The position numbers and the translations under genes were made by a program. Under the pieces are notes generated by a model. That model was not told the origin of the DNA. It saw only the letters and a program-made list of their open reading frames with translations, and did no database searches. Positions 1 to 60,418 of a stretch of DNA of 60,418 nt are shown here, piece after piece; position 1 is the first letter of the stretch; each line of letters opens with the position of its first letter. The stretch covers positions 1 through 60,418 of the forward strand of contig JABIDL010000014.1 in the NCBI GenBank assembly GCA_018651745.1, in the 5' to 3' direction. The DNA is from Candidatus Neomarinimicrobiota bacterium. Lineage in GTDB: Bacteria > Fidelibacterota > Marinisomatia > Marinisomatales > TCS55.

Positions 1-93
1 CAGGATTATTAATGGCATTCCCCAGACTAGTTCAACCAATGAAACTGTCAAGCCTTCTATGCGTTCAAGCAATGTCAAGTTTTCAGGTTCCAC
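1..93 (-). CDS. Alanine/sodium symporter (AGCS family), N-terminal fragment
   Basis: Only the first 31 codons lie in the window; the gene runs off the left edge. The frame is open from a GTG at 91-93, preceded on the minus strand by an AAAGGAAAA ribosome binding site. The predicted peptide has a short polar start, then a hydrophobic stretch containing VWGMPLIIL. AGCS sodium/amino-acid symporters typically carry a very similar VWGPPLLVLL-like first membrane segment. The gene is divergent from the LPS permease, leaving about 72 bp for two promoters. With so little sequence, family assignment is an inference; any inner-membrane transporter is the fallback. Confidence 0.55.
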   Translation of the reverse strand, partial: MEPENLTLLERIEGLTVSLVELVWGMPLIIL

Positions 94-165
94 TCAATAT
101 TTTCCTTTCAAATTGAATTCAAAATATACGCACGCTCACGCCATACATCCCTTAAATTCTGTCTT

Positions 166-1257
166 ATGAAAAAACTAGATATATATCTCATGCGTCAGTT
201 CCTAACCATTCTATGTTTAACACTTATAGGATTCGTTCTGCTGATCCTTGTTGTGGATGTCATAGAAAATATGGACAAGTTTATTGATAATAAAGTTCCC
301 ATTTCAATTGTAGTAAACTACTATCTCAATTCGCTTCCGTGGTATGTTAATATCGGTTTGCCGATGTCTATGCTAATTTCTTCTGTCTTTAGCGTTGGAA
401 CAATCGCTCAGCGTAACGAATTAATTGCAATGAAATCATCGGGGATTAGTTTGTACAGGATTGCTTTACCCATTCTTATCGTGGCATTTTTTATAAGTAT
501 TCTGTCCTTCCAATTTGATAATGGAATTGTTAGCCGTGGGCATGAAAAACGTTTCAATATCGAAAAAGAATACATGACATCCCGCAGTAAAAAGAGGAAA
601 AAAAGTGTCATGCATAATATATTTCTTCAAAAGAAAGAACGGGTTCATATTGCAATAGAAAAATATCAAGTCAACTTATATAAAGCGGAAGGTGTATCCT
701 TTTTTGTGTTAGAAGATGCAATCGTCCGAACAAGGATAGATGCAAAATCTATGACTTGGAATGATTCGTCACACACGTGGAATATTGCATCTTATTCCTT
801 AAGGGAATTTGACGGTTCAGGGCAAGAAAAAAGCGTGGTTATCTCAAAACAGGATACCACGATATTTTTAGATGTTACTCCTCAAGATATTCTTCAGAAA
901 TCTAAATCGACAGAAGAAATGAATTTTGATGAACTCAGCACACGGATAGAAAAATTAAATGAAAATGGTGTTAATACACGACGTTGGGAAGTTGACCGCA
1001 ATTTTAAAGTGTCTTTTGCATTCACAAACTTGATCATTGTTCTATTTGGAATTCCGCTTGTAACTATGAGACCAAAGGGTGGGCTTACTTTTGGTGCCGG
1101 TATGGGGATTTTGGTGATTTTTGTATATTACGCCTTTATCAAGTTTGGACTTTCACTCGGGTATAAAGGAATGATGAACCCTTTAACTGCTGCTTGGCTT
1201 GGTAATATAGTATTTTGTGCCGGTGGAATCGGGTTACTCTTGCTCGTTAGGAAGTGA
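166..1257 (+). CDS. lptG: LptF/LptG family LPS export permease
   Basis: 363 residues, the usual size of LptF/LptG (about 360). These inner-membrane proteins form the permease of the LptB2FG transporter, which extracts lipopolysaccharide from the inner membrane and passes it to the LptC-A-D bridge. Visible layout: a first membrane helix at about 12-33, a pair at about 60-110 including the conserved AQRNELIAMKSSGIS cytoplasmic coupling stretch, a periplasmic domain at about 125-275, and three C-terminal helices from about 280. The N-terminal style (VDVIENMDKFI) resembles LptG more than LptF, but choice of paralogue is less certain than family. The 3' end overlaps the convergent barrel gene by 24 bp. 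The start has no strong ribosome binding site. Confidence 0.88.
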   Translation: MKKLDIYLMRQFLTILCLTLIGFVLLILVVDVIENMDKFIDNKVPISIVVNYYLNSLPWYVNIGLPMSMLISSVFSVGTIAQRNELIAMKSSGISLYRIALPILIVAFFISILSFQFDNGIVSRGHEKRFNIEKEYMTSRSKKRKKSVMHNIFLQKKERVHIAIEKYQVNLYKAEGVSFFVLEDAIVRTRIDAKSMTWNDSSHTWNIASYSLREFDGSGQEKSVVISKQDTTIFLDVTPQDILQKSKSTEEMNFDELSTRIEKLNENGVNTRRWEVDRNFKVSFAFTNLIIVLFGIPLVTMRPKGGLTFGAGMGILVIFVYYAFIKFGLSLGYKGMMNPLTAAWLGNIVFCAGGIGLLLLVRK

Positions 1258-2724
1258 CTCTTCTGATACGCTGGGCTCTTCAGATGCATCTTCACTTCCA
1301 TCTAATGGTTTATCTTCTTGTTCTTCCACCGGTGGCGCTGGTCCTGATAGTGTTTCTTTTACAGAAGACCGCCCTCCAAAGCCGGTAATTGTAAGTCCCG
1401 TTGAAAGATTGAACCCTTTCATAGTATGAATCCAAAGTCCATTCCTAAAGGCAAAACCCATATCAAACATGATGGGACCCTTATGAATACCGAATCCCAG
1501 CCCTAATTCTAACAAATCTGAGCCACCCCAAGCAAAACCAATTCTAAGGGGAACCGCCGGAAAACGATGTAATTCAAGACCTACTGACCATCGCCAGCCC
1601 TGATGTGCGAAGAAACGATCTTCAAATCCTGCAACCAAATCAGATGAAATGATATAATCATCCGTACGTTTTGATACGCCAATTCTAAAAGTAGCCGGAT
1701 AATTTATGATAAAATCCTTGAGCTTTCCGTCAGCATCTATGTTTTTTACCAATTTTGATTCGCTGGTAAATAGTGAGTCTGAACTCAAACTTGTAGCACT
1801 TATCGAATCAATATTGTAGGTATATTTAATGGCCATGCTATCATTTAAAATTTCCCCACCCCAAGTGAAATGAAACAAATCATCTTCATTCCCGTAAATA
1901 TTATCGGAACCTGCTAAAATATCCTTCATAATACTGGGTTTATTCCAAGTAATACTCCCAACTGCATTAATAACAGATAAACCTACCCTCCAGCCGTTGA
2001 CTTCGCTCGTGATAAATCCCAGATCAAGACCTAATCCGCTTCCACCGATTCCTTGTCTCAAAAGATAACTCCCGGAACCATACATAGCTAAAACGCTTGT
2101 CTCGAGGCTCGCCTTACTGGAATCAGGATCTACGCCGAGGTAAAACAAGCCTTGTAAATATTTTGCCGTAACTCCAAAAGAAAAAGCATCAAATGGTACC
2201 GCAAATGAAAACCCGAATTCGTTGACTCCCATTACTTCATATTTCATTGTCATATCAATCGAAGGATTATTGGCATTACCTTCGAGGATAAATCGTAAAA
2301 GTCCTGTCGGAATTTTAAAATCTCCCATAATCATCATATTCGTTGTAATAGCCATATTCCCGGATGAATAATTCATTAATGGTAATGGTAAGTGCACATC
2401 TGTAAAAAAGGTGAGCCCACCTGCGTTATCGAGATATCGGAACAACTGGTCCTTCTGGTTTTGTTGGATGGTATCACCACTTAATGCATTTAAATTTTCT
2501 AAAGAAATATAATTCCCGGCAAAACCAAAATCAGTTCCAAAAACTTGAAGCTGAAATGGTTTATCTTTTTGGTAAGCTAACAATGCTGGATTGTATCCAA
2601 CAGAAAATATTCCATCGGCAATGGTCGTATAAGATCCTACTAAGGCAACAGCTCGTGGATCCCGCTTTGCTTGCCCTAAAACCAAGCCAAAACCCACAAC
2701 GAATATCAGGAATTTATTGGTCAT
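1234..2724 (-). CDS. Outer-membrane beta-barrel protein, DUF5723/PorV-like
   Basis: 496 residues. A signal peptide (about 1-18, FLIFVVGFGLVLGQA) is followed by AKRDPRAVALVGSYTTIADG and GYNPALLA, a start typical of FCB-group FadL/PorV/DUF5723-type outer-membrane proteins that begin 'D.RA.AM....T..A.G.....NPA'. The rest is alternating polar/hydrophobic segments consistent with a barrel. The last ~40 residues are a Glu/Ser/Pro-rich acidic tail, probably outside the barrel. The start overlaps the end of the upstream 1001-residue lipoprotein gene by 4 bp (ATGA), suggesting translational coupling and a joint role. The 3' end overlaps the convergent LPS permease gene by 24 bp, within the acidic tail. 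Exact function is unknown; substrate channel or secretion accessory protein are possible. Confidence 0.7.
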   Translation of the reverse strand: MTNKFLIFVVGFGLVLGQAKRDPRAVALVGSYTTIADGIFSVGYNPALLAYQKDKPFQLQVFGTDFGFAGNYISLENLNALSGDTIQQNQKDQLFRYLDNAGGLTFFTDVHLPLPLMNYSSGNMAITTNMMIMGDFKIPTGLLRFILEGNANNPSIDMTMKYEVMGVNEFGFSFAVPFDAFSFGVTAKYLQGLFYLGVDPDSSKASLETSVLAMYGSGSYLLRQGIGGSGLGLDLGFITSEVNGWRVGLSVINAVGSITWNKPSIMKDILAGSDNIYGNEDDLFHFTWGGEILNDSMAIKYTYNIDSISATSLSSDSLFTSESKLVKNIDADGKLKDFIINYPATFRIGVSKRTDDYIISSDLVAGFEDRFFAHQGWRWSVGLELHRFPAVPLRIGFAWGGSDLLELGLGFGIHKGPIMFDMGFAFRNGLWIHTMKGFNLSTGLTITGFGGRSSVKETLSGPAPPVEEQEDKPLDGSEDASEEPSVSEESLPNEQE

Positions 2725-5700
2725 CGAAGCATTCCGCGAATATTCCTTGGATCAATTCCTGAAGTCGGGATGGTTTGCGAGGATCCTCCCATAAGAATAC
2801 CGGCACCTTTGCCCGATGGCCTGCTTACATTTCCGGAAATACTAAAATACCAGCCATTGATATCGTTAATTGTGCCCCCAGAATCCATGATGCGTATTCT
2901 AAGACTATCTTTTTGCGATGAAAGAAGTAATTGATCGTTGATACCCGATGAGTTTTCTGGAGTCCAATCGTAAGATCCGTCGTTTGCTTCATCTGTAGCG
3001 ATTAAAACCCACTGAGCGTCATCCGAAATATCAGGATTGGTTCCTTTAGCATAAGAAATATCAATTGTAGTCACAGCGTCGCCATAAGATTTCCAGGTTA
3101 TTTGTGTTTGCTGATTTTTTGGAAGTGTTTCTCCTCCATTTGGACTGGTAATTACCAATTCATTTGAAGCAGGTGCATCCAAACCTGTACTGCTTAGACG
3201 AACTGTCATCATGGCATTTATCTCGATATAATCCGTTTTAGAAAGATATACTTCATTGGTGCCGGTTCCATTTAATTTAAATCGCGATGCGGTGTAATGA
3301 TTCCCAGGATCCGTAATTAATCGGATTCTTGTAGTATCGATGATACTGGAATACGTGATAGTTCCCGGCTCTTTTACTGAACCTGAGACACCGGAAGAAT
3401 CTGAAGCGTTGTACAAAGAAGTAGGATCCGGAAGAATAACAGTCATCAGTGTGTCAATGTATGATATAAGTGTGTCTGTTCCTGAACCAGTACTTTTAAC
3501 AAGATAAAGCAGACCATCCACACATTCTGACCAATCGGTTAAAACATTGAAAATATGAATGCTGTCTATTGCGGGACTAAGTGCGCCACAATTTGTGACT
3601 GCATAAATTTCATCAGTAGCATTCCAACCTTTTTGTGACACCATTGAATCTCTAAACACAGCAAGCATTCCCACAGTTGTATCTAGTGGGAAATATGTCT
3701 GATTGGAAAGCAAAACATTTATCTGTCCACCAACTGGAAGTTGGTTGGTCACTTGTGTAACCAAACTTGCACCAAACAGTGAGTTGCGAATTCTGTTTCG
3801 AGTATCATGATCCATTTCTTCAATAGGAGACTCATTAGCCGAAATAAAAGTCATGGGTTCCATAGTTACTCTAAATGGTGCTATCAATCTATAGCCAAGT
3901 TTGATAGCGCCGGTTGTGGTGATCTGACCTCGACCGTTGATGGATGCCATTGATTTAATGATCATAGTTTGAGGATTTGAGCTTAATAGATCAACAATCG
4001 TATTTTTCCCCGTTGCAACCGGTGTAACCACTGAATCATTTGGGATAGAATCTGTCGGCTGTGCAAAATAATACGTCGTAGTACCATCCCTATGAAGTTG
4101 GATTAAAGTTTTTGAAGAATCATAAAGTGAAATGCCTGTTGTATCAATCGAACTTCTTACTTCAACGATGACTGAATCACCGAACTCAGGTACTCCTTTC
4201 ATATCTAAATCCAAATCTATTGGAAGTTGAATCGAATTCATTATTTCAAATTCTATTTTTACATCCGTAAATGCCATTCCTTCAAAACCGGATGGCATAT
4301 TATCTATTTTTTCATTTGAGGATGGCAAAGGCATCAAAATGTTTGCATCAATACTTGAAAAATTTAACTGATCAACCGTAATTCCCATCGTGAGCGCGCC
4401 CAATTGAGACCCGTCTAATGGAATGGAAGCAGCCTGTGCGGTGATAGATGCTTGCAATTTAATCGTCATACTGTCTAGTGCGACAGAATCCCCTTTGGGA
4501 TTTACAAAACTCCATCCATCAATTTTTTTATTTTCAGTGATAGCTGCAAGGGATGAATTTAAAACTGTATCAATTTTAACGGAATCAGTGCCGTCTGCAG
4601 AAACAAAATTTTCGAATTTCAAAAAAAAGCCCATATCAAAAGGATACGTGCTTTGCAAATCAGTGATATTGATATGATTTATTAAAATATTATCTGGTGA
4701 AGCAAATACTCCACCATATATAGAAACTCCCGACGAATCTTCGTCCTCCTGAAATGGCACTCCAATAGTGCTGTCAATAAGTGCATAGTCTGACATCTGA
4801 ACACGGGCGGAATCAAATGCGGTGATTTTTAAAGATATCTGCACATTTATCTGGACAGAATCCCCGGAAATAATTGTAACCGTTCCACCCGTGGTTTCAG
4901 CAATTCCGAAATTCATTTTCATGGTGATTGCATTGGACATAAGACTGTCCCCGATCAACGTATTTTGCAGATCTTGTAAGTCTTTAGCAATCGCTGAAGC
5001 CGGATGATTCGCAAGCGTATCCGGCGTGGAAGCACTTCCTGTAAGAAGTAAAAATTCAGCATTAATGACATTGGTTGGTATTCCATTGTTCAACAATGTT
5101 GATTGGTAATAACTGCTGTCCGAATTTGAATCACTTCGGACTACAAAGCCATCAACCGAAGTTACAAATTCAGGCAACAAACTTTCGTCAATTGGGATAG
5201 GAATAGAAACGGATTGGTTTTCCGAAGGAATTGCGAAGGCTCGAGCGAGCGGGTTCCAAATAGAACTGTCAATATCTTGATTACTCGCATTTGGGAAATT
5301 TACCAAAACAGGAGGAATCGAATTATTATACAAACCCGCTGAAGCAATTGGAATAGAGATATTAATGGTGGTATCAATAGTGATTGCACTCATATCCGGG
5401 GCAGTTTGGGATTCACTTACCGATTCATTAGCATTAACTTTTTGCTGGAGGTAATTAGCATCCATCGAAGTAGGAGCCAATGTGGAATCAAAAACGAGTT
5501 GCATACCTGTTGAATCGTGAGGAAAAATAAGCGTACTGTCAATCATCCCATCGAGCGAATATTTTTGCTGAATAAGTGGAAAAGCGAGATCAACAAACCA
5601 TGTTGGTGTCTTGAATTCAGATGGACTTTGAAAGTCACAACTGGGCGCACAAATCAAAATTGCCAGAAAACTCCATCTGGACAACTTGCATTTTAATGTG

Positions 5701-5726
5701 CTATTGGATTGCCTCGGATTATCCAT
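2721..5726 (-). CDS. Large secreted lipoprotein, function unknown
   Basis: 1001 residues. The N-terminus has a basic stretch (about 10-17), a hydrophobic core and a lipobox-like LICAPSC, so it is probably exported and lipid-anchored at the Cys near residue 30. The body is rich in Ser, Thr, Asp and Ile and looks like many beta-sandwich repeats; I recognise no enzyme motif. Around residues 870-970 there is an Ig-like module starting ITSPNGGETL and continuing to ITWKS, resembling the Kre9/KNH-type (Ser-Thr-rich anchored) domain common in FCB secreted proteins. It is followed by the barrel protein with a 4 bp overlap. Likely a surface or outer-membrane-associated protein acting with that barrel; this is inferred from coupling only. 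Confidence 0.65.
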   Translation of the reverse strand: MDNPRQSNSTLKCKLSRWSFLAILICAPSCDFQSPSEFKTPTWFVDLAFPLIQQKYSLDGMIDSTLIFPHDSTGMQLVFDSTLAPTSMDANYLQQKVNANESVSESQTAPDMSAITIDTTINISIPIASAGLYNNSIPPVLVNFPNASNQDIDSSIWNPLARAFAIPSENQSVSIPIPIDESLLPEFVTSVDGFVVRSDSNSDSSYYQSTLLNNGIPTNVINAEFLLLTGSASTPDTLANHPASAIAKDLQDLQNTLIGDSLMSNAITMKMNFGIAETTGGTVTIISGDSVQINVQISLKITAFDSARVQMSDYALIDSTIGVPFQEDEDSSGVSIYGGVFASPDNILINHINITDLQSTYPFDMGFFLKFENFVSADGTDSVKIDTVLNSSLAAITENKKIDGWSFVNPKGDSVALDSMTIKLQASITAQAASIPLDGSQLGALTMGITVDQLNFSSIDANILMPLPSSNEKIDNMPSGFEGMAFTDVKIEFEIMNSIQLPIDLDLDMKGVPEFGDSVIVEVRSSIDTTGISLYDSSKTLIQLHRDGTTTYYFAQPTDSIPNDSVVTPVATGKNTIVDLLSSNPQTMIIKSMASINGRGQITTTGAIKLGYRLIAPFRVTMEPMTFISANESPIEEMDHDTRNRIRNSLFGASLVTQVTNQLPVGGQINVLLSNQTYFPLDTTVGMLAVFRDSMVSQKGWNATDEIYAVTNCGALSPAIDSIHIFNVLTDWSECVDGLLYLVKSTGSGTDTLISYIDTLMTVILPDPTSLYNASDSSGVSGSVKEPGTITYSSIIDTTRIRLITDPGNHYTASRFKLNGTGTNEVYLSKTDYIEINAMMTVRLSSTGLDAPASNELVITSPNGGETLPKNQQTQITWKSYGDAVTTIDISYAKGTNPDISDDAQWVLIATDEANDGSYDWTPENSSGINDQLLLSSQKDSLRIRIMDSGGTINDINGWYFSISGNVSRPSGKGAGILMGGSSQTIPTSGIDPRNIRGMLR

Positions 5727-5795
5727 AGTTTGCTTGTATGGTTCTGCCTATAGAGCCAAGAGAAATTGACTCTAATTTAGGGAGCAATTCCACAA

Positions 5796-5825
5796 AAAAA
5801 TCCCCGCGCAAAGACGGGGATTTTT
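5796..5825 (-). terminator. Rho-independent terminator after ahcY
   Basis: An 11 bp stem (AAAAATCCCCG pairing with CGGGGATTTTT) with an 8-base loop, followed on the minus strand by more T residues. It begins about 20 bp after the ahcY stop codon and ends the metK-ahcY transcript before the lipoprotein gene. Confidence 0.9.
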
Positions 5826-5846
5826 CACTGGTAATAATTCTGATAT

Positions 5847-7172
5847 TTAATACCGATATTCGTCGGATTTGAACGGTCCTTTTTCAGGGACGCCAATATA
5901 ATCAGCTTGGTCTTTTCTCAATTCCGTCAGTTCTACTCCAAGTTTATCCAAATGAAGTGCTGCCACTTTCTCATCCAAATGTTTTGGTAACACGTACACT
6001 TCATTTCCATATTGTTCACGATTTGTCCATAATTCAATTTGCGCCAATGTTTGATTAGAAAAAGAATTGCTCATTACAAAGGATGGATGTCCGGTAGCAC
6101 AGCCGAGGTTAACCAAACGGCCTTCCGCCAAAACAATCACATCTTTTCCATTGATGGTATATTTATCCACTTGAGGCTTAATCGTATCCTTGGTGTCGCC
6201 GTGGTTTTCATTCAGCCATGCGATATCAATTTCATTATCAAAATGCCCGATATTGCAAACAATGGTTTTATCCTTCATCGCTTCAAAATGGCTGCCTTCT
6301 ATAATGTCTTTATTCCCCGTGGCCGTCACGACAATGTCCGCTTCAGGAATCGCAGTTTCCATTCGTTTAACGGAGAATCCATCCATCGAGGCCTGTAACG
6401 CGCAAATAGGATCAATTTCTGTTATGATGACTCTTGCGCCGGCACCACGCAGAGATGCCGCGGATCCTTTCCCAACATCGCCATATCCGGCAACGATAGC
6501 TACTTTTCCGGCAAGCATTACATCGGTGGAACGACGGATTGCATCCACCAAAGATTCTTTACAACCATACTTATTGTCAAATTTTGATTTGGTTACAGAA
6601 TCATTCACATTAATCGCGGGCATGGGCAACGTTCCGTTTTTCACGCGTTCCTGAAGTCGATGAACACCAGTGGTTGTTTCTTCAGACAATCCGTTTATTC
6701 CATCCACTAACTCTGGAAATTCATCCAACGCCATATTGGTCAAATCTCCGCCATCATCCAGAATCAAATTGAGCGGTTTGCCACCTTCAAAGGCAAATAA
6801 TGTTTGTTCGATGCACCAGTTAAATTCCTCTTCTGTCATTCCTTTCCAAGCAAATACGGGTACCCCAGTGGCTGCGATGGCCGCGGCGGCGTGATCTTGC
6901 GTCGAAAAAATGTTGCAGGAAGACCAAGACACATCGGCGCCAAGTTCAACCAAAGTTTCAATTAAAACCGCAGTTTGGATTGTCATATGCAAACAACCAG
7001 CAATGCGTGCGCCATCTAACGGTTTGGATGGACCGTATTCTTTTCGGATTGCAATTAAACCGGGCATTTCAGCTTCGGCAAGAGTGATTTCTTTACGGCC
7101 CCAATCGGCCAAAGAAATATCTTTTACTTTATAAGAAAGATTCTCTTCACTTGTCATTTCTACTTCCGCCAT
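5847..7172 (-). CDS. ahcY: Adenosylhomocysteinase
   Basis: 441 residues, normal for the family. It hydrolyses S-adenosylhomocysteine to adenosine and homocysteine, relieving product inhibition of methyltransferases, in the cytoplasm with tightly bound NAD. Visible signatures: the substrate region with [13 protein letters not shown] (about 58-70) and [15 protein letters not shown] (about 84-98), the Rossmann motif [12 protein letters not shown] (about 225-236), [10 protein letters not shown], and the C-terminal tail ending [11 protein letters not shown], which contributes to the neighbouring NAD site. Starts 2 bp after metK, so both enzymes of the SAM cycle are co-transcribed, and a strong terminator follows. 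Confidence 0.97.
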
Positions 7173-7174
7173 AA

Positions 7175-8362
7175 TTAATTCCTTTCGTCCACTGCCGATT
7201 TTAGTTCATCTACCATATCAACTTTCTCCCAAGTAAAGTTGTCATCTTCTCGACCAAAATGCCCATAAGCTGATGTTTGAAGATAGCGTGGTGCTTTAAG
7301 TTTTAAATGTTCAATAATGTATCCCGGTTTCAGCGGAAAAACTTCTGAACAAATCTTGGTTAATTTTTCATCAGGAATGGTTCCTGTGCCAAAAGTACGC
7401 ACATAAAATGATGTAGGTTCCGCAACACCAATCCCATAAGAAAATTGTACTTCACATTTCTCTGCAAATCCTGCAGCAACGACATTTTTTGCAATGTATC
7501 TCGCCATATATGCGCCGGATCGATCCACTTTCGATGGATCTTTTCCAGAGAAAGCACCGCCACCATGAGGTGCGTAACCTCCATAAGTATCAACAATGAT
7601 TTTCCGCCCGGTTAATCCCGCATCAGCTGCAGGTCCTCCTTCAACGAATCGACCGGTTCCGTTTACAATATGTGAATTCTGATAAGGCAGATTGAATTTT
7701 TTGAGAACGGGCTCAATGACATGCTCAATTATTTCTTTGTTTACAAAAGATAACTCAGTTTTTACATCCCCAAATTCCTCTAACATATCCTTGTGTTGAG
7801 CAGCAATCACCACTTGCTCAATTGCTACAGGTTTCTCATCTTCATAGCGGATAGATACTTGCGATTTCCCATCCGGCTTCAGCCAAGGTAGTGTACCATT
7901 CTTCCGAACCTCAGCCAATTTTTCAGTTAATCTATGAGCAATCTGAATTGGCATGGGCATCAGTTCTTTTGTCTCTGTACAAGCATATCCAAACATGAGA
8001 CCTTGATCACCTGCGCCCTGTTCATGCCCATCGTAATCGTCAACGCCTTGAGAAATTTCATTACTCTGTGGATGGATAAATGTCAAAATTTTTGCTTCTT
8101 CGTTGTGCATTCCACTTTCATTCGACGTATATCCGATTTCTTTAAGCGTATCTTTAACAATGTGCTCTACTTCGGCGTAACCGTTGGTTGTGATTTCACC
8201 GGTTACAACCACAAGACCTCTGCTGACCAATGTTTCGCATGCAACTCGCGAAGATGGATCTTGCTTTAAAAGTGTATCTAAAATTGAATCCGAAATGGCA
8301 TCACATACTTTATCAGGATGCCCTTCTGTTACAGATTCCGATGTAAATAAATATGAACTCAT
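7175..8362 (-). CDS. metK: S-adenosylmethionine synthetase
   Basis: 395 residues, typical length. Makes SAM from methionine and ATP in the cytoplasm. Visible signatures: N-terminal [16 protein letters not shown], the first PROSITE-type motif [13 protein letters not shown] (about 115-127) and the phosphate-binding [16 protein letters not shown] (about 265-280). The next gene is ahcY, 2 bp downstream, so synthesis of SAM and removal of SAH are coupled. A 77 bp gap containing a stem-loop separates it from the upstream hpf gene, so it may have its own promoter or leader control. Confidence 0.97.
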
Positions 8363-8381
8363 ACTTTTCCTTTTGATTAAT

Positions 8382-8413
8382 GCGTGGGAAGTTACTTTCT
8401 GTTTACCTCACGC
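8382..8413 (-). promoter_or_regulatory. Stem-loop in metK leader
   Basis: On the minus strand GCGTGAGG pairs with CCCACGC (7 bp with a bulged A) around a 17-base loop, 19 bases upstream of the metK ATG and just before the AAAGGAAAA ribosome binding site. It is too short for a SAM-I riboswitch, and I do not see a SAM-II or SAM-V signature. It could be a small leader element or an attenuating hairpin; the role is unknown. Confidence 0.35.
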
Positions 8414-8439
8414 TCCAAATTGTAGTCTAAATGCGAATA

Positions 8440-8727
8440 TCAATGCGAAAACATTTTTCCTTTTGCTTTTTTAACTCGCACTAACATTTTTTCAACCGCC
8501 CTATCAATTGACTCTGAAACATTACTCGAAGTCTCTTTTACATTTAACTTGAACTGGGGCATTAAGAGATTCAATTCTGTAGAATACTCATTATGTTCAT
8601 GCTCAAGAATTATCTGACAATTAATTGCCCGATCAAATATTGTTGTAATTTTTTGCACTTTTTCCTCTGCATAATTTCTAACATCATCTGGTGCATGGAA
8701 ATGACGTGCCGTGAATTCTATATTCAT
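8440..8727 (-). CDS. hpf: Short ribosome hibernation promoting factor
   Basis: 95 residues, the size of short-form HPF/YfiA. Begins with MNIEFTARHFHAPDDVRNYAEEK and has the beta-alpha-beta-beta-beta-alpha pattern of the S30AE domain; the second helix (about 72-92) is basic. Family members bind the decoding region of the 30S subunit in stationary phase and promote 70S dimer formation or protect idle ribosomes. No long-form C-terminal dimerisation domain is present. Its start overlaps the pckA stop by 4 bp (8724-8727), although pckA lies downstream of it on this strand, so hpf is translated first and pckA is the coupled gene only if the transcript continues; both read toward lower coordinates. 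Confidence 0.88.
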   Translation of the reverse strand: MNIEFTARHFHAPDDVRNYAEEKVQKITTIFDRAINCQIILEHEHNEYSTELNLLMPQFKLNVKETSSNVSESIDRAVEKMLVRVKKAKGKMFSH

Positions 8728-10349
8728 ATTTTCTCCAATTCAGCAAGGGTGTTTAAGGTTGGTCCTGCTTTTAATAAAGCGGGATCTGTTAAATTATATT
8801 GATCAAAATTTTTCCTGAATTTCTCAACTAGATCTTTAGCTGTTGCATGATATTCATCGATATTTTTCCATGATTTTTCAGGACTCAATATTTCCGGGTC
8901 GATTTCTCCAAGTGTTGTCGGGATCTGAAACCCAAAATATGGATCATTTTCAAAATTTGCATTTTCTATTGTCCCATCCAAAATGGCGTGAATAATAGAT
9001 CGTGTCACCGGGAGACTGATTCTGTCCGCACCAGAATTCGCGTTAGCACCAATCCATCCGGTATTGACGAGATAAACGGGTACATCATGCTCGTTCATTT
9101 TTTCACGAAGCAATTCTGCGTATTTGATAGGATGTAATGTTAAAAACGGTCCTCCATAACATGGTGAAAATGTAGCAATCGGTTCGGTAACGCCCCGCTC
9201 TGTTCCTGCAACCTTGGCAGTGTAACCACTAATAAAATGATACATCGCTTGTTCAGGAGTGAGTTTTGCCACAGGCGGAATAACTCCGTAAGCATCACAA
9301 GTGAGGAAAATAATCATCTCCGGATGATCAGAGACGCTTGGGTGTCCATCAGACGCTACGCTATTTTCAATAAAATGAATCGGATAACAAATTCTTGTGT
9401 TTTCTGTTTTTGAACTATCAAAATAATTAATTTCTCTTGAATACGGATCAAAGACAACATTTTCTGCCAATGCACCATGACGAATCGCATTGTAAATCCC
9501 CGGCTCATATTCAGGGTTTAGGTTTATGGCTTTTGCATAACACCCACCTTCTAAATTGAAAATGCCATTGTCAGACCATCCATGTTCATCATCACCAATG
9601 AGAGGCCGTAGTTCATCTGTACTCAATGTTGTTTTTCCTGTTCCGGACAGCCCAAAATAGAGAGCGGTATTTTTACCATTTTTATCCACGTTTGCCGAAC
9701 AGTGCATAGATAAAATTCCTTTTAGTGGTAAATAATAATGCATGACGGAAAAAATTCCTTTTTTCATTTCACCACCGTATTCCGTTCCACCAATAATTGC
9801 AACCCGTTTCTCCAAATTAAAAATGATAAATGTTTCAGAATTGTGACCGTGCTTTTTAAAATCTTTATCCAACACTTCAGAAGCGTTAATGATTGTAAAA
9901 TCAGGTTTGAACCCATCCAGTTTTTCAATTTGAGGACGAATAAACATGTTATTCACAAAAATGGCTTGCCAAGCTTTTTTCGCCAAAATCCGTACATTTA
10001 AACATTGATCTTCATCTGCACCACTAAAGCCATCAAAAATATAGACACCTCTATCATCATGATTTGCTTCATAATAGTCTATAACCTTTTGATATAATGT
10101 CTCAAAAACAGCAGAATCAGTTGGTCGATTCACAGACCCCCACCATATATTGTTTCCCGAATAATCCTCTTTAACAAAATATTTATCATTTGGACTCCTG
10201 CCGGTATATTCGCCGGTATCCACCATTAATTCACCTCGTGTCCCAAGTTTTCCTTCACCATTCAAAATGGCTTCTTCAATCAAAACTTCTACTGAAAGGT
10301 TCCTTTTAATGGTTCCTATATCTGCTAATCCCAAATAAGTTAAATCCAT
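8724..10349 (-). CDS. pckA: ATP-dependent phosphoenolpyruvate carboxykinase
   Basis: 541 residues with the chosen start, matching the ~540 of the ATP-type family. Converts oxaloacetate plus ATP to PEP, CO2 and ADP, the first committed step of gluconeogenesis. Visible: GLSGTGKTTLS (P-loop, about 233-243), IGDDEHGWSDNGIFN (kinase-2 and metal site), and the GRSPNDKYFV region near 50-60. A longer open frame begins at 10391, but it would overlap the upstream recombinase gene by 32 bp and add 14 residues unlike the family; the ATG at 10347-10349 (MDLTYLGL) follows an AGGA-like site and gives the normal length. Upstream neighbour is the Xer recombinase gene; the 3' end overlaps hpf by 4 bp. Confidence 0.95.
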   Translation of the reverse strand: MDLTYLGLADIGTIKRNLSVEVLIEEAILNGEGKLGTRGELMVDTGEYTGRSPNDKYFVKEDYSGNNIWWGSVNRPTDSAVFETLYQKVIDYYEANHDDRGVYIFDGFSGADEDQCLNVRILAKKAWQAIFVNNMFIRPQIEKLDGFKPDFTIINASEVLDKDFKKHGHNSETFIIFNLEKRVAIIGGTEYGGEMKKGIFSVMHYYLPLKGILSMHCSANVDKNGKNTALYFGLSGTGKTTLSTDELRPLIGDDEHGWSDNGIFNLEGGCYAKAINLNPEYEPGIYNAIRHGALAENVVFDPYSREINYFDSSKTENTRICYPIHFIENSVASDGHPSVSDHPEMIIFLTCDAYGVIPPVAKLTPEQAMYHFISGYTAKVAGTERGVTEPIATFSPCYGGPFLTLHPIKYAELLREKMNEHDVPVYLVNTGWIGANANSGADRISLPVTRSIIHAILDGTIENANFENDPYFGFQIPTTLGEIDPEILSPEKSWKNIDEYHATAKDLVEKFRKNFDQYNLTDPALLKAGPTLNTLAELEKI

Positions 10350-10359
10350 CCTTGTGTTC

Positions 10360-11286
10360 CTATTTACCACCATGTGGATGTGCTTGTTCATATATTTTTT
10401 TCAATGTTTCCGGTTTTAAATGTGTGTAAACCTGTGTTGTTGAAAGGCTACTATGCCCCAATAAATCTTTGATGGACCGTATGTCTGCACCATTATCTAA
10501 CAAATGAGTTGCGAATGTATGACGTAAAGTATGTGGACCAATTCCTGATCCTGCGGATACCTGTTTAATATAAGTTGAGATTCGGTTCTGCACAGTTCTT
10601 CTCGAAATTCGTTTCATTTCTGTACTTACAAATAATGGGATAGTTTGCATTGCTATTTCAAAAGACAAATTTCGTATTTTTAGGTAATTATCAAGAGACA
10701 ATTTCGCAGTTTTTCCTAATGGAATCAACCGTTCTTTCCCACCTTTTCCAAAAACTTTTACGAGGAATTTATTTTTGGTTAAAATCTGAATGTGTTCAAG
10801 ATTCAATTGAATAAGTTCATTCAATCGAATTCCCGTACTGTAAAAGAGTTCCATAATTGCGCGATCTCGTAGCCCTTTTTCAGAAGAGCAATCCGGAGCA
10901 TCCATTAATGCAGATATATTGAATTGATCAACATAATTGGGGAGCGGCTTGGGAAGCTTTGGTGTCTTCACATACGATGCCGGATTATTTTTGACTATTC
11001 CTCGAATAATGAGATATTTGAAAAAAGATTTGATAGACGCAAGGCGGCGTGCAACCGTTCTGCTGGATTTTTTCAACCCAATTTCCTTTCCTAGAAATTC
11101 CCGAATGACCGATCTATCGATATCAGAAAGACTTGGCATTTCGCTAGTATAGGTTTCCTTCAGGAATCCAAAGAATTGCACTTTCAAATCATTTTTATAT
11201 GATGAAATAGTATGATTCGAATATCCTTTTTCTTTTTCCAGATATTCAAAATATTCCTGTAATTCAGTTAATAAATTCTTTTCCAT
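10360..11286 (-). CDS. XerC/XerD-type tyrosine recombinase
   Basis: 308 residues. N-terminal SAM-like core-binding domain (about 1-100), then the catalytic domain. The tyrosine-recombinase residues are all visible: R154 (STGIRLNEL), K181 ([12 protein letters not shown]), H252 and R255 ([12 protein letters not shown]), H278 (LLGHSS) and nucleophile Y287 (TTQVYTHL). Such proteins resolve chromosome dimers at dif. It sits inside a housekeeping operon and no integrated element is visible, so a chromosomal Xer role is more likely than a phage integrase. Whether it is XerC, XerD or a single XerH-like protein cannot be told. Overlaps the rluD 3' end by 23 bp. Confidence 0.92.
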
Positions 11287-12244
11287 TTAATTGGTTTACT
11301 GTTTCCATCACTTTTATCATATCGTCAGGGATTGGTGCCTCAAAAAATACTTTTTCACCTGAGTCCGGGTGCAAAAACACAAGTTTTTTTGCATGAAGTA
11401 GATGACGATGTACGAGCTTAAATAACGTATCAATTTTTTTCTGGGTTTCAGGTGTAAATCCTTTTGCTCTGTTTTTTCCGCCACTGTATTTAACATCACC
11501 CACTATCGGATGACCTTCGAACTCAGAATGAACACGAATCTGATGCGTTCGGCCTGTTTTTGGAAAAAAATGAACAATACTCATCACTTTATTTGATACC
11601 GAAACTTTATAATCCGTTTTGGCAGTACGACCGGAATCCTGAACTTCATACTTTGTCCGATCTTTCCTGCTTCTTTTAATTGCTTTTTCAATTGTGCCGG
11701 TTCCTTCCCATTTACCCCACGCAATTCCAATATATTCTTTTTCAACACTTCTATCCTCAAATTGTTTTCCAAGATTTTGGTGAACTGGGTCTGTTTTTGC
11801 CACAACCATTGCGCCTGATGTTTCTTTATCTAATCTGTGCACTATTCCCGGACGAAGCCCGCCATTGATTTTTGATAAATTTTTATAATGAAACGCAAGC
11901 CCATTTGCAAGAGTTCCGTTTGGATGTCCTGCACCCGGATGCACTACCAGACCAGCAGGTTTATTGATCACAATGATAAAGTCGTCTTCAAATAAAATAC
12001 TTAGAGGAATATTTTCCGGTACGACGGAATCTGCCTCATTGTCTGTAGGGTTTATTGATAATTCTACATCTTCGCCGCCAGAAAGAACAAAACTCACTTT
12101 TTGAACTCGCCCGTTCACTAAAGCGTTTCCTTCTCGGATTGCGTGTTGTATCTGAGTGCGGGAAAAATCCTGAATTGCTTTGGACAAATATTTGTCCAAT
12201 CGATTGGTATCAGTTTCACCCACCGTAAAACTAAATGAGGTCAC
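11264..12244 (-). CDS. rluD: RluD-type 23S rRNA pseudouridine synthase
   Basis: 326 residues. N-terminal S4 RNA-binding domain (about 14-75), then the RluA-family catalytic domain. The family motif with the catalytic Asp, [19 protein letters not shown], is at about 133-151, with [16 protein letters not shown] upstream and [13 protein letters not shown] (about 223-235) downstream. RluD isomerises uridines in helix 69 of 23S rRNA and aids 50S assembly; RluA/C specificity cannot be excluded. It overlaps the lspA 3' end by 4 bp, a common neighbourhood (ileS-lspA-rluD). Confidence 0.92.
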
Positions 12245-12708
12245 GATTGAGGATTAGTTTTCGGTTGAATGAAAAAGGTGAAATACAGAACCAATGCGAA
12301 TCCGACTGATACGCCCGAATCAGCGATGTTAAAAATATACCATTCCCAATCGCCAACCATGAAGTGAAGAAAGTCTGTTACTTTGCCAAAAAGAATCCGA
12401 TCAATAAAATTCCCAATTGCCCCACCTAAAATCAGTCCGAGACCTGCTTGATACACAATTGAATTTTCTTGTGCATCCAAAATCATCTTTATGAGGAAAA
12501 GGATGAGACCAGCAGTTATAATAGGCAAGAGATAAGAGCCAAAAGGCATATCAATCCCAAATGCCATGCCATCATTAGTAATGTGTGTGATATGAAAGAA
12601 ATTTTTGATGACGGGGATAGAATCGCCGAAATCCATCAGGCTACGAGTCAGCACCTTCGTAACCTGGTCTAAGATCACAATAAAGGCGCTTAACCCAAAT
12701 ATTTTCAT
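12241..12708 (-). CDS. lspA: Lipoprotein signal peptidase (signal peptidase II)
   Basis: 155 residues with four predicted membrane helices, typical for LspA. It cleaves signal peptides from diacylglyceryl-modified prolipoproteins at the lipobox Cys. The two catalytic aspartates are visible: D103 in GGAIGNFIDR and D130 in FNIADSGVSVG. The N-terminal LDQVTK motif is also present. Starts within the dksA-like stop (4 bp overlap) and ends within the rluD start (4 bp overlap). Consistent with the lipoproteins seen elsewhere here (TlpA-like, the 1001-residue protein, DUF255 protein). Confidence 0.95.
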   Translation of the reverse strand: MKIFGLSAFIVILDQVTKVLTRSLMDFGDSIPVIKNFFHITHITNDGMAFGIDMPFGSYLLPIITAGLILFLIKMILDAQENSIVYQAGLGLILGGAIGNFIDRILFGKVTDFLHFMVGDWEWYIFNIADSGVSVGFALVLYFTFFIQPKTNPQS

Positions 12709-13112
12709 GAATTATTTATTTTGTCTTCTTCTTTGCATTCAACACATTTGGTCGCATTCGGTACTTCTAATAACCTATCAACCGGTATCAGTTCTTCGCA
12801 AATAACGCAAACACCGTAATCACCAGATTCAATTCTATCCAACGCTGCTCCCAAATTTTTGTAATAATCACTTTCCCGATTCATAAGTAGATAATTTTTT
12901 TCTCGCTCATGAGAATCTGATCCGGCATCCGCCATGTGAACACCATACACAGAATCGGGAGTAGCACCCCTAGATGCAGCAGTGCCTCCACGAATTCCGT
13001 CCTTTATGTCATCTACATCTTCAACAATATCATCCATTTTATCAAGGATTGTCTGTCTGAATTTTTTTATGTGCGTTTTTGAGTATTTTTTTGGCATTGT
13101 TTTTCCTTTCAA
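12705..13112 (-). CDS. DksA/TraR-type zinc-finger protein
   Basis: 135 residues. The N-terminal half (about 10-95) is a charged helical region with FRQTILDKMDDIV; the C-terminal half has a four-cysteine zinc finger, GVCVICEELIPVDRL through ATKCVECKEE (CxxC-x17-CxxC type). DksA/TraR proteins enter the RNA polymerase secondary channel and adjust initiation, often with ppGpp. The acidic pair expected at the coiled-coil tip is not clearly identifiable by eye, so this may be a YocK/TraR-like relative rather than true DksA. Located directly between ileS and lspA with 4 bp overlaps on both sides, an arrangement common in FCB and Gram-positive genomes. Confidence 0.85.
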   Translation of the reverse strand: MKGKTMPKKYSKTHIKKFRQTILDKMDDIVEDVDDIKDGIRGGTAASRGATPDSVYGVHMADAGSDSHEREKNYLLMNRESDYYKNLGAALDRIESGDYGVCVICEELIPVDRLLEVPNATKCVECKEEDKINNS

Positions 13113-16100
13113 TTCTGTTCCCGTTCGATACCTAATGTCATTTTTTGTTTTCTAATGGTAAATGTCTCTTTGTATTCACCCGGTTTAAATTCATTTTCAA
13201 ATTTTTCAGTAAGTGTTTCATTCAAAAAATATTGTTTGAATGCTTCTACCGCATCTCCAACATCACCATCGATTACTCCATATATTTTTATTCGATCTTC
13301 GACCTGAAATTTAGCATTTTTTCGCATTATTTGCACTTGTCTAATTACATCTCTTACAATGCCTTCTTGAATTAAATTTTTATCTAATTCAGTCGTAAGC
13401 CCTACGGTGATACCGCTATCATTTGCAGCTGAAAACCCTTTAACAGATTCAACTTCGGTTAATATATCCTCTCGAGTCAATGCAATGGAATCATTCCCCA
13501 CTTTTATAACATATTCTCCATCATCTTCTAAGGTGGTCATTACCTCCTGTGGATTCGCTATTAACAAAGTCTTTCGAATTTCATTCAATTCTTTTCCATG
13601 TTTTTTCCCAAGAACAGGTAAGTTTGGTTTCAACTTCCATGATATTAATGTGGCCGAATCAGAAACATTTTCGATTGATTTAACATTCAATTCGTCCATG
13701 ATGACATCGCTATGAGTTTTTATGAATTGAATTAGATTTTTATCTTCAGTATGAAATTTAAGCGACCTCAACGGTTGTCGAATCTTGATGTAAGATTTAT
13801 TTCGAGCGAAGCGCCCAAGTTCCACAATTTTTCTTATAGAATTCACCTCAAGCATTAAGATCTCATCAATCAAATTTGAGTCAGATTTAGGGAAGTCACA
13901 TAAATGAACACTCATGAGGGAATTTTTGCGTCCGGTGGTCAAATTTTGATACATTTCTTCTGCAACAAATGGTAAACCCGGGGCAAGTAATTTTGTTAGT
14001 GTTAGCAACACTTCATACAGTGTATGGTAAGCAGCATGTTTATCCGAATCATCCTCGGTCTTCCAAAACCTTCGCCTATTTCTTCTAATATACCAATTTG
14101 AAAGATCTTCAATGAAAGCATCAACTACCTTTAAATATTTATCATGCTTGTATGCTTCAAGGTGGTTTTCTGCATCCTGGATTAACACATTTAGTTTAGA
14201 TAAAATCCACTTGTCTAGGATAGTTAATTCACAATCTTCAAGATTACCCTCGTTAGGATCAAACCCGTCCACTTCTGCATACGTGCAAAAAAAGGAATAC
14301 GAATTCCATAAAGTAAGAAGTTTTTTTCTAACGTCATCTGCTTTATGATAACCAAACAATAAGTTTTTTTCCACATTTTGACGGATAAACATCCATCTCA
14401 TCACATCAACACCAATTTCTTCAGCAGCATCGTTAAACCAAATAGCATTCCCTGTACTTTTATGCATATCTTTTCCATGCTCATCTTTCACCAAAGCATG
14501 CCCCAGCAAAGTTTTGAATGGTGGAGATTTTTCCAACAATGCTGACATGGCTAGCATAGAGTAAAACCAATTTCGAAATTGTCCCGGAAAACATTCAGTC
14601 ACAAAATCACCCGGGAACCATTCTTGCCAATATTGTTTATCTGAAAGATATTTTAACGTAGAAAAAGGGACAATTCCTGCATCAAGCCAAGGATTTCCAA
14701 CATCCACAATTCGCGTTCCAACCAATCCGGATTCCGGATGCTTGATTTTTACTTTATCTATCCATGGACGGTGTGGACTATTACCTTCAAATTCTTCCCA
14801 TCCTTCAACTGCGAGTTCCTTCAATTCTTCTCGAGAACCCACAATATAAAACGAGTCATCTTCAAATGTCCAAATGGGTAATGCCAATCCCCAAAACCGT
14901 TTTTTGGAAATCATCCAATCACCCATATTATCCAGCCATTCATGCTCCCTTTCTTGTCCCCATTCAGGATGCCAATTTATTTTATCAACCACATTTTTAA
15001 TATCATTTCGCCAATCCATATTGATATACCATTCTTCTACAAGGCGGAAAACAAGTTCATCTCCCGAGCGCCAACAATGCGGATATACATGAGGATAATC
15101 TTCCACATGAAAAAGAAATCCACGATCTTTTAAATCAATGATTATTGCATTGGTTGTTTCCGGATCGGTGGCAAGTTTGCCTGTAAGCCAACCAAACTTT
15201 TCAATAAACTTCGATTCCCCATTCAGTGGAGCAAGATTAACAAAGCCTAATTTTTTTCCGATCTTATGGTCAATATCGCCACATCCCGGTGCTAAATGGA
15301 CTAAACCGGTTCCTTCACCTGACACGACTATATCATTCCCAATATTATCCTTACCCGGATCAATCACACGGTGCTGTGCCGAAGCTGTCAATTCTGATAA
15401 ATTGTCATTTACATACGGCCAACCACCAGGTTCAGATTGGACTTCTAAATTATCAAAAGGACCTTCATATTCTAAGTTGACTAATTCGGAGCCTTTCATA
15501 GAACCCAACACTTCGCACCCACCTTTTTCCTTAAACATTTGTGCCAATGTTTTCAATTTCGGAACACCCTCTATCCACTGTTTTTTTTCTTTGAACTGTT
15601 TGTCAAGACGTTGGAATTCCAGATTTTCTTTTGCAAAATAATAAACAGCACCATCAGATGCTTTCACCTTTACATAATCGAGATCTCCGTTAATGCCTAC
15701 AGCAACATTTGAAGTAAGCGTCCAAGGAGTTGTAGTCCAAATAAGCAGATATTCATTATTTTTATTTTTTATTGGGAAACGAACAAATACTGCTTTGTGA
15801 GCGACAAGTTTACGTCCTTCAATAATTTCCATTTGCGAATAGGATGTGCCAGAACGACCAGACCACGGAACTGAGTCGGTTCCGCGATAAATTTTTCCAT
15901 CGTTAAACAATTTTTTGAGAAAGGCCCAAATAGTGTAATTGTTTTCATCAGACATTGTGAAATATGAATTATCCCAATCCATCCAATATCCCAAGCGGAT
16001 AGATTGATCAGTTTGGATTTTAGAATATTTCCGCACCCTGTCTTTGCAGAGATTTACAAATTTTTCGATTCCATATTCTTCAATATCGCGCTTGGATGTA

Positions 16101-16405
16101 AACCCCAACTCTTTTTCCACCTCTACCTCAACCCAAAGACCTTGACAATCAAAACCATTTTGATATCGCAACTCATGTCCTTGCATAGCCTTAAATCTAT
16201 TATACAAATCTTTGATTGTACGACCCCAGGCATGGTGAACACCCATCGGGTTGTTGGCGGTAATTGGTCCATCAATAAACGACCATTTAGGTTTTCCTTT
16301 ATTGGCTTTTACCCTTTCACCAAAAACATCGTTCTTTTCCCAATACTCAAGAATACGATGCTCGAGCTTTATAAAATCGATCTGTGGTTTGACTTTTTTA
16401 ATCAT
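13109..16405 (-). CDS. ileS: Isoleucyl-tRNA synthetase, divergent signature motifs
   Basis: 1098 residues, long-type IleRS. Class I Rossmann catalytic core with an inserted editing domain (TTPWTLTSNVAVG at about 226-238) and an anticodon-binding C-terminal half (SNWYIRRNRRRFW). The usual HIGH motif appears as HHAW (about 57-60, in PITANNPMGVHHAWGR) and the KMSKS loop as DMHKSTGN near residue 645. These variants occur in a subgroup of IleRS that I recall from several phyla, so the enzyme is probably active. The zinc-binding C-terminal motif of E. coli-type IleRS is absent; the C-terminus instead has a beta-rich extension (about 930-1098). First gene of the operon; a TTGTGT/ACACAA palindrome and a terminator lie upstream. 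Confidence 0.95.
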   Translation of the reverse strand: MIKKVKPQIDFIKLEHRILEYWEKNDVFGERVKANKGKPKWSFIDGPITANNPMGVHHAWGRTIKDLYNRFKAMQGHELRYQNGFDCQGLWVEVEVEKELGFTSKRDIEEYGIEKFVNLCKDRVRKYSKIQTDQSIRLGYWMDWDNSYFTMSDENNYTIWAFLKKLFNDGKIYRGTDSVPWSGRSGTSYSQMEIIEGRKLVAHKAVFVRFPIKNKNNEYLLIWTTTPWTLTSNVAVGINGDLDYVKVKASDGAVYYFAKENLEFQRLDKQFKEKKQWIEGVPKLKTLAQMFKEKGGCEVLGSMKGSELVNLEYEGPFDNLEVQSEPGGWPYVNDNLSELTASAQHRVIDPGKDNIGNDIVVSGEGTGLVHLAPGCGDIDHKIGKKLGFVNLAPLNGESKFIEKFGWLTGKLATDPETTNAIIIDLKDRGFLFHVEDYPHVYPHCWRSGDELVFRLVEEWYINMDWRNDIKNVVDKINWHPEWGQEREHEWLDNMGDWMISKKRFWGLALPIWTFEDDSFYIVGSREELKELAVEGWEEFEGNSPHRPWIDKVKIKHPESGLVGTRIVDVGNPWLDAGIVPFSTLKYLSDKQYWQEWFPGDFVTECFPGQFRNWFYSMLAMSALLEKSPPFKTLLGHALVKDEHGKDMHKSTGNAIWFNDAAEEIGVDVMRWMFIRQNVEKNLLFGYHKADDVRKKLLTLWNSYSFFCTYAEVDGFDPNEGNLEDCELTILDKWILSKLNVLIQDAENHLEAYKHDKYLKVVDAFIEDLSNWYIRRNRRRFWKTEDDSDKHAAYHTLYEVLLTLTKLLAPGLPFVAEEMYQNLTTGRKNSLMSVHLCDFPKSDSNLIDEILMLEVNSIRKIVELGRFARNKSYIKIRQPLRSLKFHTEDKNLIQFIKTHSDVIMDELNVKSIENVSDSATLISWKLKPNLPVLGKKHGKELNEIRKTLLIANPQEVMTTLEDDGEYVIKVGNDSIALTREDILTEVESVKGFSAANDSGITVGLTTELDKNLIQEGIVRDVIRQVQIMRKNAKFQVEDRIKIYGVIDGDVGDAVEAFKQYFLNETLTEKFENEFKPGEYKETFTIRKQKMTLGIEREQN

Positions 16406-16440
16406 ATCTGCTAAATAAATGAAGTGCTAAAGTTAGGTCT

Positions 16441-16456
16441 TTGTGTCGGTACACAA
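16441..16456. promoter_or_regulatory. Palindrome upstream of ileS
   Basis: TTGTGTCGGTACACAA: perfect 6 bp inverted repeats with a 4-base centre, 36 bp upstream of the ileS ATG. It could be an operator for a dimeric regulator or a small hairpin in the leader. No regulator is assigned. Confidence 0.3.
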
Positions 16457-16481
16457 CAAACATTCTACGTAAAAAATAAAA

Positions 16482-16508
16482 AAAGGGTGACAGAATCTGC
16501 CACCCTTT
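16482..16508 (-). terminator. Rho-independent terminator after degP
   Basis: On the minus strand AAAGGGTG pairs with CACCCTTT, extended internally by CAG/CTG, followed by a run of T residues. It lies 22 bp after the degP stop and isolates degP from the ileS operon. Confidence 0.88.
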
Positions 16509-16529
16509 CAAGAATCGAATAATTTTATC

Positions 16530-17933
16530 TTATTTATCTAATTGAAGCGTTAAAAACCTTGCAACATCACCAGATCGCAAATGCAACAATATCATATGAT
16601 TTTTTTCAGCTTTTTGAACAAATTTTTGAAAATCTTTTGCCCTAGTCACTTTTCGAGTTCCGACTCTGGTAATCACATCACCTGCCTTGATACCTGCACG
16701 AGAGGCTGAACTATTTTGAAGTACACCTGTAACTACAACGCCCTTAGTAGATCGATCAATTCCATAACGTTCTCTTAATGACGAATCGATATCCTGAACC
16801 CTGAGCCCTATACCCGTTTCATCCGTTTTGGTTTTTGATTTGGACAATACCAGATTGTCTTTCGGAAGTTCTTCAAGAATTACCTTTAACAATTTATTGC
16901 GACCATTTCTGAGGATTTCGACATTTACTTTTTTTTCAGGGTCACTTGAAGAAACTTCATTTTTTAGATGCGAAGGGTCACGAATATCTAAATTGTTAAA
17001 CCGAATAATAACATCTCCTGTCTCTATACCAGCTTTTTCTGCCGGACTATCTACCACTACATCGCCAACCAGTGCACCATTTCGTGTTTCAATTTCAAGC
17101 GCTCTAGCAGTTGCATCATCCAAATCCTGAATATATACACCAAGCCAAGCACGTTGTACAAATCCGTTTTCAATCAAATCATTCATAACATTTTTAACCA
17201 TATTAGAAGGAATAGCAAATCCAACTCCCCGATTTGCCCGTTCAATACCACCCGTAGCAATAGCAGTGTTTATCCCAACTAATTCACCTTCCAAATTCAA
17301 GAGCGCACCTCCAGAATTTCCGGGATTAATTGCGGCATCTGTTTGAATAAAATCCTCATATTTGTTGTTCCCAATGATATTGCTTCTACCTAGCGCACTC
17401 ACAATTCCAACTGTAACTGTGTGTGATAGATTAGTCGAGAAAGGACTTCCTACCGCCACAACCCATTCGCCAACACGGATCTGATCAGAATTGCCCAAAG
17501 GAATAGATGTAATATTTTTTGCATCAATTTGAAGTACAGCCAAATCAGAAGCGGGATCTGTCCCAATGACTTTCGCTTGAAATTCTCTTTTATCGAGTAA
17601 TCGAACCGTAATTTCATCAACATCTGCAACTACATGATTATTAGTGAGAAGATATCCTTTATCTGAATCAACGATTACGCCAGAACCTAGGGCATTCGTC
17701 CTGCGTTCACCATTGTTCATACCGGGTGGAATGAAGTTCCATCCAAAGTAATCCTCAAACTCTTTATGGAATTGATCCATTTTAATAATCTTATCTGTAA
17801 CAATCGTCACAACCGCAGGATTCGCTTTTTCAGCAACATCCGCAAAAACATGCTGAAATTGATTCTGAGCGGATAATACAATTGATCCATTTAATACAAA
17901 AATAGACCAAATAATTAATATAGTTTTTTTCAT
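16530..17933 (-). CDS. degP: DegP/HtrA-type periplasmic serine protease
   Basis: 467 residues with the chosen start. A signal peptide (MKKTILIIWSIFVLNGSIVLSA) is followed by a trypsin-like domain with catalytic H100 (LLTNNHVVAD), D130 (PASDLAVLQID) and S207 (NPGNSGGALL), then two PDZ domains (about 255-350 and 370-465). Family members degrade or chaperone misfolded envelope proteins. A longer open frame from 18026 would read through the terminator of the upstream gene and bury the signal peptide; the ATG at 17931-17933 has an AAAGGAAA site. Transcribed alone, with terminators on both sides. Confidence 0.94.
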   Translation of the reverse strand: MKKTILIIWSIFVLNGSIVLSAQNQFQHVFADVAEKANPAVVTIVTDKIIKMDQFHKEFEDYFGWNFIPPGMNNGERRTNALGSGVIVDSDKGYLLTNNHVVADVDEITVRLLDKREFQAKVIGTDPASDLAVLQIDAKNITSIPLGNSDQIRVGEWVVAVGSPFSTNLSHTVTVGIVSALGRSNIIGNNKYEDFIQTDAAINPGNSGGALLNLEGELVGINTAIATGGIERANRGVGFAIPSNMVKNVMNDLIENGFVQRAWLGVYIQDLDDATARALEIETRNGALVGDVVVDSPAEKAGIETGDVIIRFNNLDIRDPSHLKNEVSSSDPEKKVNVEILRNGRNKLLKVILEELPKDNLVLSKSKTKTDETGIGLRVQDIDSSLRERYGIDRSTKGVVVTGVLQNSSASRAGIKAGDVITRVGTRKVTRAKDFQKFVQKAEKNHMILLHLRSGDVARFLTLQLDK

Positions 17934-17996
17934 TGATAGTTTCCTTTTGAATTGTTTGCTCATTTTTATGCTGAAAAATAGAAATGGTTCCAAATG

Positions 17997-18023
17997 AAAA
18001 ACGGTCTCAAAGAGACCGCTTTT
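17997..18023 (-). terminator. Rho-independent terminator after giant T9SS protein
   Basis: On the minus strand AAAAGCGGTCTC, loop TTT, GAGACCG, then TTTTTC: a 7 bp GC-rich core stem flanked by A and T runs, 25 bp after the stop codon of the giant secreted protein. It also argues against the longer degP start. Confidence 0.88.
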
Positions 18024-18047
18024 CAAATGATAATTTCAGTTACTAAA

Positions 18048-21000
18048 TTACTTGAGTAACACCATCTTTTTCGTGGCATGATATGTTCCGGCAGAAATAG
18101 TATAAAAATACATTCCCGTTGAAACCGGGGATCCGGCATCATTTAGACCATTCCACGATACACTATGGAATCCTGCACTAAGATCTTCGGTAACCAAAGT
18201 CCGAACCTCTTTCCCCATGATGTTAAACACCGTCAAAGTAACTGGAGCTGTTTCGGGTAGATCAAATCGAATTTCCGTAACCGGATTAAACGGATTTGGA
18301 TAATTCTGATGCAATGCATACACCATCGGCAACACCTCTATTTTGAGAGAGGATCCTTCATCTCTAACAGGAATTGAAATTCCTCCCGGACCTGATATCA
18401 TTACTTTGCTCAAAGCAACATCTGTTCCTGCAGAAGCATCGTTAGCCATTGAAATTGGAAGCGTTACAAAAGCACCATCTTTCATATCTAACCCACCACC
18501 ATTCAGGTCAAGCGCCACAACCATATAATTTCCTTCACCATCATCTAAATGCTGTAGCATCATTCCATCTGTAGATGCATTCAAAACAGGACTTCCAAAT
18601 GTCAGTTGATTTGGATCATAAGATACCGTGAATTGGAATCCTCTAGAAATACTTTCATAAGAAACATTCACAGCCAATGCACCACTGGAATGCCCCAAAC
18701 TCACACCGGCTGTAGCTGAAGGATCAAAAGCAATTGTCCTACTTGATGACGTTCCAAAAATGATATCTACTGTCATAACAATATCTTGAATATTGATCAT
18801 CCGATCATCATTAATATCAGCGGCACGGAATTCTTCGTCGCTTGGAGAATCTGTACCCAAAGCGAAGTCAACAATTGTCGGGATATCTACAATATCTACA
18901 TCATTGTCAAAATCAACATCACCAAGTTTGTATGGCTTGGCACAAACCTCTACAGAATACTTTGATTCTAATGTGTCAAAATCGTCTGTATCCCAAATGG
19001 CTTTCACAGCGTAGCAATAGTCTGAATAATTCGCAAGCCCAGTTACAGTGTATGTAGTATCTCCAGGCCCATTATTTCCGATAAGTGTATCGCCTGAAGA
19101 ACGAATTTCATAAATGTTGTAACCTGCAAGACTATCTTCACGACTTGTTCTGTAATTAGCGGAATTTGACGGATGTGTATTTAATACAACTTCCAAATTC
19201 TCTTCGCCATTTGATCCTAGGTAGAGTTCTTTAATCACATCATTGGTCGGGTGTGAAAGCATGGCAAATTCTCCGCTAACTGCTTCATTTCGATTCCCTT
19301 GTGGACGACTAATTGATTCTGACCCAATAATGACAGTTAAGCCACTACTAGACGAAATTAAGGCCTCGTGACTACCTGTTGCAAAAATACCATAACCAGC
19401 ACCCATTTCTGTCCAACCACCTGTAGCATTACCAAAATAAAGTGTACCGTTATAACTATCTTCATCAACACTTACATAAGGACCATCAGTCCCAACATTG
19501 TAAGTCGCAACCAAAAATCCACCTGATTCAATGGTAAAATCATCTATATCAACTTCTATAAAGTCATCGCTAACACCGGGAACCGTATAAGGACCACTCA
19601 ACTCAGTTACACCATCATCTGCGAATACATAGACTTCAATATCATCTGTTGGAGTTCCACCAGTTGATACATGAAAACGAACAGCGGTAACAGTTGCTGG
19701 ATATCCAGATGGGGTAAATAAAGTCCCAAGACCTGCACCTCCCGATGTAGATCCATAACCATTTTCGAATGTTCCATCATGATAAAATACCCAATCACCT
19801 GGCAACGAAGCACCTGGAGTCATCCAGGTAAGATCAACTTCACCATCACCCGGTTCTGCATTTAATGCCGCTGGTTTACCTAAAATAGGAAGAATAGTAA
19901 AATCCTGAACTGTTGCAGCTTCTTGAGCAATAACGGTTACATCCGCTACCTCTCCGTCGAAACCGCTACGAGAAACTGTTACTGTATATGTTCCCGGATC
20001 AAGATCCATAATAGAGTACGCGCCGTCTGTTCCTGTCGTATCCCTTTTGCTTCCTACTGAAACAATCGCGCTGTCCATTGCCGTGGTTCCATCCGGACCG
20101 TAAACTGTTCCACTGATATCGCCGTACATCCAAGTTGGAGTAACTACAACTTCAATAGTATCACTCTTGTAAAAAGGATAATAAAGAGCAGTCACGCCTA
20201 AAGTGTAAGCTACTCCATTGGTGAGTCCTGTGACAATTGTGTTATTCCCTGAAATCGAATCAGCAATAACCGAGTTGTTTGAAATGACCTGATAATGAAG
20301 GAAATCGCCATCGGTAGCTCGAGAAGTAAATGCATCCGCTGTAGGGTCAGAGTCATAAATAATAATATTGTCAATTGCCCAAAACCAAGCCCAAGAATTG
20401 TTATCGTTGTAATGAAACCGAATTTTTACATTGCTAGAATCACCAGCTACAGATGTTAAGTCTACTATTTCGTTGCTCGGGGCTGTAGATGAACCTATAT
20501 CAGCATCCCACGTAAACATATTCGTCCATGTTGTACCACCGTCCGTAGATACATCCACTGCAGCAAAGTCCGAATTATCACCAGTAGTTAGATCATTATA
20601 AAATGTAAGAAATGATAGATAAGGAGTGGCAATAGTAGAAAAATTAAAAGACCCCGTAATGAGTTCTTCATCCATTGCTACATCACTTGGTGCATCATCT
20701 GAATCGCAAATTGCATAGAGTGCATCTCCAAATCCTGAAAGTACTGCATTCGAGTTTGCATGAGGTGATGCCCATGTATATTCGTCATCATTTAGATTTA
20801 CAATAGTCCAATCTGCAGGAATGCCATTATCAAAACTTTCATAATAAACATAATTTGGCGTGCCGGGAACTGTCCATGCAAGAAACGCCGCTTCGTCCAA
20901 AGCTGTTCCTCGGATATTCGTTGGTGGGTTGGCAACAAACGCTTCTGGCGTAGCACATAGAGTTTCTGAAACGTCTGACTCTCCTCCCGTATAATTGGCT

Positions 21001-22307
21001 ACGACGTAATAACAATATTCTGCATCATTCGTCAGGTTCTCATGAATATAGGCAGTTGTATCTACAACTGAGTCAACCACTGTACCGACGCTATTATAAA
21101 TGATATAATTCTGTAGATCCCCGCAACCATCAATAACCTCTCGGGAATTGTAATTCATATTTGGTGTTGATTCTTGTTCAAATTCCTTGATTCCCATTAA
21201 ATAATCTGAGATATCAAGATTCTGTGACATTGCCTGCTTATAAGTAAAAATCTCATTATCAGAATAAGGGATATCATTAGAAATTGCTTCGGCTCGATGT
21301 ACTCCTCGTGAATCTCCAATGCTCCAGTGAATTTCTAAACTAGGTGGATTTGCATCATTCCATCCATCAAGATAAACATGATATGTACCAGAGGCATCTC
21401 TATCTACAATGCCCATTGCAAAATATCCTTGTTGAATAGCTGCTGCTAAATCCGTATTAGCACTATTGATTAGCACATTAGAATATTGCCCCGGTGAAAA
21501 AGTTGCCGATTCTGACTGGTATAAATAGGATTCAGTAGCAGTGATCCCCGTGTTAATATCTGCATGCAATGCACCTGCATCTCCGGACAAGGGATCAACC
21601 GATATTGGAGTAACATTCCAGTATGGCCAATTGGTTGCATTCACATAATAATTAAAAATGATTGTATCAACAGATACAAAAGGAACCATTCCCGCGAGAT
21701 CAAAACGGATCCAACCGGATTGACGGCTTGTTGAACTTCCGGCATCTGCTTTGATAGCACTCGTTTCTGTAAAACCCGCATTAGTGGCCGAGCCGGTGTG
21801 ATAATCTGCAGAACCCGGCGATGCAGGAAATGGGTTTTCGGAAGAAGCATCAATCGGTTTATTCCAGCTCAAAAAGTTTCTAGCATCCCCGGCAATTAAA
21901 GAAAAACCGGTAGGAACACATAAATTATCTACCGAAGGAAGATCAACATTGAAATTGACGGTGTCAAATGCAGCTGGATTGAAACTGTTTCCGGATGGAT
22001 CAACAGCTTCAAGTTTAAGTTGATATGTTCCTTCGTAAAGATTTGATATGGGAACAGGTCCTACGGCAGTAACACTTGAATTATAATATCCATTTAAATA
22101 CACTTTAAGATATCCATCACAATCAAGACAGCCAACGGAATCAATATCAAAAAAGCTAGCAAGGGTAAATGTGACGTCAATTGAGTCCGTCATGACTGTC
22201 ACTCCTTCAGTAGGAAATGTAATCTGAACAACCTCGTCCCGATTAGTCTGACCTACAACAATTGCTAAAAGGGTAATAAAAAATGTAATCTGTTTAATAT
22301 TTCTCAT
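18048..22307 (-). CDS. Giant multidomain secreted protein with type IX sorting domain
   Basis: 1419 residues from the ATG at 22305-22307, which has a GAGGAAAA site and starts a signal peptide (RNIKQITFFITLLAIVVGQ). Modules seen, in order: Ig-like (about 20-125); a DNRLRE-like beta-sandwich (about 165-330) interleaved with fibronectin-III-like segments; a cleaved-adhesin/MAM-like module (about 485-650, from YYESFDNGIPADW); a carboxypeptidase-regulatory-like domain (about 727-800, GTVYGPDGTTAMDSA); FN3 segments; a dockerin-like pair of EF-hand loops (about 1126-1180, GDVDFDNDVDIVDI and ADINDDRMINIQDI); a cohesin-like domain (about 1190-1325); and a Por/T9SS type A sorting domain (QNYPNPFNPVTEIRF to the end). 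Probably surface-bound or released; no catalytic domain is recognised. A longer frame to 22391 adds a polar leader without support. Confidence 0.85.
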   Translation of the reverse strand: MRNIKQITFFITLLAIVVGQTNRDEVVQITFPTEGVTVMTDSIDVTFTLASFFDIDSVGCLDCDGYLKVYLNGYYNSSVTAVGPVPISNLYEGTYQLKLEAVDPSGNSFNPAAFDTVNFNVDLPSVDNLCVPTGFSLIAGDARNFLSWNKPIDASSENPFPASPGSADYHTGSATNAGFTETSAIKADAGSSTSRQSGWIRFDLAGMVPFVSVDTIIFNYYVNATNWPYWNVTPISVDPLSGDAGALHADINTGITATESYLYQSESATFSPGQYSNVLINSANTDLAAAIQQGYFAMGIVDRDASGTYHVYLDGWNDANPPSLEIHWSIGDSRGVHRAEAISNDIPYSDNEIFTYKQAMSQNLDISDYLMGIKEFEQESTPNMNYNSREVIDGCGDLQNYIIYNSVGTVVDSVVDTTAYIHENLTNDAEYCYYVVANYTGGESDVSETLCATPEAFVANPPTNIRGTALDEAAFLAWTVPGTPNYVYYESFDNGIPADWTIVNLNDDEYTWASPHANSNAVLSGFGDALYAICDSDDAPSDVAMDEELITGSFNFSTIATPYLSFLTFYNDLTTGDNSDFAAVDVSTDGGTTWTNMFTWDADIGSSTAPSNEIVDLTSVAGDSSNVKIRFHYNDNNSWAWFWAIDNIIIYDSDPTADAFTSRATDGDFLHYQVISNNSVIADSISGNNTIVTGLTNGVAYTLGVTALYYPFYKSDTIEVVVTPTWMYGDISGTVYGPDGTTAMDSAIVSVGSKRDTTGTDGAYSIMDLDPGTYTVTVSRSGFDGEVADVTVIAQEAATVQDFTILPILGKPAALNAEPGDGEVDLTWMTPGASLPGDWVFYHDGTFENGYGSTSGGAGLGTLFTPSGYPATVTAVRFHVSTGGTPTDDIEVYVFADDGVTELSGPYTVPGVSDDFIEVDIDDFTIESGGFLVATYNVGTDGPYVSVDEDSYNGTLYFGNATGGWTEMGAGYGIFATGSHEALISSSSGLTVIIGSESISRPQGNRNEAVSGEFAMLSHPTNDVIKELYLGSNGEENLEVVLNTHPSNSANYRTSREDSLAGYNIYEIRSSGDTLIGNNGPGDTTYTVTGLANYSDYCYAVKAIWDTDDFDTLESKYSVEVCAKPYKLGDVDFDNDVDIVDIPTIVDFALGTDSPSDEEFRAADINDDRMINIQDIVMTVDIIFGTSSSRTIAFDPSATAGVSLGHSSGALAVNVSYESISRGFQFTVSYDPNQLTFGSPVLNASTDGMMLQHLDDGEGNYMVVALDLNGGGLDMKDGAFVTLPISMANDASAGTDVALSKVMISGPGGISIPVRDEGSSLKIEVLPMVYALHQNYPNPFNPVTEIRFDLPETAPVTLTVFNIMGKEVRTLVTEDLSAGFHSVSWNGLNDAGSPVSTGMYFYTISAGTYHATKKMVLLK

Positions 22308-22484
22308 GGTACCATTTTCCTCATTAATTTGTTTATGGGTATTCTTTTCCTCAATCGTTAGAGGTAACAAGCGACGGAATTTACTTTTCAATGCGACTTA
22401 TCCAAAAGCTTTTACGCTTTTCAAATTCCTCGTGAAACCGGCAGTTGTAGAGGCAAGAAAATAGTATCCAATTTTAAATTTATA

Positions 22485-22500
22485 TGTGATTTCAATCACA
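22485..22500. promoter_or_regulatory. CRP/FNR-type palindrome upstream of giant T9SS gene
   Basis: TGTGATTTCAATCACA matches the E. coli CRP core TGTGA-N6-TCACA exactly and is symmetric over 7 bp each side. It sits 178 bp upstream of the giant protein start and 55 bp after the M1 peptidase stop, in a 247 bp intergenic gap. On the minus strand it is followed by AT-rich sequence with TATAAAT and GATACTAT stretches that could be promoter elements. No cognate regulator is in the window. Confidence 0.45.
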
Positions 22501-22554
22501 GGAAACAATAAAAAAAGATTGGCTATAATAAAGAAAAATCCTTCAATATATTTT

Positions 22555-25512
22555 TTAAATCCCCTTCGAAAAACTAAATAACCACTTATCTGACCTAAAC
22601 TGATAACCATTTTTCTCACTGCTAATATCTTTTACCATTAACGGTACATCAATCCTGATTGTAAATTCTTTTCCAAAAATAGATTTTTTCATTCTCATAC
22701 CTAAACCTGCATCTAATAAATAGTCGCCTTTAAACCCACCATCCCCTTGGGTAAACTTGCTCCCCCAAATCCATCCATCATCTATAAAAGCGGCTAATTC
22801 AATATTGATTACTTTCAATCCAGGATTGAAAAATAGTTCAAATGAATTCGTGATAACAGATTCAGAACCCACAAGATTTTCACCATAATATCCTCGTAGA
22901 TTTGCGTCACCCGGTAAGTGATAATGACCTCTCAACTGAGTATTCCCGTAAAAAGAAGTTGCATCACGTAAAAATGGTTTCCTGTACAAATCACCCGATC
23001 CAGCACCCTCGATTGTATATCGTTCCTGAGAAGGCACCCCTGTTTCGCTGGAAATGTGCCCCACAATAATTCTATTTCTAAAACCAAATTTTCCACTACT
23101 ATAGTCTACTGATGCTATGGCATTAAAACGTGTAAAAGACCAATCAGAAATAGAGCCGGGCGTCGTGGATACATCCACATTGATATTTACTAATTCCTGA
23201 ACTGAAAAATTGTATCTACTAAATAAAACAACAACCTGGCCAACATCAAAAAGATTGGTACGCATCGTGTCTATTGCATGAGTTACATAAAATCCGATAG
23301 ACGCATCATGCGTAAGAAAATCTGCAAATGCTTCGTTTAAGTGATTTTTCATTTCCAATCCATAACCGCTGACACCGCCAAAATCAAAAGCGTGCAAAGA
23401 CGATGAAAATCCCGCAAAACTGTGGACCAGTTTTCTGTCGACATTCCAAGACCAATATACGTGATTCGATTTAGAGGCATAATGCAAACCCGTCTGAAGA
23501 TATTCCCAGTATCCGTACTTTCTCTTCATGCGAAATCCGGGAATGTATCCATCAAGTTCATGGTAGGATAATGTTGGGGTCCATCGCCCGTAAAAGGAGT
23601 CTCTAGGATTATATCCTGTATTGATCCAGTCGAACTGCCATTCGCGGGGCATGCGCCCGCTGTAGTTATTGCGGCGGTCAACATCAATGGTCATTCCATC
23701 CGGATCAAGTACGATAGATTTTGGATCACGTTGTACGTTAAATAAAAATGTATCATCCTTGCGCCATTGATGATTTATCCACCACAATCGTTTTGCAGAT
23801 CCATCAGCAAATGTAATTTCTAAAAGTTGAGGCATTTCCCGCGTTCCGTGCTTAACGATATTGAGATCGACTTTCCAAGAACCATCAGACTGCTTTGTTT
23901 TACTCCATGAATCAATTCCGTAGTCAAGGATGCGTGTGTTGTGCAGCCACGGATTAAAAAACCAATCCAGCTTTTCTCCGGAAATGTTTTCCACAGATGA
24001 AATAAACCGTTCTTCATTTACATGCTTCAGATGCCACCGATCAAAATATTCCTGCATAGAAGCATAAAACAGAGAATCCCCTAATACATAATTGAGTTCT
24101 ACCAGCATGAGTCCGGGTTTGGTGTAGGCATTGTAGCGATAGGATCCGCCATTGTTGAACATGTAGGATTTTCTGCTGATCGGTTCATCTTTCCCACTGG
24201 TTTGAAATCGAATTGTGGACCACTGAGCCCTATCTAAAAAACTTGTGAATTTCCCATGTTTTTTCTCAAATGATTTATATCGTTTGGATGCATCCAAGTC
24301 AAAACCATGTGCACCATATCTATTTATCATATACTGTCCGGTTTGAAAGGTTGTAAATCCTTCATCCAGCCAAGATTCGGAAACTTCATCGTTCCCCATG
24401 ATTCCGTAAAACCAAATATGCCCAATCTCATGTACGATCAAACTCTCACTTTCACTGCCATTCATAACCAGCATTGGATATTCCATGCCTCCACCCTTGA
24501 GCCTATCGGTCGTTGTCACCTGCGGATAGGGATACATACCAAATTTTGTACTTAGCCATTCCAAGGCTCGTTCCGATCTTGCCGTCACTTTTTTCGTCCA
24601 CTTTTTGCCATTTTTCTCATTAAACAAAACATGAACATCAATTCCATTCCAAGCACCATGTTCGTATAAAAAGTTGGGTGAAGTTATCCAAGCGAAATCG
24701 TGGACTTGTTCTGCGTGAAAGGATACGGTTCTCCGTGCTGCTGAATCAATATCCACTTTGTTTTCCTGATATTTTTCGAGCCAATCTTCAAAATCTGCGG
24801 ACGTATCAACGGCAACGTTCTGCCAACCCGGATCTCCATCTGTCACTATTCCCGTCGCGCCAACTGTGTACCACGCCGGAACATCAAGGGTAACATCAAA
24901 CGTACCGAATTCACCGTAGAACTCTCCTTCTGCATGAAACGGAATATTATGCCAGCCATTTTCATCATAGACAACCACTTTGGGATACCATTGCGCAAAG
25001 TTGTACTGTTCATCAACTCTTCCGGCGCGTTCTACTTGTTCACCCACATGGTGCACCCAATCAAATTCCATTGTCAGCGTTTCTCCGGGTTTCAGCGGTT
25101 TAGATAAAGATGATGATAAAATTGTATCATCCATTTGAAAAGTGTCCGACAAGGTTGTCCCTTCCAACATGATAGAAAAATTGCTGACAACCACCTTGCT
25201 GAAATAGGAATCCATTCCTTCAATAAACTTCGCCGCCCTACCTAACCGTCCAAATTTTTGCAGATATTCACGATGCTTCACCGATCCTTCCTGAAATGCG
25301 TTCGGTAGTAAATGCAGATACATGTTTTGAATATTATCCGGTGAATTATTTGTATAAGTAATGATGGATTTTCCGCCGACTGTGTGCTCATTTATATCGA
25401 GAGAAACATCCATCTTATACTGCACAAACTGCTGCCAATAATCATTAGATGCGTTGAGGAAAGTTGCACTCGTACAACACACAAGCAAAATCCTCATTAA
25501 TAAAGAATTCAT
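22555..25512 (-). CDS. M1-family metallopeptidase fused to an Omp85-like barrel
   Basis: 985 residues from the ATG at 25510-25512, which gives a signal peptide (MNSLLMRILLVCCTSATFLNA); the longer frame overlaps tlpA. Gluzincin signature: GGGMEYP (340-346, the exopeptidase GxMEN-like loop), HEIGH (361-365) and WLDEGF with E384, an exact HExxH-x18-E spacing, so zinc ligands and general base are present. From about 640 to the end the sequence is an outer-membrane beta-barrel: LRGYYGE at 872, AAFIDDGWIWGS, LDAGLGMRMK and FTIRIDVPLMV follow the order of the C-terminal Omp85/surface-antigen (D15) barrel. Probably a surface-exposed or periplasm-facing peptidase anchored by its own barrel. 16 bp after tlpA. 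Confidence 0.85.
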   Translation of the reverse strand: MNSLLMRILLVCCTSATFLNASNDYWQQFVQYKMDVSLDINEHTVGGKSIITYTNNSPDNIQNMYLHLLPNAFQEGSVKHREYLQKFGRLGRAAKFIEGMDSYFSKVVVSNFSIMLEGTTLSDTFQMDDTILSSSLSKPLKPGETLTMEFDWVHHVGEQVERAGRVDEQYNFAQWYPKVVVYDENGWHNIPFHAEGEFYGEFGTFDVTLDVPAWYTVGATGIVTDGDPGWQNVAVDTSADFEDWLEKYQENKVDIDSAARRTVSFHAEQVHDFAWITSPNFLYEHGAWNGIDVHVLFNEKNGKKWTKKVTARSERALEWLSTKFGMYPYPQVTTTDRLKGGGMEYPMLVMNGSESESLIVHEIGHIWFYGIMGNDEVSESWLDEGFTTFQTGQYMINRYGAHGFDLDASKRYKSFEKKHGKFTSFLDRAQWSTIRFQTSGKDEPISRKSYMFNNGGSYRYNAYTKPGLMLVELNYVLGDSLFYASMQEYFDRWHLKHVNEERFISSVENISGEKLDWFFNPWLHNTRILDYGIDSWSKTKQSDGSWKVDLNIVKHGTREMPQLLEITFADGSAKRLWWINHQWRKDDTFLFNVQRDPKSIVLDPDGMTIDVDRRNNYSGRMPREWQFDWINTGYNPRDSFYGRWTPTLSYHELDGYIPGFRMKRKYGYWEYLQTGLHYASKSNHVYWSWNVDRKLVHSFAGFSSSLHAFDFGGVSGYGLEMKNHLNEAFADFLTHDASIGFYVTHAIDTMRTNLFDVGQVVVLFSRYNFSVQELVNINVDVSTTPGSISDWSFTRFNAIASVDYSSGKFGFRNRIIVGHISSETGVPSQERYTIEGAGSGDLYRKPFLRDATSFYGNTQLRGHYHLPGDANLRGYYGENLVGSESVITNSFELFFNPGLKVINIELAAFIDDGWIWGSKFTQGDGGFKGDYLLDAGLGMRMKKSIFGKEFTIRIDVPLMVKDISSEKNGYQFRSDKWLFSFSKGI

Positions 25513-25528
25513 TTTGTTTATAATAGAA

Positions 25529-26095
25529 TTATAAATAGGGTATAATATCTTTAAGGAATTCTTGGTGAGTTCTGGGTCCAATATACCCCTTGACGATATA
25601 TCCTTCTCTATCAATCAAGAATGTGGTTGGAACTGCATAAATTTGTTGTCCGACAGCTTTACCAACCATGCCTGAAACTTGTTGGGTTTCATTCCCTGTA
25701 ATATCAGATAGTACAAGGTATTCCATATTCCAATCATTGGCGAATGTTGCAATGTCATTCGCCGATCCAGAGGTCAAGGTAACTCCTACAATTTCAAGCC
25801 CATCTTTTCTATGATCTTTATATAATTTATTGAAATCAGGAATTTCTATTTTGCAAGGACCGCACCACGTTCCCCAAAAATTCAGAAGAACAACTTTACC
25901 TAACAGATCTTGCATTTTTACCAAATCCCTGGTAACGCTATTTAACAAAGTAAAATCGGGCGCTAAAACTGATCCCTCAGGACGCGGTGGATAAGAGTCT
26001 ATTTTTGATGTATTTACTTGGGGCTTTTCTTCTTTTTGGCTGCAAGCCGGCGTAATCAATAATAGAAACATTAACCCTACTAAAAGGTATTTCAT
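25529..26095 (-). CDS. TlpA/ResA-like thioredoxin lipoprotein
   Basis: 188 residues. Lipoprotein signal peptide with lipobox ending TPAC (Cys18), a short linker, then an AhpC/TSA-Redoxin-type thioredoxin fold with LNFWGTWCGPCKIEIP (active-site CxxC at about 81-84) and the cis-Pro segment VPTTFLIDREG. Such proteins keep periplasmic cysteines reduced for cytochrome c maturation or metal-centre assembly. Overlaps the upstream dsbD gene by 4 bp, so the natural electron donor is probably that DsbD. Anchored in the inner or outer membrane, facing the periplasm. Confidence 0.9.
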   Translation of the reverse strand: MKYLLVGLMFLLLITPACSQKEEKPQVNTSKIDSYPPRPEGSVLAPDFTLLNSVTRDLVKMQDLLGKVVLLNFWGTWCGPCKIEIPDFNKLYKDHRKDGLEIVGVTLTSGSANDIATFANDWNMEYLVLSDITGNETQQVSGMVGKAVGQQIYAVPTTFLIDREGYIVKGYIGPRTHQEFLKDIIPYL

Positions 26096-27978
26096 TGGGA
26101 AAGTCCTTTATCTAAAAATGCGAGAAAATCATCTATATTTCGTGACATTCCCGGAAAACGACCAAGCACCTTATCTTCTGGGCTCAGTATCACATAAAAA
26201 GGTAAGGCAGCTGTACCAAACCTGTCAATTTCATATTGCTGATGTTCTCGGTAATTCGGTCCGCCATCGGTATATAATTGTACTAAAATCATTTTTTCAA
26301 ACCGTTCTAAAACTTCTTTCTCAGGAAAAATATTTGTTTCCATCCAACGGCAATTGGTACAGGTGTAACCCGTAAAGTCCACAAAAACAGGTTTTCCGGT
26401 TTTTTGAGCCACGGCCAAGCCATCTTCCAATTCGGTATACCATTCCAGATTATGAACCGCTGAAAAACCGTTTTCATTACCTCCGGAAGCAACACTCGCC
26501 TCCAGTGGAGGTGGTAAATAAGAATTTATCAATCCATGGATTTTTTGTCCGAATAAGCCGGTGCCTAAATACAAAGCAAAAGTAATAAATATAAAACTTA
26601 AAATCATTCTCGGCACACCAATCGTTTCCAATTTTGAATCGTGAGGAAGACGAATTTTTCCCAGTAAATATATTCCTGTGAAAAGCATCAAAATTGCCCA
26701 GGAAGCAAGTACCATTTTATGTGTAAAAAATCCCCAACCCCAAACGAGATCCATATTGCTAAGGAATTTAAATGCAGCAGCTAATTCCAAAAATCCCATC
26801 ACAACTTTCACTGCATTTAACCAAGAGCCCGATTGTGGCATTTTTGCAAGGTATTGCGGAAAAAGTGCTAAAAAGAAAAAAGGTAATGCAAAAGCACCGC
26901 TAAAAACTATCATCCCAATTCCAGGCCAAAACCACTGCCCTTGAGCTGCAGCGACAAGAAGCAACCCAACAAACTGAACTGTACAAGTAAAAGAAGTGAG
27001 CGTAAATGTAACTGCCATAAACAAGGTGCCTACATAGCCTCCACGCCCTTCCTGCTTTAGAGTGAATTGGCTAAAACTTTGGGGAAGTTGAATTTCGTAC
27101 ATCCCGAAAAGAGACAATGCAAAATATATAAATAACGATGCGATGAAAAAATTAACCCATGGATTTGCTGCCAATTGATTGGCACCGGATGCACCTAGCG
27201 TAAATGCCAATATTAATCCGAGCAATGTAAATGTTCCCATAATACCAAGAGTATAAACCGTCGCCTGCTTGATTGGACTTTCCCCTTCCATTTCTCCTTG
27301 CTTTGTAAAAAAGGAAACTGTTATGGGAATCATTGGAAAAACGCAGGGAGTTAATAAAGCTAAAAAACCCATCGAAAGCGCCAATAAAATAAATGGAAAA
27401 AATCCTGCTTCAATAGCCGCATCTAAATCAATGTTTCCACTCTGGTCTATTGTGGTGGAGCTAGCGAGAAAAATCCTATCATTCCGAGCTGGACCTTCTT
27501 CAACCTGAATTGTAACAGGAATGTGTACTTCTTTTGGAGGGTAGCACACCGAAGCATTACAAACTTGATACATTACCGTAACAGTTACAGTCAATTCGCC
27601 TTGCGCAAGTTCTTCTTTTAGTAGAATTGGAACCGTGAATTCTACATTCCCTCTATGGAACCGGGTTTCCATTTCAAACCCATCGTCCCATTCTAAAATT
27701 GGTGCAGGTTCAATCACTCTTCCTTTGGTTTCGATTCCGTCGCCCGAAGTGGAAATTCTAGACGCGATGGGCCCATCCGGAACATCATAAAGTGCATAAA
27801 TATGCCATTCATCATCCATTTTTGCTTGGACGGAAATATTAACAACCTCGCCGGCACGTGCAGGGTCTTTTACATCAGCTGAAACCGAAACAGGATCCTG
27901 GAATTGAGCCAGAATAACTGCCGGGATTAAAAGTATCAAACCCGATATAATTTTGAGTTTTTGTTGGTTATTCCACAT
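26092..27978 (-). CDS. dsbD: Thiol:disulfide interchange protein DsbD
   Basis: 628 residues from the ATG at 27976-27978; a TTG three codons upstream is possible. Signal peptide (to about residue 26), an N-terminal DsbD-alpha domain with the cysteine pair in YQVCNASVCYPP (about 140-150), a DsbD-beta membrane domain with about eight helices and the conserved LTPCVFPMIPITV and FTCTVQFVG cysteines, and a C-terminal thioredoxin domain with GYTCTNCRWME. It passes electrons from cytoplasmic thioredoxin across the membrane to periplasmic partners. The coupled TlpA-like lipoprotein (4 bp overlap) is the likely acceptor. The patatin gene ends 36 bp upstream, so it may be part of the pyrF operon. Confidence 0.94.
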   Translation of the reverse strand: MWNNQQKLKIISGLILLIPAVILAQFQDPVSVSADVKDPARAGEVVNISVQAKMDDEWHIYALYDVPDGPIASRISTSGDGIETKGRVIEPAPILEWDDGFEMETRFHRGNVEFTVPILLKEELAQGELTVTVTVMYQVCNASVCYPPKEVHIPVTIQVEEGPARNDRIFLASSTTIDQSGNIDLDAAIEAGFFPFILLALSMGFLALLTPCVFPMIPITVSFFTKQGEMEGESPIKQATVYTLGIMGTFTLLGLILAFTLGASGANQLAANPWVNFFIASLFIYFALSLFGMYEIQLPQSFSQFTLKQEGRGGYVGTLFMAVTFTLTSFTCTVQFVGLLLVAAAQGQWFWPGIGMIVFSGAFALPFFFLALFPQYLAKMPQSGSWLNAVKVVMGFLELAAAFKFLSNMDLVWGWGFFTHKMVLASWAILMLFTGIYLLGKIRLPHDSKLETIGVPRMILSFIFITFALYLGTGLFGQKIHGLINSYLPPPLEASVASGGNENGFSAVHNLEWYTELEDGLAVAQKTGKPVFVDFTGYTCTNCRWMETNIFPEKEVLERFEKMILVQLYTDGGPNYREHQQYEIDRFGTAALPFYVILSPEDKVLGRFPGMSRNIDDFLAFLDKGLSQ

Positions 27979-28014
27979 AGAGATCAATTAAAATATCTTT
28001 TAAATTACCATGAT

Positions 28015-28923
28015 TTAATTATTGCGACCAACCCATTGTTTCATTTTATAAATCCATGAAGATTTTTCATTTAACAAGTTTATAATTTCATCAACTGTTT
28101 CTGCAGCTGCATTGTTCCCCTTTTCCACTAAGGCGTCAACTTCATCAAAACTGGCCCAATGTAAATCTTTTACATGCGGGCGAATTACGAAATCTGCTTC
28201 AGCATTATTATATTTAACAAGATTCTCATAGGTTGCTTGATTGGCCCTCATCACAATTTCAAAAATATTAACTCGTTTCATTTTTGTAGAAGTTTTGCGA
28301 GTGATATCCACTGCAATAATAAAATCCGCTTGATCTCTTATTGGCTGAACTGGAATAGGGAATATCGCATTTCCATCCACTATAATTTCTTCCGAATTTC
28401 GAGTTGGCTGTACATAACCAGGAATCGAACTGCTTCGAACAATTGCTTCAATCAAATCACCTTCGGAATAAATTCGAGGTTGCATCGTTTCCAATTCGGT
28501 GGCAGTTATAAAAAGTGGGACCTTAAGTTCTTCAAATGTTTTAACGGGAACAAGATATCGAAATGCTTCTTCTAACCGTTTCCTTTTTATAATAGAATCA
28601 CGCCTGAGTGACACAACCATCACAAGATTATTTTTTATTTTTCTTGCCAATTGCCCAAAAACGGAATTAGAAAAAGTGCTGGGTACCACTTTGCCAACGC
28701 CCATTTGGTTAAACACTTTGTTGGTCAAAAAGGATTTAAACCTTTCTTCTACCCATACCGGATCTTCTGTTGCGGCATACATGGCACCAATGAGTGCACC
28801 GGCACTCGTCCCTGCTATGCAATCAAATTTGATGTTGTTTTCATGAAGAACTTTTAACACACCAATATGGGCAGCACCTCTTGCACCACCCCCGCTCAGG
28901 GCAAGCCCTGTTTTTAGTCTCAT
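28015..28923 (-). CDS. Patatin-like phospholipase
   Basis: 302 residues. Patatin fold with the oxyanion motif LALSGGGARGAAHIG (7-21), the nucleophile elbow GTSAGALIGAMYA (Ser in GxSxG, about 39-43) and the catalytic-dyad Asp in DGNAIFPIPV (about 180). No signal peptide, so it is cytoplasmic or membrane-peripheral, like RssA/YchK-type proteins. The C-terminal ~80 residues are helical and charged. Substrate is unknown; lipid acyl hydrolase activity is expected from the family. Overlaps the cyclophilin gene by 4 bp. Confidence 0.9.
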   Translation of the reverse strand: MRLKTGLALSGGGARGAAHIGVLKVLHENNIKFDCIAGTSAGALIGAMYAATEDPVWVEERFKSFLTNKVFNQMGVGKVVPSTFSNSVFGQLARKIKNNLVMVVSLRRDSIIKRKRLEEAFRYLVPVKTFEELKVPLFITATELETMQPRIYSEGDLIEAIVRSSSIPGYVQPTRNSEEIIVDGNAIFPIPVQPIRDQADFIIAVDITRKTSTKMKRVNIFEIVMRANQATYENLVKYNNAEADFVIRPHVKDLHWASFDEVDALVEKGNNAAAETVDEIINLLNEKSSWIYKMKQWVGRNN

Positions 28924-29516
28924 TCGTTCTTAAGAGATTTTTTTTGAATGATTTTGATCGTCATTTCCACCCTTTCGATTGGATTGTCTCTCCGGTCTCT
29001 ATCTACAGCCACAATTTTATCTGCGACTTCAATTCCTTGAATAATTTGTCCAAAAACGGTGTATTTATTATCAAGTTGGTTCACATTATCCACACAAATG
29101 AAAAACTGACTGCTTGCACTATTCGGATCATTTGTCCTCGCCATAGAAAGCGCACCTTTGTGGTGAGGATGATCATTGAACTCTTCAGGAATTAACCAAG
29201 TATTTGGATCGTCTTCATTTCCAATTCCAAAGAACTTTCCGGCCCTTCCCCCTTGCCCGTGTTTTGTCCTATCCTCATCTTTTGAATTTGGATCTCCACC
29301 CTGAATGACAAATCCCGGAATAATACGGTGAAACGTTGATCCGTTAAAATAGCCTTCTTGCGCTAAAATCTTAAAACTTTCAACATGCTTCGGTGCAATC
29401 TCCGGAAAAAATTCGATCACCATATCACCAAACGTTGTTGAAATAACCGCAACTTCCGGTTCTTTTGCATTCGCCATCATAACCATCATAATTAATACTC
29501 CTATTCGTTTTTTCAT
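28920..29516 (-). CDS. Exported cyclophilin-type peptidyl-prolyl isomerase
   Basis: 198 residues. Signal peptide MKKRIGVLIMMVMMANA, then a cyclophilin domain with VESFKILAQEGYFNGSTFHRIIPGFVIQGGDP broken here into its usual motifs: YFNGSTFHRIIPGF (catalytic Arg in FHR), IQGGDPNSK, GALSMARTNDPNSASSQFFI and YTVFGQIIQG. It catalyses cis-trans isomerisation of prolyl bonds and probably helps fold envelope proteins in the periplasm. An insertion GNEDDPNTWLIPEEFND before GALSMAR is typical of bacterial PpiA/B variants. Overlaps both neighbours (pyrE and patatin gene) by 4 bp. Confidence 0.92.
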   Translation of the reverse strand: MKKRIGVLIMMVMMANAKEPEVAVISTTFGDMVIEFFPEIAPKHVESFKILAQEGYFNGSTFHRIIPGFVIQGGDPNSKDEDRTKHGQGGRAGKFFGIGNEDDPNTWLIPEEFNDHPHHKGALSMARTNDPNSASSQFFICVDNVNQLDNKYTVFGQIIQGIEVADKIVAVDRDRRDNPIERVEMTIKIIQKKSLKNE

Positions 29517-30088
29517 TTTAAACTCCTGCTCCCTGGTTTTTCTATTGGTATTTTCTTTAACGCCTCCGGCAAATTATCCGGTGCATAACTCACTGCTTCC
29601 AATTCTACAATACAATGCTGGTTTTCATGAAGTTTTACGGTACCGCCGCTGCGATCTACAATGATACCTACACCTGAAACATTCCCGCCTAAACTTTCAA
29701 CCAAATGTATCACTTCCTTAGCCGATCCTCCGGTGGTAATCACGTCTTCCACTACTAAAATATTTTCGCCTTCATCAATACCAAATCCTCTACGCAGTGT
29801 CATGTTTCCATTTTCTCGCTCGGCAAAAAGTGTCCGCTTATTCAAAATTCTGCCAACTTCGGTTCCGAGCACAATTCCGCCGACTGCCGGTGAAATCACA
29901 GAATCAATCTTACTATCTCTAAAATGATCGGCGAGAGTTCCGGAAAAAAGCGTTAAATATTCCGGATGCGAAAGCACCTTTGCACATTGAAAATAACTCG
30001 GGCTGTGTCGTCCGGAGGACAGAACAAAATGACCTTCCAGCAATGCGCCGGTATTTTTGAAAATGGCTAGAAAATTTTCAGGATTCAT
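29513..30088 (-). CDS. pyrE: Orotate phosphoribosyltransferase
   Basis: 191 residues. Transfers the phosphoribosyl group of PRPP to orotate to make OMP. Signatures: GHFVLSSGRHSPSYFQCAKVL (substrate loop, 19-39, split as FVLSSGRHS and YFQCAKVL) and the PRPP-binding NILVVEDVITTGGSAKEVI (about 110-128). Length and layout match the bacterial family that starts NPENFLAIFKNTGALLEGHF. Its first 11 bp overlap the pyrF 3' end, so OMP synthesis and decarboxylation are co-translated. Confidence 0.95.
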   Translation of the reverse strand: MNPENFLAIFKNTGALLEGHFVLSSGRHSPSYFQCAKVLSHPEYLTLFSGTLADHFRDSKIDSVISPAVGGIVLGTEVGRILNKRTLFAERENGNMTLRRGFGIDEGENILVVEDVITTGGSAKEVIHLVESLGGNVSGVGIIVDRSGGTVKLHENQHCIVELEAVSYAPDNLPEALKKIPIEKPGSRSLK

Positions 30089-30863
30089 TAAGGATATCTC
30101 TCATTTTTTTCACATAATTCCCCGCCGCATCGTGAATAGCTTGTTCACTTAAATCTCCAGCGAAACTTATGCCTCTTGAAACATTAATAAGCGCCAAACC
30201 ATTTCTTGTTCCGTTTTTTAAACTTGATTCTAAATCGCCTCCCTGAGCGCCAACGCCCGGAATAAGAAACGGAATTTCAGGTGCTTTATCACGGATCGAT
30301 TTTAATTCTTCGGGTGCAGTTGCACCAATCACAAGCCCAACATTATCTAGTTCATTGATTTCCATAGAAAGATCTATCGTTTTTTGAATCACCTCAGAAC
30401 TTTGCAAATCTGAAGCGGAATCGTTTGAAGTTCGGCAAAGGATAAAGGCACCTTTTCCAGGGTCAGATAAAAAAGGTTTAATTGCATCACGTCCCATAAA
30501 TGGATTAACGGTAACTGCATCAAACCCAAAATGTTCAAAAAGGCTTTTGGTATATTGCGTTGCCGTATTCCCAATATCGCCTCGTTTTCCATCTCCGATA
30601 ACAATCGCATTTGAAGGAATCAGTTTTAATGTGTCTTCCAGCCAACGAATACCTTCACTTCCCCACCGTTCAAAAAAAGCAAGGTTAGGTTTATAAGCAG
30701 CGGCGAACTCAGAAGTTGCATGAATCACCTTTTTGCAATGATCCTGTAATTCAGACAAACCAACTACGGCATCTGGAAAATTTTCAGGCGCAATATCAAG
30801 TCCAACGCATAGGTTTGACTGCGATTGGTTAACTCGTTCTGAAAGTTGTGAATTAAAAGACAT
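30078..30863 (-). CDS. pyrF: Orotidine 5'-phosphate decarboxylase, long (PyrF type 2)
   Basis: 261 residues; the longer subfamily found in mycobacteria and FCB bacteria rather than the ~230-residue E. coli type. Decarboxylates OMP to UMP. Catalytic motif VIGDGKRGDIGNTATQY (about 90-106) carries the D-K-x-x-D charge network, with substrate contacts in CVGLDIAPENF and PGVGAQGGD. First gene of the run pyrF-pyrE-cyclophilin-patatin; the 117 bp gap upstream must hold divergent promoters shared with the acetyltransferase gene. Confidence 0.95.
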   Translation of the reverse strand: MSFNSQLSERVNQSQSNLCVGLDIAPENFPDAVVGLSELQDHCKKVIHATSEFAAAYKPNLAFFERWGSEGIRWLEDTLKLIPSNAIVIGDGKRGDIGNTATQYTKSLFEHFGFDAVTVNPFMGRDAIKPFLSDPGKGAFILCRTSNDSASDLQSSEVIQKTIDLSMEINELDNVGLVIGATAPEELKSIRDKAPEIPFLIPGVGAQGGDLESSLKNGTRNGLALINVSRGISFAGDLSEQAIHDAAGNYVKKMRDILNES

Positions 30864-30980
30864 TTTTGTGGTACCAATTTACAGATTCATTTTCCTCGAA
30901 ACCAAAGCAGGATTAAAAGAAAATGAAATTAAATATCAAAACATGAATTTCAATTTTCCTGCGGAGGTTTAAATTCAAGT

Positions 30981-31601
30981 ATGATGGAACAGCTTTCATT
31001 TGATATTTCCCGATCATCTAAGTCTCGGATTATTGCATCCTCCGGGGTATTTCAGATCGAATTGCTCGACCATGCCGGTGAAGAGGATTTTCCCCAGCTC
31101 ATCGAAATTTCAAAACACCTCGCCAAAGAATACGGCGATCATGCAGTTTTGACAAAAGCAACCATCTGCCGATATTTCAATAAACCCGGGTCCCTTCCCT
31201 TCATTGCACGATACCGAAATGAAATTATCGGGTATATTATCGGCATTCCTGTAGAAGATATACATTCAGAACCATGGGCAAGGCTCGACGAAAATTTTGG
31301 GAAAGCCAATACACTATATACATACGCTTTCGTGGTTTTATCGAAATATAAAGGTCACGGCTATGCCAAAATGCTGAAGCGCGTGTACCTGAATTGGGCA
31401 AAGAAAAAAGATGGAATTCGTTTTATTACAGGGCACGTTAAAGCGGGAATTTCAAAAAATTTCACCGGAGATATCCGGATCGTGAATCGTGTGGAAAATT
31501 GGCATGGAATGGAAATACCTTTTGAATATTACCGCCGTGATCTCGGTCCGCCGCCGGGTGAATTCCAGAAGTACAATCCGCCGCTCGCGGAGCAGGTTTA
31601 A
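30981..31601 (+). CDS. GNAT-family N-acetyltransferase
   Basis: 206 residues. After a ~20-residue leader, the region 25-180 follows the GNAT order: an N-terminal helix pair, the strand LPFIARYRNEIIGYIIGIP, then YTYAFVVLSKYKGHGYAKMLKRVYL, where KGHGYAK is the acetyl-CoA pyrophosphate loop (Q/RxxGxG/A variant), then helix LNWAKKK. Substrate unknown. A GGAGG lies 13 bp before the first of two adjacent ATGs (30981 and 30984), so the second start is equally possible. The 3' end overlaps the convergent symporter gene by 4 bp. Confidence 0.8.
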   Translation: MMEQLSFDISRSSKSRIIASSGVFQIELLDHAGEEDFPQLIEISKHLAKEYGDHAVLTKATICRYFNKPGSLPFIARYRNEIIGYIIGIPVEDIHSEPWARLDENFGKANTLYTYAFVVLSKYKGHGYAKMLKRVYLNWAKKKDGIRFITGHVKAGISKNFTGDIRIVNRVENWHGMEIPFEYYRRDLGPPPGEFQKYNPPLAEQV

Positions 31602-33028
31602 TTCTTTTTTGTCAGCAAACTCACACTAATCAGGGCGAACAGTGAAGCACTAATCGCTGGAAGCACTTCATCCACACTGCCGTAAATATGCGCCGGAACC
31701 CACGTCCAAAGTGATGGCAGTTCCTTCCATAATAATGTGATAAATGTCCCCGATAAAATTGAAGCAACTGCGCCTTCCTTCGTGGCGCCTTTCCAAAACA
31801 ACGCAGCCACGAGCGATGGCGTAATCGCCGCTCCGTAAATCGTGTAGGCATAAAGCGCCCGCTCAAAAAATCCGGCGGATTTTGCAAATCCCAACGAAAC
31901 AATATAGGCGACAATCCCAAGCACCAATACTAACATTCGGCTTAAGAAAACTATTTTTTTCTGGTTTGCTTTTGGATTGATATACTCAAGATATACATCC
32001 TTCATGAGTGTCGTTGCCGGTACGAGTAAAAACGAATCCGCGGTGGATAAAATGATGCCGACAATGGTAGTCATCATAACGGCGCCAAGGAACGTCGGCA
32101 ATAATTGGTGTGCCGCATAAATGAGAACATATTTGCCGACTTCAGCATCCGGAATCAGACTCGCGCTAACCCAAGCTGTCGCGATAATTAACAATTCCAT
32201 GATTGCGACTGCAAAAATCAAAACGGTGGTTGCAGATTTTGCACCTTCTGCATTTTTGCTGGCGAAAAACCGCTGATACATATTGGCATCGCCCATTACA
32301 AGTAGAAATGGCGGTAGGCAAAAATTGATAATATCAATCGTGGAATACACTCCGAAAAACTGCATATGCTCCGGTTTCCCCATTGAAATGAATGATGCGG
32401 TCATTCCATCCGCGCCGCCGGCTTTGATCCAGAGCAGAGGAAACGCAATGAGGAAAGTAACCATCATAATAATTCCGTTAACAACATCAGTATAGGCAAC
32501 ACTCACAAGTCCGGCCAAAACCGTGTATGTAATGATGAACAATGCAGCAATGATCGTTCCTGTTTCCTCGGTGATCATTGGATTTCCGGCGCTATCTTGA
32601 AGTACCGTAAACAACACCGCACCGCCGGCATTGTACTGATAACTCACAATTACCATGTACGCCATAACTAATGCCACAACACTCAACAGGCGCGCCGTTG
32701 ATCCGTATCTGTCTCCAATTATTTCAGGGACCGTGAATTTATTGAAAGATCTCACTTTCCCGGCAATGCGCGTCAGAAACGCAATCCCGACTACACCGCC
32801 AATCGGCAAAATCAAGGCCGCCATTCCGGTCATGTATGTTTTACCGGCATTCCCCAAAATAGAACCGGTTCCCATCCAGGTTGCCATCATCGTACCTACC
32901 AGAATCCACGGTGTCAAAGATCGTCCGGCGACCGCAAAATCTTCCTGTGTTTTTATTTTTCCTGCTTTGTATGCACCGACTCCAATCAGCGCCAGCAGGT
33001 AAAGGGTTATAAAAGTCAGGTGCGTCAT
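31598..33028 (-). CDS. Sodium:solute symporter (SSS family)
   Basis: 476 residues with about 13 hydrophobic helices across the whole length, typical of SSS proteins (LeuT fold). Family landmarks: an N-terminal segment with DFAVAGRSLTPWILVGTMMATWMG, where the AGRSL motif follows TM1, and SADSFLLVPATTLMKDVYL in the sodium-binding TM8 region (Ser/Thr-rich, 'TADS'). It drives uptake of a solute with sodium across the inner membrane, fitting a marine lifestyle. Substrate not identifiable (proline, sugar, acetate and others occur in the family). 48 bp downstream of the DUF885 gene, so possibly co-transcribed with it. Confidence 0.9.
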   Translation of the reverse strand: MTHLTFITLYLLALIGVGAYKAGKIKTQEDFAVAGRSLTPWILVGTMMATWMGTGSILGNAGKTYMTGMAALILPIGGVVGIAFLTRIAGKVRSFNKFTVPEIIGDRYGSTARLLSVVALVMAYMVIVSYQYNAGGAVLFTVLQDSAGNPMITEETGTIIAALFIITYTVLAGLVSVAYTDVVNGIIMMVTFLIAFPLLWIKAGGADGMTASFISMGKPEHMQFFGVYSTIDIINFCLPPFLLVMGDANMYQRFFASKNAEGAKSATTVLIFAVAIMELLIIATAWVSASLIPDAEVGKYVLIYAAHQLLPTFLGAVMMTTIVGIILSTADSFLLVPATTLMKDVYLEYINPKANQKKIVFLSRMLVLVLGIVAYIVSLGFAKSAGFFERALYAYTIYGAAITPSLVAALFWKGATKEGAVASILSGTFITLLWKELPSLWTWVPAHIYGSVDEVLPAISASLFALISVSLLTKKN

Positions 33029-33076
33029 AATCTCAATATATTAGTAACCGAAAAGGATAGAGAACTGAAAGATACA

Positions 33077-34825
33077 TCAGTCCAACAGGATTTGCCTAAG
33101 ATACCGCACCGGAATGGAACCCTGTGACAACAATGTTTCATGAAACGTTTTTAGGCTGAAATCGTCTCCATGCTTTTGCTGATAATCTTTTCGCAATTCC
33201 TCAATCAGCATACTCCCTACAAAATAAGTAGAAAGTTGTGCCGATGTCAGTTGTGCTCTTACCCATTTCGCAGATGCTTCGGCTTCTTCCTGAAATGTTT
33301 CGGCTACCATTAAATTCATGGCTTCTTCCCGTGTCATATTTCCCGCATGAATTTTTTGATCAATAATTGCGTTTGCTATTCCTCGTAATCGCCATTTTTT
33401 CTGTACCAAGTCATATCGCGGATCGCCGCCACCTAGCCCTTCCTCAATCATCATCGCTTCGGTGTAGTGCGCCCAACATTCAATCATAACACCACTACTA
33501 AACACGGCTCGAATAAGAGACGGATGGCGGTTGGCATAATACAGCTGAACATAATGACCAGGTAACGCTTCGTGGATAGAAAGAATTGTAACCGAAATAT
33601 GATTATACTCTCTCAAAAAAGATTCAACTCGTTCGTTATCCCAGTCTTCCGGAACTGGCGAAACATTGTAATAGGTCTGCAAATTTGATTCCAGCGGTCC
33701 GGGTGCCTGCAAATTCGCCACCGAAACACCACGCTGAAACTCCGGCATCGGTCGGACTTCAAGAGGTTTGTTTGGATCAAGTGTGAGCAAATTTTTATCT
33801 TGAATAAATTGGGTCAGTTCAGAAATCGTACCGAGCGCATCTTCCATAACCTCTTCCCTGCCAACATGATCTTCTGAAATCCGGTCCAGTACGCGCCTGA
33901 CCATTTTCTGTTTATCTCCATGAGAATCAATTTTGGGTTCTTCGCCAAACCATTCGGTATAAAGCGGAAATGCTAAATCAGCCATATCATCTTGTGTTAT
34001 TTTCAAAAATTCCTCTGCTTTTTCCAAAACAGTCTTTGCTGATAAATTTTCTCGCAAAATGTGCGAAAGTTTATGTTCGTAGAGATCAGAGCCGAGTCTG
34101 AAATCTTTGTGTGGTTCCTTTAGCTTGTTTTCAAGGAATGCTTTAAACTGAGTGAGAGATGCCAAAGCTATTTTTGACGCACTTTTTATTTTGACCGCAA
34201 GATCAGATTCAATATCCTCTAGAAATAAATCTATTCCGCTATCCAGCATCTGCATCACACCATCGCATTGGCGGATGGCAGTGTTAAGATGAATTTGGGG
34301 ACATGAATCAAGAAGTGCTTCAGCCTGAAATAAGAAATTAGGCGTTTCATTTAGCCTACTTAGAAATGTATTGGCTCGTTCAGAAGCTGATGCAAACTCA
34401 AACCCAATTAAACTTTCGAATGCAAACCCTAACTCGCCCATATACACTAATGGATTCCACGTAGCCTCTTTTAATTCCAATAATTCAAATTGTTCACTAC
34501 GAATTGCATCAAGCAAGATTTCATAATCAATGTGGTCATTTTGGTTTAACCGTGAAAAATCTAGAGATTCAATTTGTTCACTTATATTTTTTAAGTATGA
34601 CGCTCTAGAATCCAACGCCTTGCGGCTGTAATCTGTTAACGAGCCATCATATTCGTGAACCCCAATCCAAGTTGCATTAACCGGATATGTTTTATAATAC
34701 GATTTTAGGAATGAATCTTTCAAATCTTTGAATTCGTGAGTAACAGCCAGAGACAGAACCATGAATACAAAAAAAGAAAGACCTAGACCACCAATTACAG
34801 CATACTTTAATGAAGGTTTATCCAT
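33077..34825 (-). CDS. DUF885 family putative metallopeptidase-like protein
   Basis: 582 residues. N-terminal signal peptide or anchor (KYAVIGGLGLSFFVFMVLSLAV), then a long helical domain characteristic of DUF885. The family's conserved block is present near residue 420: SIHEALPGHYVQLYYANR, with a following ECWAHYTEAMMIEEG and RGIANAIIDQKIHAGNMTREEA. The HExxxxH arrangement resembles a zinc site and the family is often described as peptidase-like. Exported; envelope location likely. Start lies only 22 bp from the divergent DUF255 gene. The sodium symporter follows 48 bp downstream, so it could process a peptide whose product is taken up; that is speculation. Confidence 0.85.
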   Translation of the reverse strand: MDKPSLKYAVIGGLGLSFFVFMVLSLAVTHEFKDLKDSFLKSYYKTYPVNATWIGVHEYDGSLTDYSRKALDSRASYLKNISEQIESLDFSRLNQNDHIDYEILLDAIRSEQFELLELKEATWNPLVYMGELGFAFESLIGFEFASASERANTFLSRLNETPNFLFQAEALLDSCPQIHLNTAIRQCDGVMQMLDSGIDLFLEDIESDLAVKIKSASKIALASLTQFKAFLENKLKEPHKDFRLGSDLYEHKLSHILRENLSAKTVLEKAEEFLKITQDDMADLAFPLYTEWFGEEPKIDSHGDKQKMVRRVLDRISEDHVGREEVMEDALGTISELTQFIQDKNLLTLDPNKPLEVRPMPEFQRGVSVANLQAPGPLESNLQTYYNVSPVPEDWDNERVESFLREYNHISVTILSIHEALPGHYVQLYYANRHPSLIRAVFSSGVMIECWAHYTEAMMIEEGLGGGDPRYDLVQKKWRLRGIANAIIDQKIHAGNMTREEAMNLMVAETFQEEAEASAKWVRAQLTSAQLSTYFVGSMLIEELRKDYQQKHGDDFSLKTFHETLLSQGSIPVRYLRQILLD

Positions 34826-34847
34826 TTGAATAATATTAAATTAATAG

Positions 34848-37052
34848 ATGATTTATCAAATTCCAACATTAGTGCGGAGCAAAATTAGGGACCATATTTT
34901 ATTTCTTTTTTGGATTGCTTTTTTTTCTGGTTGCTCTCAATCGGATGTCGGAAAAAATGCGAATCCTTCAGGAGAAAATCACATGAATAGACTTGCCGAT
35001 GAACAAAGTCCTTACCTACTCCAACACGCGGATAATCCCGTAGATTGGTATCCGTGGGGCGAAGAAGCATTTAAAAAAGCAAAGGAACTTGACCGCCCTA
35101 TTTTTCTATCCATTGGCTATTCCACCTGTCACTGGTGTCATGTAATGGAACATGAATCTTTTGAAGATGATAGTGTGGCAAAACTGCTGAACGACAATTT
35201 TATTTCTATCAAGGTTGATCGGGAAGAACGCCCCGAAGTTGATCATGTGTACATGGCAGTGTGCCAAGCAATGACTGGCGGCGGCGGATGGCCGTTGACA
35301 ATTTTTATGACCCCGGATAAAGAACCATTTTTTGCCGGAACGTATATTCCCAAAGATCGCAGAGGTCAACGTCCGGGAATGTATCAAGTAGTTCCTGCCA
35401 TTGCTGAAGCGTGGAAAAATAAACGAAATGAAATTCTGACATCTAAAGATCGCATTATAGAATACATCCAAAAAAACAATCAACCTTCTGTAGGACCTGA
35501 ATTACAGGAATCAGTCCTAGATGGCGCTTACACCTATTTTGAAAAACAGTTTGATTCAAAGGACGGTGGGTTTGGAAAATCGCCAAAATTCCCTTCGCCT
35601 CACAATTTAATATATCTGATTCGATATGCGAAAACTTCGGGCAATGCGCATGCACTAAATATGGCAGAAGAAACTTTAAAAGCCATGCGAAAAGGAGGCA
35701 TTTTTGATCAAATAGGTTTCGGATTCCATCGCTACTCAACCGATAGTCAATGGCGTGTTCCTCATTTTGAAAAAATGTTATACGATCAGGCTATGCTTAC
35801 CATGGCATATCTTGAAGCATTCGGCTCAACAAAGGATCCGTTTTATGAAAAAGTTGTCCGTGAAATTTTGACTTATATCACGCGAGATATGACAGACAAA
35901 GACGGCGGGTTTTATTCAGCCGAAGATGCTGATAGTGAAGGCGTAGAAGGGAAATTTTATGTTTGGAGGACCGATGAAATTCTAACCCTTTTGGGTGTGG
36001 ATGATGCTCAACAATTTATGTCTCTATTTAATATGTCTGAAAAAGGGAATTTTCGAGACGAAGCTACGAGAAAACCATCCGATAAAAACATACTTTTCCT
36101 TCAAAAAGATATGAAGACTCTTGCAACCAATTATTCAATGGAAGAAGAAGAGTTAACCGAATTCATTCATTATTCTGGAAGTGTTTTGTTTGATGATCGT
36201 GAGAAACGTATCCATCCGTTAAAAGATGATAAAATTTTAACGGATTGGAACGGACTCATGATTGCGGCAATGGCAAAAGCAGGAACGGTTCTCGGTGATC
36301 AGGATTATGTAAATCGCGCAAAAAAAGCAATGGACTTTATCCTTAAGAACATACGGAATGATGACGGAACTTTATTAAAACGATTTCGAAATGGGAAAGC
36401 CGGTTTGCCCGGACATCTTGATGATTATGCATTTTTATCGTGGGGATTAATTGAATTATATGAAGCCACTTTTGAAACTCGATTTTTAAAAGAAGCTGTA
36501 GAATTATCTGAGCAAATGGTGACTGATTTTTGGGACCAAGTAAACGGTGGGTTTTTCCTTGGAAAATTGGGTGATGAAGAATTGATTATCCGAGCAAAAA
36601 CCGGTTATGATGGTGCTATTCCTTCTGGAAACTCTGTGGCTGCAATGTGTTTATTAAGACTTGGCCGAATGACCGGCGATTCTAAATGGCTCGATTATTC
36701 AGAATCCATCTTTAAAGTTTTTTCTAGATCAATATCTACTACTCCACGTGGATTCACTCAACTGCTATCAGCGTATCTTTTCCAAACGAGCAACCCAATT
36801 GAATTTGTCATCGTAGGTAATCTGGAAGAAAAAGAAACCAGTATTGCGATCGAAAAAATCCGGAGTCAATATAATCCAAACCGGGTATTGATTCTAAAAA
36901 ACCCGAATGATAAATCATTATCGAATCTTGCACCTTGGACCCAAACCCAAATTCAAGTAGAAGGAAAAACTACATTCTATGTTTGCGAAAATTTTTCCTG
37001 CAAACAACCCACAACTAATATCAATACAGCATTGGGGTTGTTGGATGAATAA
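34848..37052 (+). CDS. DUF255 (YyaL/SPATA20-like) thioredoxin-fold lipoprotein
   Basis: 734 residues. An N-terminal hydrophobic stretch ending FFSGC suggests a lipoprotein (Cys29), unusual as many homologues are cytoplasmic. The DUF255 thioredoxin-like domain follows: [18 protein letters not shown], then [18 protein letters not shown] with CxxC at 94-97 and a downstream [13 protein letters not shown]. The remaining ~450 residues form an alpha/alpha barrel of the N-acylglucosamine-epimerase type ([30 protein letters not shown]). Biochemical function of the family is unclear. A GTG at 34872 would also keep the signal sequence and leave more room for divergent promoters, as only 22 bp separate this ATG from the DUF885 start. 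Confidence 0.88.
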
Positions 37053-37242
37053 AAACCTTCCTTCGGGGCTTGGACGTTTGTTAGCGCATTTTCAAGATTT
37101 ACTGGATACCGGAATAAAGACCATAATTAAGAAATCTGACCCATCAAGTGAAACCGGGAAAAAGAATAAAGTGTTCACCTTTTTTTCTGAAATGGGTGAT
37201 TCGTATTATAAAACATATGAAAAGGAAAAGCGTAAAAAATAA
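37045..37242 (+). CDS. Small basic hypothetical protein (65 aa)
   Basis: The ATG at 37045 overlaps the stop of the DUF255 gene by 8 bp (ATGAATAA), a typical coupling arrangement. The product is 65 residues, amphipathic in the first half ([20 protein letters not shown]), with a Lys-rich C-terminus ([11 protein letters not shown]). No family recognised. Possibly a small membrane-peripheral or nucleic-acid-binding protein. The frame stays open further upstream inside the DUF255 gene, but this start is the sensible one. The symporter gene begins 52 bp downstream. Confidence 0.5.
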
Positions 37243-37294
37243 TTCGAATTGCTGTTTTGGCAAACACCTGATAATGCACTAACTTCCCCGCCTT

Positions 37295-38590
37295 ATGAAG
37301 TTGAAACTCCACTGGCAAATCATCATCGGTCTTCTCTTAGGATTGGCGTATGGTATTATTGCAGCAGTTCAAGGATGGGGATCCTTTACAAATGACTGGA
37401 TAGCGCCCTTCGGCACAATCTTTCTTAATCTATTGAAACTGATTGCGGTTCCTCTGGTACTATTTTCTTTGATAACAGGCGTGGCTTCACTTTCTGATTT
37501 AAAAAAATTATCTCGTATCGGCGGAAAAACGATTGGAATTTATGTTATCACTACGGCCATTGCAGTCACGATTGGGCTTGTATCAGTGAACCTTCTTAAG
37601 CCCGGTGATTCAGTTCCTATAGAGATAAAGGAAAAGCTTGAGCAAAGATACCAATCTGCAGCATCCACAAAAGCAGGAGCCGCAGAAGCGGTTAAGAATC
37701 GAGGACCGCTTCAGCCTTTAGTCGATATGGTTCCGAATAATTTCTTTAATTCAGCATCTAGTAACCGAAATATGCTTCAAATTGTTTTCTTTGCAATTTT
37801 TCTCGGAATTGGTCTCATTCAGGTTCCAAAAGATGTATCCAAACCAGTTTTGGTTGTTTTTGAGGGAATGAATGATGTAATTATCAAACTCGTGGATGTC
37901 ATTATGTTGATGGCGCCCATAGGCGTTTTTGCCCTGATTGCTAGCACCATCCAATCCGTTGCCGGGGACAATATCTCAAATGTCATTGATTTATTAGGAT
38001 CACTTGGGTATTACATGCTGGCAGTAATTGCAGGACTTTTGATTCACATGGTTGTTACTTATACTTCCATTTTAAAATTTTTCACGCCTATGAAATTGAA
38101 AGATTTTTATAAAGGTATTGCTCCAGCTCAGTTATTGGCGTTTTCCACAAGTTCTAGTGGCGCAACATTGCCGGTTACGATGGAACGATGCGAAGATGAA
38201 TTGGGAGTTTCCGAAGAAGTATCTTCCTTTGTTCTGCCACTTGGCGCCACCATTAATATGGATGGAACGGCACTGTATCAGGCGGTTGCGGCAGTCTTTA
38301 TCGCCCAAACACTTGGAATGGAACTTGGATTAGGTGCGCAAATCACCATTGTCCTTACTGCTGTACTTGCGTCTATTGGAACTGCTGCAGTTCCGGGTGC
38401 AGGAATTATAATGCTTGTTATCATTTTAGAAGCGATTCATGTCCCCAGTGAGGGCATTGCCTTGATACTTGGCGTCGATAGAATTTTGGATATGCTTCGG
38501 ACAACCACAAATGTTACTGGCGATGCCAGCGTTGCTGTTATGGTCGCCGCAACTGAGGGACAGCTACGTTCCCAATCCAGCTCAATCTAA
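37295..38590 (+). CDS. Dicarboxylate/amino acid:cation symporter (DAACS/GltP family)
   Basis: 431 residues, with eight membrane helices and two re-entrant loops expected for the glutamate-transporter fold. Landmarks: N-terminal LHWQIIIGLLLGLAYG, the Ser-rich HP1 tip AFSTSSSGATLPVTM (about 279-293), the TM7 sodium-binding motif NMDGTALYQ (about 320-328), and the HP2/TM8 region ASIGTAAVPGAGIIML and GVDRILDMLRTTTNVTGDA, whose Asp, Arg and Thr contact substrate. Takes up glutamate, aspartate or C4-dicarboxylates with sodium or protons. An Arg in TM8 (RTTTNVTGD) is at the position that influences acidic versus neutral substrate choice. Confidence 0.93.
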   Translation: MKLKLHWQIIIGLLLGLAYGIIAAVQGWGSFTNDWIAPFGTIFLNLLKLIAVPLVLFSLITGVASLSDLKKLSRIGGKTIGIYVITTAIAVTIGLVSVNLLKPGDSVPIEIKEKLEQRYQSAASTKAGAAEAVKNRGPLQPLVDMVPNNFFNSASSNRNMLQIVFFAIFLGIGLIQVPKDVSKPVLVVFEGMNDVIIKLVDVIMLMAPIGVFALIASTIQSVAGDNISNVIDLLGSLGYYMLAVIAGLLIHMVVTYTSILKFFTPMKLKDFYKGIAPAQLLAFSTSSSGATLPVTMERCEDELGVSEEVSSFVLPLGATINMDGTALYQAVAAVFIAQTLGMELGLGAQITIVLTAVLASIGTAAVPGAGIIMLVIILEAIHVPSEGIALILGVDRILDMLRTTTNVTGDASVAVMVAATEGQLRSQSSSI

Positions 38591-38641
38591 AATGGCTTTC
38601 TTCCTGCTTGGGTAGCTACCGGAAAACTCGTTAAATTTCAA

Positions 38642-38647
38642 TATGAT
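38642..38647 (+). promoter_or_regulatory. Candidate -10 box for the intergenic RNA
   Basis: TATGAT lies about 10 bases before the left arm of the closing stem of the RNA at 38657, placing a start near 38654. No clear -35 TTGACA is at the right distance. A perfect 10 bp palindrome GGTAGCTACC is at 38611-38620. Confidence 0.35.
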
Positions 38648-38653
38648 TTTTGA

Positions 38654-38864
38654 TTATCCCGTTTTGGGTACATCCATTTCAGGATCTACAATAATAAATC
38701 TTGGAGGCTGTACTCTGGATGCAAAAAACAGACCTTTCTGCTTTGTGGTAGATCAAGGTAGTTTGCTGTATTCAGGAGGCCACCACCGTGTCGATACTCG
38801 GTCCTGAAATTGGTCTCAAAACGGGAAGAATTTGCCCCGCGTGAACCCTTGGCGGGGCTTTTTA
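38654..38864 (+). ncRNA. Structured intergenic RNA, possible 6S-type RNA
   Basis: This fills most of the 362 bp gap between the symporter and HMG-CoA reductase genes, with no plausible protein. Two long-range perfect helices close it: TCCCGTTTTG (38657-38666) with CAAAACGGGA (38817-38826), and ATTTCAGGA (38676-38684) with TCCTGAAAT (38802-38810). Inside, GATCTAC (38683-38689) can pair with GTAGATC (38748-38754), competing for two bases with the second helix. A canonical terminator follows at once. A long rod closed end-to-end, about 180-210 bases, own -10 and terminator fits 6S RNA, which binds sigma70-RNA polymerase; primary sequence does not prove it. tmRNA, SRP RNA and RNase P RNA signatures are absent. 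Flanks 38591-38641 and 38867-38952 hold only promoter-like AT-rich sequence. Confidence 0.55.
38834..38864 (+). terminator. Rho-independent terminator of the intergenic RNA
   Basis: GCCCCGC (38834-38840), 11-base loop, GCGGGGC (38852-38858), then TTTTTATT. A strong GC stem 8 bases after the closing helix of the RNA. It would also stop read-through from the symporter gene into the lipid operon. Confidence 0.9.
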
Positions 38865-38952
38865 TTACCCAAAAGACCTATTTACAAAACCAATCCGAAT
38901 TAATTATATTTTGCAATATATTCACGGTTACTAACTTTGCAATTCCAAAGAC

Positions 38953-40110
38953 ATGACAATAAAAAAACAAAAAAATAATATCACGATCCCAATTGGGTTT
39001 ACTAGCGCTGACACAAAAAAGCGACTGGATTGGATCAAGGACAAATCGGGGTTGGATTTTAAAGATGATATCCAAAATAGTCCTGAAGATCTAAAAGGAA
39101 TCATTGAAAATCATATTGGTTTTATGAAAATACCAATGGCAATTGCCGGTCCATTGCTTATTTCAGGCAACCATGCTAAAGGTGAATTTTATGTTCCGCT
39201 TTGTACTTTAGAAGGGACCCTAGCCATTTCCATGAACCGTGGAATGGCAGCCGCAAGGCGAAGCGGCGGTTTCACCGTAAAACATATCAAACAAGAATTA
39301 TCACGCGCGCCAGTATTTATATTTCAAGATATTGATGCGTCAACCAAATTTATGAAATGGGTTGATTCCCATTTTTCAGCGATTAAGAAGATTGCAGAAT
39401 CGACATCCAATCATGGAAAGCTGATTCGGATTGATCAATACCCAATTCAAAATTATGTTGTACTTGATATGGTGCTTGACACCGGGAATGCAGCTGGGCA
39501 AAATATGGTGACCCTTGCCGCAAAAGCTGCTTGCGATTTCATCAAAGAAAAAACAGGACACTCTTTTATCCTGGAGTCCGGATTTAACAGTGATAAAAAA
39601 GCATCTGCACGAAATATGATTTTGGGACGAGGGCATAGCGTTATAGCTGAAACAACAATACCTAACTCAATTTTGCGTAGAATTCTGGGAATTAAAATTT
39701 CTGATGTAGAAAAATTCCAATTACTTGGTCCGACCATAACCACATTGGCTGGAACACAAGGATGCCATTTACATATTTCCAACGCACTAACCGCTCTATA
39801 TCTTGCAACTGGTCAGGATACTGCATGTGTTGCAGAAAATTCGATTGGTCATTTTCAAACAGAACCTGTCGATCATGGAATGAAATTCAGATTAACACTT
39901 CCCTCTGTCACAATTGGAACAGTCGGTGGTGGCACAAGACTTCTCCCCCAAAATCAAAACCTTCAACTTCTCAATTGCCATGAAGGGAAACATACTTCAA
40001 AAAAACTCGCAGAAATTATTTGCGCTTCAAGTCTTGCGCTCGAGATTTCGCTAATGTCTGCCATCGTTTCTGATACATTTACCAAAGCGCATATGAAATA
40101 TGGACGATAA
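38953..40110 (+). CDS. HMG-CoA reductase family enzyme
   Basis: 385 residues, class I-like catalytic domain only, no membrane anchor. HMG-CoA reductase uses two NAD(P)H to turn an acyl-CoA thioester into a primary alcohol (mevalonate). Family motifs: ENHIGFMKIPMAIAGPL (52-68), LEGTLAISMNRG with catalytic E87, SDKKASARNMILGRGHSV with K215, ATGQD with D289, GTVGGGTRLLPQ (322-333), and C-terminal H380 in TKAHMKYGR. All four catalytic residues are present. The dinucleotide motif DAMGMN reads NAAGQN (179-184), Asp replaced by Asn. Heads an operon with acyltransferase, AGPS and SDR genes (3 bp gap). Mevalonate synthesis is the default role; supplying a lipid alcohol for ether-lipid synthesis is a context-based alternative. 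Confidence 0.88.
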   Translation: MTIKKQKNNITIPIGFTSADTKKRLDWIKDKSGLDFKDDIQNSPEDLKGIIENHIGFMKIPMAIAGPLLISGNHAKGEFYVPLCTLEGTLAISMNRGMAAARRSGGFTVKHIKQELSRAPVFIFQDIDASTKFMKWVDSHFSAIKKIAESTSNHGKLIRIDQYPIQNYVVLDMVLDTGNAAGQNMVTLAAKAACDFIKEKTGHSFILESGFNSDKKASARNMILGRGHSVIAETTIPNSILRRILGIKISDVEKFQLLGPTITTLAGTQGCHLHISNALTALYLATGQDTACVAENSIGHFQTEPVDHGMKFRLTLPSVTIGTVGGGTRLLPQNQNLQLLNCHEGKHTSKKLAEIICASSLALEISLMSAIVSDTFTKAHMKYGR

Positions 40111-40113
40111 TGG

Positions 40114-40830
40114 ATGTTAAATATTCCCGTCCTTGACAATCCCAAGTATGCCTACCTCGTACACAAACAACCCATTTTTTTTCGATTATGGAAAAACTTA
40201 TTTTATATCTACTGTAGATTTGTTTTTTCTTGGTACGTCCCAGTTACAATTTTTGGACGGGAAAAAATTCCAAATGCTTCCGCTATTTTTTGCAGTAACC
40301 ACAACAGTCATATGGATGTTGCGTTGGTTAGCACAGCAGCCGGGAAAAGCTTTAACCATTTTGGAATGCTCGCAGCAAAAGATTATTGGTTCGATAACTC
40401 ATTCAAACGAATTCTAATAAATTTAGTCATGAATTTGATTCCTATCGCTAGAAGATCTACAAAAAATAAAGATACTTTCCCCTTTTCAGATACAATCACC
40501 ATTAGCAAAGCATTTATGGAATTAGGGAAACGGAATTTGGTCATTTTTCCTGAAGGATCACGTGGTAAACCAAATGAGATCAAACCATTCCGCAAAGGCG
40601 CAGCCCGTTTTTCCACTGAATTGAATGCACCCATTGTGCCTGTATTTATTCATGGTTCTGGGAATTCTTGGCCCAAAGGAAATTTATTTATGAAACCAAC
40701 TCGAATCCAAATCAACATTCTAGATCCAATGTATCCAAGTGAATTCGATCATCATTCTGATCCCGTCACTGCTTTCACCAATGAACTTGAATCCAGAATT
40801 AAAAATGCAGGACACACCATTCATGGCTGA
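40114..40830 (+). CDS. PlsC-type 1-acyl/DHAP acyltransferase
   Basis: 238 residues. Lysophospholipid-acyltransferase fold with the catalytic HX4D motif NHNSHMD (H63, D68) and the phosphate-binding FPEGSRG (145-151), followed by FRKGAARFS. A hydrophobic N-terminal segment (about 22-46, LWKNLFYIYCRFVFSWYVPV) would associate it with the membrane. By itself this could be a 1-acyl-glycerol-3-phosphate acyltransferase; between HMGR-like and AGPS genes it is a good candidate for either DHAP acylation (GNPAT-like step) or acylation of alkyl-glycerol phosphate at sn-2. Begins 3 bp after the reductase gene; its last 8 bp overlap the AGPS start. Confidence 0.88.
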   Translation: MLNIPVLDNPKYAYLVHKQPIFFRLWKNLFYIYCRFVFSWYVPVTIFGREKIPNASAIFCSNHNSHMDVALVSTAAGKSFNHFGMLAAKDYWFDNSFKRILINLVMNLIPIARRSTKNKDTFPFSDTITISKAFMELGKRNLVIFPEGSRGKPNEIKPFRKGAARFSTELNAPIVPVFIHGSGNSWPKGNLFMKPTRIQINILDPMYPSEFDHHSDPVTAFTNELESRIKNAGHTIHG

Positions 40831-42577
40831 CAATAAATTTTTCGCAATTAATAATGAAACTTGGGGACATAAATGGGGCTATAGAGATACCAAGTTTGTC
40901 CTTAATGATGATATGACCGTTTCAATGACCGGCAGCCGATATGAACTCTGTGGCGCACGCATGCCTGATTTTATTCCGTATATCGAGGAAGTACTTGGAA
41001 TAATAATCAATCCTGAAGAAACATTACCTGAAGTAGAAGAAAAACCGGTGAATTCATCTCATATTAATGAAGAATTTTTCGAAAAAATCAAGCAGACTTT
41101 CCCAGAGGATCGGTATTCAATAAAAGATAAAGACCGATTGCTGCACAGCCATGGTCAAACAACTTCAGAAGAAGTTTATAAAATTTTATACAATAAAATT
41201 GATCGAACAGCGGACATGGTTTTTTATCTCGAATCAGAGGAAGAGACCAAGCAACTGATTCAATTTGCAATCGAGTTTAATGTTTGTCTCATCCCGTTCG
41301 GAGGCGGTACTAGCGTAAGTAGCGCTTTAAAAATTCCGGAAGCTGAAAGCCGGATGGTTGTTGCTGTTGATCTTCGTCGAATGGATGAGGTAGAATGGAT
41401 TAATGAAAAAGATAGAAGAATTTGCGTTCAAGCCGGCATTACAGGAACTGAATTGGAAAACAGGTTAGCTGAAAAAGGTTTTTGCGTAGGCCACGAACCG
41501 GACAGTGTTGAATTGTCCACACTCGGTGGATGGATCGCCACCAATGCAAGCGGAATGAAAAAGAATAAATATGGCAATATTGAAGATATCGTTGAAAATG
41601 TAACTATGATTACACCAAACGGTGTTATTGAACAAGTATCACCTCTCTCCCGCGCATCCATCGGCTTCAAACCTCAAAATATATTATTTGGGTCTGAAGG
41701 AAATCTTGGTATTATTACCAAGGCTATCTTAAAAATTCACAAATTACCCGAAGTAAAAAAATACAATTCCGCTGTGTTTAATGATTGGGATGCAGGAGTC
41801 GAATTTCTATACGAATTATCAAAAACCAACTTTATTCCCTCAAGTGTTCGTTTGGTTGATAATATACAATTCAGATTTGGACAAGCTTTAAAACCGAAAG
41901 CGGAAGGCATTCATAAATTGATAGATTCAATTAAAAAATTCGTACTATTAAATTTAAAAGGATTTGATGGTGAAAAACTTTGCGCTGTTACCTTTGTTAT
42001 GGAAGGCACTTCCGGGGAAGTATCGTATCAGGAAAAAAATACCTTATCTTTAGCCAAAAGGCATGGCGGAATGGTTGGTGGTCCCGGAAATGGGAAACGG
42101 GGATATATGTTAACCTATGCCATTGCATATGTACGAGATTTTCTTACAAAATTTCACGTGATTGGTGAAACGATGGAAACATCGGTTCCGTGGAGTAAAA
42201 TCCCTGATGTATGTAAAGCAGCAACTCAAACATTATATGACCTTCATGCAAAACATAATATCCCGGGCAAACCCTACATTTCCTACCGCATTCCTCAAAT
42301 TTATCATACAGGAGTGTGTATATACTTTATGTTGGGAATGAGCATCAAAGGTATTCCAAACGCTGAAGATGTATTTTGTGAAATTGAGCATGCCATTCGA
42401 AAAGCAATTATGGATCACGGCGGTTCAATTTCTCATCATCATGGCGTTGGTAAACTTCGAAAGGATTTCATGAGTGATACCCTTTCTGATTCCAGTATGA
42501 AACTTATCAAAGATATGAAAAATTCTCATGATCCTGCTAATGTGTTTGGAATCCGAAACGGAATTTTTGCTGAATAA
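40823..42577 (+). CDS. Alkyl-dihydroxyacetonephosphate synthase homologue (AGPS)
   Basis: 584 residues from the ATG at 40823; the longer frame to 40739 adds residues read from the acyltransferase gene. An FAD-binding oxidase of the vanillyl-alcohol-oxidase fold, closely resembling animal AGPS along its whole length. Matches in order: WGYRDTKF (18-25), FAD loop PFGGGTSVS (158-166), QAGITGTELENRL, GHEPDSVELSTLGGW (223-237), SGMKKNKYGNIEDIV, VRLVDNIQFRFGQALKP, KRGYMLTYAIAYVRD with R426, and SISHHHGVGKLRK (535-547) with the catalytic histidine pair. AGPS swaps the acyl chain of acyl-DHAP for a fatty alcohol, forming the ether bond of plasmalogens and other ether lipids. No peroxisomal presequence, as expected for a bacterium. 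Confidence 0.93.
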   Translation: MADNKFFAINNETWGHKWGYRDTKFVLNDDMTVSMTGSRYELCGARMPDFIPYIEEVLGIIINPEETLPEVEEKPVNSSHINEEFFEKIKQTFPEDRYSIKDKDRLLHSHGQTTSEEVYKILYNKIDRTADMVFYLESEEETKQLIQFAIEFNVCLIPFGGGTSVSSALKIPEAESRMVVAVDLRRMDEVEWINEKDRRICVQAGITGTELENRLAEKGFCVGHEPDSVELSTLGGWIATNASGMKKNKYGNIEDIVENVTMITPNGVIEQVSPLSRASIGFKPQNILFGSEGNLGIITKAILKIHKLPEVKKYNSAVFNDWDAGVEFLYELSKTNFIPSSVRLVDNIQFRFGQALKPKAEGIHKLIDSIKKFVLLNLKGFDGEKLCAVTFVMEGTSGEVSYQEKNTLSLAKRHGGMVGGPGNGKRGYMLTYAIAYVRDFLTKFHVIGETMETSVPWSKIPDVCKAATQTLYDLHAKHNIPGKPYISYRIPQIYHTGVCIYFMLGMSIKGIPNAEDVFCEIEHAIRKAIMDHGGSISHHHGVGKLRKDFMSDTLSDSSMKLIKDMKNSHDPANVFGIRNGIFAE

Positions 42578-42579
42578 AC

Positions 42580-42584
42580 AGAGG
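42580..42584 (+). promoter_or_regulatory. Ribosome binding site supporting an ATC start
   Basis: AGAGG, 7 bases before ATC at 42592, between the AGPS stop and the SDR gene. No ATG, GTG or TTG occurs in the SDR frame before 42844, so this site is what decides the start. Confidence 0.55.
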
Positions 42585-42591
42585 CTGTCCC

Positions 42592-43398
42592 ATCAATCTT
42601 TCCGGTAAAACAATTGTAGTAACAGGTGCATCATCCGGCATCGGAGAATCTCTTTCAAAAAAGTTAGCATCGGCGGGTGCAAAAGTTGTTCTAGCCTCAC
42701 GTAATGAGATAAAACTTAATCAAATTTATGTTGATATTACTCAGGATGGAGGAACTGCTTTTGTCATCCAAACAGATATCACAAAAAGCGAGGATTGTTC
42801 GACATTAATTGAATCTACTGTAGAAACTTTTGGCTCATTAGATATGATCATTCTCAATGCCGGAATCAGTATGTGGGCGCCTTTTGAAAAAATTAAAGAT
42901 GTATCCTTTTTTAAAAAAATTATGGATGTCAATTATACAGGTTGTGTGAATTGTATTCATTCTGCATTGCCGGAATTAAAAAAATCACATGGAAAAATTG
43001 TAGCTATTACTACCGCTCAGGCTATTGTCGGGTTTCCACATCATACAGGATATGCAGCATCTAAACATGCCTTACAGGGGTTTTTGGAGTCATTAGAAAT
43101 GGAACTTGATGGTCAAGTACATTTCGCGAATGCCTTTCTTGGATGGATCAAAGGAACAAATTTGCGAGAGAATGCTTTTGGATCGGATGGAATACAATTG
43201 GGAGAAGCACGACACAGTCATAATCATAACGCTGTTGGACTGGAAATCTGTACCAAGCAAATTATTGAGGCAATCCAAACAGATAAGAAATCAATATATA
43301 TACCCGGAAAATTAAGATTTATTCCATTCCTAAAATTATTTTTCAGAAAATGGCTTTTGAATAATATAACAAAAAAGGTTGGGGATCACGGTTCCTGA
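42592..43398 (+). CDS. Short-chain dehydrogenase, candidate alkyl-DHAP reductase
   Basis: 268 residues if translation begins at ATC 42592, giving [M]NLSGKTIVVTGASSGIG, a textbook SDR start; the first in-frame ATG (42844) would delete the whole nucleotide-binding motif. TGASSGIG (11-18) binds NAD(P)H, LNAG replaces NNAG, and the active site is YAASKHA (Y154, K158) with Thr instead of Ser at 141. The segment from YAASKHALQGFLESLEMEL and the hydrophobic C-terminal tail (FIPFLKLFFRKWLL) resemble DHRS7-family proteins, of which mammalian DHRS7B/PexRAP is the acyl/alkyl-DHAP reductase. Directly follows AGPS, so reduction of alkyl-DHAP to alkyl-glycerol-3-phosphate fits. It ends flush with the convergent hflX stop. 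Confidence 0.82.
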   Translation: MNLSGKTIVVTGASSGIGESLSKKLASAGAKVVLASRNEIKLNQIYVDITQDGGTAFVIQTDITKSEDCSTLIESTVETFGSLDMIILNAGISMWAPFEKIKDVSFFKKIMDVNYTGCVNCIHSALPELKKSHGKIVAITTAQAIVGFPHHTGYAASKHALQGFLESLEMELDGQVHFANAFLGWIKGTNLRENAFGSDGIQLGEARHSHNHNAVGLEICTKQIIEAIQTDKKSIYIPGKLRFIPFLKLFFRKWLLNNITKKVGDHGS

Positions 43399-44628
43399 CT
43401 AAGTAGGAAGTGAAGATTGAATTTGTTCAATTCTTCTTCGGCTTCCTCGAATTGTTAATTTCACTCCCGTTTCCAGGTACTCCCTATTTAATACGACAAC
43501 TCCCTCTTGCGATTCTGACACAATTTTCCCGTTTTTGTAAGATACTTCTACTTCTATTGTTTGAAAATTCTGCTCCATAATTTCAAGAATCTTATTTTTC
43601 AACTGGTCAATCCTTAGAGATTCAAGCGCGCTAACAGCAATGCTGTCCGGAAATGAATTAATTGAGGAACTTATTTGTTCTACATCTTGAACCAAGTCTG
43701 CTTTATTTAATACAATTAACCGAGGAATTTTCTCGGCATCTAAATCCTTTAGCACCTCATCGATGGTCTTCAAATGATCTTTCAAAAACGGAGAACTAAT
43801 ATCTAATACAATTATGAGCAAATCAGCTTCGAGCACTTCCTTTAAAGTGCTTCGAAAAGATGCAACAAGATGGTGAGGGAGTTTGCGGATAAACCCCACA
43901 GTATCGCTTATCAAACATGTATGTGTGTCACCAAGTTGGATTCGTCGGATCGTAGTATCAAGTGTTGCAAAAAGTTGATCTTGAATAAAAACGTCGGATC
44001 CGGTCATACATTTGAATAAAGTAGATTTGCCAGCGTTGGTATATCCAACAAGTGCTGTACGAAATTCCGTTCGTCGTTTATGCGCCTGTGTACTTCGTTC
44101 CTTTTCAATCCGCTCTAAATCCTTTTTTAATTTTGCAATTTTGGTTCTGATGATTCGTCGGTCAACTTCAATTTGGGTTTCCCCCATTCCGGCACGGGTC
44201 CCAATTCCGCCCATTTGGCGTTCAAGGTGTGTCCATTGGTGGGTAAGGCGAGGCAATAGATATTGATAATATGCCATTTCCACTTGGGTTTTGGATTCCC
44301 TCGATTGAGCATGTTGTTTAAAAATATCTAAAATCAGAGCACTGCGATCAATTATTTTTATATCATCAGTAAGATCCATATAATTCTTGACCTGTGCCGG
44401 TGTAAGGTCTTCATCAAAAATAATTAGATTTACTTTTAATTCCTTCGCTTGGCTTATAACTTGCTCAGCCTTTCCTTTTCCTAAGAAATATTTTGGATTT
44501 ATTCGGTTTAAGTTTTGAATAATTCTACCGGATACATTTGCACCGGCTGTTTCTGCGAGAAGATTTAATTCATCCAAATGTTCACCAACATCTTGTCTGG
44601 AAACTTTTCCATGAACAACACCAACCAA
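43399..44628 (-). CDS. hflX: GTPase HflX
   Basis: 409 residues. N-terminal HflX domain with GRIIQNLNRINPKYFLGKGKAEQV (split motifs NRINPKYFLGKGK and FDEDLTPAQVKN), the GMGETQIEVDRR linker, then the G domain: G1 GYTNAGKSTLF (about 193-203), G3 DTVGFIRKLPHHLVASF, G4 NKAD. HflX splits stalled or hibernating 70S ribosomes and is stress-linked. The C-terminal ~50 residues form a small extra domain. Abuts the SDR gene end-to-end (no spacer) in convergent orientation, with no terminator between. Upstream gene is the BatA/VWA protein (34 bp). Confidence 0.95.
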   Translation of the reverse strand: MVGVVHGKVSRQDVGEHLDELNLLAETAGANVSGRIIQNLNRINPKYFLGKGKAEQVISQAKELKVNLIIFDEDLTPAQVKNYMDLTDDIKIIDRSALILDIFKQHAQSRESKTQVEMAYYQYLLPRLTHQWTHLERQMGGIGTRAGMGETQIEVDRRIIRTKIAKLKKDLERIEKERSTQAHKRRTEFRTALVGYTNAGKSTLFKCMTGSDVFIQDQLFATLDTTIRRIQLGDTHTCLISDTVGFIRKLPHHLVASFRSTLKEVLEADLLIIVLDISSPFLKDHLKTIDEVLKDLDAEKIPRLIVLNKADLVQDVEQISSSINSFPDSIAVSALESLRIDQLKNKILEIMEQNFQTIEVEVSYKNGKIVSESQEGVVVLNREYLETGVKLTIRGSRRRIEQIQSSLPT

Positions 44629-44662
44629 AAACGCATTTTCTTTTTCTATAATATTTGAAATG

Positions 44663-46753
44663 TTAAGGTCCTGTTTCTCTAAAAGAATCGGGATCTGTTT
44701 TAGCGATGACCATTTCCAATATCAACGCACCCAAAGCAAGCAATAAAAATATCCTCCATAAACTCTTTCCAAATCGAATATCCTTAATAGTTGAGGCAAG
44801 ATCAATATTAGGATCAACCCATCGTGATCTTTGTGACCCAATTTGATTCACAATTGACGATGGATCAGCGCGAATAAATGGATCTTCACCATCGGGCAAT
44901 TGCACAGAAAATGCAGTATATGGATCGCCATCTGCCAATACATCATAAGATCCTATTTCAAATGTTTCTGAAAAAATGAGTGATTCAGAATTGTAATTAG
45001 GAATCACTTTAATCGTTTCACCCGAAGGCGTTACTACCTCCCATTGTTTTCGAATAAATTCTCTGGTCAATTTGATGGATTTAGGTTCCCCGGAAACAAC
45101 TGGAATAATATTGGATTCATCCGTTGCCTGCAAAACAATGATTCGATGCAAAAGCGGAACACTTAGACCACGGATAGGCAAGTCATTCCAATCTAAGTTC
45201 ATGGGAGACGTGAAAACATATACAGGATTTCCCATATGCTTGTATTCTAAAAGAAATACATCACCATTGGTAAATTTCAATAAAGGCTGATGCTCTGAAG
45301 ATAAATCCGTTCTGTAATACCCAAAAACCTGCGGGAGTTCCTGAGCAAGATCTTTAATTCCAAGTCCATCAACAAGTGTATTCATATTATCTGTAGTATG
45401 GAGCGAATAAAATGCGTCACCATCCAATCGTTCCGGACTTTTTACTTTTGGCAACTTGAGGACAGAAAAAAGTGAAGCTTGATCCGGAAGTGCATTTGCA
45501 GCACCAACAAACCAAATGAGAGATCCACCTTTTTCAAGAAAGGTTTGAATATCCTGTACAGCACCAGCGCTCATTCTACCTGGATCATGCACCAGTAAAA
45601 TATCCGTATTGTCTAGGAATAACCTGTTAGGATTTGGATCAATATATAAATCAATATCAAGATATCCGAACCCACCATCCATCGATGATAAAACAGATTT
45701 CAGTAAAAATGCATTTTCTTTTGATGGTGCTAATAGGGTGCAGGTTATCTGAGATGGAATAGATAACTCAAAAGTTTTTACGTTATCCAAAAGAAAATCA
45801 TCTCTCGGAATTTCCAATCTTCCTTTGATGAGGCCCGATCTACCGGGATAAACTTGAAATTGAAATTCTTTGGATTTCCTTACTGGGAATGAAGCAACAA
45901 CCTGTCCTAAACGAGTTTCATCTAGATAAAGTTCAATTGGTATATTCCTTTGCATAATGGTTCCGGAATTTCGGATTTTTGCATTCAGCTTTAATAACTG
46001 ATTCGGCAATTTAATCTGGCTAATAATTTTCGATTCCCTGATGCCGAGATTCTCACCATCGGCTCTTTGAGATACGAAGAAAAACCTCCAATAATTTTCA
46101 AGATTTTGGGTTGGTTTATTTTCATATTTATTGATCATATCTTGCCCCGGATCATCCTGAAAATCACTCAAGATAAAACATTCCTTATTAACCGTACTGG
46201 CTTTAGAATTCTGAATAATTTTATGTACCGAATCCCAAAGTTTGTCATCACCGTGTGACTGTTTTATTTTTTGAATCGCCTGCGTTCCTTCTCGGAATTC
46301 CCGAATCCGGCCTTCTTTCAACTTTTGCAATGGGTTCGTTTGATGGATTTCAATAAAGGACCCTGGCTCCAATGAATTCAAAATTATCGGAACCTTTGAT
46401 TTAGCGATTTCCAGTAAAGATCCGTTGTCAGTTTTTAAATCCATGCTCGCAGAATTATCCACAATAATAATGACATGAGATTCTACTTCACCTGCCATCC
46501 AAGAAGGTAGAAAACCATGCTGAACAGGTCTTGCCGCCATAAGGATTAGAGCAGCAACTGCAAGCATTCGGAGCAAAACGAGCAACCATTGTTTCATTTG
46601 AATACGACGGATTGTGTCATGTTCTAATTGCTTGATATATCGCAACGTACTGAATTCAACTTCCTTAGTATTCCGCAAACTTAATAAATGGATGATAAGT
46701 GGAATAGAGGCCAAGGCCAAACCCCATAAAATTGAAGGTGCTAAAAATGTCAT
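44663..46753 (-). CDS. BatA-domain/VWA membrane protein
   Basis: 696 residues. Starts with the aerotolerance-regulator (BatA) N-terminal signature FLAPSILWGLALASIPLIIHLL, two membrane helices (about 5-24 and 57-77), then a von Willebrand A-type domain with the MIDAS motif VDNSASMDLKT (DxSxS, about 96-106). The middle holds CARDB-like beta segments and a glutamine-amidotransferase-like fold region (LVHDPGRMSAG, SLIWFVGAANALP at about 390-420). A C-terminal helix (IFLLLALGALILEMVIA) anchors it. FCB genomes often have such proteins in Bat-like clusters; here no MoxR ATPase is nearby. Function unknown; cell-envelope role likely. Overlaps the kinase-like gene by 4 bp. Confidence 0.82.
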   Translation of the reverse strand: MTFLAPSILWGLALASIPLIIHLLSLRNTKEVEFSTLRYIKQLEHDTIRRIQMKQWLLVLLRMLAVAALILMAARPVQHGFLPSWMAGEVESHVIIIVDNSASMDLKTDNGSLLEIAKSKVPIILNSLEPGSFIEIHQTNPLQKLKEGRIREFREGTQAIQKIKQSHGDDKLWDSVHKIIQNSKASTVNKECFILSDFQDDPGQDMINKYENKPTQNLENYWRFFFVSQRADGENLGIRESKIISQIKLPNQLLKLNAKIRNSGTIMQRNIPIELYLDETRLGQVVASFPVRKSKEFQFQVYPGRSGLIKGRLEIPRDDFLLDNVKTFELSIPSQITCTLLAPSKENAFLLKSVLSSMDGGFGYLDIDLYIDPNPNRLFLDNTDILLVHDPGRMSAGAVQDIQTFLEKGGSLIWFVGAANALPDQASLFSVLKLPKVKSPERLDGDAFYSLHTTDNMNTLVDGLGIKDLAQELPQVFGYYRTDLSSEHQPLLKFTNGDVFLLEYKHMGNPVYVFTSPMNLDWNDLPIRGLSVPLLHRIIVLQATDESNIIPVVSGEPKSIKLTREFIRKQWEVVTPSGETIKVIPNYNSESLIFSETFEIGSYDVLADGDPYTAFSVQLPDGEDPFIRADPSSIVNQIGSQRSRWVDPNIDLASTIKDIRFGKSLWRIFLLLALGALILEMVIAKTDPDSFRETGP

Positions 46754-47349
46754 ATGAGAAAATTACTAGCTAATATCATGATTGTTCCGCTAGTGATAGG
46801 AATCGAAACATTATCATCAATCGTTAATGGAAGCAATTCTACTACCATAGCTGAAACGGATCCCACAATCCCAACTGTTATTGGGACTATAGGAAACAGC
46901 CAACCAGTCAAAATACAAATCATCAATCCACTTAAGGATCCTTCCAAGGTTTTTGACCCGATTTTGATGTTTCCGAATTGCATTCCAATGATCCCCGCAG
47001 TTGTGTCACCCACGGACATAAATACAAGTGCCATTATCGCAATTGGCTTTGGGAAAATGAGTATTGTGAACCATGCACCAATCAGTACCCAAGTTGCGCC
47101 AGTAAACTTCCCGGATAATTCATGTGACCGAAGCATGGAATCAAAATATCTAACAAATAATGATTTCAACCACTGAACTCTTGTCCTTGCTAAATCTGTA
47201 CAAATCGCAGAAAATGTCACGATTCCAAGCAGGATTAAAACACTGGTTTTATCCGGCAACCATGTGCCATACGAAATTGGAATAATAAGGTTGAAAATAT
47301 GAATCATTTTCCGACCCATCTCCGGAAGTGTGATTCGGGGATTACTCAT
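46750..47349 (-). CDS. CTP-dependent diacylglycerol/dolichol-kinase-like membrane protein
   Basis: 199 residues, about six membrane helices. The conserved loop SVGDTTAGIIGMQFG followed by KIGSKTLEGSLSG (about 117-147) is the signature shared by yeast Dgk1, dolichol/phytol kinases (SEC59/VTE5) and the phosphatidate cytidylyltransferase superfamily. N-terminal RKMIHIFNLIIPI also fits that group. It probably phosphorylates a lipid alcohol (polyprenol, diacylglycerol or similar) with CTP. The substrate is not deducible. Overlaps the PASTA gene by 8 bp and the BatA/VWA gene by 4 bp. Confidence 0.8.
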   Translation of the reverse strand: MSNPRITLPEMGRKMIHIFNLIIPISYGTWLPDKTSVLILLGIVTFSAICTDLARTRVQWLKSLFVRYFDSMLRSHELSGKFTGATWVLIGAWFTILIFPKPIAIMALVFMSVGDTTAGIIGMQFGNIKIGSKTLEGSLSGLMICILTGWLFPIVPITVGIVGSVSAMVVELLPLTIDDNVSIPITSGTIMILASNFLI

Positions 47350-48100
47350 TCATTAATTTATTATGGATATCCTGCAAATCCACAACGCTGACTACAAGAT
47401 CAATCTTTACCGCACGGTCCGTTACTGTGCCTGCCGAGATAGATTGATGTAGTACGGTGAATGGTAATAAATCTTCATTCTGCTGATAAGAAACTTTTCC
47501 CAGAATTAGGCGTGATTCCTTTAAAGATTGCGCTGCCTTGTCTTCATTGAGTCCGAATAACTGTGGGACTATAAATCTATTGGGTGGTGAACCTTTGCTA
47601 ACCGTGATTTGAACACCAAGCCATTTTTTTAATTCGTCACCACCCTTTGGGAATTGCCATGCGACCGTACCATTTGGGAAGTCCGGATTATACTCGATAT
47701 AAACGGTATCAATATTCAGATTTGCCTGTTGAAGTGTTATTTCCGCACTTCTTTGCGACTGCCCAATTAAATTCGGAACTTTCACTAATTTTTCCGGGTG
47801 AGAAACTTTTAAACGAATTGTCCTCCCCGGTTTCACCTTACTTCCCGGAACTGGATACTGGTCCACAATTAACCCGGGTTTATGTTGGTTGGTATGGACT
47901 GTATCTTGGATTACGACTCGAAATCCCTCAGATGAAATGGTTTTCGTCGCCTGAGTTAAAGATTCCCCAATAACGTCCATTACTACTCGATATTCGTTTT
48001 TTCGGATATACTTTGGCATGATCAGAATTTCAAGAATAGAAATCCCAATAAAGGAAAGAACTGCAAATGAGATGAGTATTTTATAAATAGTCTTCATCAA
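47342..48100 (-). CDS. PASTA-domain membrane protein
   Basis: 252 residues. One N-terminal membrane helix (IYKILISFAVLSFIGISILEIL, 4-25), then three tandem PASTA repeats at about 38-105, 108-175 and 177-247; landmarks are VPNLIGQSQRSAEITLQQANL and VPQLFGLNEDKAAQSLKES, each ending in ITVSKG or LVVS. PASTA domains bind peptidoglycan muropeptides or beta-lactams. Kinase or transpeptidase domains normally joined to PASTA are absent, so this is a free-standing periplasmic sensor or scaffold. Overlaps rsmB by 4 bp. Confidence 0.87.
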   Translation of the reverse strand: MMKTIYKILISFAVLSFIGISILEILIMPKYIRKNEYRVVMDVIGESLTQATKTISSEGFRVVIQDTVHTNQHKPGLIVDQYPVPGSKVKPGRTIRLKVSHPEKLVKVPNLIGQSQRSAEITLQQANLNIDTVYIEYNPDFPNGTVAWQFPKGGDELKKWLGVQITVSKGSPPNRFIVPQLFGLNEDKAAQSLKESRLILGKVSYQQNEDLLPFTVLHQSISAGTVTDRAVKIDLVVSVVDLQDIHNKLMNE

Positions 48101-49419
48101 TTTTTAATAAGTCTTGCTGCATACATACCGTCAGTTTTATCTCTATGTGGTAAGGTCTGTAAAGTACCATGAGAATCAACCCAATGATTATGTTCGTCAA
48201 GTGTATTCATGTCTAATTCGAATTTAGGACTCAATTTAAGGAAAGCATTGATCACGTTCCAATTTTCTTCCGGTTCTAAACTGCAGGTAGAATATACCAA
48301 TCTACCTCCGGGTTTAAGATAATTCGAAACATGATTTAAAATAGCCAACTGAATATTTGCCATCTCGTGTATATTAACCATTGTCCGTCTCCACTTGATA
48401 TCAGGATGTTTTCCAATGACTCCTGTTCCCGTGCAGGGAGCATCAATTAGAATACCATCTGCTAATTCAAATTCATCTTTTGTAGCATCTTTAACATTCC
48501 ATTCTATGGATTTTAATTTATGTCGAAGCATATCAGTTATTCCCAGTTTAACGCGAGCGGAATCGGGATCGGAAGCTAATATTCGTCCTGTGTCTTCCAT
48601 CAATTCAGCTATATACAATGCCTTTGTTCCCGGAGCACCACAAACGTCTAAGATGGTTTCCCCAGGGACAGGGTTCAATAAATCCACTGCAATTCCGGCT
48701 GCCCTATCTTGGATAGAAATGGATCCATCAAGAAAAAGCGGATGTTGCGCCAATAAATTGAATCCCGCCTTAACTTTGAAAAAACGAGTGCTGGCTTCTG
48801 CTGCACAAAGTTTAATTCCATCCTCTTTGCACCTATGGGTTATTTCGCTCATTGATGATTCTGGATATTTGATCCGAATTGTGTATTCATGAATTTCATT
48901 AAATGTTTCACATAATTCGCGAGTTGATGATTTCCCAAATTGTGAAATCCATCTTTTTATCATCCAATCCGGAAAAGATAACCATTCAGCCAAAACACTT
49001 TCAGATTTTATTCCATTTAAAGGTTTAGATGTTTCAATTTTTGATAGAGAACGAAGAATGGCATTGGTAATTCCTGTGACTTTCTCTCCTATGGATTTTC
49101 GGGCAATGTTTACCCAACTGTCAATGGCGGCATAATCCGGCACTGTATCATCCATCAAGAGTTCATACACTGATATTCTCAATAATACTTTTAAAGAATT
49201 ATCCAATGTAGATAGTGGGCGGTCAAGAGCAGAATCAATCCAATAATCCAGCCTTCCCTTCCATCGGATAACATCACGCGTTAGTGCATAAATTCTATTG
49301 ATTTCCTTAGACTTCAAGGATTTAGAAGCAATGATATTTGCAGTAATGACGCTCAGCCGTTTTTTTGTCGTAAAAAATTCCAAAAGAATTTTTTGTGATA
49401 CAATCCGCGGATCCTCCAT
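48097..49419 (-). CDS. rsmB: 16S rRNA m5C967 methyltransferase RsmB
   Basis: 440 residues. NusB-like RNA-binding N-terminal domain (about 1-135) and a SAM-dependent Rossmann domain: ILDVCGAPGTKALYIAELM (SAM-binding motif I, about 250-268), LIDAPCTGTGVIGKHPDIKW with the releasing Cys, and YSTCSLEPEENWNVI with the catalytic Cys. It methylates C967 of 16S rRNA. The def-fmt-rsmB order is conserved across many bacteria. Overlaps fmt by 1 bp and the PASTA gene by 4 bp. Confidence 0.93.
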   Translation of the reverse strand: MEDPRIVSQKILLEFFTTKKRLSVITANIIASKSLKSKEINRIYALTRDVIRWKGRLDYWIDSALDRPLSTLDNSLKVLLRISVYELLMDDTVPDYAAIDSWVNIARKSIGEKVTGITNAILRSLSKIETSKPLNGIKSESVLAEWLSFPDWMIKRWISQFGKSSTRELCETFNEIHEYTIRIKYPESSMSEITHRCKEDGIKLCAAEASTRFFKVKAGFNLLAQHPLFLDGSISIQDRAAGIAVDLLNPVPGETILDVCGAPGTKALYIAELMEDTGRILASDPDSARVKLGITDMLRHKLKSIEWNVKDATKDEFELADGILIDAPCTGTGVIGKHPDIKWRRTMVNIHEMANIQLAILNHVSNYLKPGGRLVYSTCSLEPEENWNVINAFLKLSPKFELDMNTLDEHNHWVDSHGTLQTLPHRDKTDGMYAARLIKN

Positions 49420-50345
49420 TAAGATGTAAACATATCGCCGGGCGCCAGAGTGCTTCCTCTTAAAAAATCTTCAACCGGCAATCGCTTTTTCCCTTCCAAT
49501 TGGATTTCTCGTATTTCTAATCGTCCCCTTCCCGTTCCGATTTCCATGACGACTTTTTCAACTTGTAAGAATTGACCGGGCATACCTGAAGCATCTTGTT
49601 TAAAGGAAGAATTGAAGAATTTTATTGTTTTTCCATTCCATTTTGAAAAAGCTCCCGGGATAGGAGAAAGTCCCCGAATCAGATTGCTGATTTTTTCTGC
49701 CGATTGATTCCAATCAATACAACCCATATCCGGGTGAATTTTCGGCGCCGGCGTTGCAAGGGAATCATTTTGGGAAATTGGGTTTAATGTACCATCTATT
49801 GCTTGTTTGACGGTTCGTAATAGCAAGGCAGAACCTATTTGACTCATTTTTTCTGAAAGAGTGCCAAAATCGTATTCTGGAATAATTTCAACTTTTTCTT
49901 GAAGAAGAATATCGCCTGCATCCACTTTTGGTTTTAATAGAAACGTAGTTAATCCGGTTTCAGTATCTCCATTCATCAGAGAATGTTGAATGGGCGCAGC
50001 TCCTCTATAAGCCGGTAAAAGTGAACCATGAAGATTGATTGATCCGTCTTTGGGAACTACAAGTAATTCTTTAGGCAAAATCTTAAAGGCAACGACAACA
50101 AAAAGATCAGGATTTAATTCGGAAATATCATTAACGAATTGTGAATCTGAAAGAGAGTGCGGCTGAAGTAATGGTAAATCTAAATCTTGTGCACATAATG
50201 ATACAGGTTGTTCCTGTTTGTATTGTCCCCTACCTTTTCGTTTTGGCGGATCAGTGACAATTGCAAGAGGGCTGATGCCATTTTCAACTAATTTTGAAAG
50301 AGACGGAACAGCAAACTGCGGGTTTCCCATGAATATAATTTTCAT
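49419..50345 (-). CDS. fmt: Methionyl-tRNA formyltransferase
   Basis: 308 residues, typical. N-terminal formyltransferase fold with IIFMGNPQFAVPSL and the N10-formyl-THF/catalytic motif NLHGSLLPAYRGAAPIQ (about 108-124, containing the Asn-His pair), followed by VDAGDILLQ; the C-terminal OB-fold domain (from about 205) binds initiator tRNA. Formylates Met-tRNA, with deformylase encoded immediately upstream (57 bp). Overlaps rsmB by 1 bp. Confidence 0.96.
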   Translation of the reverse strand: MKIIFMGNPQFAVPSLSKLVENGISPLAIVTDPPKRKGRGQYKQEQPVSLCAQDLDLPLLQPHSLSDSQFVNDISELNPDLFVVVAFKILPKELLVVPKDGSINLHGSLLPAYRGAAPIQHSLMNGDTETGLTTFLLKPKVDAGDILLQEKVEIIPEYDFGTLSEKMSQIGSALLLRTVKQAIDGTLNPISQNDSLATPAPKIHPDMGCIDWNQSAEKISNLIRGLSPIPGAFSKWNGKTIKFFNSSFKQDASGMPGQFLQVEKVVMEIGTGRGRLEIREIQLEGKKRLPVEDFLRGSTLAPGDMFTS

Positions 50346-50402
50346 CGTAATTCCCTGAATCGATTATGAGTTTGAGTAAAGGGTTGCAGTTCTAATGTAA
50401 TT

Positions 50403-50927
50403 CTATTGTCCTGCTAAAATGGTTTTTTCTGCCTGTTTTATCTCATTTAATTGCTTCCGATGCTGCATTCGGACAAGTTTACTGACATGATCAATAATTA
50501 AATTTCCGTTTAAATGATCTATTTCATGCTGGATGACCCGTGCTAACAATCCATCAAAATAATTTTCGTACGAATCGCCATTAATATCTTGATAACGAAA
50601 ACGAATCCGCTCTGCGCGATTGAATTCGAGTCTGACATCCGGGACTGATAAACAACCTTCTTCCATAAGATATTCCCCGTCTCGTTCCAGAATTTCACCA
50701 TTCACAAAAACATGTGGAACATCATCTTCTTCTGTATGTGAAATATCAATAACACAGAGATTCAAATCCAAGCCAACCTGATTCCCGGCCAAACCAATTC
50801 CTTCTTTTTCATACATCGTATCGAACATGTCATCTACAATTTTAGGAATACCAGAAAAATCTGTTACTTGATTACATTTTTTCCTAAGGATAGGATTCCC
50901 AAGTTTTGTAACGGGGATAACTGCCAT
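50403..50927 (-). CDS. def: Peptide deformylase
   Basis: 174 residues. All three deformylase motifs are visible: GIGLAGNQVGLDL (GxGxAAxQ, with N at the usual A), EEGCLSVPDV (EGCLS, metal-ligand Cys) and QHEIDHLNG (HExDH, two metal-ligand His and the catalytic Glu). It removes the N-formyl group from nascent proteins using Fe2+ or similar metal. The Asn in AGNQ in place of AAxQ is a mild variation. Overlaps yajC by 1 bp. Confidence 0.96.
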   Translation of the reverse strand: MAVIPVTKLGNPILRKKCNQVTDFSGIPKIVDDMFDTMYEKEGIGLAGNQVGLDLNLCVIDISHTEEDDVPHVFVNGEILERDGEYLMEEGCLSVPDVRLEFNRAERIRFRYQDINGDSYENYFDGLLARVIQHEIDHLNGNLIIDHVSKLVRMQHRKQLNEIKQAEKTILAGQ

Positions 50928-51274
50928 TATGTCTGAGTTTCCACTGCCGTTGTATCCTCTTCCGATACTTTTTCACTTAATCCGGCGATAGAAGACCGAT
51001 TAAAGGTTAGTTCAAGATTCTTATCTACTTTCAAAATCACTTGTTTCCCTTTATTCTTGAAGCGCGCAATAGAACCATGAAGACCGCTAATTGTAACCAC
51101 TCGATCACCTTTATTGAGCGATTCAAGCATTTCACGCTTTTCTTTTTGCCTCTTCGACTGGGGGCGAATCATTAAAAAATACATGATTAAAATAATTAAT
51201 AAAAAAGGGAAGAATGCAGCGATTCCGCCGCTACCTTCCTGTCCATTTTGTGCCATTCCGTATAATATGTCCAC
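50927..51274 (-). CDS. yajC: Preprotein translocase accessory subunit YajC
   Basis: 115 residues from GTG at 51272-51274, which has a GGAG ribosome binding site; an ATG six codons in is an alternative. A single membrane helix (about 22-38, FFPFLLIILIMYFLMIRPQ) is followed by the family motif RPQSKRQKEKREMLESL and a small beta-rich domain with KGDRVVTISGLHG. YajC associates with SecDF and modulates Sec export. Neighbours def and fmt, rather than tgt or secD as is common elsewhere; overlaps def by 1 bp. Confidence 0.92.
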   Translation of the reverse strand: MDILYGMAQNGQEGSGGIAAFFPFLLIILIMYFLMIRPQSKRQKEKREMLESLNKGDRVVTISGLHGSIARFKNKGKQVILKVDKNLELTFNRSSIAGLSEKVSEEDTTAVETQT

Positions 51275-51546
51275 ATTTTACTCCGTTATTTTGAGTGCAG
51301 AAATTAGCAGTGTTGGTAAGGTTTCACAATGAAATGTGGATAATCAAAAACTATTGCCTCTTAACCCTTAAAATTGACAAGTTTTTTTTCCACACGTAAC
51401 AATGCACAAACTCATAATTGCACTACTTAGGATGAGAAAAAGTACATTGGAACGAAATGATGAACAAAGCGATTCATTTTAAAACAAATGTTCCGCAACG
51501 ATTCGTTAACACATATTTGCAATCCTTTGCACATTGAGTTTTCTGT
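51275..51546. other. AT-rich intergenic region between histidine kinase and yajC
   Basis: 272 bp without a plausible gene. It must hold the yajC operon promoter (reading left). It contains one perfect DnaA box and one near match (TTTTCCACA, 51386-51394), and a lone TTGACA on the plus strand at 51374 without a convincing -10. No hairpin terminator was recognised after the histidine-kinase gene. Confidence 0.5.
51335..51343. promoter_or_regulatory. DnaA box
   Basis: TGTGGATAA, the exact complement of the E. coli consensus TTATCCACA. It is about 60 bp upstream of the yajC start. Alone it may simply be chance or a DnaA-responsive promoter site. Confidence 0.3.
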
Positions 51547-52722
51547 TTAGTTTTTTATTACTACTGCTAATTTAATTTCAAAAACAGTTCCCTGATTTTT
51601 ATCAGAATTTACAATCCGAATTGATCCTTTGTGAATATCTTGAATAATGCGTTGCGTTAAAGATAATCCCAAGCCCCATCCGCCGGCTTTGCTGCTGAAA
51701 CCGGGACGGAATACATTTTTCCAGTCTCGTTTTGGAATTCCCTTACCTGTATCGGTAATGGTGATTACGACATCAGTAAGATCAAAATTAACTTCAATTG
51801 AAATACTGCCTTTTGCATTTTCTAAAGAATCTATTCCATTCTTAATCAGGTTTTCAAACGCCCAAGAAAGTAAGGTTACATTACCCCGAATGACAATATC
51901 GTTCCCCTGTTTTGGTTTGATATTAATTTCAATACTTTCAGATCTTACGCGCTGATTCAAATAATCAATAACCGTTTTAAGCATTTTCATAATATCAACA
52001 GTTTCTTCGGTTGGTTTAGATCCAATTTTACTAAATCGATTACTTACATCTTCAAGTCTTTGAATATCTCGATCCATTTCTGTTATAATTTTCGGATCGC
52101 TGGACTCTCTGAGACGATCTACCCAACCCATAAGCGCGGAAACAGGCGTGCCAAGCTGATGTGCCGTTTCGCGGGCCATCCCTACCCAAATGCTTCTTTT
52201 TTCGCTGTTACGAATGACAGAAAACCCGATGAACCCCAATAGGATAAAAATGGTGACTGCACCAATTTCCAAAAACGGCAACCACTCTAATCTCTTAATC
52301 AAAATAGAATCGCCATAGTGCAGGTAACCTATCGCAATCCGTTCATTTGTTTCGGGATGCATGTAGGTCAATGGAATAGGTTGATTTTGACTATCCATCT
52401 CTTCCTGATGTTTCCGTGCATCCTTGACAGATAAGCCATCGGGAAGATTTTTCCAATCCAATGGAGTATGTTTACCATCAGAATAAATAAGGGGGAATTG
52501 CACTCGTTTTATTATCTTATCAAAAATGAAGCTTAAATTTTCATCGCTCTCGCTCTCCACTGTACTCGCAATAATTTCAGCATAAAGCTGGACAACTTCC
52601 TTATTGTTTGCCCTCAATCGGTCCACCACAGATTGGGAATACAGCAGCAATCCTGAAACAAGAACAATACCTAAAATAAATAGCCCTGCTTTGATATTGA
52701 CAGAATGTCGGTAGGGTTGCAT
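51547..52722 (-). CDS. Orphan sensor histidine kinase
   Basis: 391 residues. Two membrane helices (about 12-30 and 150-170) frame a ~120-residue periplasmic sensor. The cytoplasmic part has an H box MARETAHQLGTPVSALMGW with phospho-acceptor H188, N box FENLIKNGIDSL, G1 DTGKGIP and G2 GGWGLGLSLTQ, so it should bind ATP and autophosphorylate. No response regulator is encoded nearby. It overlaps the end of the flippase gene by 1 bp and is the last gene of the polysaccharide cluster, suggesting a link to surface-polysaccharide status; this is inference from position. The HQLGTP form of the H box is typical of an NtrY/PAS-less subgroup common in FCB. Confidence 0.92.
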   Translation of the reverse strand: MQPYRHSVNIKAGLFILGIVLVSGLLLYSQSVVDRLRANNKEVVQLYAEIIASTVESESDENLSFIFDKIIKRVQFPLIYSDGKHTPLDWKNLPDGLSVKDARKHQEEMDSQNQPIPLTYMHPETNERIAIGYLHYGDSILIKRLEWLPFLEIGAVTIFILLGFIGFSVIRNSEKRSIWVGMARETAHQLGTPVSALMGWVDRLRESSDPKIITEMDRDIQRLEDVSNRFSKIGSKPTEETVDIMKMLKTVIDYLNQRVRSESIEINIKPKQGNDIVIRGNVTLLSWAFENLIKNGIDSLENAKGSISIEVNFDLTDVVITITDTGKGIPKRDWKNVFRPGFSSKAGGWGLGLSLTQRIIQDIHKGSIRIVNSDKNQGTVFEIKLAVVIKN

Positions 52723-54194
52723 TAGCGTTTACTTAATTTATTTCTGGTAAATGAAATGATGGATTTGATTCCATTAATTTCTCGCTCGCCGACAATACGA
52801 AATACCCATAATAAGATTGGGAAACTCAGAATTCCAATCACTCTCAAAACCAGTTCAGTTTCATTCCAATAATTTCCAGAAATTTTAACGCCCGCTATGA
52901 TAGCAGCTGTCAATGCCCCTACTTTTCCAATACGCATCCAGCCCCAGTCCATCGGTGCAATTTTCTTGGTTAAAATATATACGGAACTAGTAAAAATAAA
53001 ATACGAAAGAACGGTTGATGCTACCGCACCGTCAATTCCATAATTTTTGATGAGGATATAATTGAAGATTAGGCAAACTGTTATTCCAGCTACAGCTACT
53101 TTTCCAAGCAAATCTGTTCTGTCTTTCAGTGCAATCAACGGAGTAAAAAACGGACGGAAACCGCTAATGAGATAGGCTGCTGCAACCAAAGGTACTATAT
53201 AAGTGGCTTCTAAATATTCCGCACTGGAAATCCATGCAATAACGGGCCGAATAAAAAAGGTGATACCGAGAATTATAAAACACCCAATAACGGAATAATA
53301 AAAAAGTGTATCTTTATAAATCGGTTGCAATTCATCCTGCAATCCCTGTTTGTAAATCATGGGAAGTAAACTCCGCTGAAGCGGAACAACCAGAAACATA
53401 TTTATCAGCATTCCGAATTTATAGTTAATACTGTAAATACCGATCATACTCAGGGGAACAAACATATTTAAAAAGAAGCGGTCGGAAAGAGTTAAAATGG
53501 GTGTAGCGAGTCCGAGAAAGATGAGGGGGAAACCGAAAATGATAAGCTGTCTGAATACTTTTATGGAAGGCAGGCAAAAATAACTTTTGATCAAATATAG
53601 AGAACTATAAATAAATGCTGATAATGTAACAAAAACTTTTGCATATATTATACCATGCAAACCCATTTTCTGGAATACAGTTAAATAAATTGTCAGTACA
53701 AGAGTTAGGATTAATTGAGAAATTGAAAAAGTAATATAATAGACTGGCCGATTTTCAAATTGTAATTGAAATAATAAAAATTGTCCTCCTAACTGACAAA
53801 AAATCCCTAACAAAATCCATGTGACCAAATTGGCAAATTCCGGAGTATTAAGTCCTAAAAATAATGCTAAGTAGTGTTTATATTTAAAAAGTACGAGGAA
53901 TAAAAAGAAAGCTAAACATAGAAGACCGACCCATCCTGAGAATACAATTTTATTTTTTTCAATACGCTGTGCATTTTTAAGTCGTTTCCAAATAGATTGA
54001 ATCAACCCCGATAAAAGGAAAAGAATTAGAAAAGATTCTAATAATTCAATTAATGCAATACTCCCAACTTCTGCAAGAGATAAATATTTTACATAAACCG
54101 GGATTAAGAGAAAGGCAGTAATTTTATTTAAAATATTTCCTAACCCATATACTGCGGTGGTTTTTCCAAATTCTAATATTTGGCGGCGTACCAT
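52722..54194 (-). CDS. Wzx-type polysaccharide flippase (MATE-like)
   Basis: 490 residues with about 14 hydrophobic helices. The N-terminus LEFGKTTAVYGLGNILNKITAFLLIPVYVKYL matches Polysacc_synt/MurJ-like exporters in its G..N.....G.L..P.. pattern (seen as VYGLGNILNK and FLLIPVYVKYL). It should flip lipid-linked oligosaccharide units across the inner membrane. Its position after the sugar and modification genes fits. A conserved PLQRSLLPMIYKQG segment lies mid-protein. Overlaps the histidine kinase start by 1 bp. Confidence 0.88.
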   Translation of the reverse strand: MVRRQILEFGKTTAVYGLGNILNKITAFLLIPVYVKYLSLAEVGSIALIELLESFLILFLLSGLIQSIWKRLKNAQRIEKNKIVFSGWVGLLCLAFFLFLVLFKYKHYLALFLGLNTPEFANLVTWILLGIFCQLGGQFLLFQLQFENRPVYYITFSISQLILTLVLTIYLTVFQKMGLHGIIYAKVFVTLSAFIYSSLYLIKSYFCLPSIKVFRQLIIFGFPLIFLGLATPILTLSDRFFLNMFVPLSMIGIYSINYKFGMLINMFLVVPLQRSLLPMIYKQGLQDELQPIYKDTLFYYSVIGCFIILGITFFIRPVIAWISSAEYLEATYIVPLVAAAYLISGFRPFFTPLIALKDRTDLLGKVAVAGITVCLIFNYILIKNYGIDGAVASTVLSYFIFTSSVYILTKKIAPMDWGWMRIGKVGALTAAIIAGVKISGNYWNETELVLRVIGILSFPILLWVFRIVGEREINGIKSIISFTRNKLSKR

Positions 54195-54233
54195 TATTAT
54201 GACAAAATGGTAAATTTCATTTATAAATCAACT

Positions 54234-54815
54234 TCACACTTTTATTATTTCGAGTAAGCATTTCCTTTCGAGAAATAGCCTTAGAATTGGACGAATTCCT
54301 CTGAAGTATCCAATTAACGGGCGCCCGGACATTTTATAATCCATCCGTTTTATTTTAAATCCTGCCCGGTTGATAAGATTCTCTAACTCTTCTTTACTAA
54401 ATTCATGGAAATGGTATTTGTACCACATAAAATGCGGTCGTCTTTTCGGAGTGCTTAAATACAAAGTACCACCATCAACTAATACCTTATTTATCTCGAG
54501 CAATAAGTGTAGAGGATTAAATAAATGTTCCACTACTTCGAAACAAAATACTGTATCAAAGGTCCCATTTAATTTTTCAATATCCAAGTCAATATCGGTT
54601 TGACTAATATTGATATTATAATTTGATGATAATTTTTCCGATACAGGGTTTTCATCACCTATATCTAGCACCTGACCAAAATCTTTTTTTTCTCCAATAA
54701 AATCTTTAATTGTTGTGAAGTCTTTTTTTGAATGTCTTTCTACATCAGTATGCTCAAAACTATATGCATATGGGCTTAATATTTTAGAATCTTTGTCCGT
54801 ATTCATTTTTTTCAA
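54234..54815 (-). CDS. SAM-dependent methyltransferase (class I-like)
   Basis: 193 residues, small for the class. Motif I is degenerate: VLDIGDENPVSEKL lacks the usual GxGxG, but post-I acidic residues (QTDIDLDIEKL), FCFEVVEHLFNPLHLLLEI and GGTLYLSTPKR follow the Methyltransf_11/23 pattern. Because the glycine loop is weak, SAM binding is less certain. Probably modifies a sugar or lipid-linked intermediate of the polysaccharide. Starts 7 bp after gmd ends. Confidence 0.75.
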   Translation of the reverse strand: MKKMNTDKDSKILSPYAYSFEHTDVERHSKKDFTTIKDFIGEKKDFGQVLDIGDENPVSEKLSSNYNINISQTDIDLDIEKLNGTFDTVFCFEVVEHLFNPLHLLLEINKVLVDGGTLYLSTPKRRPHFMWYKYHFHEFSKEELENLINRAGFKIKRMDYKMSGRPLIGYFRGIRPILRLFLERKCLLEIIKV

Positions 54816-54821
54816 TTATTG

Positions 54822-55838
54822 TTATGAAAATTTTCTTAAATCACTTTCAGACATCATTTCTACCAATTCTTCGAATGATACTTCTGGTTCCCAACCAAGG
54901 ACAGCCTTAGCCTTACTTGGATTACCAAGTAGTTCCACTACATCGGCCGGCCGAAAGAATTTGGGGTTTATCTTGATGATCATGGTGTTTGTTTTCCTGT
55001 CAATTCCCCGCTCTTCAATTCCTTTCCCCTCCCACATCAAATCAAACCCAAAATGAGGAGCGGCAGCGTTTACAAAATCCCTTACAGAAAAATTTGTCCC
55101 CGTAGCAAGTACATATTCATCTGGTACATCATGTTGCATCATTTGCCACATTCCTTTCACAAAATCTCCCGAAAATCCCCAGTCTCTTTTGGCATCAAGG
55201 TTCCCCAACTCGAGAACATTTTGAGTCCCTGTCTTGATTTTTGCCAAACTTGAAGTAATCTTACGGGTTACAAATTCTTCGCCCCTTAGGGGGGATTCGT
55301 GATTAAATAAAATTCCGGACACAGTGAACATTTCATAGGATTCACGATAATTTACGGCAATCCAGTGCCCAAATAATTTTGATACAGCGTATGGGCTTCG
55401 GGGATAAAAAGGAGTGTTTTCATTTTGAGGTGTTTCTAATGCTTTCCCAAACATTTCAGAACTTGAAGCCTGATAGAACTTTATTTTGGGATTTATATTT
55501 CTGATCCCTTCTAAAATACGGCAAACTCCCAGAGCAGTAACATCCGCGGTCATCGTTGGTAATTCAAAGGAAGCGGCAACAAATGACTGCGCGGCGAGAT
55601 TGTATATTTCATCAAATTCAAATTTTTCTATGGTTCTGTATATGTTTGTTAATTCAGACAATTCAAAATTGATCAATTCAATATCATTCCGAATCCCTAA
55701 TTCTTCCAATCTCCATAATGATCCTCTGGATGTCCTGCGGTCACCACCAATCACTCTATATCCATTTTCAAGTAAAAATTTTGATAAATAGGCTCCATCC
55801 TGTCCTGAGATGCCGGTAATTAATGCAGTTTTTTTCAT
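54822..55838 (-). CDS. gmd: GDP-mannose 4,6-dehydratase
   Basis: 338 residues. Extended SDR with the NADP-binding loop ITGISGQDGAYLSKFLL (GxxGQDG, typical of GMD), DRRTSRGSLWRLEELG, active-site ASSSEMFG and YPRSPYAVSKLFGHWI with the catalytic Tyr and Lys. It forms GDP-4-keto-6-deoxymannose, precursor of fucose, rhamnose-D or perosamine. No fucose synthase (fcl) or RMD is visible here, so the final 6-deoxy sugar cannot be named. Slightly short compared with E. coli GMD (about 373). A D-rhamnose/6-deoxytalose route or a NAD-dependent relative is possible. Confidence 0.88.
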   Translation of the reverse strand: MKKTALITGISGQDGAYLSKFLLENGYRVIGGDRRTSRGSLWRLEELGIRNDIELINFELSELTNIYRTIEKFEFDEIYNLAAQSFVAASFELPTMTADVTALGVCRILEGIRNINPKIKFYQASSSEMFGKALETPQNENTPFYPRSPYAVSKLFGHWIAVNYRESYEMFTVSGILFNHESPLRGEEFVTRKITSSLAKIKTGTQNVLELGNLDAKRDWGFSGDFVKGMWQMMQHDVPDEYVLATGTNFSVRDFVNAAAPHFGFDLMWEGKGIEERGIDRKTNTMIIKINPKFFRPADVVELLGNPSKAKAVLGWEPEVSFEELVEMMSESDLRKFS

Positions 55839-55897
55839 TACTTCTCCAATAATTATTAAGTTAAAATGAGTTCATTTATCCTTGACAAACAAACATT

Positions 55898-56791
55898 TTA
55901 TAAGGTTACTAAATCAAGGTGTTTAATGAGCTGAAATTGGTCTTCAATGCTCATAGTTTCCAATCTTTTCTCTAAAGGATAAAAACATGTATTTGGAGTT
56001 TCAACGGAAAAAATAAATTCAAAAATTTTCAGTAAATCATTTCGCAAAAAAATTGCATTTGTACCCATAGAATCACAACAAATAAGAGAATATCCTTTTT
56101 TATTCCCCAATTTATTGAGAGCTGAAAGTGACGCTCCATGGTAATATCCGCTTTTATGTTTATTAAACCGCTCAAAATTTGGATCATAGGGTACTGTTAC
56201 TGATTCGTCTGGACCAAAACTGGCATTGTATTCAATGATTACAGCACGTGGGGAAATACATTCAATTGCATTCCATACCCAATAATCATTTCCATCGATA
56301 TCAATCGATAATAGGTCAATTTCAGAATTCATTCCGCTTTCCAGTAAGATACTATCAATGTTTTCAACCGTTACCCAGCAATTTTTAACCTCTACGGTAT
56401 TATCTGCGCAAATATTATTATAAAAAGACCTCGCTACATTTACCTTATCCATTGATCCATCAATAAGAACACCATTCCAATGATAATTTTCAATCAGATT
56501 TCGTGAATTACATTCTGTGCCATTTCCGATGCCAATTTCAACAATCGATTTGTTCGTAGTACCAATACAAGAAAAAATGTACAATAATAAACCGTCCTCA
56601 CCATTCTGAGAGTAAATTTGAAACTCTTTTCCCTTTAGTTTATCTTTTTGTCGTTTATCTGATCCTAATTTTTCAAAATTAGAATTCAAAAGGTTGATCA
56701 CATTTTTTTCTAATTGCTCAATTTTCTTTTGAGATTGTTTAAAATTATTAATTATCCGGTACCATCTTTGTACTCGAGTTTTCGTACGCAT
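55898..56791 (-). CDS. FkbM-like methyltransferase
   Basis: 297 residues. A coiled-coil-like N-terminus (about 10-45, KQSQKKIEQLEKNVINLL), then a Rossmann domain: QIYSQNGEDGLLLYIF, VEIGIGNGTECNSRNLI (SAM motif I with GxGxG, about 90-105), GVLIDGSMDKV, LLSIDIDGNDYWVW and IIEYNASFG. The S.D.DG.DY pattern is typical of FkbM-type enzymes acting on sugar or polyketide hydroxyls. Likely methylates a surface-polysaccharide residue. 4 bp after the glycosyltransferase gene end. Confidence 0.75.
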   Translation of the reverse strand: MRTKTRVQRWYRIINNFKQSQKKIEQLEKNVINLLNSNFEKLGSDKRQKDKLKGKEFQIYSQNGEDGLLLYIFSCIGTTNKSIVEIGIGNGTECNSRNLIENYHWNGVLIDGSMDKVNVARSFYNNICADNTVEVKNCWVTVENIDSILLESGMNSEIDLLSIDIDGNDYWVWNAIECISPRAVIIEYNASFGPDESVTVPYDPNFERFNKHKSGYYHGASLSALNKLGNKKGYSLICCDSMGTNAIFLRNDLLKIFEFIFSVETPNTCFYPLEKRLETMSIEDQFQLIKHLDLVTL

Positions 56792-56795
56792 AATG

Positions 56796-57917
56796 TTATT
56801 TAAGTAATGTCATTAAATTATCTGTAAAAATTCGACAAAAATTATTTTCATCAAACTCCCTAACACGCTCCTGTAAACTCTTAATCAATTTTGAATAATC
56901 CTCGGAATTTATTTTACTTTTTGCTTTCAACCTTTTAGAACCTTCATCAATAGAACGGAACATCAATTCTGGATTGTTGACAATTTCATTGGATCCTCCT
57001 GAGGCATGGACTAGCGGAATACATCCATGCAGAATTGCTTCAACAGTTCCAAGCCCGAATGGCTCATCTTTCATTGTGTGTAAAAAAAACTTTGATTCAA
57101 TTAAGATTTTTTCCAATTCTTCAGAAGTTGCATTTTTAACTAATCTTACATTAGAAATTTTACGTCCTCTGATGAGAGATTCACAATCATTAAAATAGTT
57201 ATTGGATTGAGAATTTGGTGTATAACCACAAATATTAAATAATAGGTGAGGATTTTTTTGGGCAATTTTAATTTGAGAAATTTGATCTTTATTCGTATCA
57301 AATCTACCGATTGAAACAACAAAATTTTTTTTATTAAAAAAATCTGTAAGTTTCTTTTTTTTGAATGTTATAGGTGGGTATATCAATTCAATTTGATCCT
57401 GGGGATATTGAAAAACTTTTTGAATAGCACAAATTGTAAATTGGGAAATTCCTAATATCTTATTTTTGTGTATCGGTTTTGGATGAATGGAATACAATTT
57501 TCTGAAAAACCAATTTGATATACTATGTTTATAAACGCTATTAGTATATTTTTTCAAAACCCGTGCTTCTCTAGGAAAATATATAAAATGAAGAAAATAT
57601 TTTCCGTTTTTAATTCCAGACATAGTATTGTTTGAATTTATGATTAAATCATATTCCGTATTCATCTTGTCCATAATTTTATTCATTTTAATGTATTTAT
57701 ATTCACCTAATCCCTTGTTCCATGCATTAATAATTCTAATATTTGCATTCAAAGGAACATGATGCATATTTTCTAAATCTTTGCTTTTAAAACTGTTTCT
57801 ATAGGATATCCAATCTGGAGTGATTCCCATGGCATTAAGACATTCCGTCATATAAGCTATAACCCGAATTCTTCCGCCCTGTGAAATCGTATTTTGATAG
57901 ATAGCTACTTTCTTCAT
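56796..57917 (-). CDS. Glycosyltransferase family 4-like
   Basis: 373 residues from the ATG at 57915-57917 (MKKVAIYQNT), 7 bp after the sulfotransferase stop; the open frame extends upstream to 57965 within the sulfotransferase gene. GT-B fold: an N-terminal Rossmann segment with QGGRIRVIAYMTECL, then the C-terminal donor-binding domain with VSIGRFDTNKDQ (about 221-232), AIAQKNPHLLFNICG-like strand, and the EPFGLGTVEAILHGCIPLVH motif (about 307-326 split as EPFGLGTVEA and HGCIPLVHASGG) with conserved Glu for the nucleotide-sugar. Adds a sugar to the repeat unit. Donor unknown. Confidence 0.87.
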   Translation of the reverse strand: MKKVAIYQNTISQGGRIRVIAYMTECLNAMGITPDWISYRNSFKSKDLENMHHVPLNANIRIINAWNKGLGEYKYIKMNKIMDKMNTEYDLIINSNNTMSGIKNGKYFLHFIYFPREARVLKKYTNSVYKHSISNWFFRKLYSIHPKPIHKNKILGISQFTICAIQKVFQYPQDQIELIYPPITFKKKKLTDFFNKKNFVVSIGRFDTNKDQISQIKIAQKNPHLLFNICGYTPNSQSNNYFNDCESLIRGRKISNVRLVKNATSEELEKILIESKFFLHTMKDEPFGLGTVEAILHGCIPLVHASGGSNEIVNNPELMFRSIDEGSKRLKAKSKINSEDYSKLIKSLQERVREFDENNFCRIFTDNLMTLLK

Positions 57918-57924
57918 TTTTTTA

Positions 57925-58776
57925 TTATGAAAAATACCCATACTTAAATCCCAAGGGAGCCACAACGTTTAATTCATTTTTCTGATTGTCAGTCCAATCT
58001 TCGTAAGTTGGGAATTGTCCTTTTCGCTGAACATTCTCAGGTTTACGAATGATTTTATCTATTTGATTATTTTGAATAGAGTCCAATTCGCAAAACGCAC
58101 AAATATTTTGGAAAAACTTAGGATCGCTAAATAAACCTTCAGCTTTACAATTATATATATTTTCTTTAGGAATCACATTTTTCCAATTTTCAATTATAGT
58201 GTTAGTTTCATTCCATAACCAGCCAATTTTTTGAATATCAGAATAAGATTCCCATTTCTGAACATCATTCAACAAAATTCGTCCATCATCATAATCATGG
58301 CCATTGTAATATTTTCGTCTTATCCCGCTTCTCACAAAATCACCTGGATGGCGAACCAAATGAATAAATCGACTGTTTGGGAATATTGAATAAATTGCAT
58401 CAGCAAAAAATGAGATTTGATTGTTCGTCTCTATGTATCGTTTATCCTTCAAAAAAGCATCTTTCAATAATTCATAACGCGCACCAATAAATGCTGATTT
58501 CCGTAACTCAATTCCTAATTGCATCTTTTCATATACATACCGCGATGCATATACCATCTGTGGATGCGGTTCATGAAATACGTCACCTTCTTTGGTAGCT
58601 TCGAAGAGTTTGGTCAATAATTTGGTCCCACACCTTCCTGTAGATAAAACAAAAACAGGGTTCGATTCATTAAAAATTTGTGATGATAAATGTTGATAAT
58701 CCCTTATTTCCTTTTCCAAATATTTTTTATCCGAGAAATAGTTTGCCATAGCTTCTATTTTACTCTTAATTCTCAA
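57925..58776 (-). CDS. Sulfotransferase family protein
   Basis: 283 residues. PAPS-binding elements: the 5'-phosphosulfate loop VLSTGRCGTKLLTKLF (about 43-58) and the 3'-phosphate motif FIHLVRHPGDFVRSGIRRKYY (split as LVRHPGDFVRSG, about 139-150). The N-terminus lacks a membrane segment, so it is probably cytoplasmic, transferring sulfate to a sugar on the lipid-linked unit or to another acceptor. Sulfated surface polysaccharides are common among marine microbes. Other family members act on carbohydrates or proteins; substrate unproven. Confidence 0.85.
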   Translation of the reverse strand: MRIKSKIEAMANYFSDKKYLEKEIRDYQHLSSQIFNESNPVFVLSTGRCGTKLLTKLFEATKEGDVFHEPHPQMVYASRYVYEKMQLGIELRKSAFIGARYELLKDAFLKDKRYIETNNQISFFADAIYSIFPNSRFIHLVRHPGDFVRSGIRRKYYNGHDYDDGRILLNDVQKWESYSDIQKIGWLWNETNTIIENWKNVIPKENIYNCKAEGLFSDPKFFQNICAFCELDSIQNNQIDKIIRKPENVQRKGQFPTYEDWTDNQKNELNVVAPLGFKYGYFS

Positions 58777-58793
58777 TTTTAAACTCCATTCTA

Positions 58794-60191
58794 TTAATTG
58801 TTGTATTTAATACTATTGATAAAATTATGCAGATGATTTTTTATCGAAGTAATCTCTGCATTCTGTAACAAACAATATTTCAAAATATCATAATAAACAT
58901 TAAACCATTCTTTATATTTGAACCCGCTTAACGTGTTGTTATGCCAATTGATAACCAAATAACCGTTCCACTTCCTTACTTCATCAACGAGATCTTTTAC
59001 TTTCTCCAAACTTTCATCAGGTCTAAGTCCCATATAATACGACTGCATTAGTGTTTTATCCATCACATTCATAGGGAATTCCCAAAAAGAAAAAGGTGTT
59101 TCATTTTCAAAATCATAAGGATTAAACGGGAAACAATAACCATTTCTAAAGCCGATAGATTCGGGAAACCCGAGCGTAGAATCGTACATAATTTTTACTT
59201 TATCCAAAACTTTCCATGAAAACGGTTGGCTCATCATAAGATAATGGAATCTCCCTCCAATTTCTCCTAATTTGAACTTATTGATTTCATTTTTCAACAT
59301 TTTTGCGTCGTAGGCGCTACCAATACTACCATGAATCCCTATTTCCCAATCATTTGATTCAAGGGTTTTCAATACTGATTGCATTTTATTTGATGAAAGG
59401 TCATAATCCGCATTCGGATATTTGTTAGTTTTCTGGTTAGTTGGAATAAAGTAAAATGATGATTTAATATCCAATTCATTTTCTAACCTCATTATTTTAT
59501 CAAAATTAAACCAAATATCTTTGTTGGTTATTCTGCTTATCACATTTTTAATTGCTCGTACTGGGTTCCCTTCAATTAACATCCGGGAATTATCCTCTAA
59601 CCATCCACTAGTACACTGATCAACATCGTGAGTTAAACCTACCTTGAACTGATTTTTTTGTATGGAAGAATCATGGCCATTTTTTTCATATAATTTATCA
59701 ATGGCTTGATTGAGAATATCGAAATAATAATTTACTACTGGTAAAGTTTCGATTCTTAGATCTTTTATAATACTTGATTCAAAAGGAAATCTACCCATCG
59801 AATCTGCATCAGATTGAATATGTTCTTGCCAACAGGATAGAAAATAAAATGCGTTCAGTAAGACATCTGCATGTAATGAAACACTATTACCATTGGTCGA
59901 GTTCACAATTAGGTTTTGCACGTTTTGATGAAAAAGGATTGGAAGTTTTACATCCTTCCAAAAAATGTGTGTTATATTTTCTGGAATTCCTTTTTTTTGT
60001 GAGAAAAAATCAATTTCCTCGATTGGCGTTATGATAATTGAATTTCCGGTTTCGATTCCGTAACTAATTGTTAAATTTTGAGGAATTTTGTAATGGTTAC
60101 AAAAAGTATCCAACACATATCGAATCTTTTTCTCTAAATGAGAATATTGATCATTAATATTTAACTGAAATCTTGATTTTTTTTCATTCAT
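58794..60191 (-). CDS. Polysaccharide-deacetylase-like protein with DUF7033-type N-terminus
   Basis: 465 residues. The first ~185 residues match the DUF7033-like region found ahead of NodB domains in capsular clusters (FPFESSIIKD, LPVVNYYFDIL). From about residue 186 the NodB-like barrel begins with VGLTHDVDQ, whose Asp pair is the metal/catalytic site, then EIGIHGSIGS, where the second metal-ligand His is followed by Ser rather than a further His, then MYDSTLGFPESIGFRNG and LVINWHNNTLSG. The H-x-x-x-H of classical enzymes is not complete, so activity is uncertain, but the family fits. Likely removes acetyl groups from a cell-surface sugar polymer. Leftmost complete polysaccharide-modification gene. 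Confidence 0.8.
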   Translation of the reverse strand: MNEKKSRFQLNINDQYSHLEKKIRYVLDTFCNHYKIPQNLTISYGIETGNSIIITPIEEIDFFSQKKGIPENITHIFWKDVKLPILFHQNVQNLIVNSTNGNSVSLHADVLLNAFYFLSCWQEHIQSDADSMGRFPFESSIIKDLRIETLPVVNYYFDILNQAIDKLYEKNGHDSSIQKNQFKVGLTHDVDQCTSGWLEDNSRMLIEGNPVRAIKNVISRITNKDIWFNFDKIMRLENELDIKSSFYFIPTNQKTNKYPNADYDLSSNKMQSVLKTLESNDWEIGIHGSIGSAYDAKMLKNEINKFKLGEIGGRFHYLMMSQPFSWKVLDKVKIMYDSTLGFPESIGFRNGYCFPFNPYDFENETPFSFWEFPMNVMDKTLMQSYYMGLRPDESLEKVKDLVDEVRKWNGYLVINWHNNTLSGFKYKEWFNVYYDILKYCLLQNAEITSIKNHLHNFINSIKYNN

Positions 60192-60258
60192 TAATTATTT
60201 TTATGGGATATTTAGAATACAAAAACGATACAATATTTTTCAAAGAAGGATCTCAATT

Positions 60259-60418
60259 TCATTCAACCCTCTCTCCTTTTTTATCCACTTTCCCAACAAC
60301 ACGTCCCGGATTCCCCACAATAAGTGCAAATGCAGGAACATCCTTTGTAACAACAGCACCTGACCCAATCATTGCATATTCCCCAATGGTTACGCCACAG
60401 ACAATGGTTGCATTTGCG
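60259..60418 (-). CDS. Hexapeptide-repeat acyltransferase, C-terminal fragment
   Basis: The gene's 5' part is outside the window. The 52 visible residues read [21 protein letters not shown], then [26 protein letters not shown], the usual end of left-handed beta-helix (LbH) sugar O- or N-acetyltransferases such as WbpD/PglD/NeuD relatives, where [20 protein letters not shown] is diagnostic. Stop at 60259-60261; 67 bp of AT-rich spacer to the deacetylase-like gene. Probably acetylates a UDP-sugar or lipid-linked sugar. Confidence 0.85.

Follow-up and report, generated by a model that had tools for sequence, protein, structure and literature searches.

An M1 metallopeptidase fused to a predicted POTRA-less Omp85-type barrel in Neomarinimicrobiota and other phyla

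Can a zinc metallopeptidase and an outer-membrane barrel belong to one bacterial protein and, if so, on which side of the outer membrane would the enzyme sit? The question is raised by a single gene in the window, the whole 60,418-nucleotide stretch of Candidatus Neomarinimicrobiota DNA analysed here. The gene occupies 22555..25512 and encodes 985 amino acids followed by a stop codon. A sequence-only reading had placed it correctly; the strand, which had gone unstated, is the minus strand, as it is for every feature described below. A putative Sec signal peptide, judged by eye (residues 1-22, 25447..25512), is followed by an M1 gluzincin part (residues 23-602, 23707..25446; PF01433, AlphaFold2 and Foldseek), a linker of 37 residues (603-639, 23596..23706; AlphaFold2 secondary structure) and a predicted 16-stranded Omp85-type beta-barrel (residues 640-982, 22567..23595; AlphaFold2, Foldseek and VIA-align). 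The AlphaFold2 model of the mature chain, built on 19 aligned rows, has a mean pLDDT of 85.2 and a pTM of 0.86. We put the probability at roughly 70% that the fusion is an outer-membrane-anchored periplasmic metallopeptidase, that is, a secreted M1 enzyme carrying a POTRA-less 16-stranded Omp85-type barrel.

The enzyme half is a member of the M1 family in all respects but one. Peptidase_M1 (PF01433) is the sole Pfam family found in the protein, with an E-value of 4.5e-14 and 53 bits against a cut-off of 27.7, and no patatin domain is present. The M1 part is made up of an N-terminal beta domain, the catalytic domain and a small C-terminal beta domain, and a Foldseek search with the full model matched IRAP and ERAP, with insulin-regulated aminopeptidase as the best match (E 3.4e-24). 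H361, E362 and H365 of the HEIGH zinc site (residues 361-365, 24418..24432), E384 (24361..24363) and Y463 (24124..24126) are invariant in 21/21 close relatives, all of which thus have the HExxH-18-E site and the tyrosine. We take H361, H365 and E384 to be the zinc ligands and E362 the general base, and Y463 is presumably the candidate for the transition-state tyrosine of M1 enzymes. The M1 aminopeptidases ERAP/IRAP, PepN and LTA4H share this site, the catalytic tyrosine and the fold. The exception is the GxMEN exopeptidase motif of these classical enzymes, which in the fusion reads GGMEY (residues 341-345, 24478..24492; invariant in 21/21); since it departs from GxMEN by one letter, an aminopeptidase specificity is unsure. 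ERAP-type enzymes have a C-terminal helical domain, whereas in the fusion its place is taken by the barrel.

The C-terminal half was predicted to form 16 strands running from residue 640 to 982, and not the soluble beta domain that would have spoken against the Omp85 likeness proposed earlier. Barrels of the Omp85 kind ordinarily serve to build outer membranes. Strands 11 and 12 are joined by a 62-residue loop (residues 823-884, 22861..23046) at the place of Omp85 loop L6, and this loop carries the conserved stretch YHLPGDANLRGY, which includes the motif LRGY. When the barrel was modelled alone (pLDDT 76.9), BamA, TamA and Sam50 made up all 50 Foldseek matches listed (best E 3.1e-10) and were likewise the only proteins among the 50 VIA-align matches listed. 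The VIA-align scores, in which rows differing by less than 1 Z count as ties, were Z 20.7 for BamA 8bnz (4.5 Å over 303 residues), Z 19.7 for TamA 8us1 (5.2 Å over 288 residues) and Z 19.6 for the Flavobacterium johnsoniae BamA 9n2d (4.4 Å over 294 residues). No POTRA fold is predicted between the M1 part and strand 1, where AlphaFold2 secondary structure places just the 37-residue linker. Insertion of the barrel into the outer membrane would be expected from this fold. The hydropathy of strand dyads was dropped as a membrane test: the barrel scores 2.09 against 1.11 in shuffled sequences (none of 2000 reached its value), yet strands of the soluble M1 part score 2.41, so the measure does not discriminate.

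According to Maier and colleagues (PMC4490367, available part), Omp85 proteins share two lid-lock signatures: the tip of L6 carries (V/I)RG(Y/F) and strand 13 carries (F/G)xDxG, with a salt bridge between the arginine of the first and the aspartate of the second. The corresponding motifs of the fusion are LRGY (residues 872-875, 22888..22899) and FIDDG on the barrel wall (residues 909-913, 22774..22788). R873, F909 and D911 are invariant in 29/29 barrels of alignment A5; the L6 motif is LRG[YF] in 21 of the 29 and LRA[YF] or the like in the other 8. The same LRGY is given for the F. johnsoniae BamA in the available text of PMC12611786, and FxDxG is the form that PMC4490367, in the same part, ties to the barrel shape of BamA and TamA, unlike the wider form of FhaC. 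The earlier reading had also located these motifs correctly, together with HEIGH at 361-365, E384 and GLGMRMK at 936-942. Of the 17 rows in alignment A7, 13 have the R-D pair and four carry V and G in its place; these four are all of the Rhodothermia rows (4/4 with both R and D gone), and because they form one clade the joint loss counts as one event. On the predicted fold and the lid lock, the C-terminal half is an Omp85 barrel without POTRA. It resembles BamA and TamA in its 16-strand fold (Z about 19-21), in the RG[YF] of L6 and in the FxDxG of the wall, and differs from them in its lack of POTRA, in its large catalytic N-terminus and in a barrel too distant for the Omp85 model of Pfam.

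Family models accordingly gave little. Pfam has no match in the C-terminal half of the fusion protein, PF01103 being absent. PF01103 reached 32.7 bits (cut-off 24) on an orthologue, L027, in a whole-genome search, and hmmscan of the same protein returned no Omp85 match. ShlB matched weakly in 1 of 21 rows of alignment A1 (0.018) and Omp85 in 1 of 19 rows of A2 (0.025), and neither family matched in the seven Bacteroidia rows. An hhalign comparison with BamA barrels of the same phylum was weak (probability 2.3%, E 0.02), with LRGY in register, and a profile search of PDB sequences gave no match. Among 149 genomes, the barrel profile picked out an Omp85 open reading frame in G038 (E 9.6e-6 for one genome) that also matches PF01103. 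The Omp85 assignment is carried by fold and motif evidence, with the family models near their limit.

That the two halves form one protein is indicated by dozens of genomes with full-length orthologues that have the same C-terminus; given these and the invariance of R873, F909 and D911, the fusion is real and not a chance joining. The earlier claim of an intact M1 enzyme and an Omp85-family barrel in a single chain is therefore borne out by Pfam, AlphaFold2 and the invariant motif residues. The alternative, that the barrel is an artefact of two neighbouring genes run together or no membrane part of the enzyme, would find some encouragement in free M1 relatives without a barrel. The length of the C-terminal extension is sharply two-valued, however: in the best 80 of 563 relatives it is 371-483 residues in 23 loci and 24-61 in 53, the other four being cut by contig ends. 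The fusion is a single open frame in dozens of genomes, its lid-lock residues are strictly conserved, and a gene split into frames of 675 and 327 amino acids in G033 is one exception. We regard an artefact as very hard to credit.

A protein match at 1e-5 was found in 56 of 61 genomes (that of the window and 60 relatives), some of them matching through paralogues or partial genes only, and there was none at this threshold in G016, G020, G023, G026 and G043. The 23 extended loci among the best 80 of 563 come from Neomarinimicrobiota, an FCB bacterium, Krumholzibacteriota, Gemmatimonadota, Chrysopegis, Rhodothermia and Bacteroidia. In Bacteroidia, the C-terminal extension is a homologue of the Marinimicrobia barrel (hhalign 94.2%, E 1.2e-7, 315 columns). 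The architecture, described at first as unusual and as worth seeking in other Marinimicrobia and the FCB group, is thus found there as full-length orthologues in several phyla, and it is widespread in Neomarinimicrobiota, Krumholzibacteriota, Gemmatimonadota, Kryptonia, Rhodothermia and Bacteroidia. The barrel profile matches 62 of 149 genomes sampled across the phylum. Among 22 more distant barrel genomes, 21 have an M1 match, which in 17 of the 22 shares a reading frame with the barrel; in one (G113) the M1 part and the barrel are on separate contigs. Barrel frames in G064, G069, G078 and G103 have no M1 match. Homologues of the second half are mostly found inside M1 or M1-like proteins, and not as separate proteins that have nothing to do with peptidases.

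On which side of the membrane would the enzyme sit? The N-termini of known Omp85 members are periplasmic. The alignments of the barrel with BamA span the first to the last strand (e.g., model residues 47-389 to BamA 423-808), and for this reason both barrel ends, and with them the peptidase, should be periplasmic as in BamA. The wall motif, in its BamA/TamA form FxDxG, agrees with this side. A close known analogue is the patatin-Omp85 protein PlpD/FplA, formerly type Vd, which likewise joins an N-terminal enzyme to a C-terminal 16-stranded Omp85-type barrel; its enzyme is a patatin lipase and not an M1 metallopeptidase, and PlpD has POTRA, which the fusion lacks. PlpD is also the only enzyme-Omp85 fusion with tested topology that we found, and its patatin domain was reported in 2024 to stay in the periplasm (PMC11116518, available part), the side that homology suggests for the fusion. 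This archetype of type Vd secretion is thereby in dispute.

The sequence-only reading had likened the fusion to type Vd proteins and proposed proteolysis at the cell surface. The likeness holds for the order of enzyme, linker and barrel; the display does not follow from it. If the barrel were to deliver the M1 domain to the cell exterior and keep it there, some 580 folded residues would need to pass with no POTRA, in a barrel whose register is that of BamA, and the model for the layout, PlpD, is itself periplasmic by report. A linker of 37 residues does not strictly forbid such a passage, since in FhaC a chain, helix H1, can cross the Omp85 pore while the lid lock stays shut (PMC4490367, in the part available). 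Weighing these points together with the neighbouring genes, which belong to periplasmic folding and quality control, we consider surface display improbable.

These neighbours lie on the same strand in the order PyrF, PyrE, cyclophilin, patatin, DsbD, TlpA, fusion, sorting-tail protein and Do-family protease, PyrE and PyrF being named by eye. A TlpA/ResA-like thioredoxin (25529..26095; Pfam, NCBIfam) is directly upstream of the fusion, preceded by a DsbD-like protein-disulfide reductase (26092..27987; Pfam), a patatin gene separate from the fusion (28015-28923; Pfam) and a cyclophilin-type PPIase with an N-terminal hydrophobic stretch (28920..29516; Pfam), which is kept in the cluster. Downstream are a secreted protein of 1447 amino acids with a T9SS-type sorting tail (18048-22391) and a Do-family (DegP/HtrA) serine endopeptidase (16530..18026; TIGR02037 above cut-off). 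The block from PyrE through the PPIase, patatin, DsbD and TlpA to the fusion recurs in Neomarinimicrobiota loci, and the Do protease comes after it, whether or not the sorting-tail gene is present. In flanks of about 1.5 kb around 29 relatives, TlpA and DsbD are each present upstream in 27 (two of the DsbD matches have just 23-26% identity); downstream, the Do protease occurs in 14 and the sorting-tail protein in 4, while L029 and L032 have none of the cluster neighbours. The fusion as a disulfide client of DsbD and TlpA was considered and rejected: its only two cysteines are inside the putative signal peptide, leaving the mature chain cysteine-free, and the counted part of the aligned rows has none in 17/21 and one to three in 4/21.

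Homology, PlpD and gene context taken together, the M1 domain should be on the periplasmic side. The periplasmic metallopeptidase would then be exported by Sec, and its barrel would fold into the outer membrane, where the pair R873-D911 would lock L6 to the wall. The 37-residue linker to strand 1 would hold the peptidase to the membrane on its periplasmic side, where it could take part in protein turnover by trimming peptides or N-termini, beside DegP, the cyclophilin and DsbD/TlpA. Substrates at the inner face of the outer membrane might be peptides or N-termini, perhaps products of DegP. Exopeptidase activity, the choice of substrate and a working link with DegP are what we infer from motifs and neighbours. 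Such a protein hints that phyla with hardly any genetics have an arm of periplasmic protein quality control that is tethered to the outer membrane.

Not all relatives appear to be enzymes. The barrel frames of G064, G069, G078 and G103, together with one of G118, form a set of five sister frames (L163-L167), and all five lack a complete zinc site, a count whose position-by-position reading depends on the alignment of divergent rows. Pfam finds M1 in two of L163-L166, one of them above cut-off. These four (alignment A9) nevertheless match the active family over their full length (hhalign 99.9%, E 1.3e-31, 863 columns), and in a joint alignment the lid-lock R, G, Y, F, D and G are kept in 5/5 of L163-L167. 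A search with L163-L166 matched 94 of 149 genomes at 1e-10, mostly through active relatives, 13 of them with E below 1e-170. The barrel platform outlives catalysis, and a role beyond holding an enzyme is therefore suggested. As far as the aligned sequences of these zinc-less relatives tell, the function of the M1-Omp85 architecture extends beyond proteolysis.

These sisters lend encouragement to a different reading, in which the protein is an Omp85 assembly or translocation factor whose M1 fold replaces POTRA as the receiver of substrates and whose active members also trim the client. The loss of the zinc site with retention of the lid lock, and the full-length alignment with the active family, both agree with it, and the neighbour with the sorting tail could be a client. 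In one doubtful but specific form, the M1 cleft would capture client N-termini or strands beside the barrel seam; active members would trim or destroy them with DegP, and zinc-less members would act as receptors or chaperones. Against this stand six other Omp85 matches in the genome, by which the function of BamA is presumably covered, and the Rhodothermia proteins that keep the barrel and have lost the lid lock. The sorting-tail gene, moreover, is beside the fusion in only the 4/29 relatives noted above. An assembly factor is thus unlikely in our judgement, and a periplasmic peptidase held by its barrel is the reading that we prefer.

The available part of the survey by Heinz and Lithgow (2014; PMC4104836) divides the bacterial Omp85 proteins into ten subfamilies, with no M1 peptidase in any of them, and the POTRA-less M1-Omp85 architecture is absent from that published scheme. 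Their 'Metallo' subfamily is similar in being POTRA-less with an N-terminal metal enzyme, but the 'metalloprotease' domain named in this part of the source is PF00149, a phosphoesterase family unrelated to M1 and called Metallophos in Pfam; the group was therefore rejected as a prior description. The Bam subunit BamM was also rejected as a metallopeptidase, being a calcium-bearing lipoprotein of PPIase fold. Among the literature matches listed, Marinimicrobia included, the M1-Omp85 fusion is undescribed, within a scope that stopped short of subscription journals and of UniProt and InterPro architectures. A POTRA-less Omp85 protein with a protease site, found through the FCB group and accompanied by enzyme-dead sisters that keep the lid lock, is a natural test of the purpose of POTRA and lid lock and of where the enzyme domains of Omp85 fusions sit.

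The history of the barrel can be followed in part from the M1 relatives that lack it, which include one Bacteroidota clade. These secreted Bacteroidota M1 peptidases of about 615 amino acids are homologous to residues 1-616 of the fusion at about 30% identity and stop ahead of the barrel. A tree of the M1 part alone was built by a quick method from 65 rows, including 18 of the 53 barrel-less loci (every third) and 10 of the 29 loci L004-L032; five rows truncated at contig ends (L038, L041, L042, L065 and L066) were left out, and the root is the midpoint, on a long branch. The barrel-less Bacteroidota fall on one side of a branch with support 93 and adjoin the Rhodothermia, the pair having support 99. 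The three label states need at least two changes, which is the minimum possible. Together with the degenerate lid lock of the Rhodothermia, the tree fits decay followed by loss of the barrel, with a midpoint root that leaves the direction, gain or loss, unfixed. Two groups of paralogues were seen as well. One of four loci (L159-L162) has proteins of about 800 amino acids that end without a barrel. The other, a second family of ten loci (L149-L158), is about 30% identical and has a similar extension, with sequences like GPGLRG and FVDLAG near the C-terminus.

Five M1-like homologues of the fusion from other genomes of the same phylum (L163, L164, L165, L166 and L167) are missing the full zinc site and are apparently pseudo-peptidases. 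They retain the barrel of the M1-Omp85 type together with its lid lock, the Arg-Asp pair formed by R873 (LRGY) and D911 (FIDDG) in the window's protein. In Rhodothermia and their kin, four homologues (L051, L056, L064 and L093) keep the barrel with the lid-lock Arg replaced by V and the Asp by G, a natural double loss. On contig 35 of one relative genome (G033:C35), the fusion is encoded in two frames of 675 and 327 amino acids, broken at the junction of the M1 domain and the barrel, which reflects either a frameshift or a real fission.

The conserved cluster that holds the M1-Omp85 gene also includes a patatin-like phospholipase gene (28015-28923). In PlpD the patatin is fused to Omp85, whereas here it is a separate gene. 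DsbD at the conserved position shares only 23-36% identity with the window's DsbD at seven loci (L034, L037, L039, L041, L042, L023 and L026), and about 60-84% in most of the others; it looks as if these seven had been swapped for another DsbD. Between the fusion and the Do-family protease lies a gene for a secreted protein of 1447 amino acids with a FlgD-Ig/T9SS type A sorting tail (18048-22391), which adjoins the fusion in some relatives only.

The Omp85 subfamily survey (PMC4104836, section 10) terms the PF00149 domain a metalloprotease. Since the Pfam name of PF00149 is Metallophos, the label "Omp85-metalloprotease" is misleading.

Follow-up and report, generated by a model that had tools for sequence, protein, structure and literature searches.

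What a homologue of HMG-CoA reductase (HMGR) does at the head of an operon that also encodes an acyltransferase, an alkyldihydroxyacetonephosphate synthase (AGPS) and a short-chain dehydrogenase (SDR) is the question raised by a 60,418-nucleotide stretch of DNA (the window) from a Candidatus Neomarinimicrobiota genome, a draft of 1.86 Mb that is 96% complete. This phylum also goes by the names Marinimicrobia and Marinisomatota. The operon appears to direct synthesis of alkyl-ether membrane lipids by the four steps that animals carry out in peroxisomes, with a repurposed relative of HMG-CoA reductase making the alcohol.

The initial annotation described four co-directional genes, and a reading-frame check confirmed all four frames on the + strand between 38953 and 43398, together with their spacing (a 3 bp gap, an 8 bp overlap and a 14 bp gap). 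The features of the locus are listed below.

38834..38863, + strand: intrinsic terminator upstream of the cassette, with a 7 bp GC stem, an 11 nt loop and a T tract

38953..40110, + strand: FcrA-type HMG-CoA-reductase homologue, predicted alcohol-forming fatty acyl-CoA reductase; 385 aa; PF00368 1.2e-100

40114..40830, + strand: PlsC-family acyltransferase, predicted DHAP (or alkyl-G3P) acyltransferase; 238 aa; PF01553 5.8e-18

40823..42577, + strand: AGPS, alkyldihydroxyacetonephosphate synthase; 584 aa from ATG 40823; PF01565+PF02913 1e-34/1e-33

42592..43398, + strand: short-chain dehydrogenase, predicted alkyl-DHAP reductase; 268 aa, ATC start; PF00106 2e-47

The terminator (GCCCCGC-GTGAACCCTTG-GCGGGGC-TTTTT) folds into a stem, and at the other end of the operon a convergent gene on the minus strand (43399-44628), presumably hflX-like by its sequence, ends directly against the SDR stop; these two boundaries therefore delimit a unit of exactly four genes. 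The SDR frame has no ATG, GTG or TTG at its start. It opens with ATC at 42592, behind AGAGG, and no standard in-frame start precedes it; therefore, the mechanical ORF list truncates the SDR to a start at 42844.

Judged by its sequence, the third gene is unambiguously an AGPS, as first annotated, and is predicted to exchange an acyl for an alkyl group on DHAP. In a search against solved structures, the protein matched guinea-pig AGPS (4bby) over residues 16-579 at 6.5e-147 and 493 bits, and a second deposited AGPS structure (2uuu) was matched at 1.2e-81. The best non-AGPS chain, a lactate dehydrogenase, reached 79 bits, which rules out a misnamed D-lactate or glycolate oxidase and disposes of the earlier concern that the protein might fall in another FAD-oxidase clade. 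In the 4bby alignment, the window AGPS is identical at the positions of Arg419, Arg515, Tyr578 and His615-617 (guinea-pig numbering), which we take to be the active site, and an SHHHG motif was found in the AGPS of every cassette.

AGPS was searched for in 150 genomes of the class, and about 10-17 kb around each match was examined. Thirty-six genomes carry AGPS, and the order HMGR-PlsC-AGPS-SDR, which the initial annotation suggested looking for in relatives, is intact on one strand in 30 Neomarinimicrobiota genomes, including that of the window; four further cassettes are interrupted by contig ends or spread over two contigs. With AGPS identity to the window protein as low as 50% among the 30, the order is conserved far beyond chance. 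PF00368 was detected in 34 of the 150 genomes, all 34 of which bear AGPS, and the gene lies inside the cassette in every one and never outside it, a very strong association (Fisher p about 1e-31, uncorrected for relatedness, related genomes not being independent). Two of the 36 AGPS genomes have no PF00368 protein: G142, which is 64% complete and has a partial AGPS, and G015, which is described below.

The first gene product resembles FcrA (Grossi et al. 2025), a class-I HMGR homologue that uses NADPH to turn long-chain acyl-CoA into fatty alcohol, shows no reduction of HMG-CoA and is insensitive to simvastatin (PMC11948995). The hallmarks of FcrA are retention of the four catalytic residues, a Ser684 to Glu change, small residues in place of a pocket lysine, and a bulky residue in place of Leu862 (PMC11948995); the lysine is printed there as Lys795, but its distance from the catalytic Asp, Asp441, suggests position 735. 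FcrA-diagnostic residues were present in all 34 cassette sequences examined. Catalytic Glu559, Lys691, Asp767 and His866 are invariant in all aligned cassette proteins, and the window protein has Glu at 684, Gly at 735 and Phe at 862. Across the alignment, position 684 is Glu or Asp, position 735 is Gly, Ala, Ser, Leu, Phe or Tyr and never Lys, and position 862 is Phe or Trp; human and archaeal HMGR have Ser684, Lys735 and Leu862. Some cassette proteins therefore differ from described FcrA in having a large residue (Phe, Tyr or Leu) rather than a small one at 735. Further changes common to the cassette proteins fall at DAMGMN motif positions of HMGR (Asp653 to Asn/Glu, Met655 to Ala/Ser and Met657 to Gln). 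In a small tree whose canonical references numbered just two and which included no characterised FcrA, they cluster (SH-aLRT 99) with proteins of Anaerolineae and Pyrinomonadaceae that have FcrA-type residues, and human and archaeal HMGR fall outside this group. Like the FcrA of Natronomonas and Ca. Promineifilum, the cassette proteins belong to the class-I HMGR family, keep the catalytic tetrad and come from genomes without a mevalonate pathway, with Ser684 replaced by Glu or Asp, Lys735 lost and a bulky residue at 862 (PMC11948995). Some known FcrA carry an N-terminal Lad domain (PMC11948995), whereas no N-terminal domain was detected in cassette FcrA. The window protein is a PF00368 protein and does not have the PF07993 plus PF03015 architecture of FAR1-type reductases.

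An alternative put forward with the initial annotation, that the enzyme is a true HMG-CoA reductase providing mevalonate for an archaeal-like isoprenoid ether lipid, would account for the PF00368 match and all four catalytic residues, and a PcrB/GGGP-synthase-family gene is indeed present in the window genome and 20 of the 36 AGPS genomes. However, PcrB is unlinked to the operon and missing from many cassette genomes, and the companion genes of a mevalonate pathway, which it had been suggested to look for, did not emerge. HMG-CoA synthase had no match over cut-off in any cassette genome; PF01154 matches of 19-25 bits, mostly in frames of about 330-355 aa, were not counted and look like FabH-type ketoacyl synthases. 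Mevalonate kinase was over cut-off in none of the 36 AGPS genomes, with TIGR00549 matches that reach 124 bits against a cut-off of 163 bits assigned to other GHMP kinases. The MEP-route enzyme DXR was found in 143 of the 150 genomes and in all 59 that are near-complete with low contamination, and the MEP pathway is present in almost every cassette genome; isoprenoids are therefore made without HMGR. Both HMG-binding residues, Ser684 and Lys735, are replaced in every cassette protein, and a fatty acyl-CoA reductase (FAR) takes the gene's slot in G015. The substrate of AGPS is a fatty alcohol, not mevalonate. A mevalonate or isoprenoid role was rejected on the missing synthase and kinase, the presence of DXR and the altered HMG pocket, and a true HMGR at this position is highly improbable. 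Because mevalonate genes over cut-off are lacking, the residue changes are those of FcrA and a FAR is exchanged for the gene in G015, it is very unlikely that the HMGR-like protein is an HMGR. Given the PcrB/GGGP-synthase-family gene elsewhere in the genome, isoprenoid ether lipids may be a further product, by a route separate from the operon.

The strongest evidence for function comes from G015, in which two non-homologous fatty-alcohol-making enzymes appear to have been exchanged in one operon slot. G015 lacks HMGR but has orthologues of the window's PlsC, AGPS and SDR genes; the slot ahead of PlsC is occupied by a gene whose 563-aa product combines PF07993 (219 bits) with PF03015, the domains of a true FAR. 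Its AGPS is sister to those of the FcrA-bearing genomes G028 and G034 of the same family (SH-aLRT 99). A PF07993 search for FAR in the 36 AGPS genomes, a check of the kind that had been suggested, returned this one high-scoring protein, in G015 only, replacing the HMGR-like gene; other PF07993 matches (<=62 bits) were taken as ordinary epimerase-type SDRs because 14 of 14 control genomes also have them. In other phyla, 20 of 38 AGPS loci have a FAR nearby. Locus L073 has the order FAR-acyltransferase-AGPS-SDR, L095 has FAR-acyltransferase-AGPS followed by a different SDR, and L080, L091 and L099 pair AGPS with a FAR-acyltransferase fusion, as in Myxococcus MXAN_1676-1674 (PMC9131029). The exchange is evidence independent of the residue reading. 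The FcrA-type residues, the G015 replacement, the FAR genes beside AGPS elsewhere and the absence of mevalonate genes all favour the original suggestion that the HMGR-like protein supplies the fatty alcohol.

The second gene encodes a 238-aa PlsC-type protein, not a large GNPAT/PlsB-like one, with the motifs NHNSHMD (HX4D) and FPEGSR. Its best structural match, which is weak, is the bacterial sn-2 acyltransferase 5kym, and it resembles sn-2 enzymes more than GNPAT/PlsB. This raises the possibility that the operon does make ether lipids and that the PlsC-type protein acts after the SDR, acylating alkyl-G3P at sn-2 while another enzyme acylates DHAP. The larger, different acyltransferase that partners AGPS in other phyla also points that way (for the 652-aa partner in L073, searches of Pfam and of solved structures gave no match). 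We nevertheless consider sn-2 acylation unlikely, though it deserves more weight than the other alternatives: the PlsC gene is fixed directly before AGPS, G015 retains it alongside FAR, and in animals and myxobacteria the corresponding partner of AGPS is a GNPAT-like acyltransferase (PMC9131029). The window genome also has three other PF01553 genes, to which the cassette copy is additional and which are available for ordinary sn-2 acylation; for this reason, acylation of DHAP is the likelier role of the cassette protein.

The SDR, a candidate DHRS7B/PexRAP-type reductase, scores over the NCBIfam cut-off for PRK06181 and has the motifs TGASSGIG and YAASK. It adjoins AGPS in Neomarinimicrobiota, in Poribacteria and in L073. 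This position fits a role in alkyl-DHAP reduction without proving it, the family being large and its substrates unreadable from sequence.

Taken together, the operon probably encodes a self-contained alkyl-ether glycerolipid pathway of FcrA, PlsC-type acyltransferase, AGPS and SDR, a reading to which we assign a probability of roughly 85%. The reductase, acyltransferase, AGPS and dehydrogenase steps first assigned to the four genes are supported by the FcrA residues, the swap in G015, the FAR-AGPS loci and the missing mevalonate genes. In the proposed pathway, FcrA would use NADPH to reduce long-chain acyl-CoA to the fatty alcohol, and the PlsC-type enzyme would acylate DHAP at sn-1. AGPS, with FAD, would then put the fatty alcohol in place of the acyl group to give alkyl-DHAP, which the SDR would reduce to 1-O-alkyl-glycerol-3-phosphate for entry into normal phospholipid synthesis. 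What the sequences themselves show is the protein families, the catalytic residues, a conserved gene order, the co-occurrence of the genes, the replacement of FcrA by FAR and the lack of mevalonate genes; substrates, step order and lipid product are inferred.

The FcrA enzymes characterised so far take part in making wax esters (PMC11948995), and the cassette FcrA might likewise supply alcohol for wax esters, its place beside AGPS being incidental. Unlike those enzymes, however, cassette FcrA sits in an AGPS operon in genomes without the wax-ester synthase WS/DGAT, which had no match in any of the 36 AGPS genomes, and FcrA occurs outside the AGPS cassette in none of the 150 genomes. A wax-ester role was rejected on the absence of WS/DGAT, and its probability is very small. 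The AGPS pathways of animals and Myxococcus feed plasmalogens (PMC9131029), and a CarF-type desaturase (PF10520) is present in the FAR variant G015, so that a vinyl ether rather than a plain alkyl ether could be the final product. G015 is the only genome with this desaturase; a search confined to the CarF family found it in none of the 34 FcrA genomes, and a plasmalogen product is improbable. Given the lack of both WS/DGAT and CarF, the likely product is alkyl-glycerol-3-phosphate, and a plain alkyl ether is the likelier end point. In Myxococcus xanthus, the AGPS gene contributes little to the ether lipids formed (PMC9131029), and the presence of AGPS is therefore no proof of abundant ether lipid.

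The animal peroxisomal pathway (FAR1, GNPAT, AGPS and PexRAP/DHRS7B) comprises the same four activities inferred here, with a homologous AGPS whose active site is conserved; the operon differs in its non-homologous first reductase of the HMGR family, its PlsC-type acyltransferase and the lack of a compartment. M. xanthus MXAN_1676-1674 likewise combine AGPS with an acyl-CoA reductase domain, an acyltransferase (GNPAT-like there) and a dehydrogenase, but there a FAR1-type Rossmann reductase is fused to a large acyltransferase, an epimerase-type dehydrogenase stands in place of the operon's SDR, and the gene order differs (PMC9131029). AGPS has been reported in 49 of 134 Black Sea Marinisomatota MAGs as single-gene matches, and no operon, FcrA or pathway was found described there (PMC11868695). 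The authors of the FcrA study suggested an ether-lipid role and pointed out that AGPS lies nine genes away in Promineifilum and that fcrA has a PlsC-like neighbour in Coxiella (PMC11948995). Thus, AGPS in the phylum (PMC11868695), FcrA and FAR-AGPS operons are already known, and an ether-lipid role for FcrA has been suggested from looser linkage. No description of a fixed FcrA-PlsC-AGPS-SDR operon or of in-place FAR/FcrA exchange was found in the literature searched, which excluded subscription papers and preprints, and both appear to be undescribed. The initial annotation's view of the gene set as new appears to hold for the fixed operon, while the HMGR step is less novel than supposed, FcrA being known (PMC11948995).

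The swap of FAR and FcrA in one slot is strong natural evidence that enzymes descended from HMGR supply ether-lipid synthesis, a proposal made in 2025 and not shown then. More tentatively, and with somewhat less than even confidence, we propose that the four genes make up an entire alkyl-ether pathway that can be transferred and whose alcohol-forming reductase (FcrA or FAR) is interchangeable, that ether-lipid rather than wax-ester synthesis may be the ancestral role of FcrA, and that much of Neomarinimicrobiota makes alkyl-ether phospholipids in this way. Bacterial class-I HMGR annotations may also be wrong in genomes without a mevalonate pathway. Ether lipids in ocean water are often interpreted as a sign of archaea or of certain bacterial groups; with its fixed ether-lipid operon, this uncultured and widespread marine phylum would be a further likely source, testable with four genes.

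The intergenic region between dctA and the cassette carries a conserved structured RNA.

Window 38657-38863: the structured RNA.

The predicted fold (MFE -93.9, z -5) is a long, rod-shaped hairpin that carries a small hairpin on its side, and the window copy includes the intrinsic terminator. Counterparts in eight relatives are 71-82% identical, with two-sided changes at 13 pairs. The RNA looks like 6S RNA, though nothing in Rfam matched it at gathering level.

At the other end of the cassette, the window SDR gene (42592) has no ATG, GTG, or TTG at its start, and the same is true of eight relatives (L033, L034, L035, L036, L038, L047, L049, and L050). In all nine, an ATT or ATC codon lies at or near the position where other loci have their ATG, TTG, or GTG start; it is possible that AUU/AUC is used to start the SDR gene across the clade, as in infC.

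Several other loci bear on the cassette or on its predicted alcohol-forming enzyme, FcrA.

L073:5859-7817 and L095:5827-7821 (other phyla): acyltransferase-like proteins of 652-664 aa, flanked by FAR and AGPS.
G034:C356:8940-9209 (L052:8763-9212): approximately 3.3 kb downstream of a cassette, a second copy of FcrA begins; the contig end interrupts the gene.
L168:343-3063 (Spirochaetia genome): one 907-aa protein, an HMGR domain with the FcrA residues followed by an APH-type kinase domain.

No Pfam family matched either acyltransferase-like protein, and a comparison of the L073 protein with solved structures gave no match. The AGPS of the G018 FcrA cassette (L064) groups with Poribacteria and FAR-bearing L073, unlike its FcrA, which groups with family f18; this cassette is possibly a second module exchange. 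The Spirochaetia genome also encodes AGPS-SDR, and in spirochaetes with AGPS but without FAR1, the step otherwise catalysed by FAR might be carried out by FcrA.

Of the 36 AGPS-bearing genomes of the class, 20 have a PcrB/GGGP-synthase-family gene, and the window's own genome has one.

G000:C2:35872-36555: PcrB/GGGP-synthase-family gene of the window's genome.

Its presence suggests a separate potential for isoprenoid glycerol ethers.
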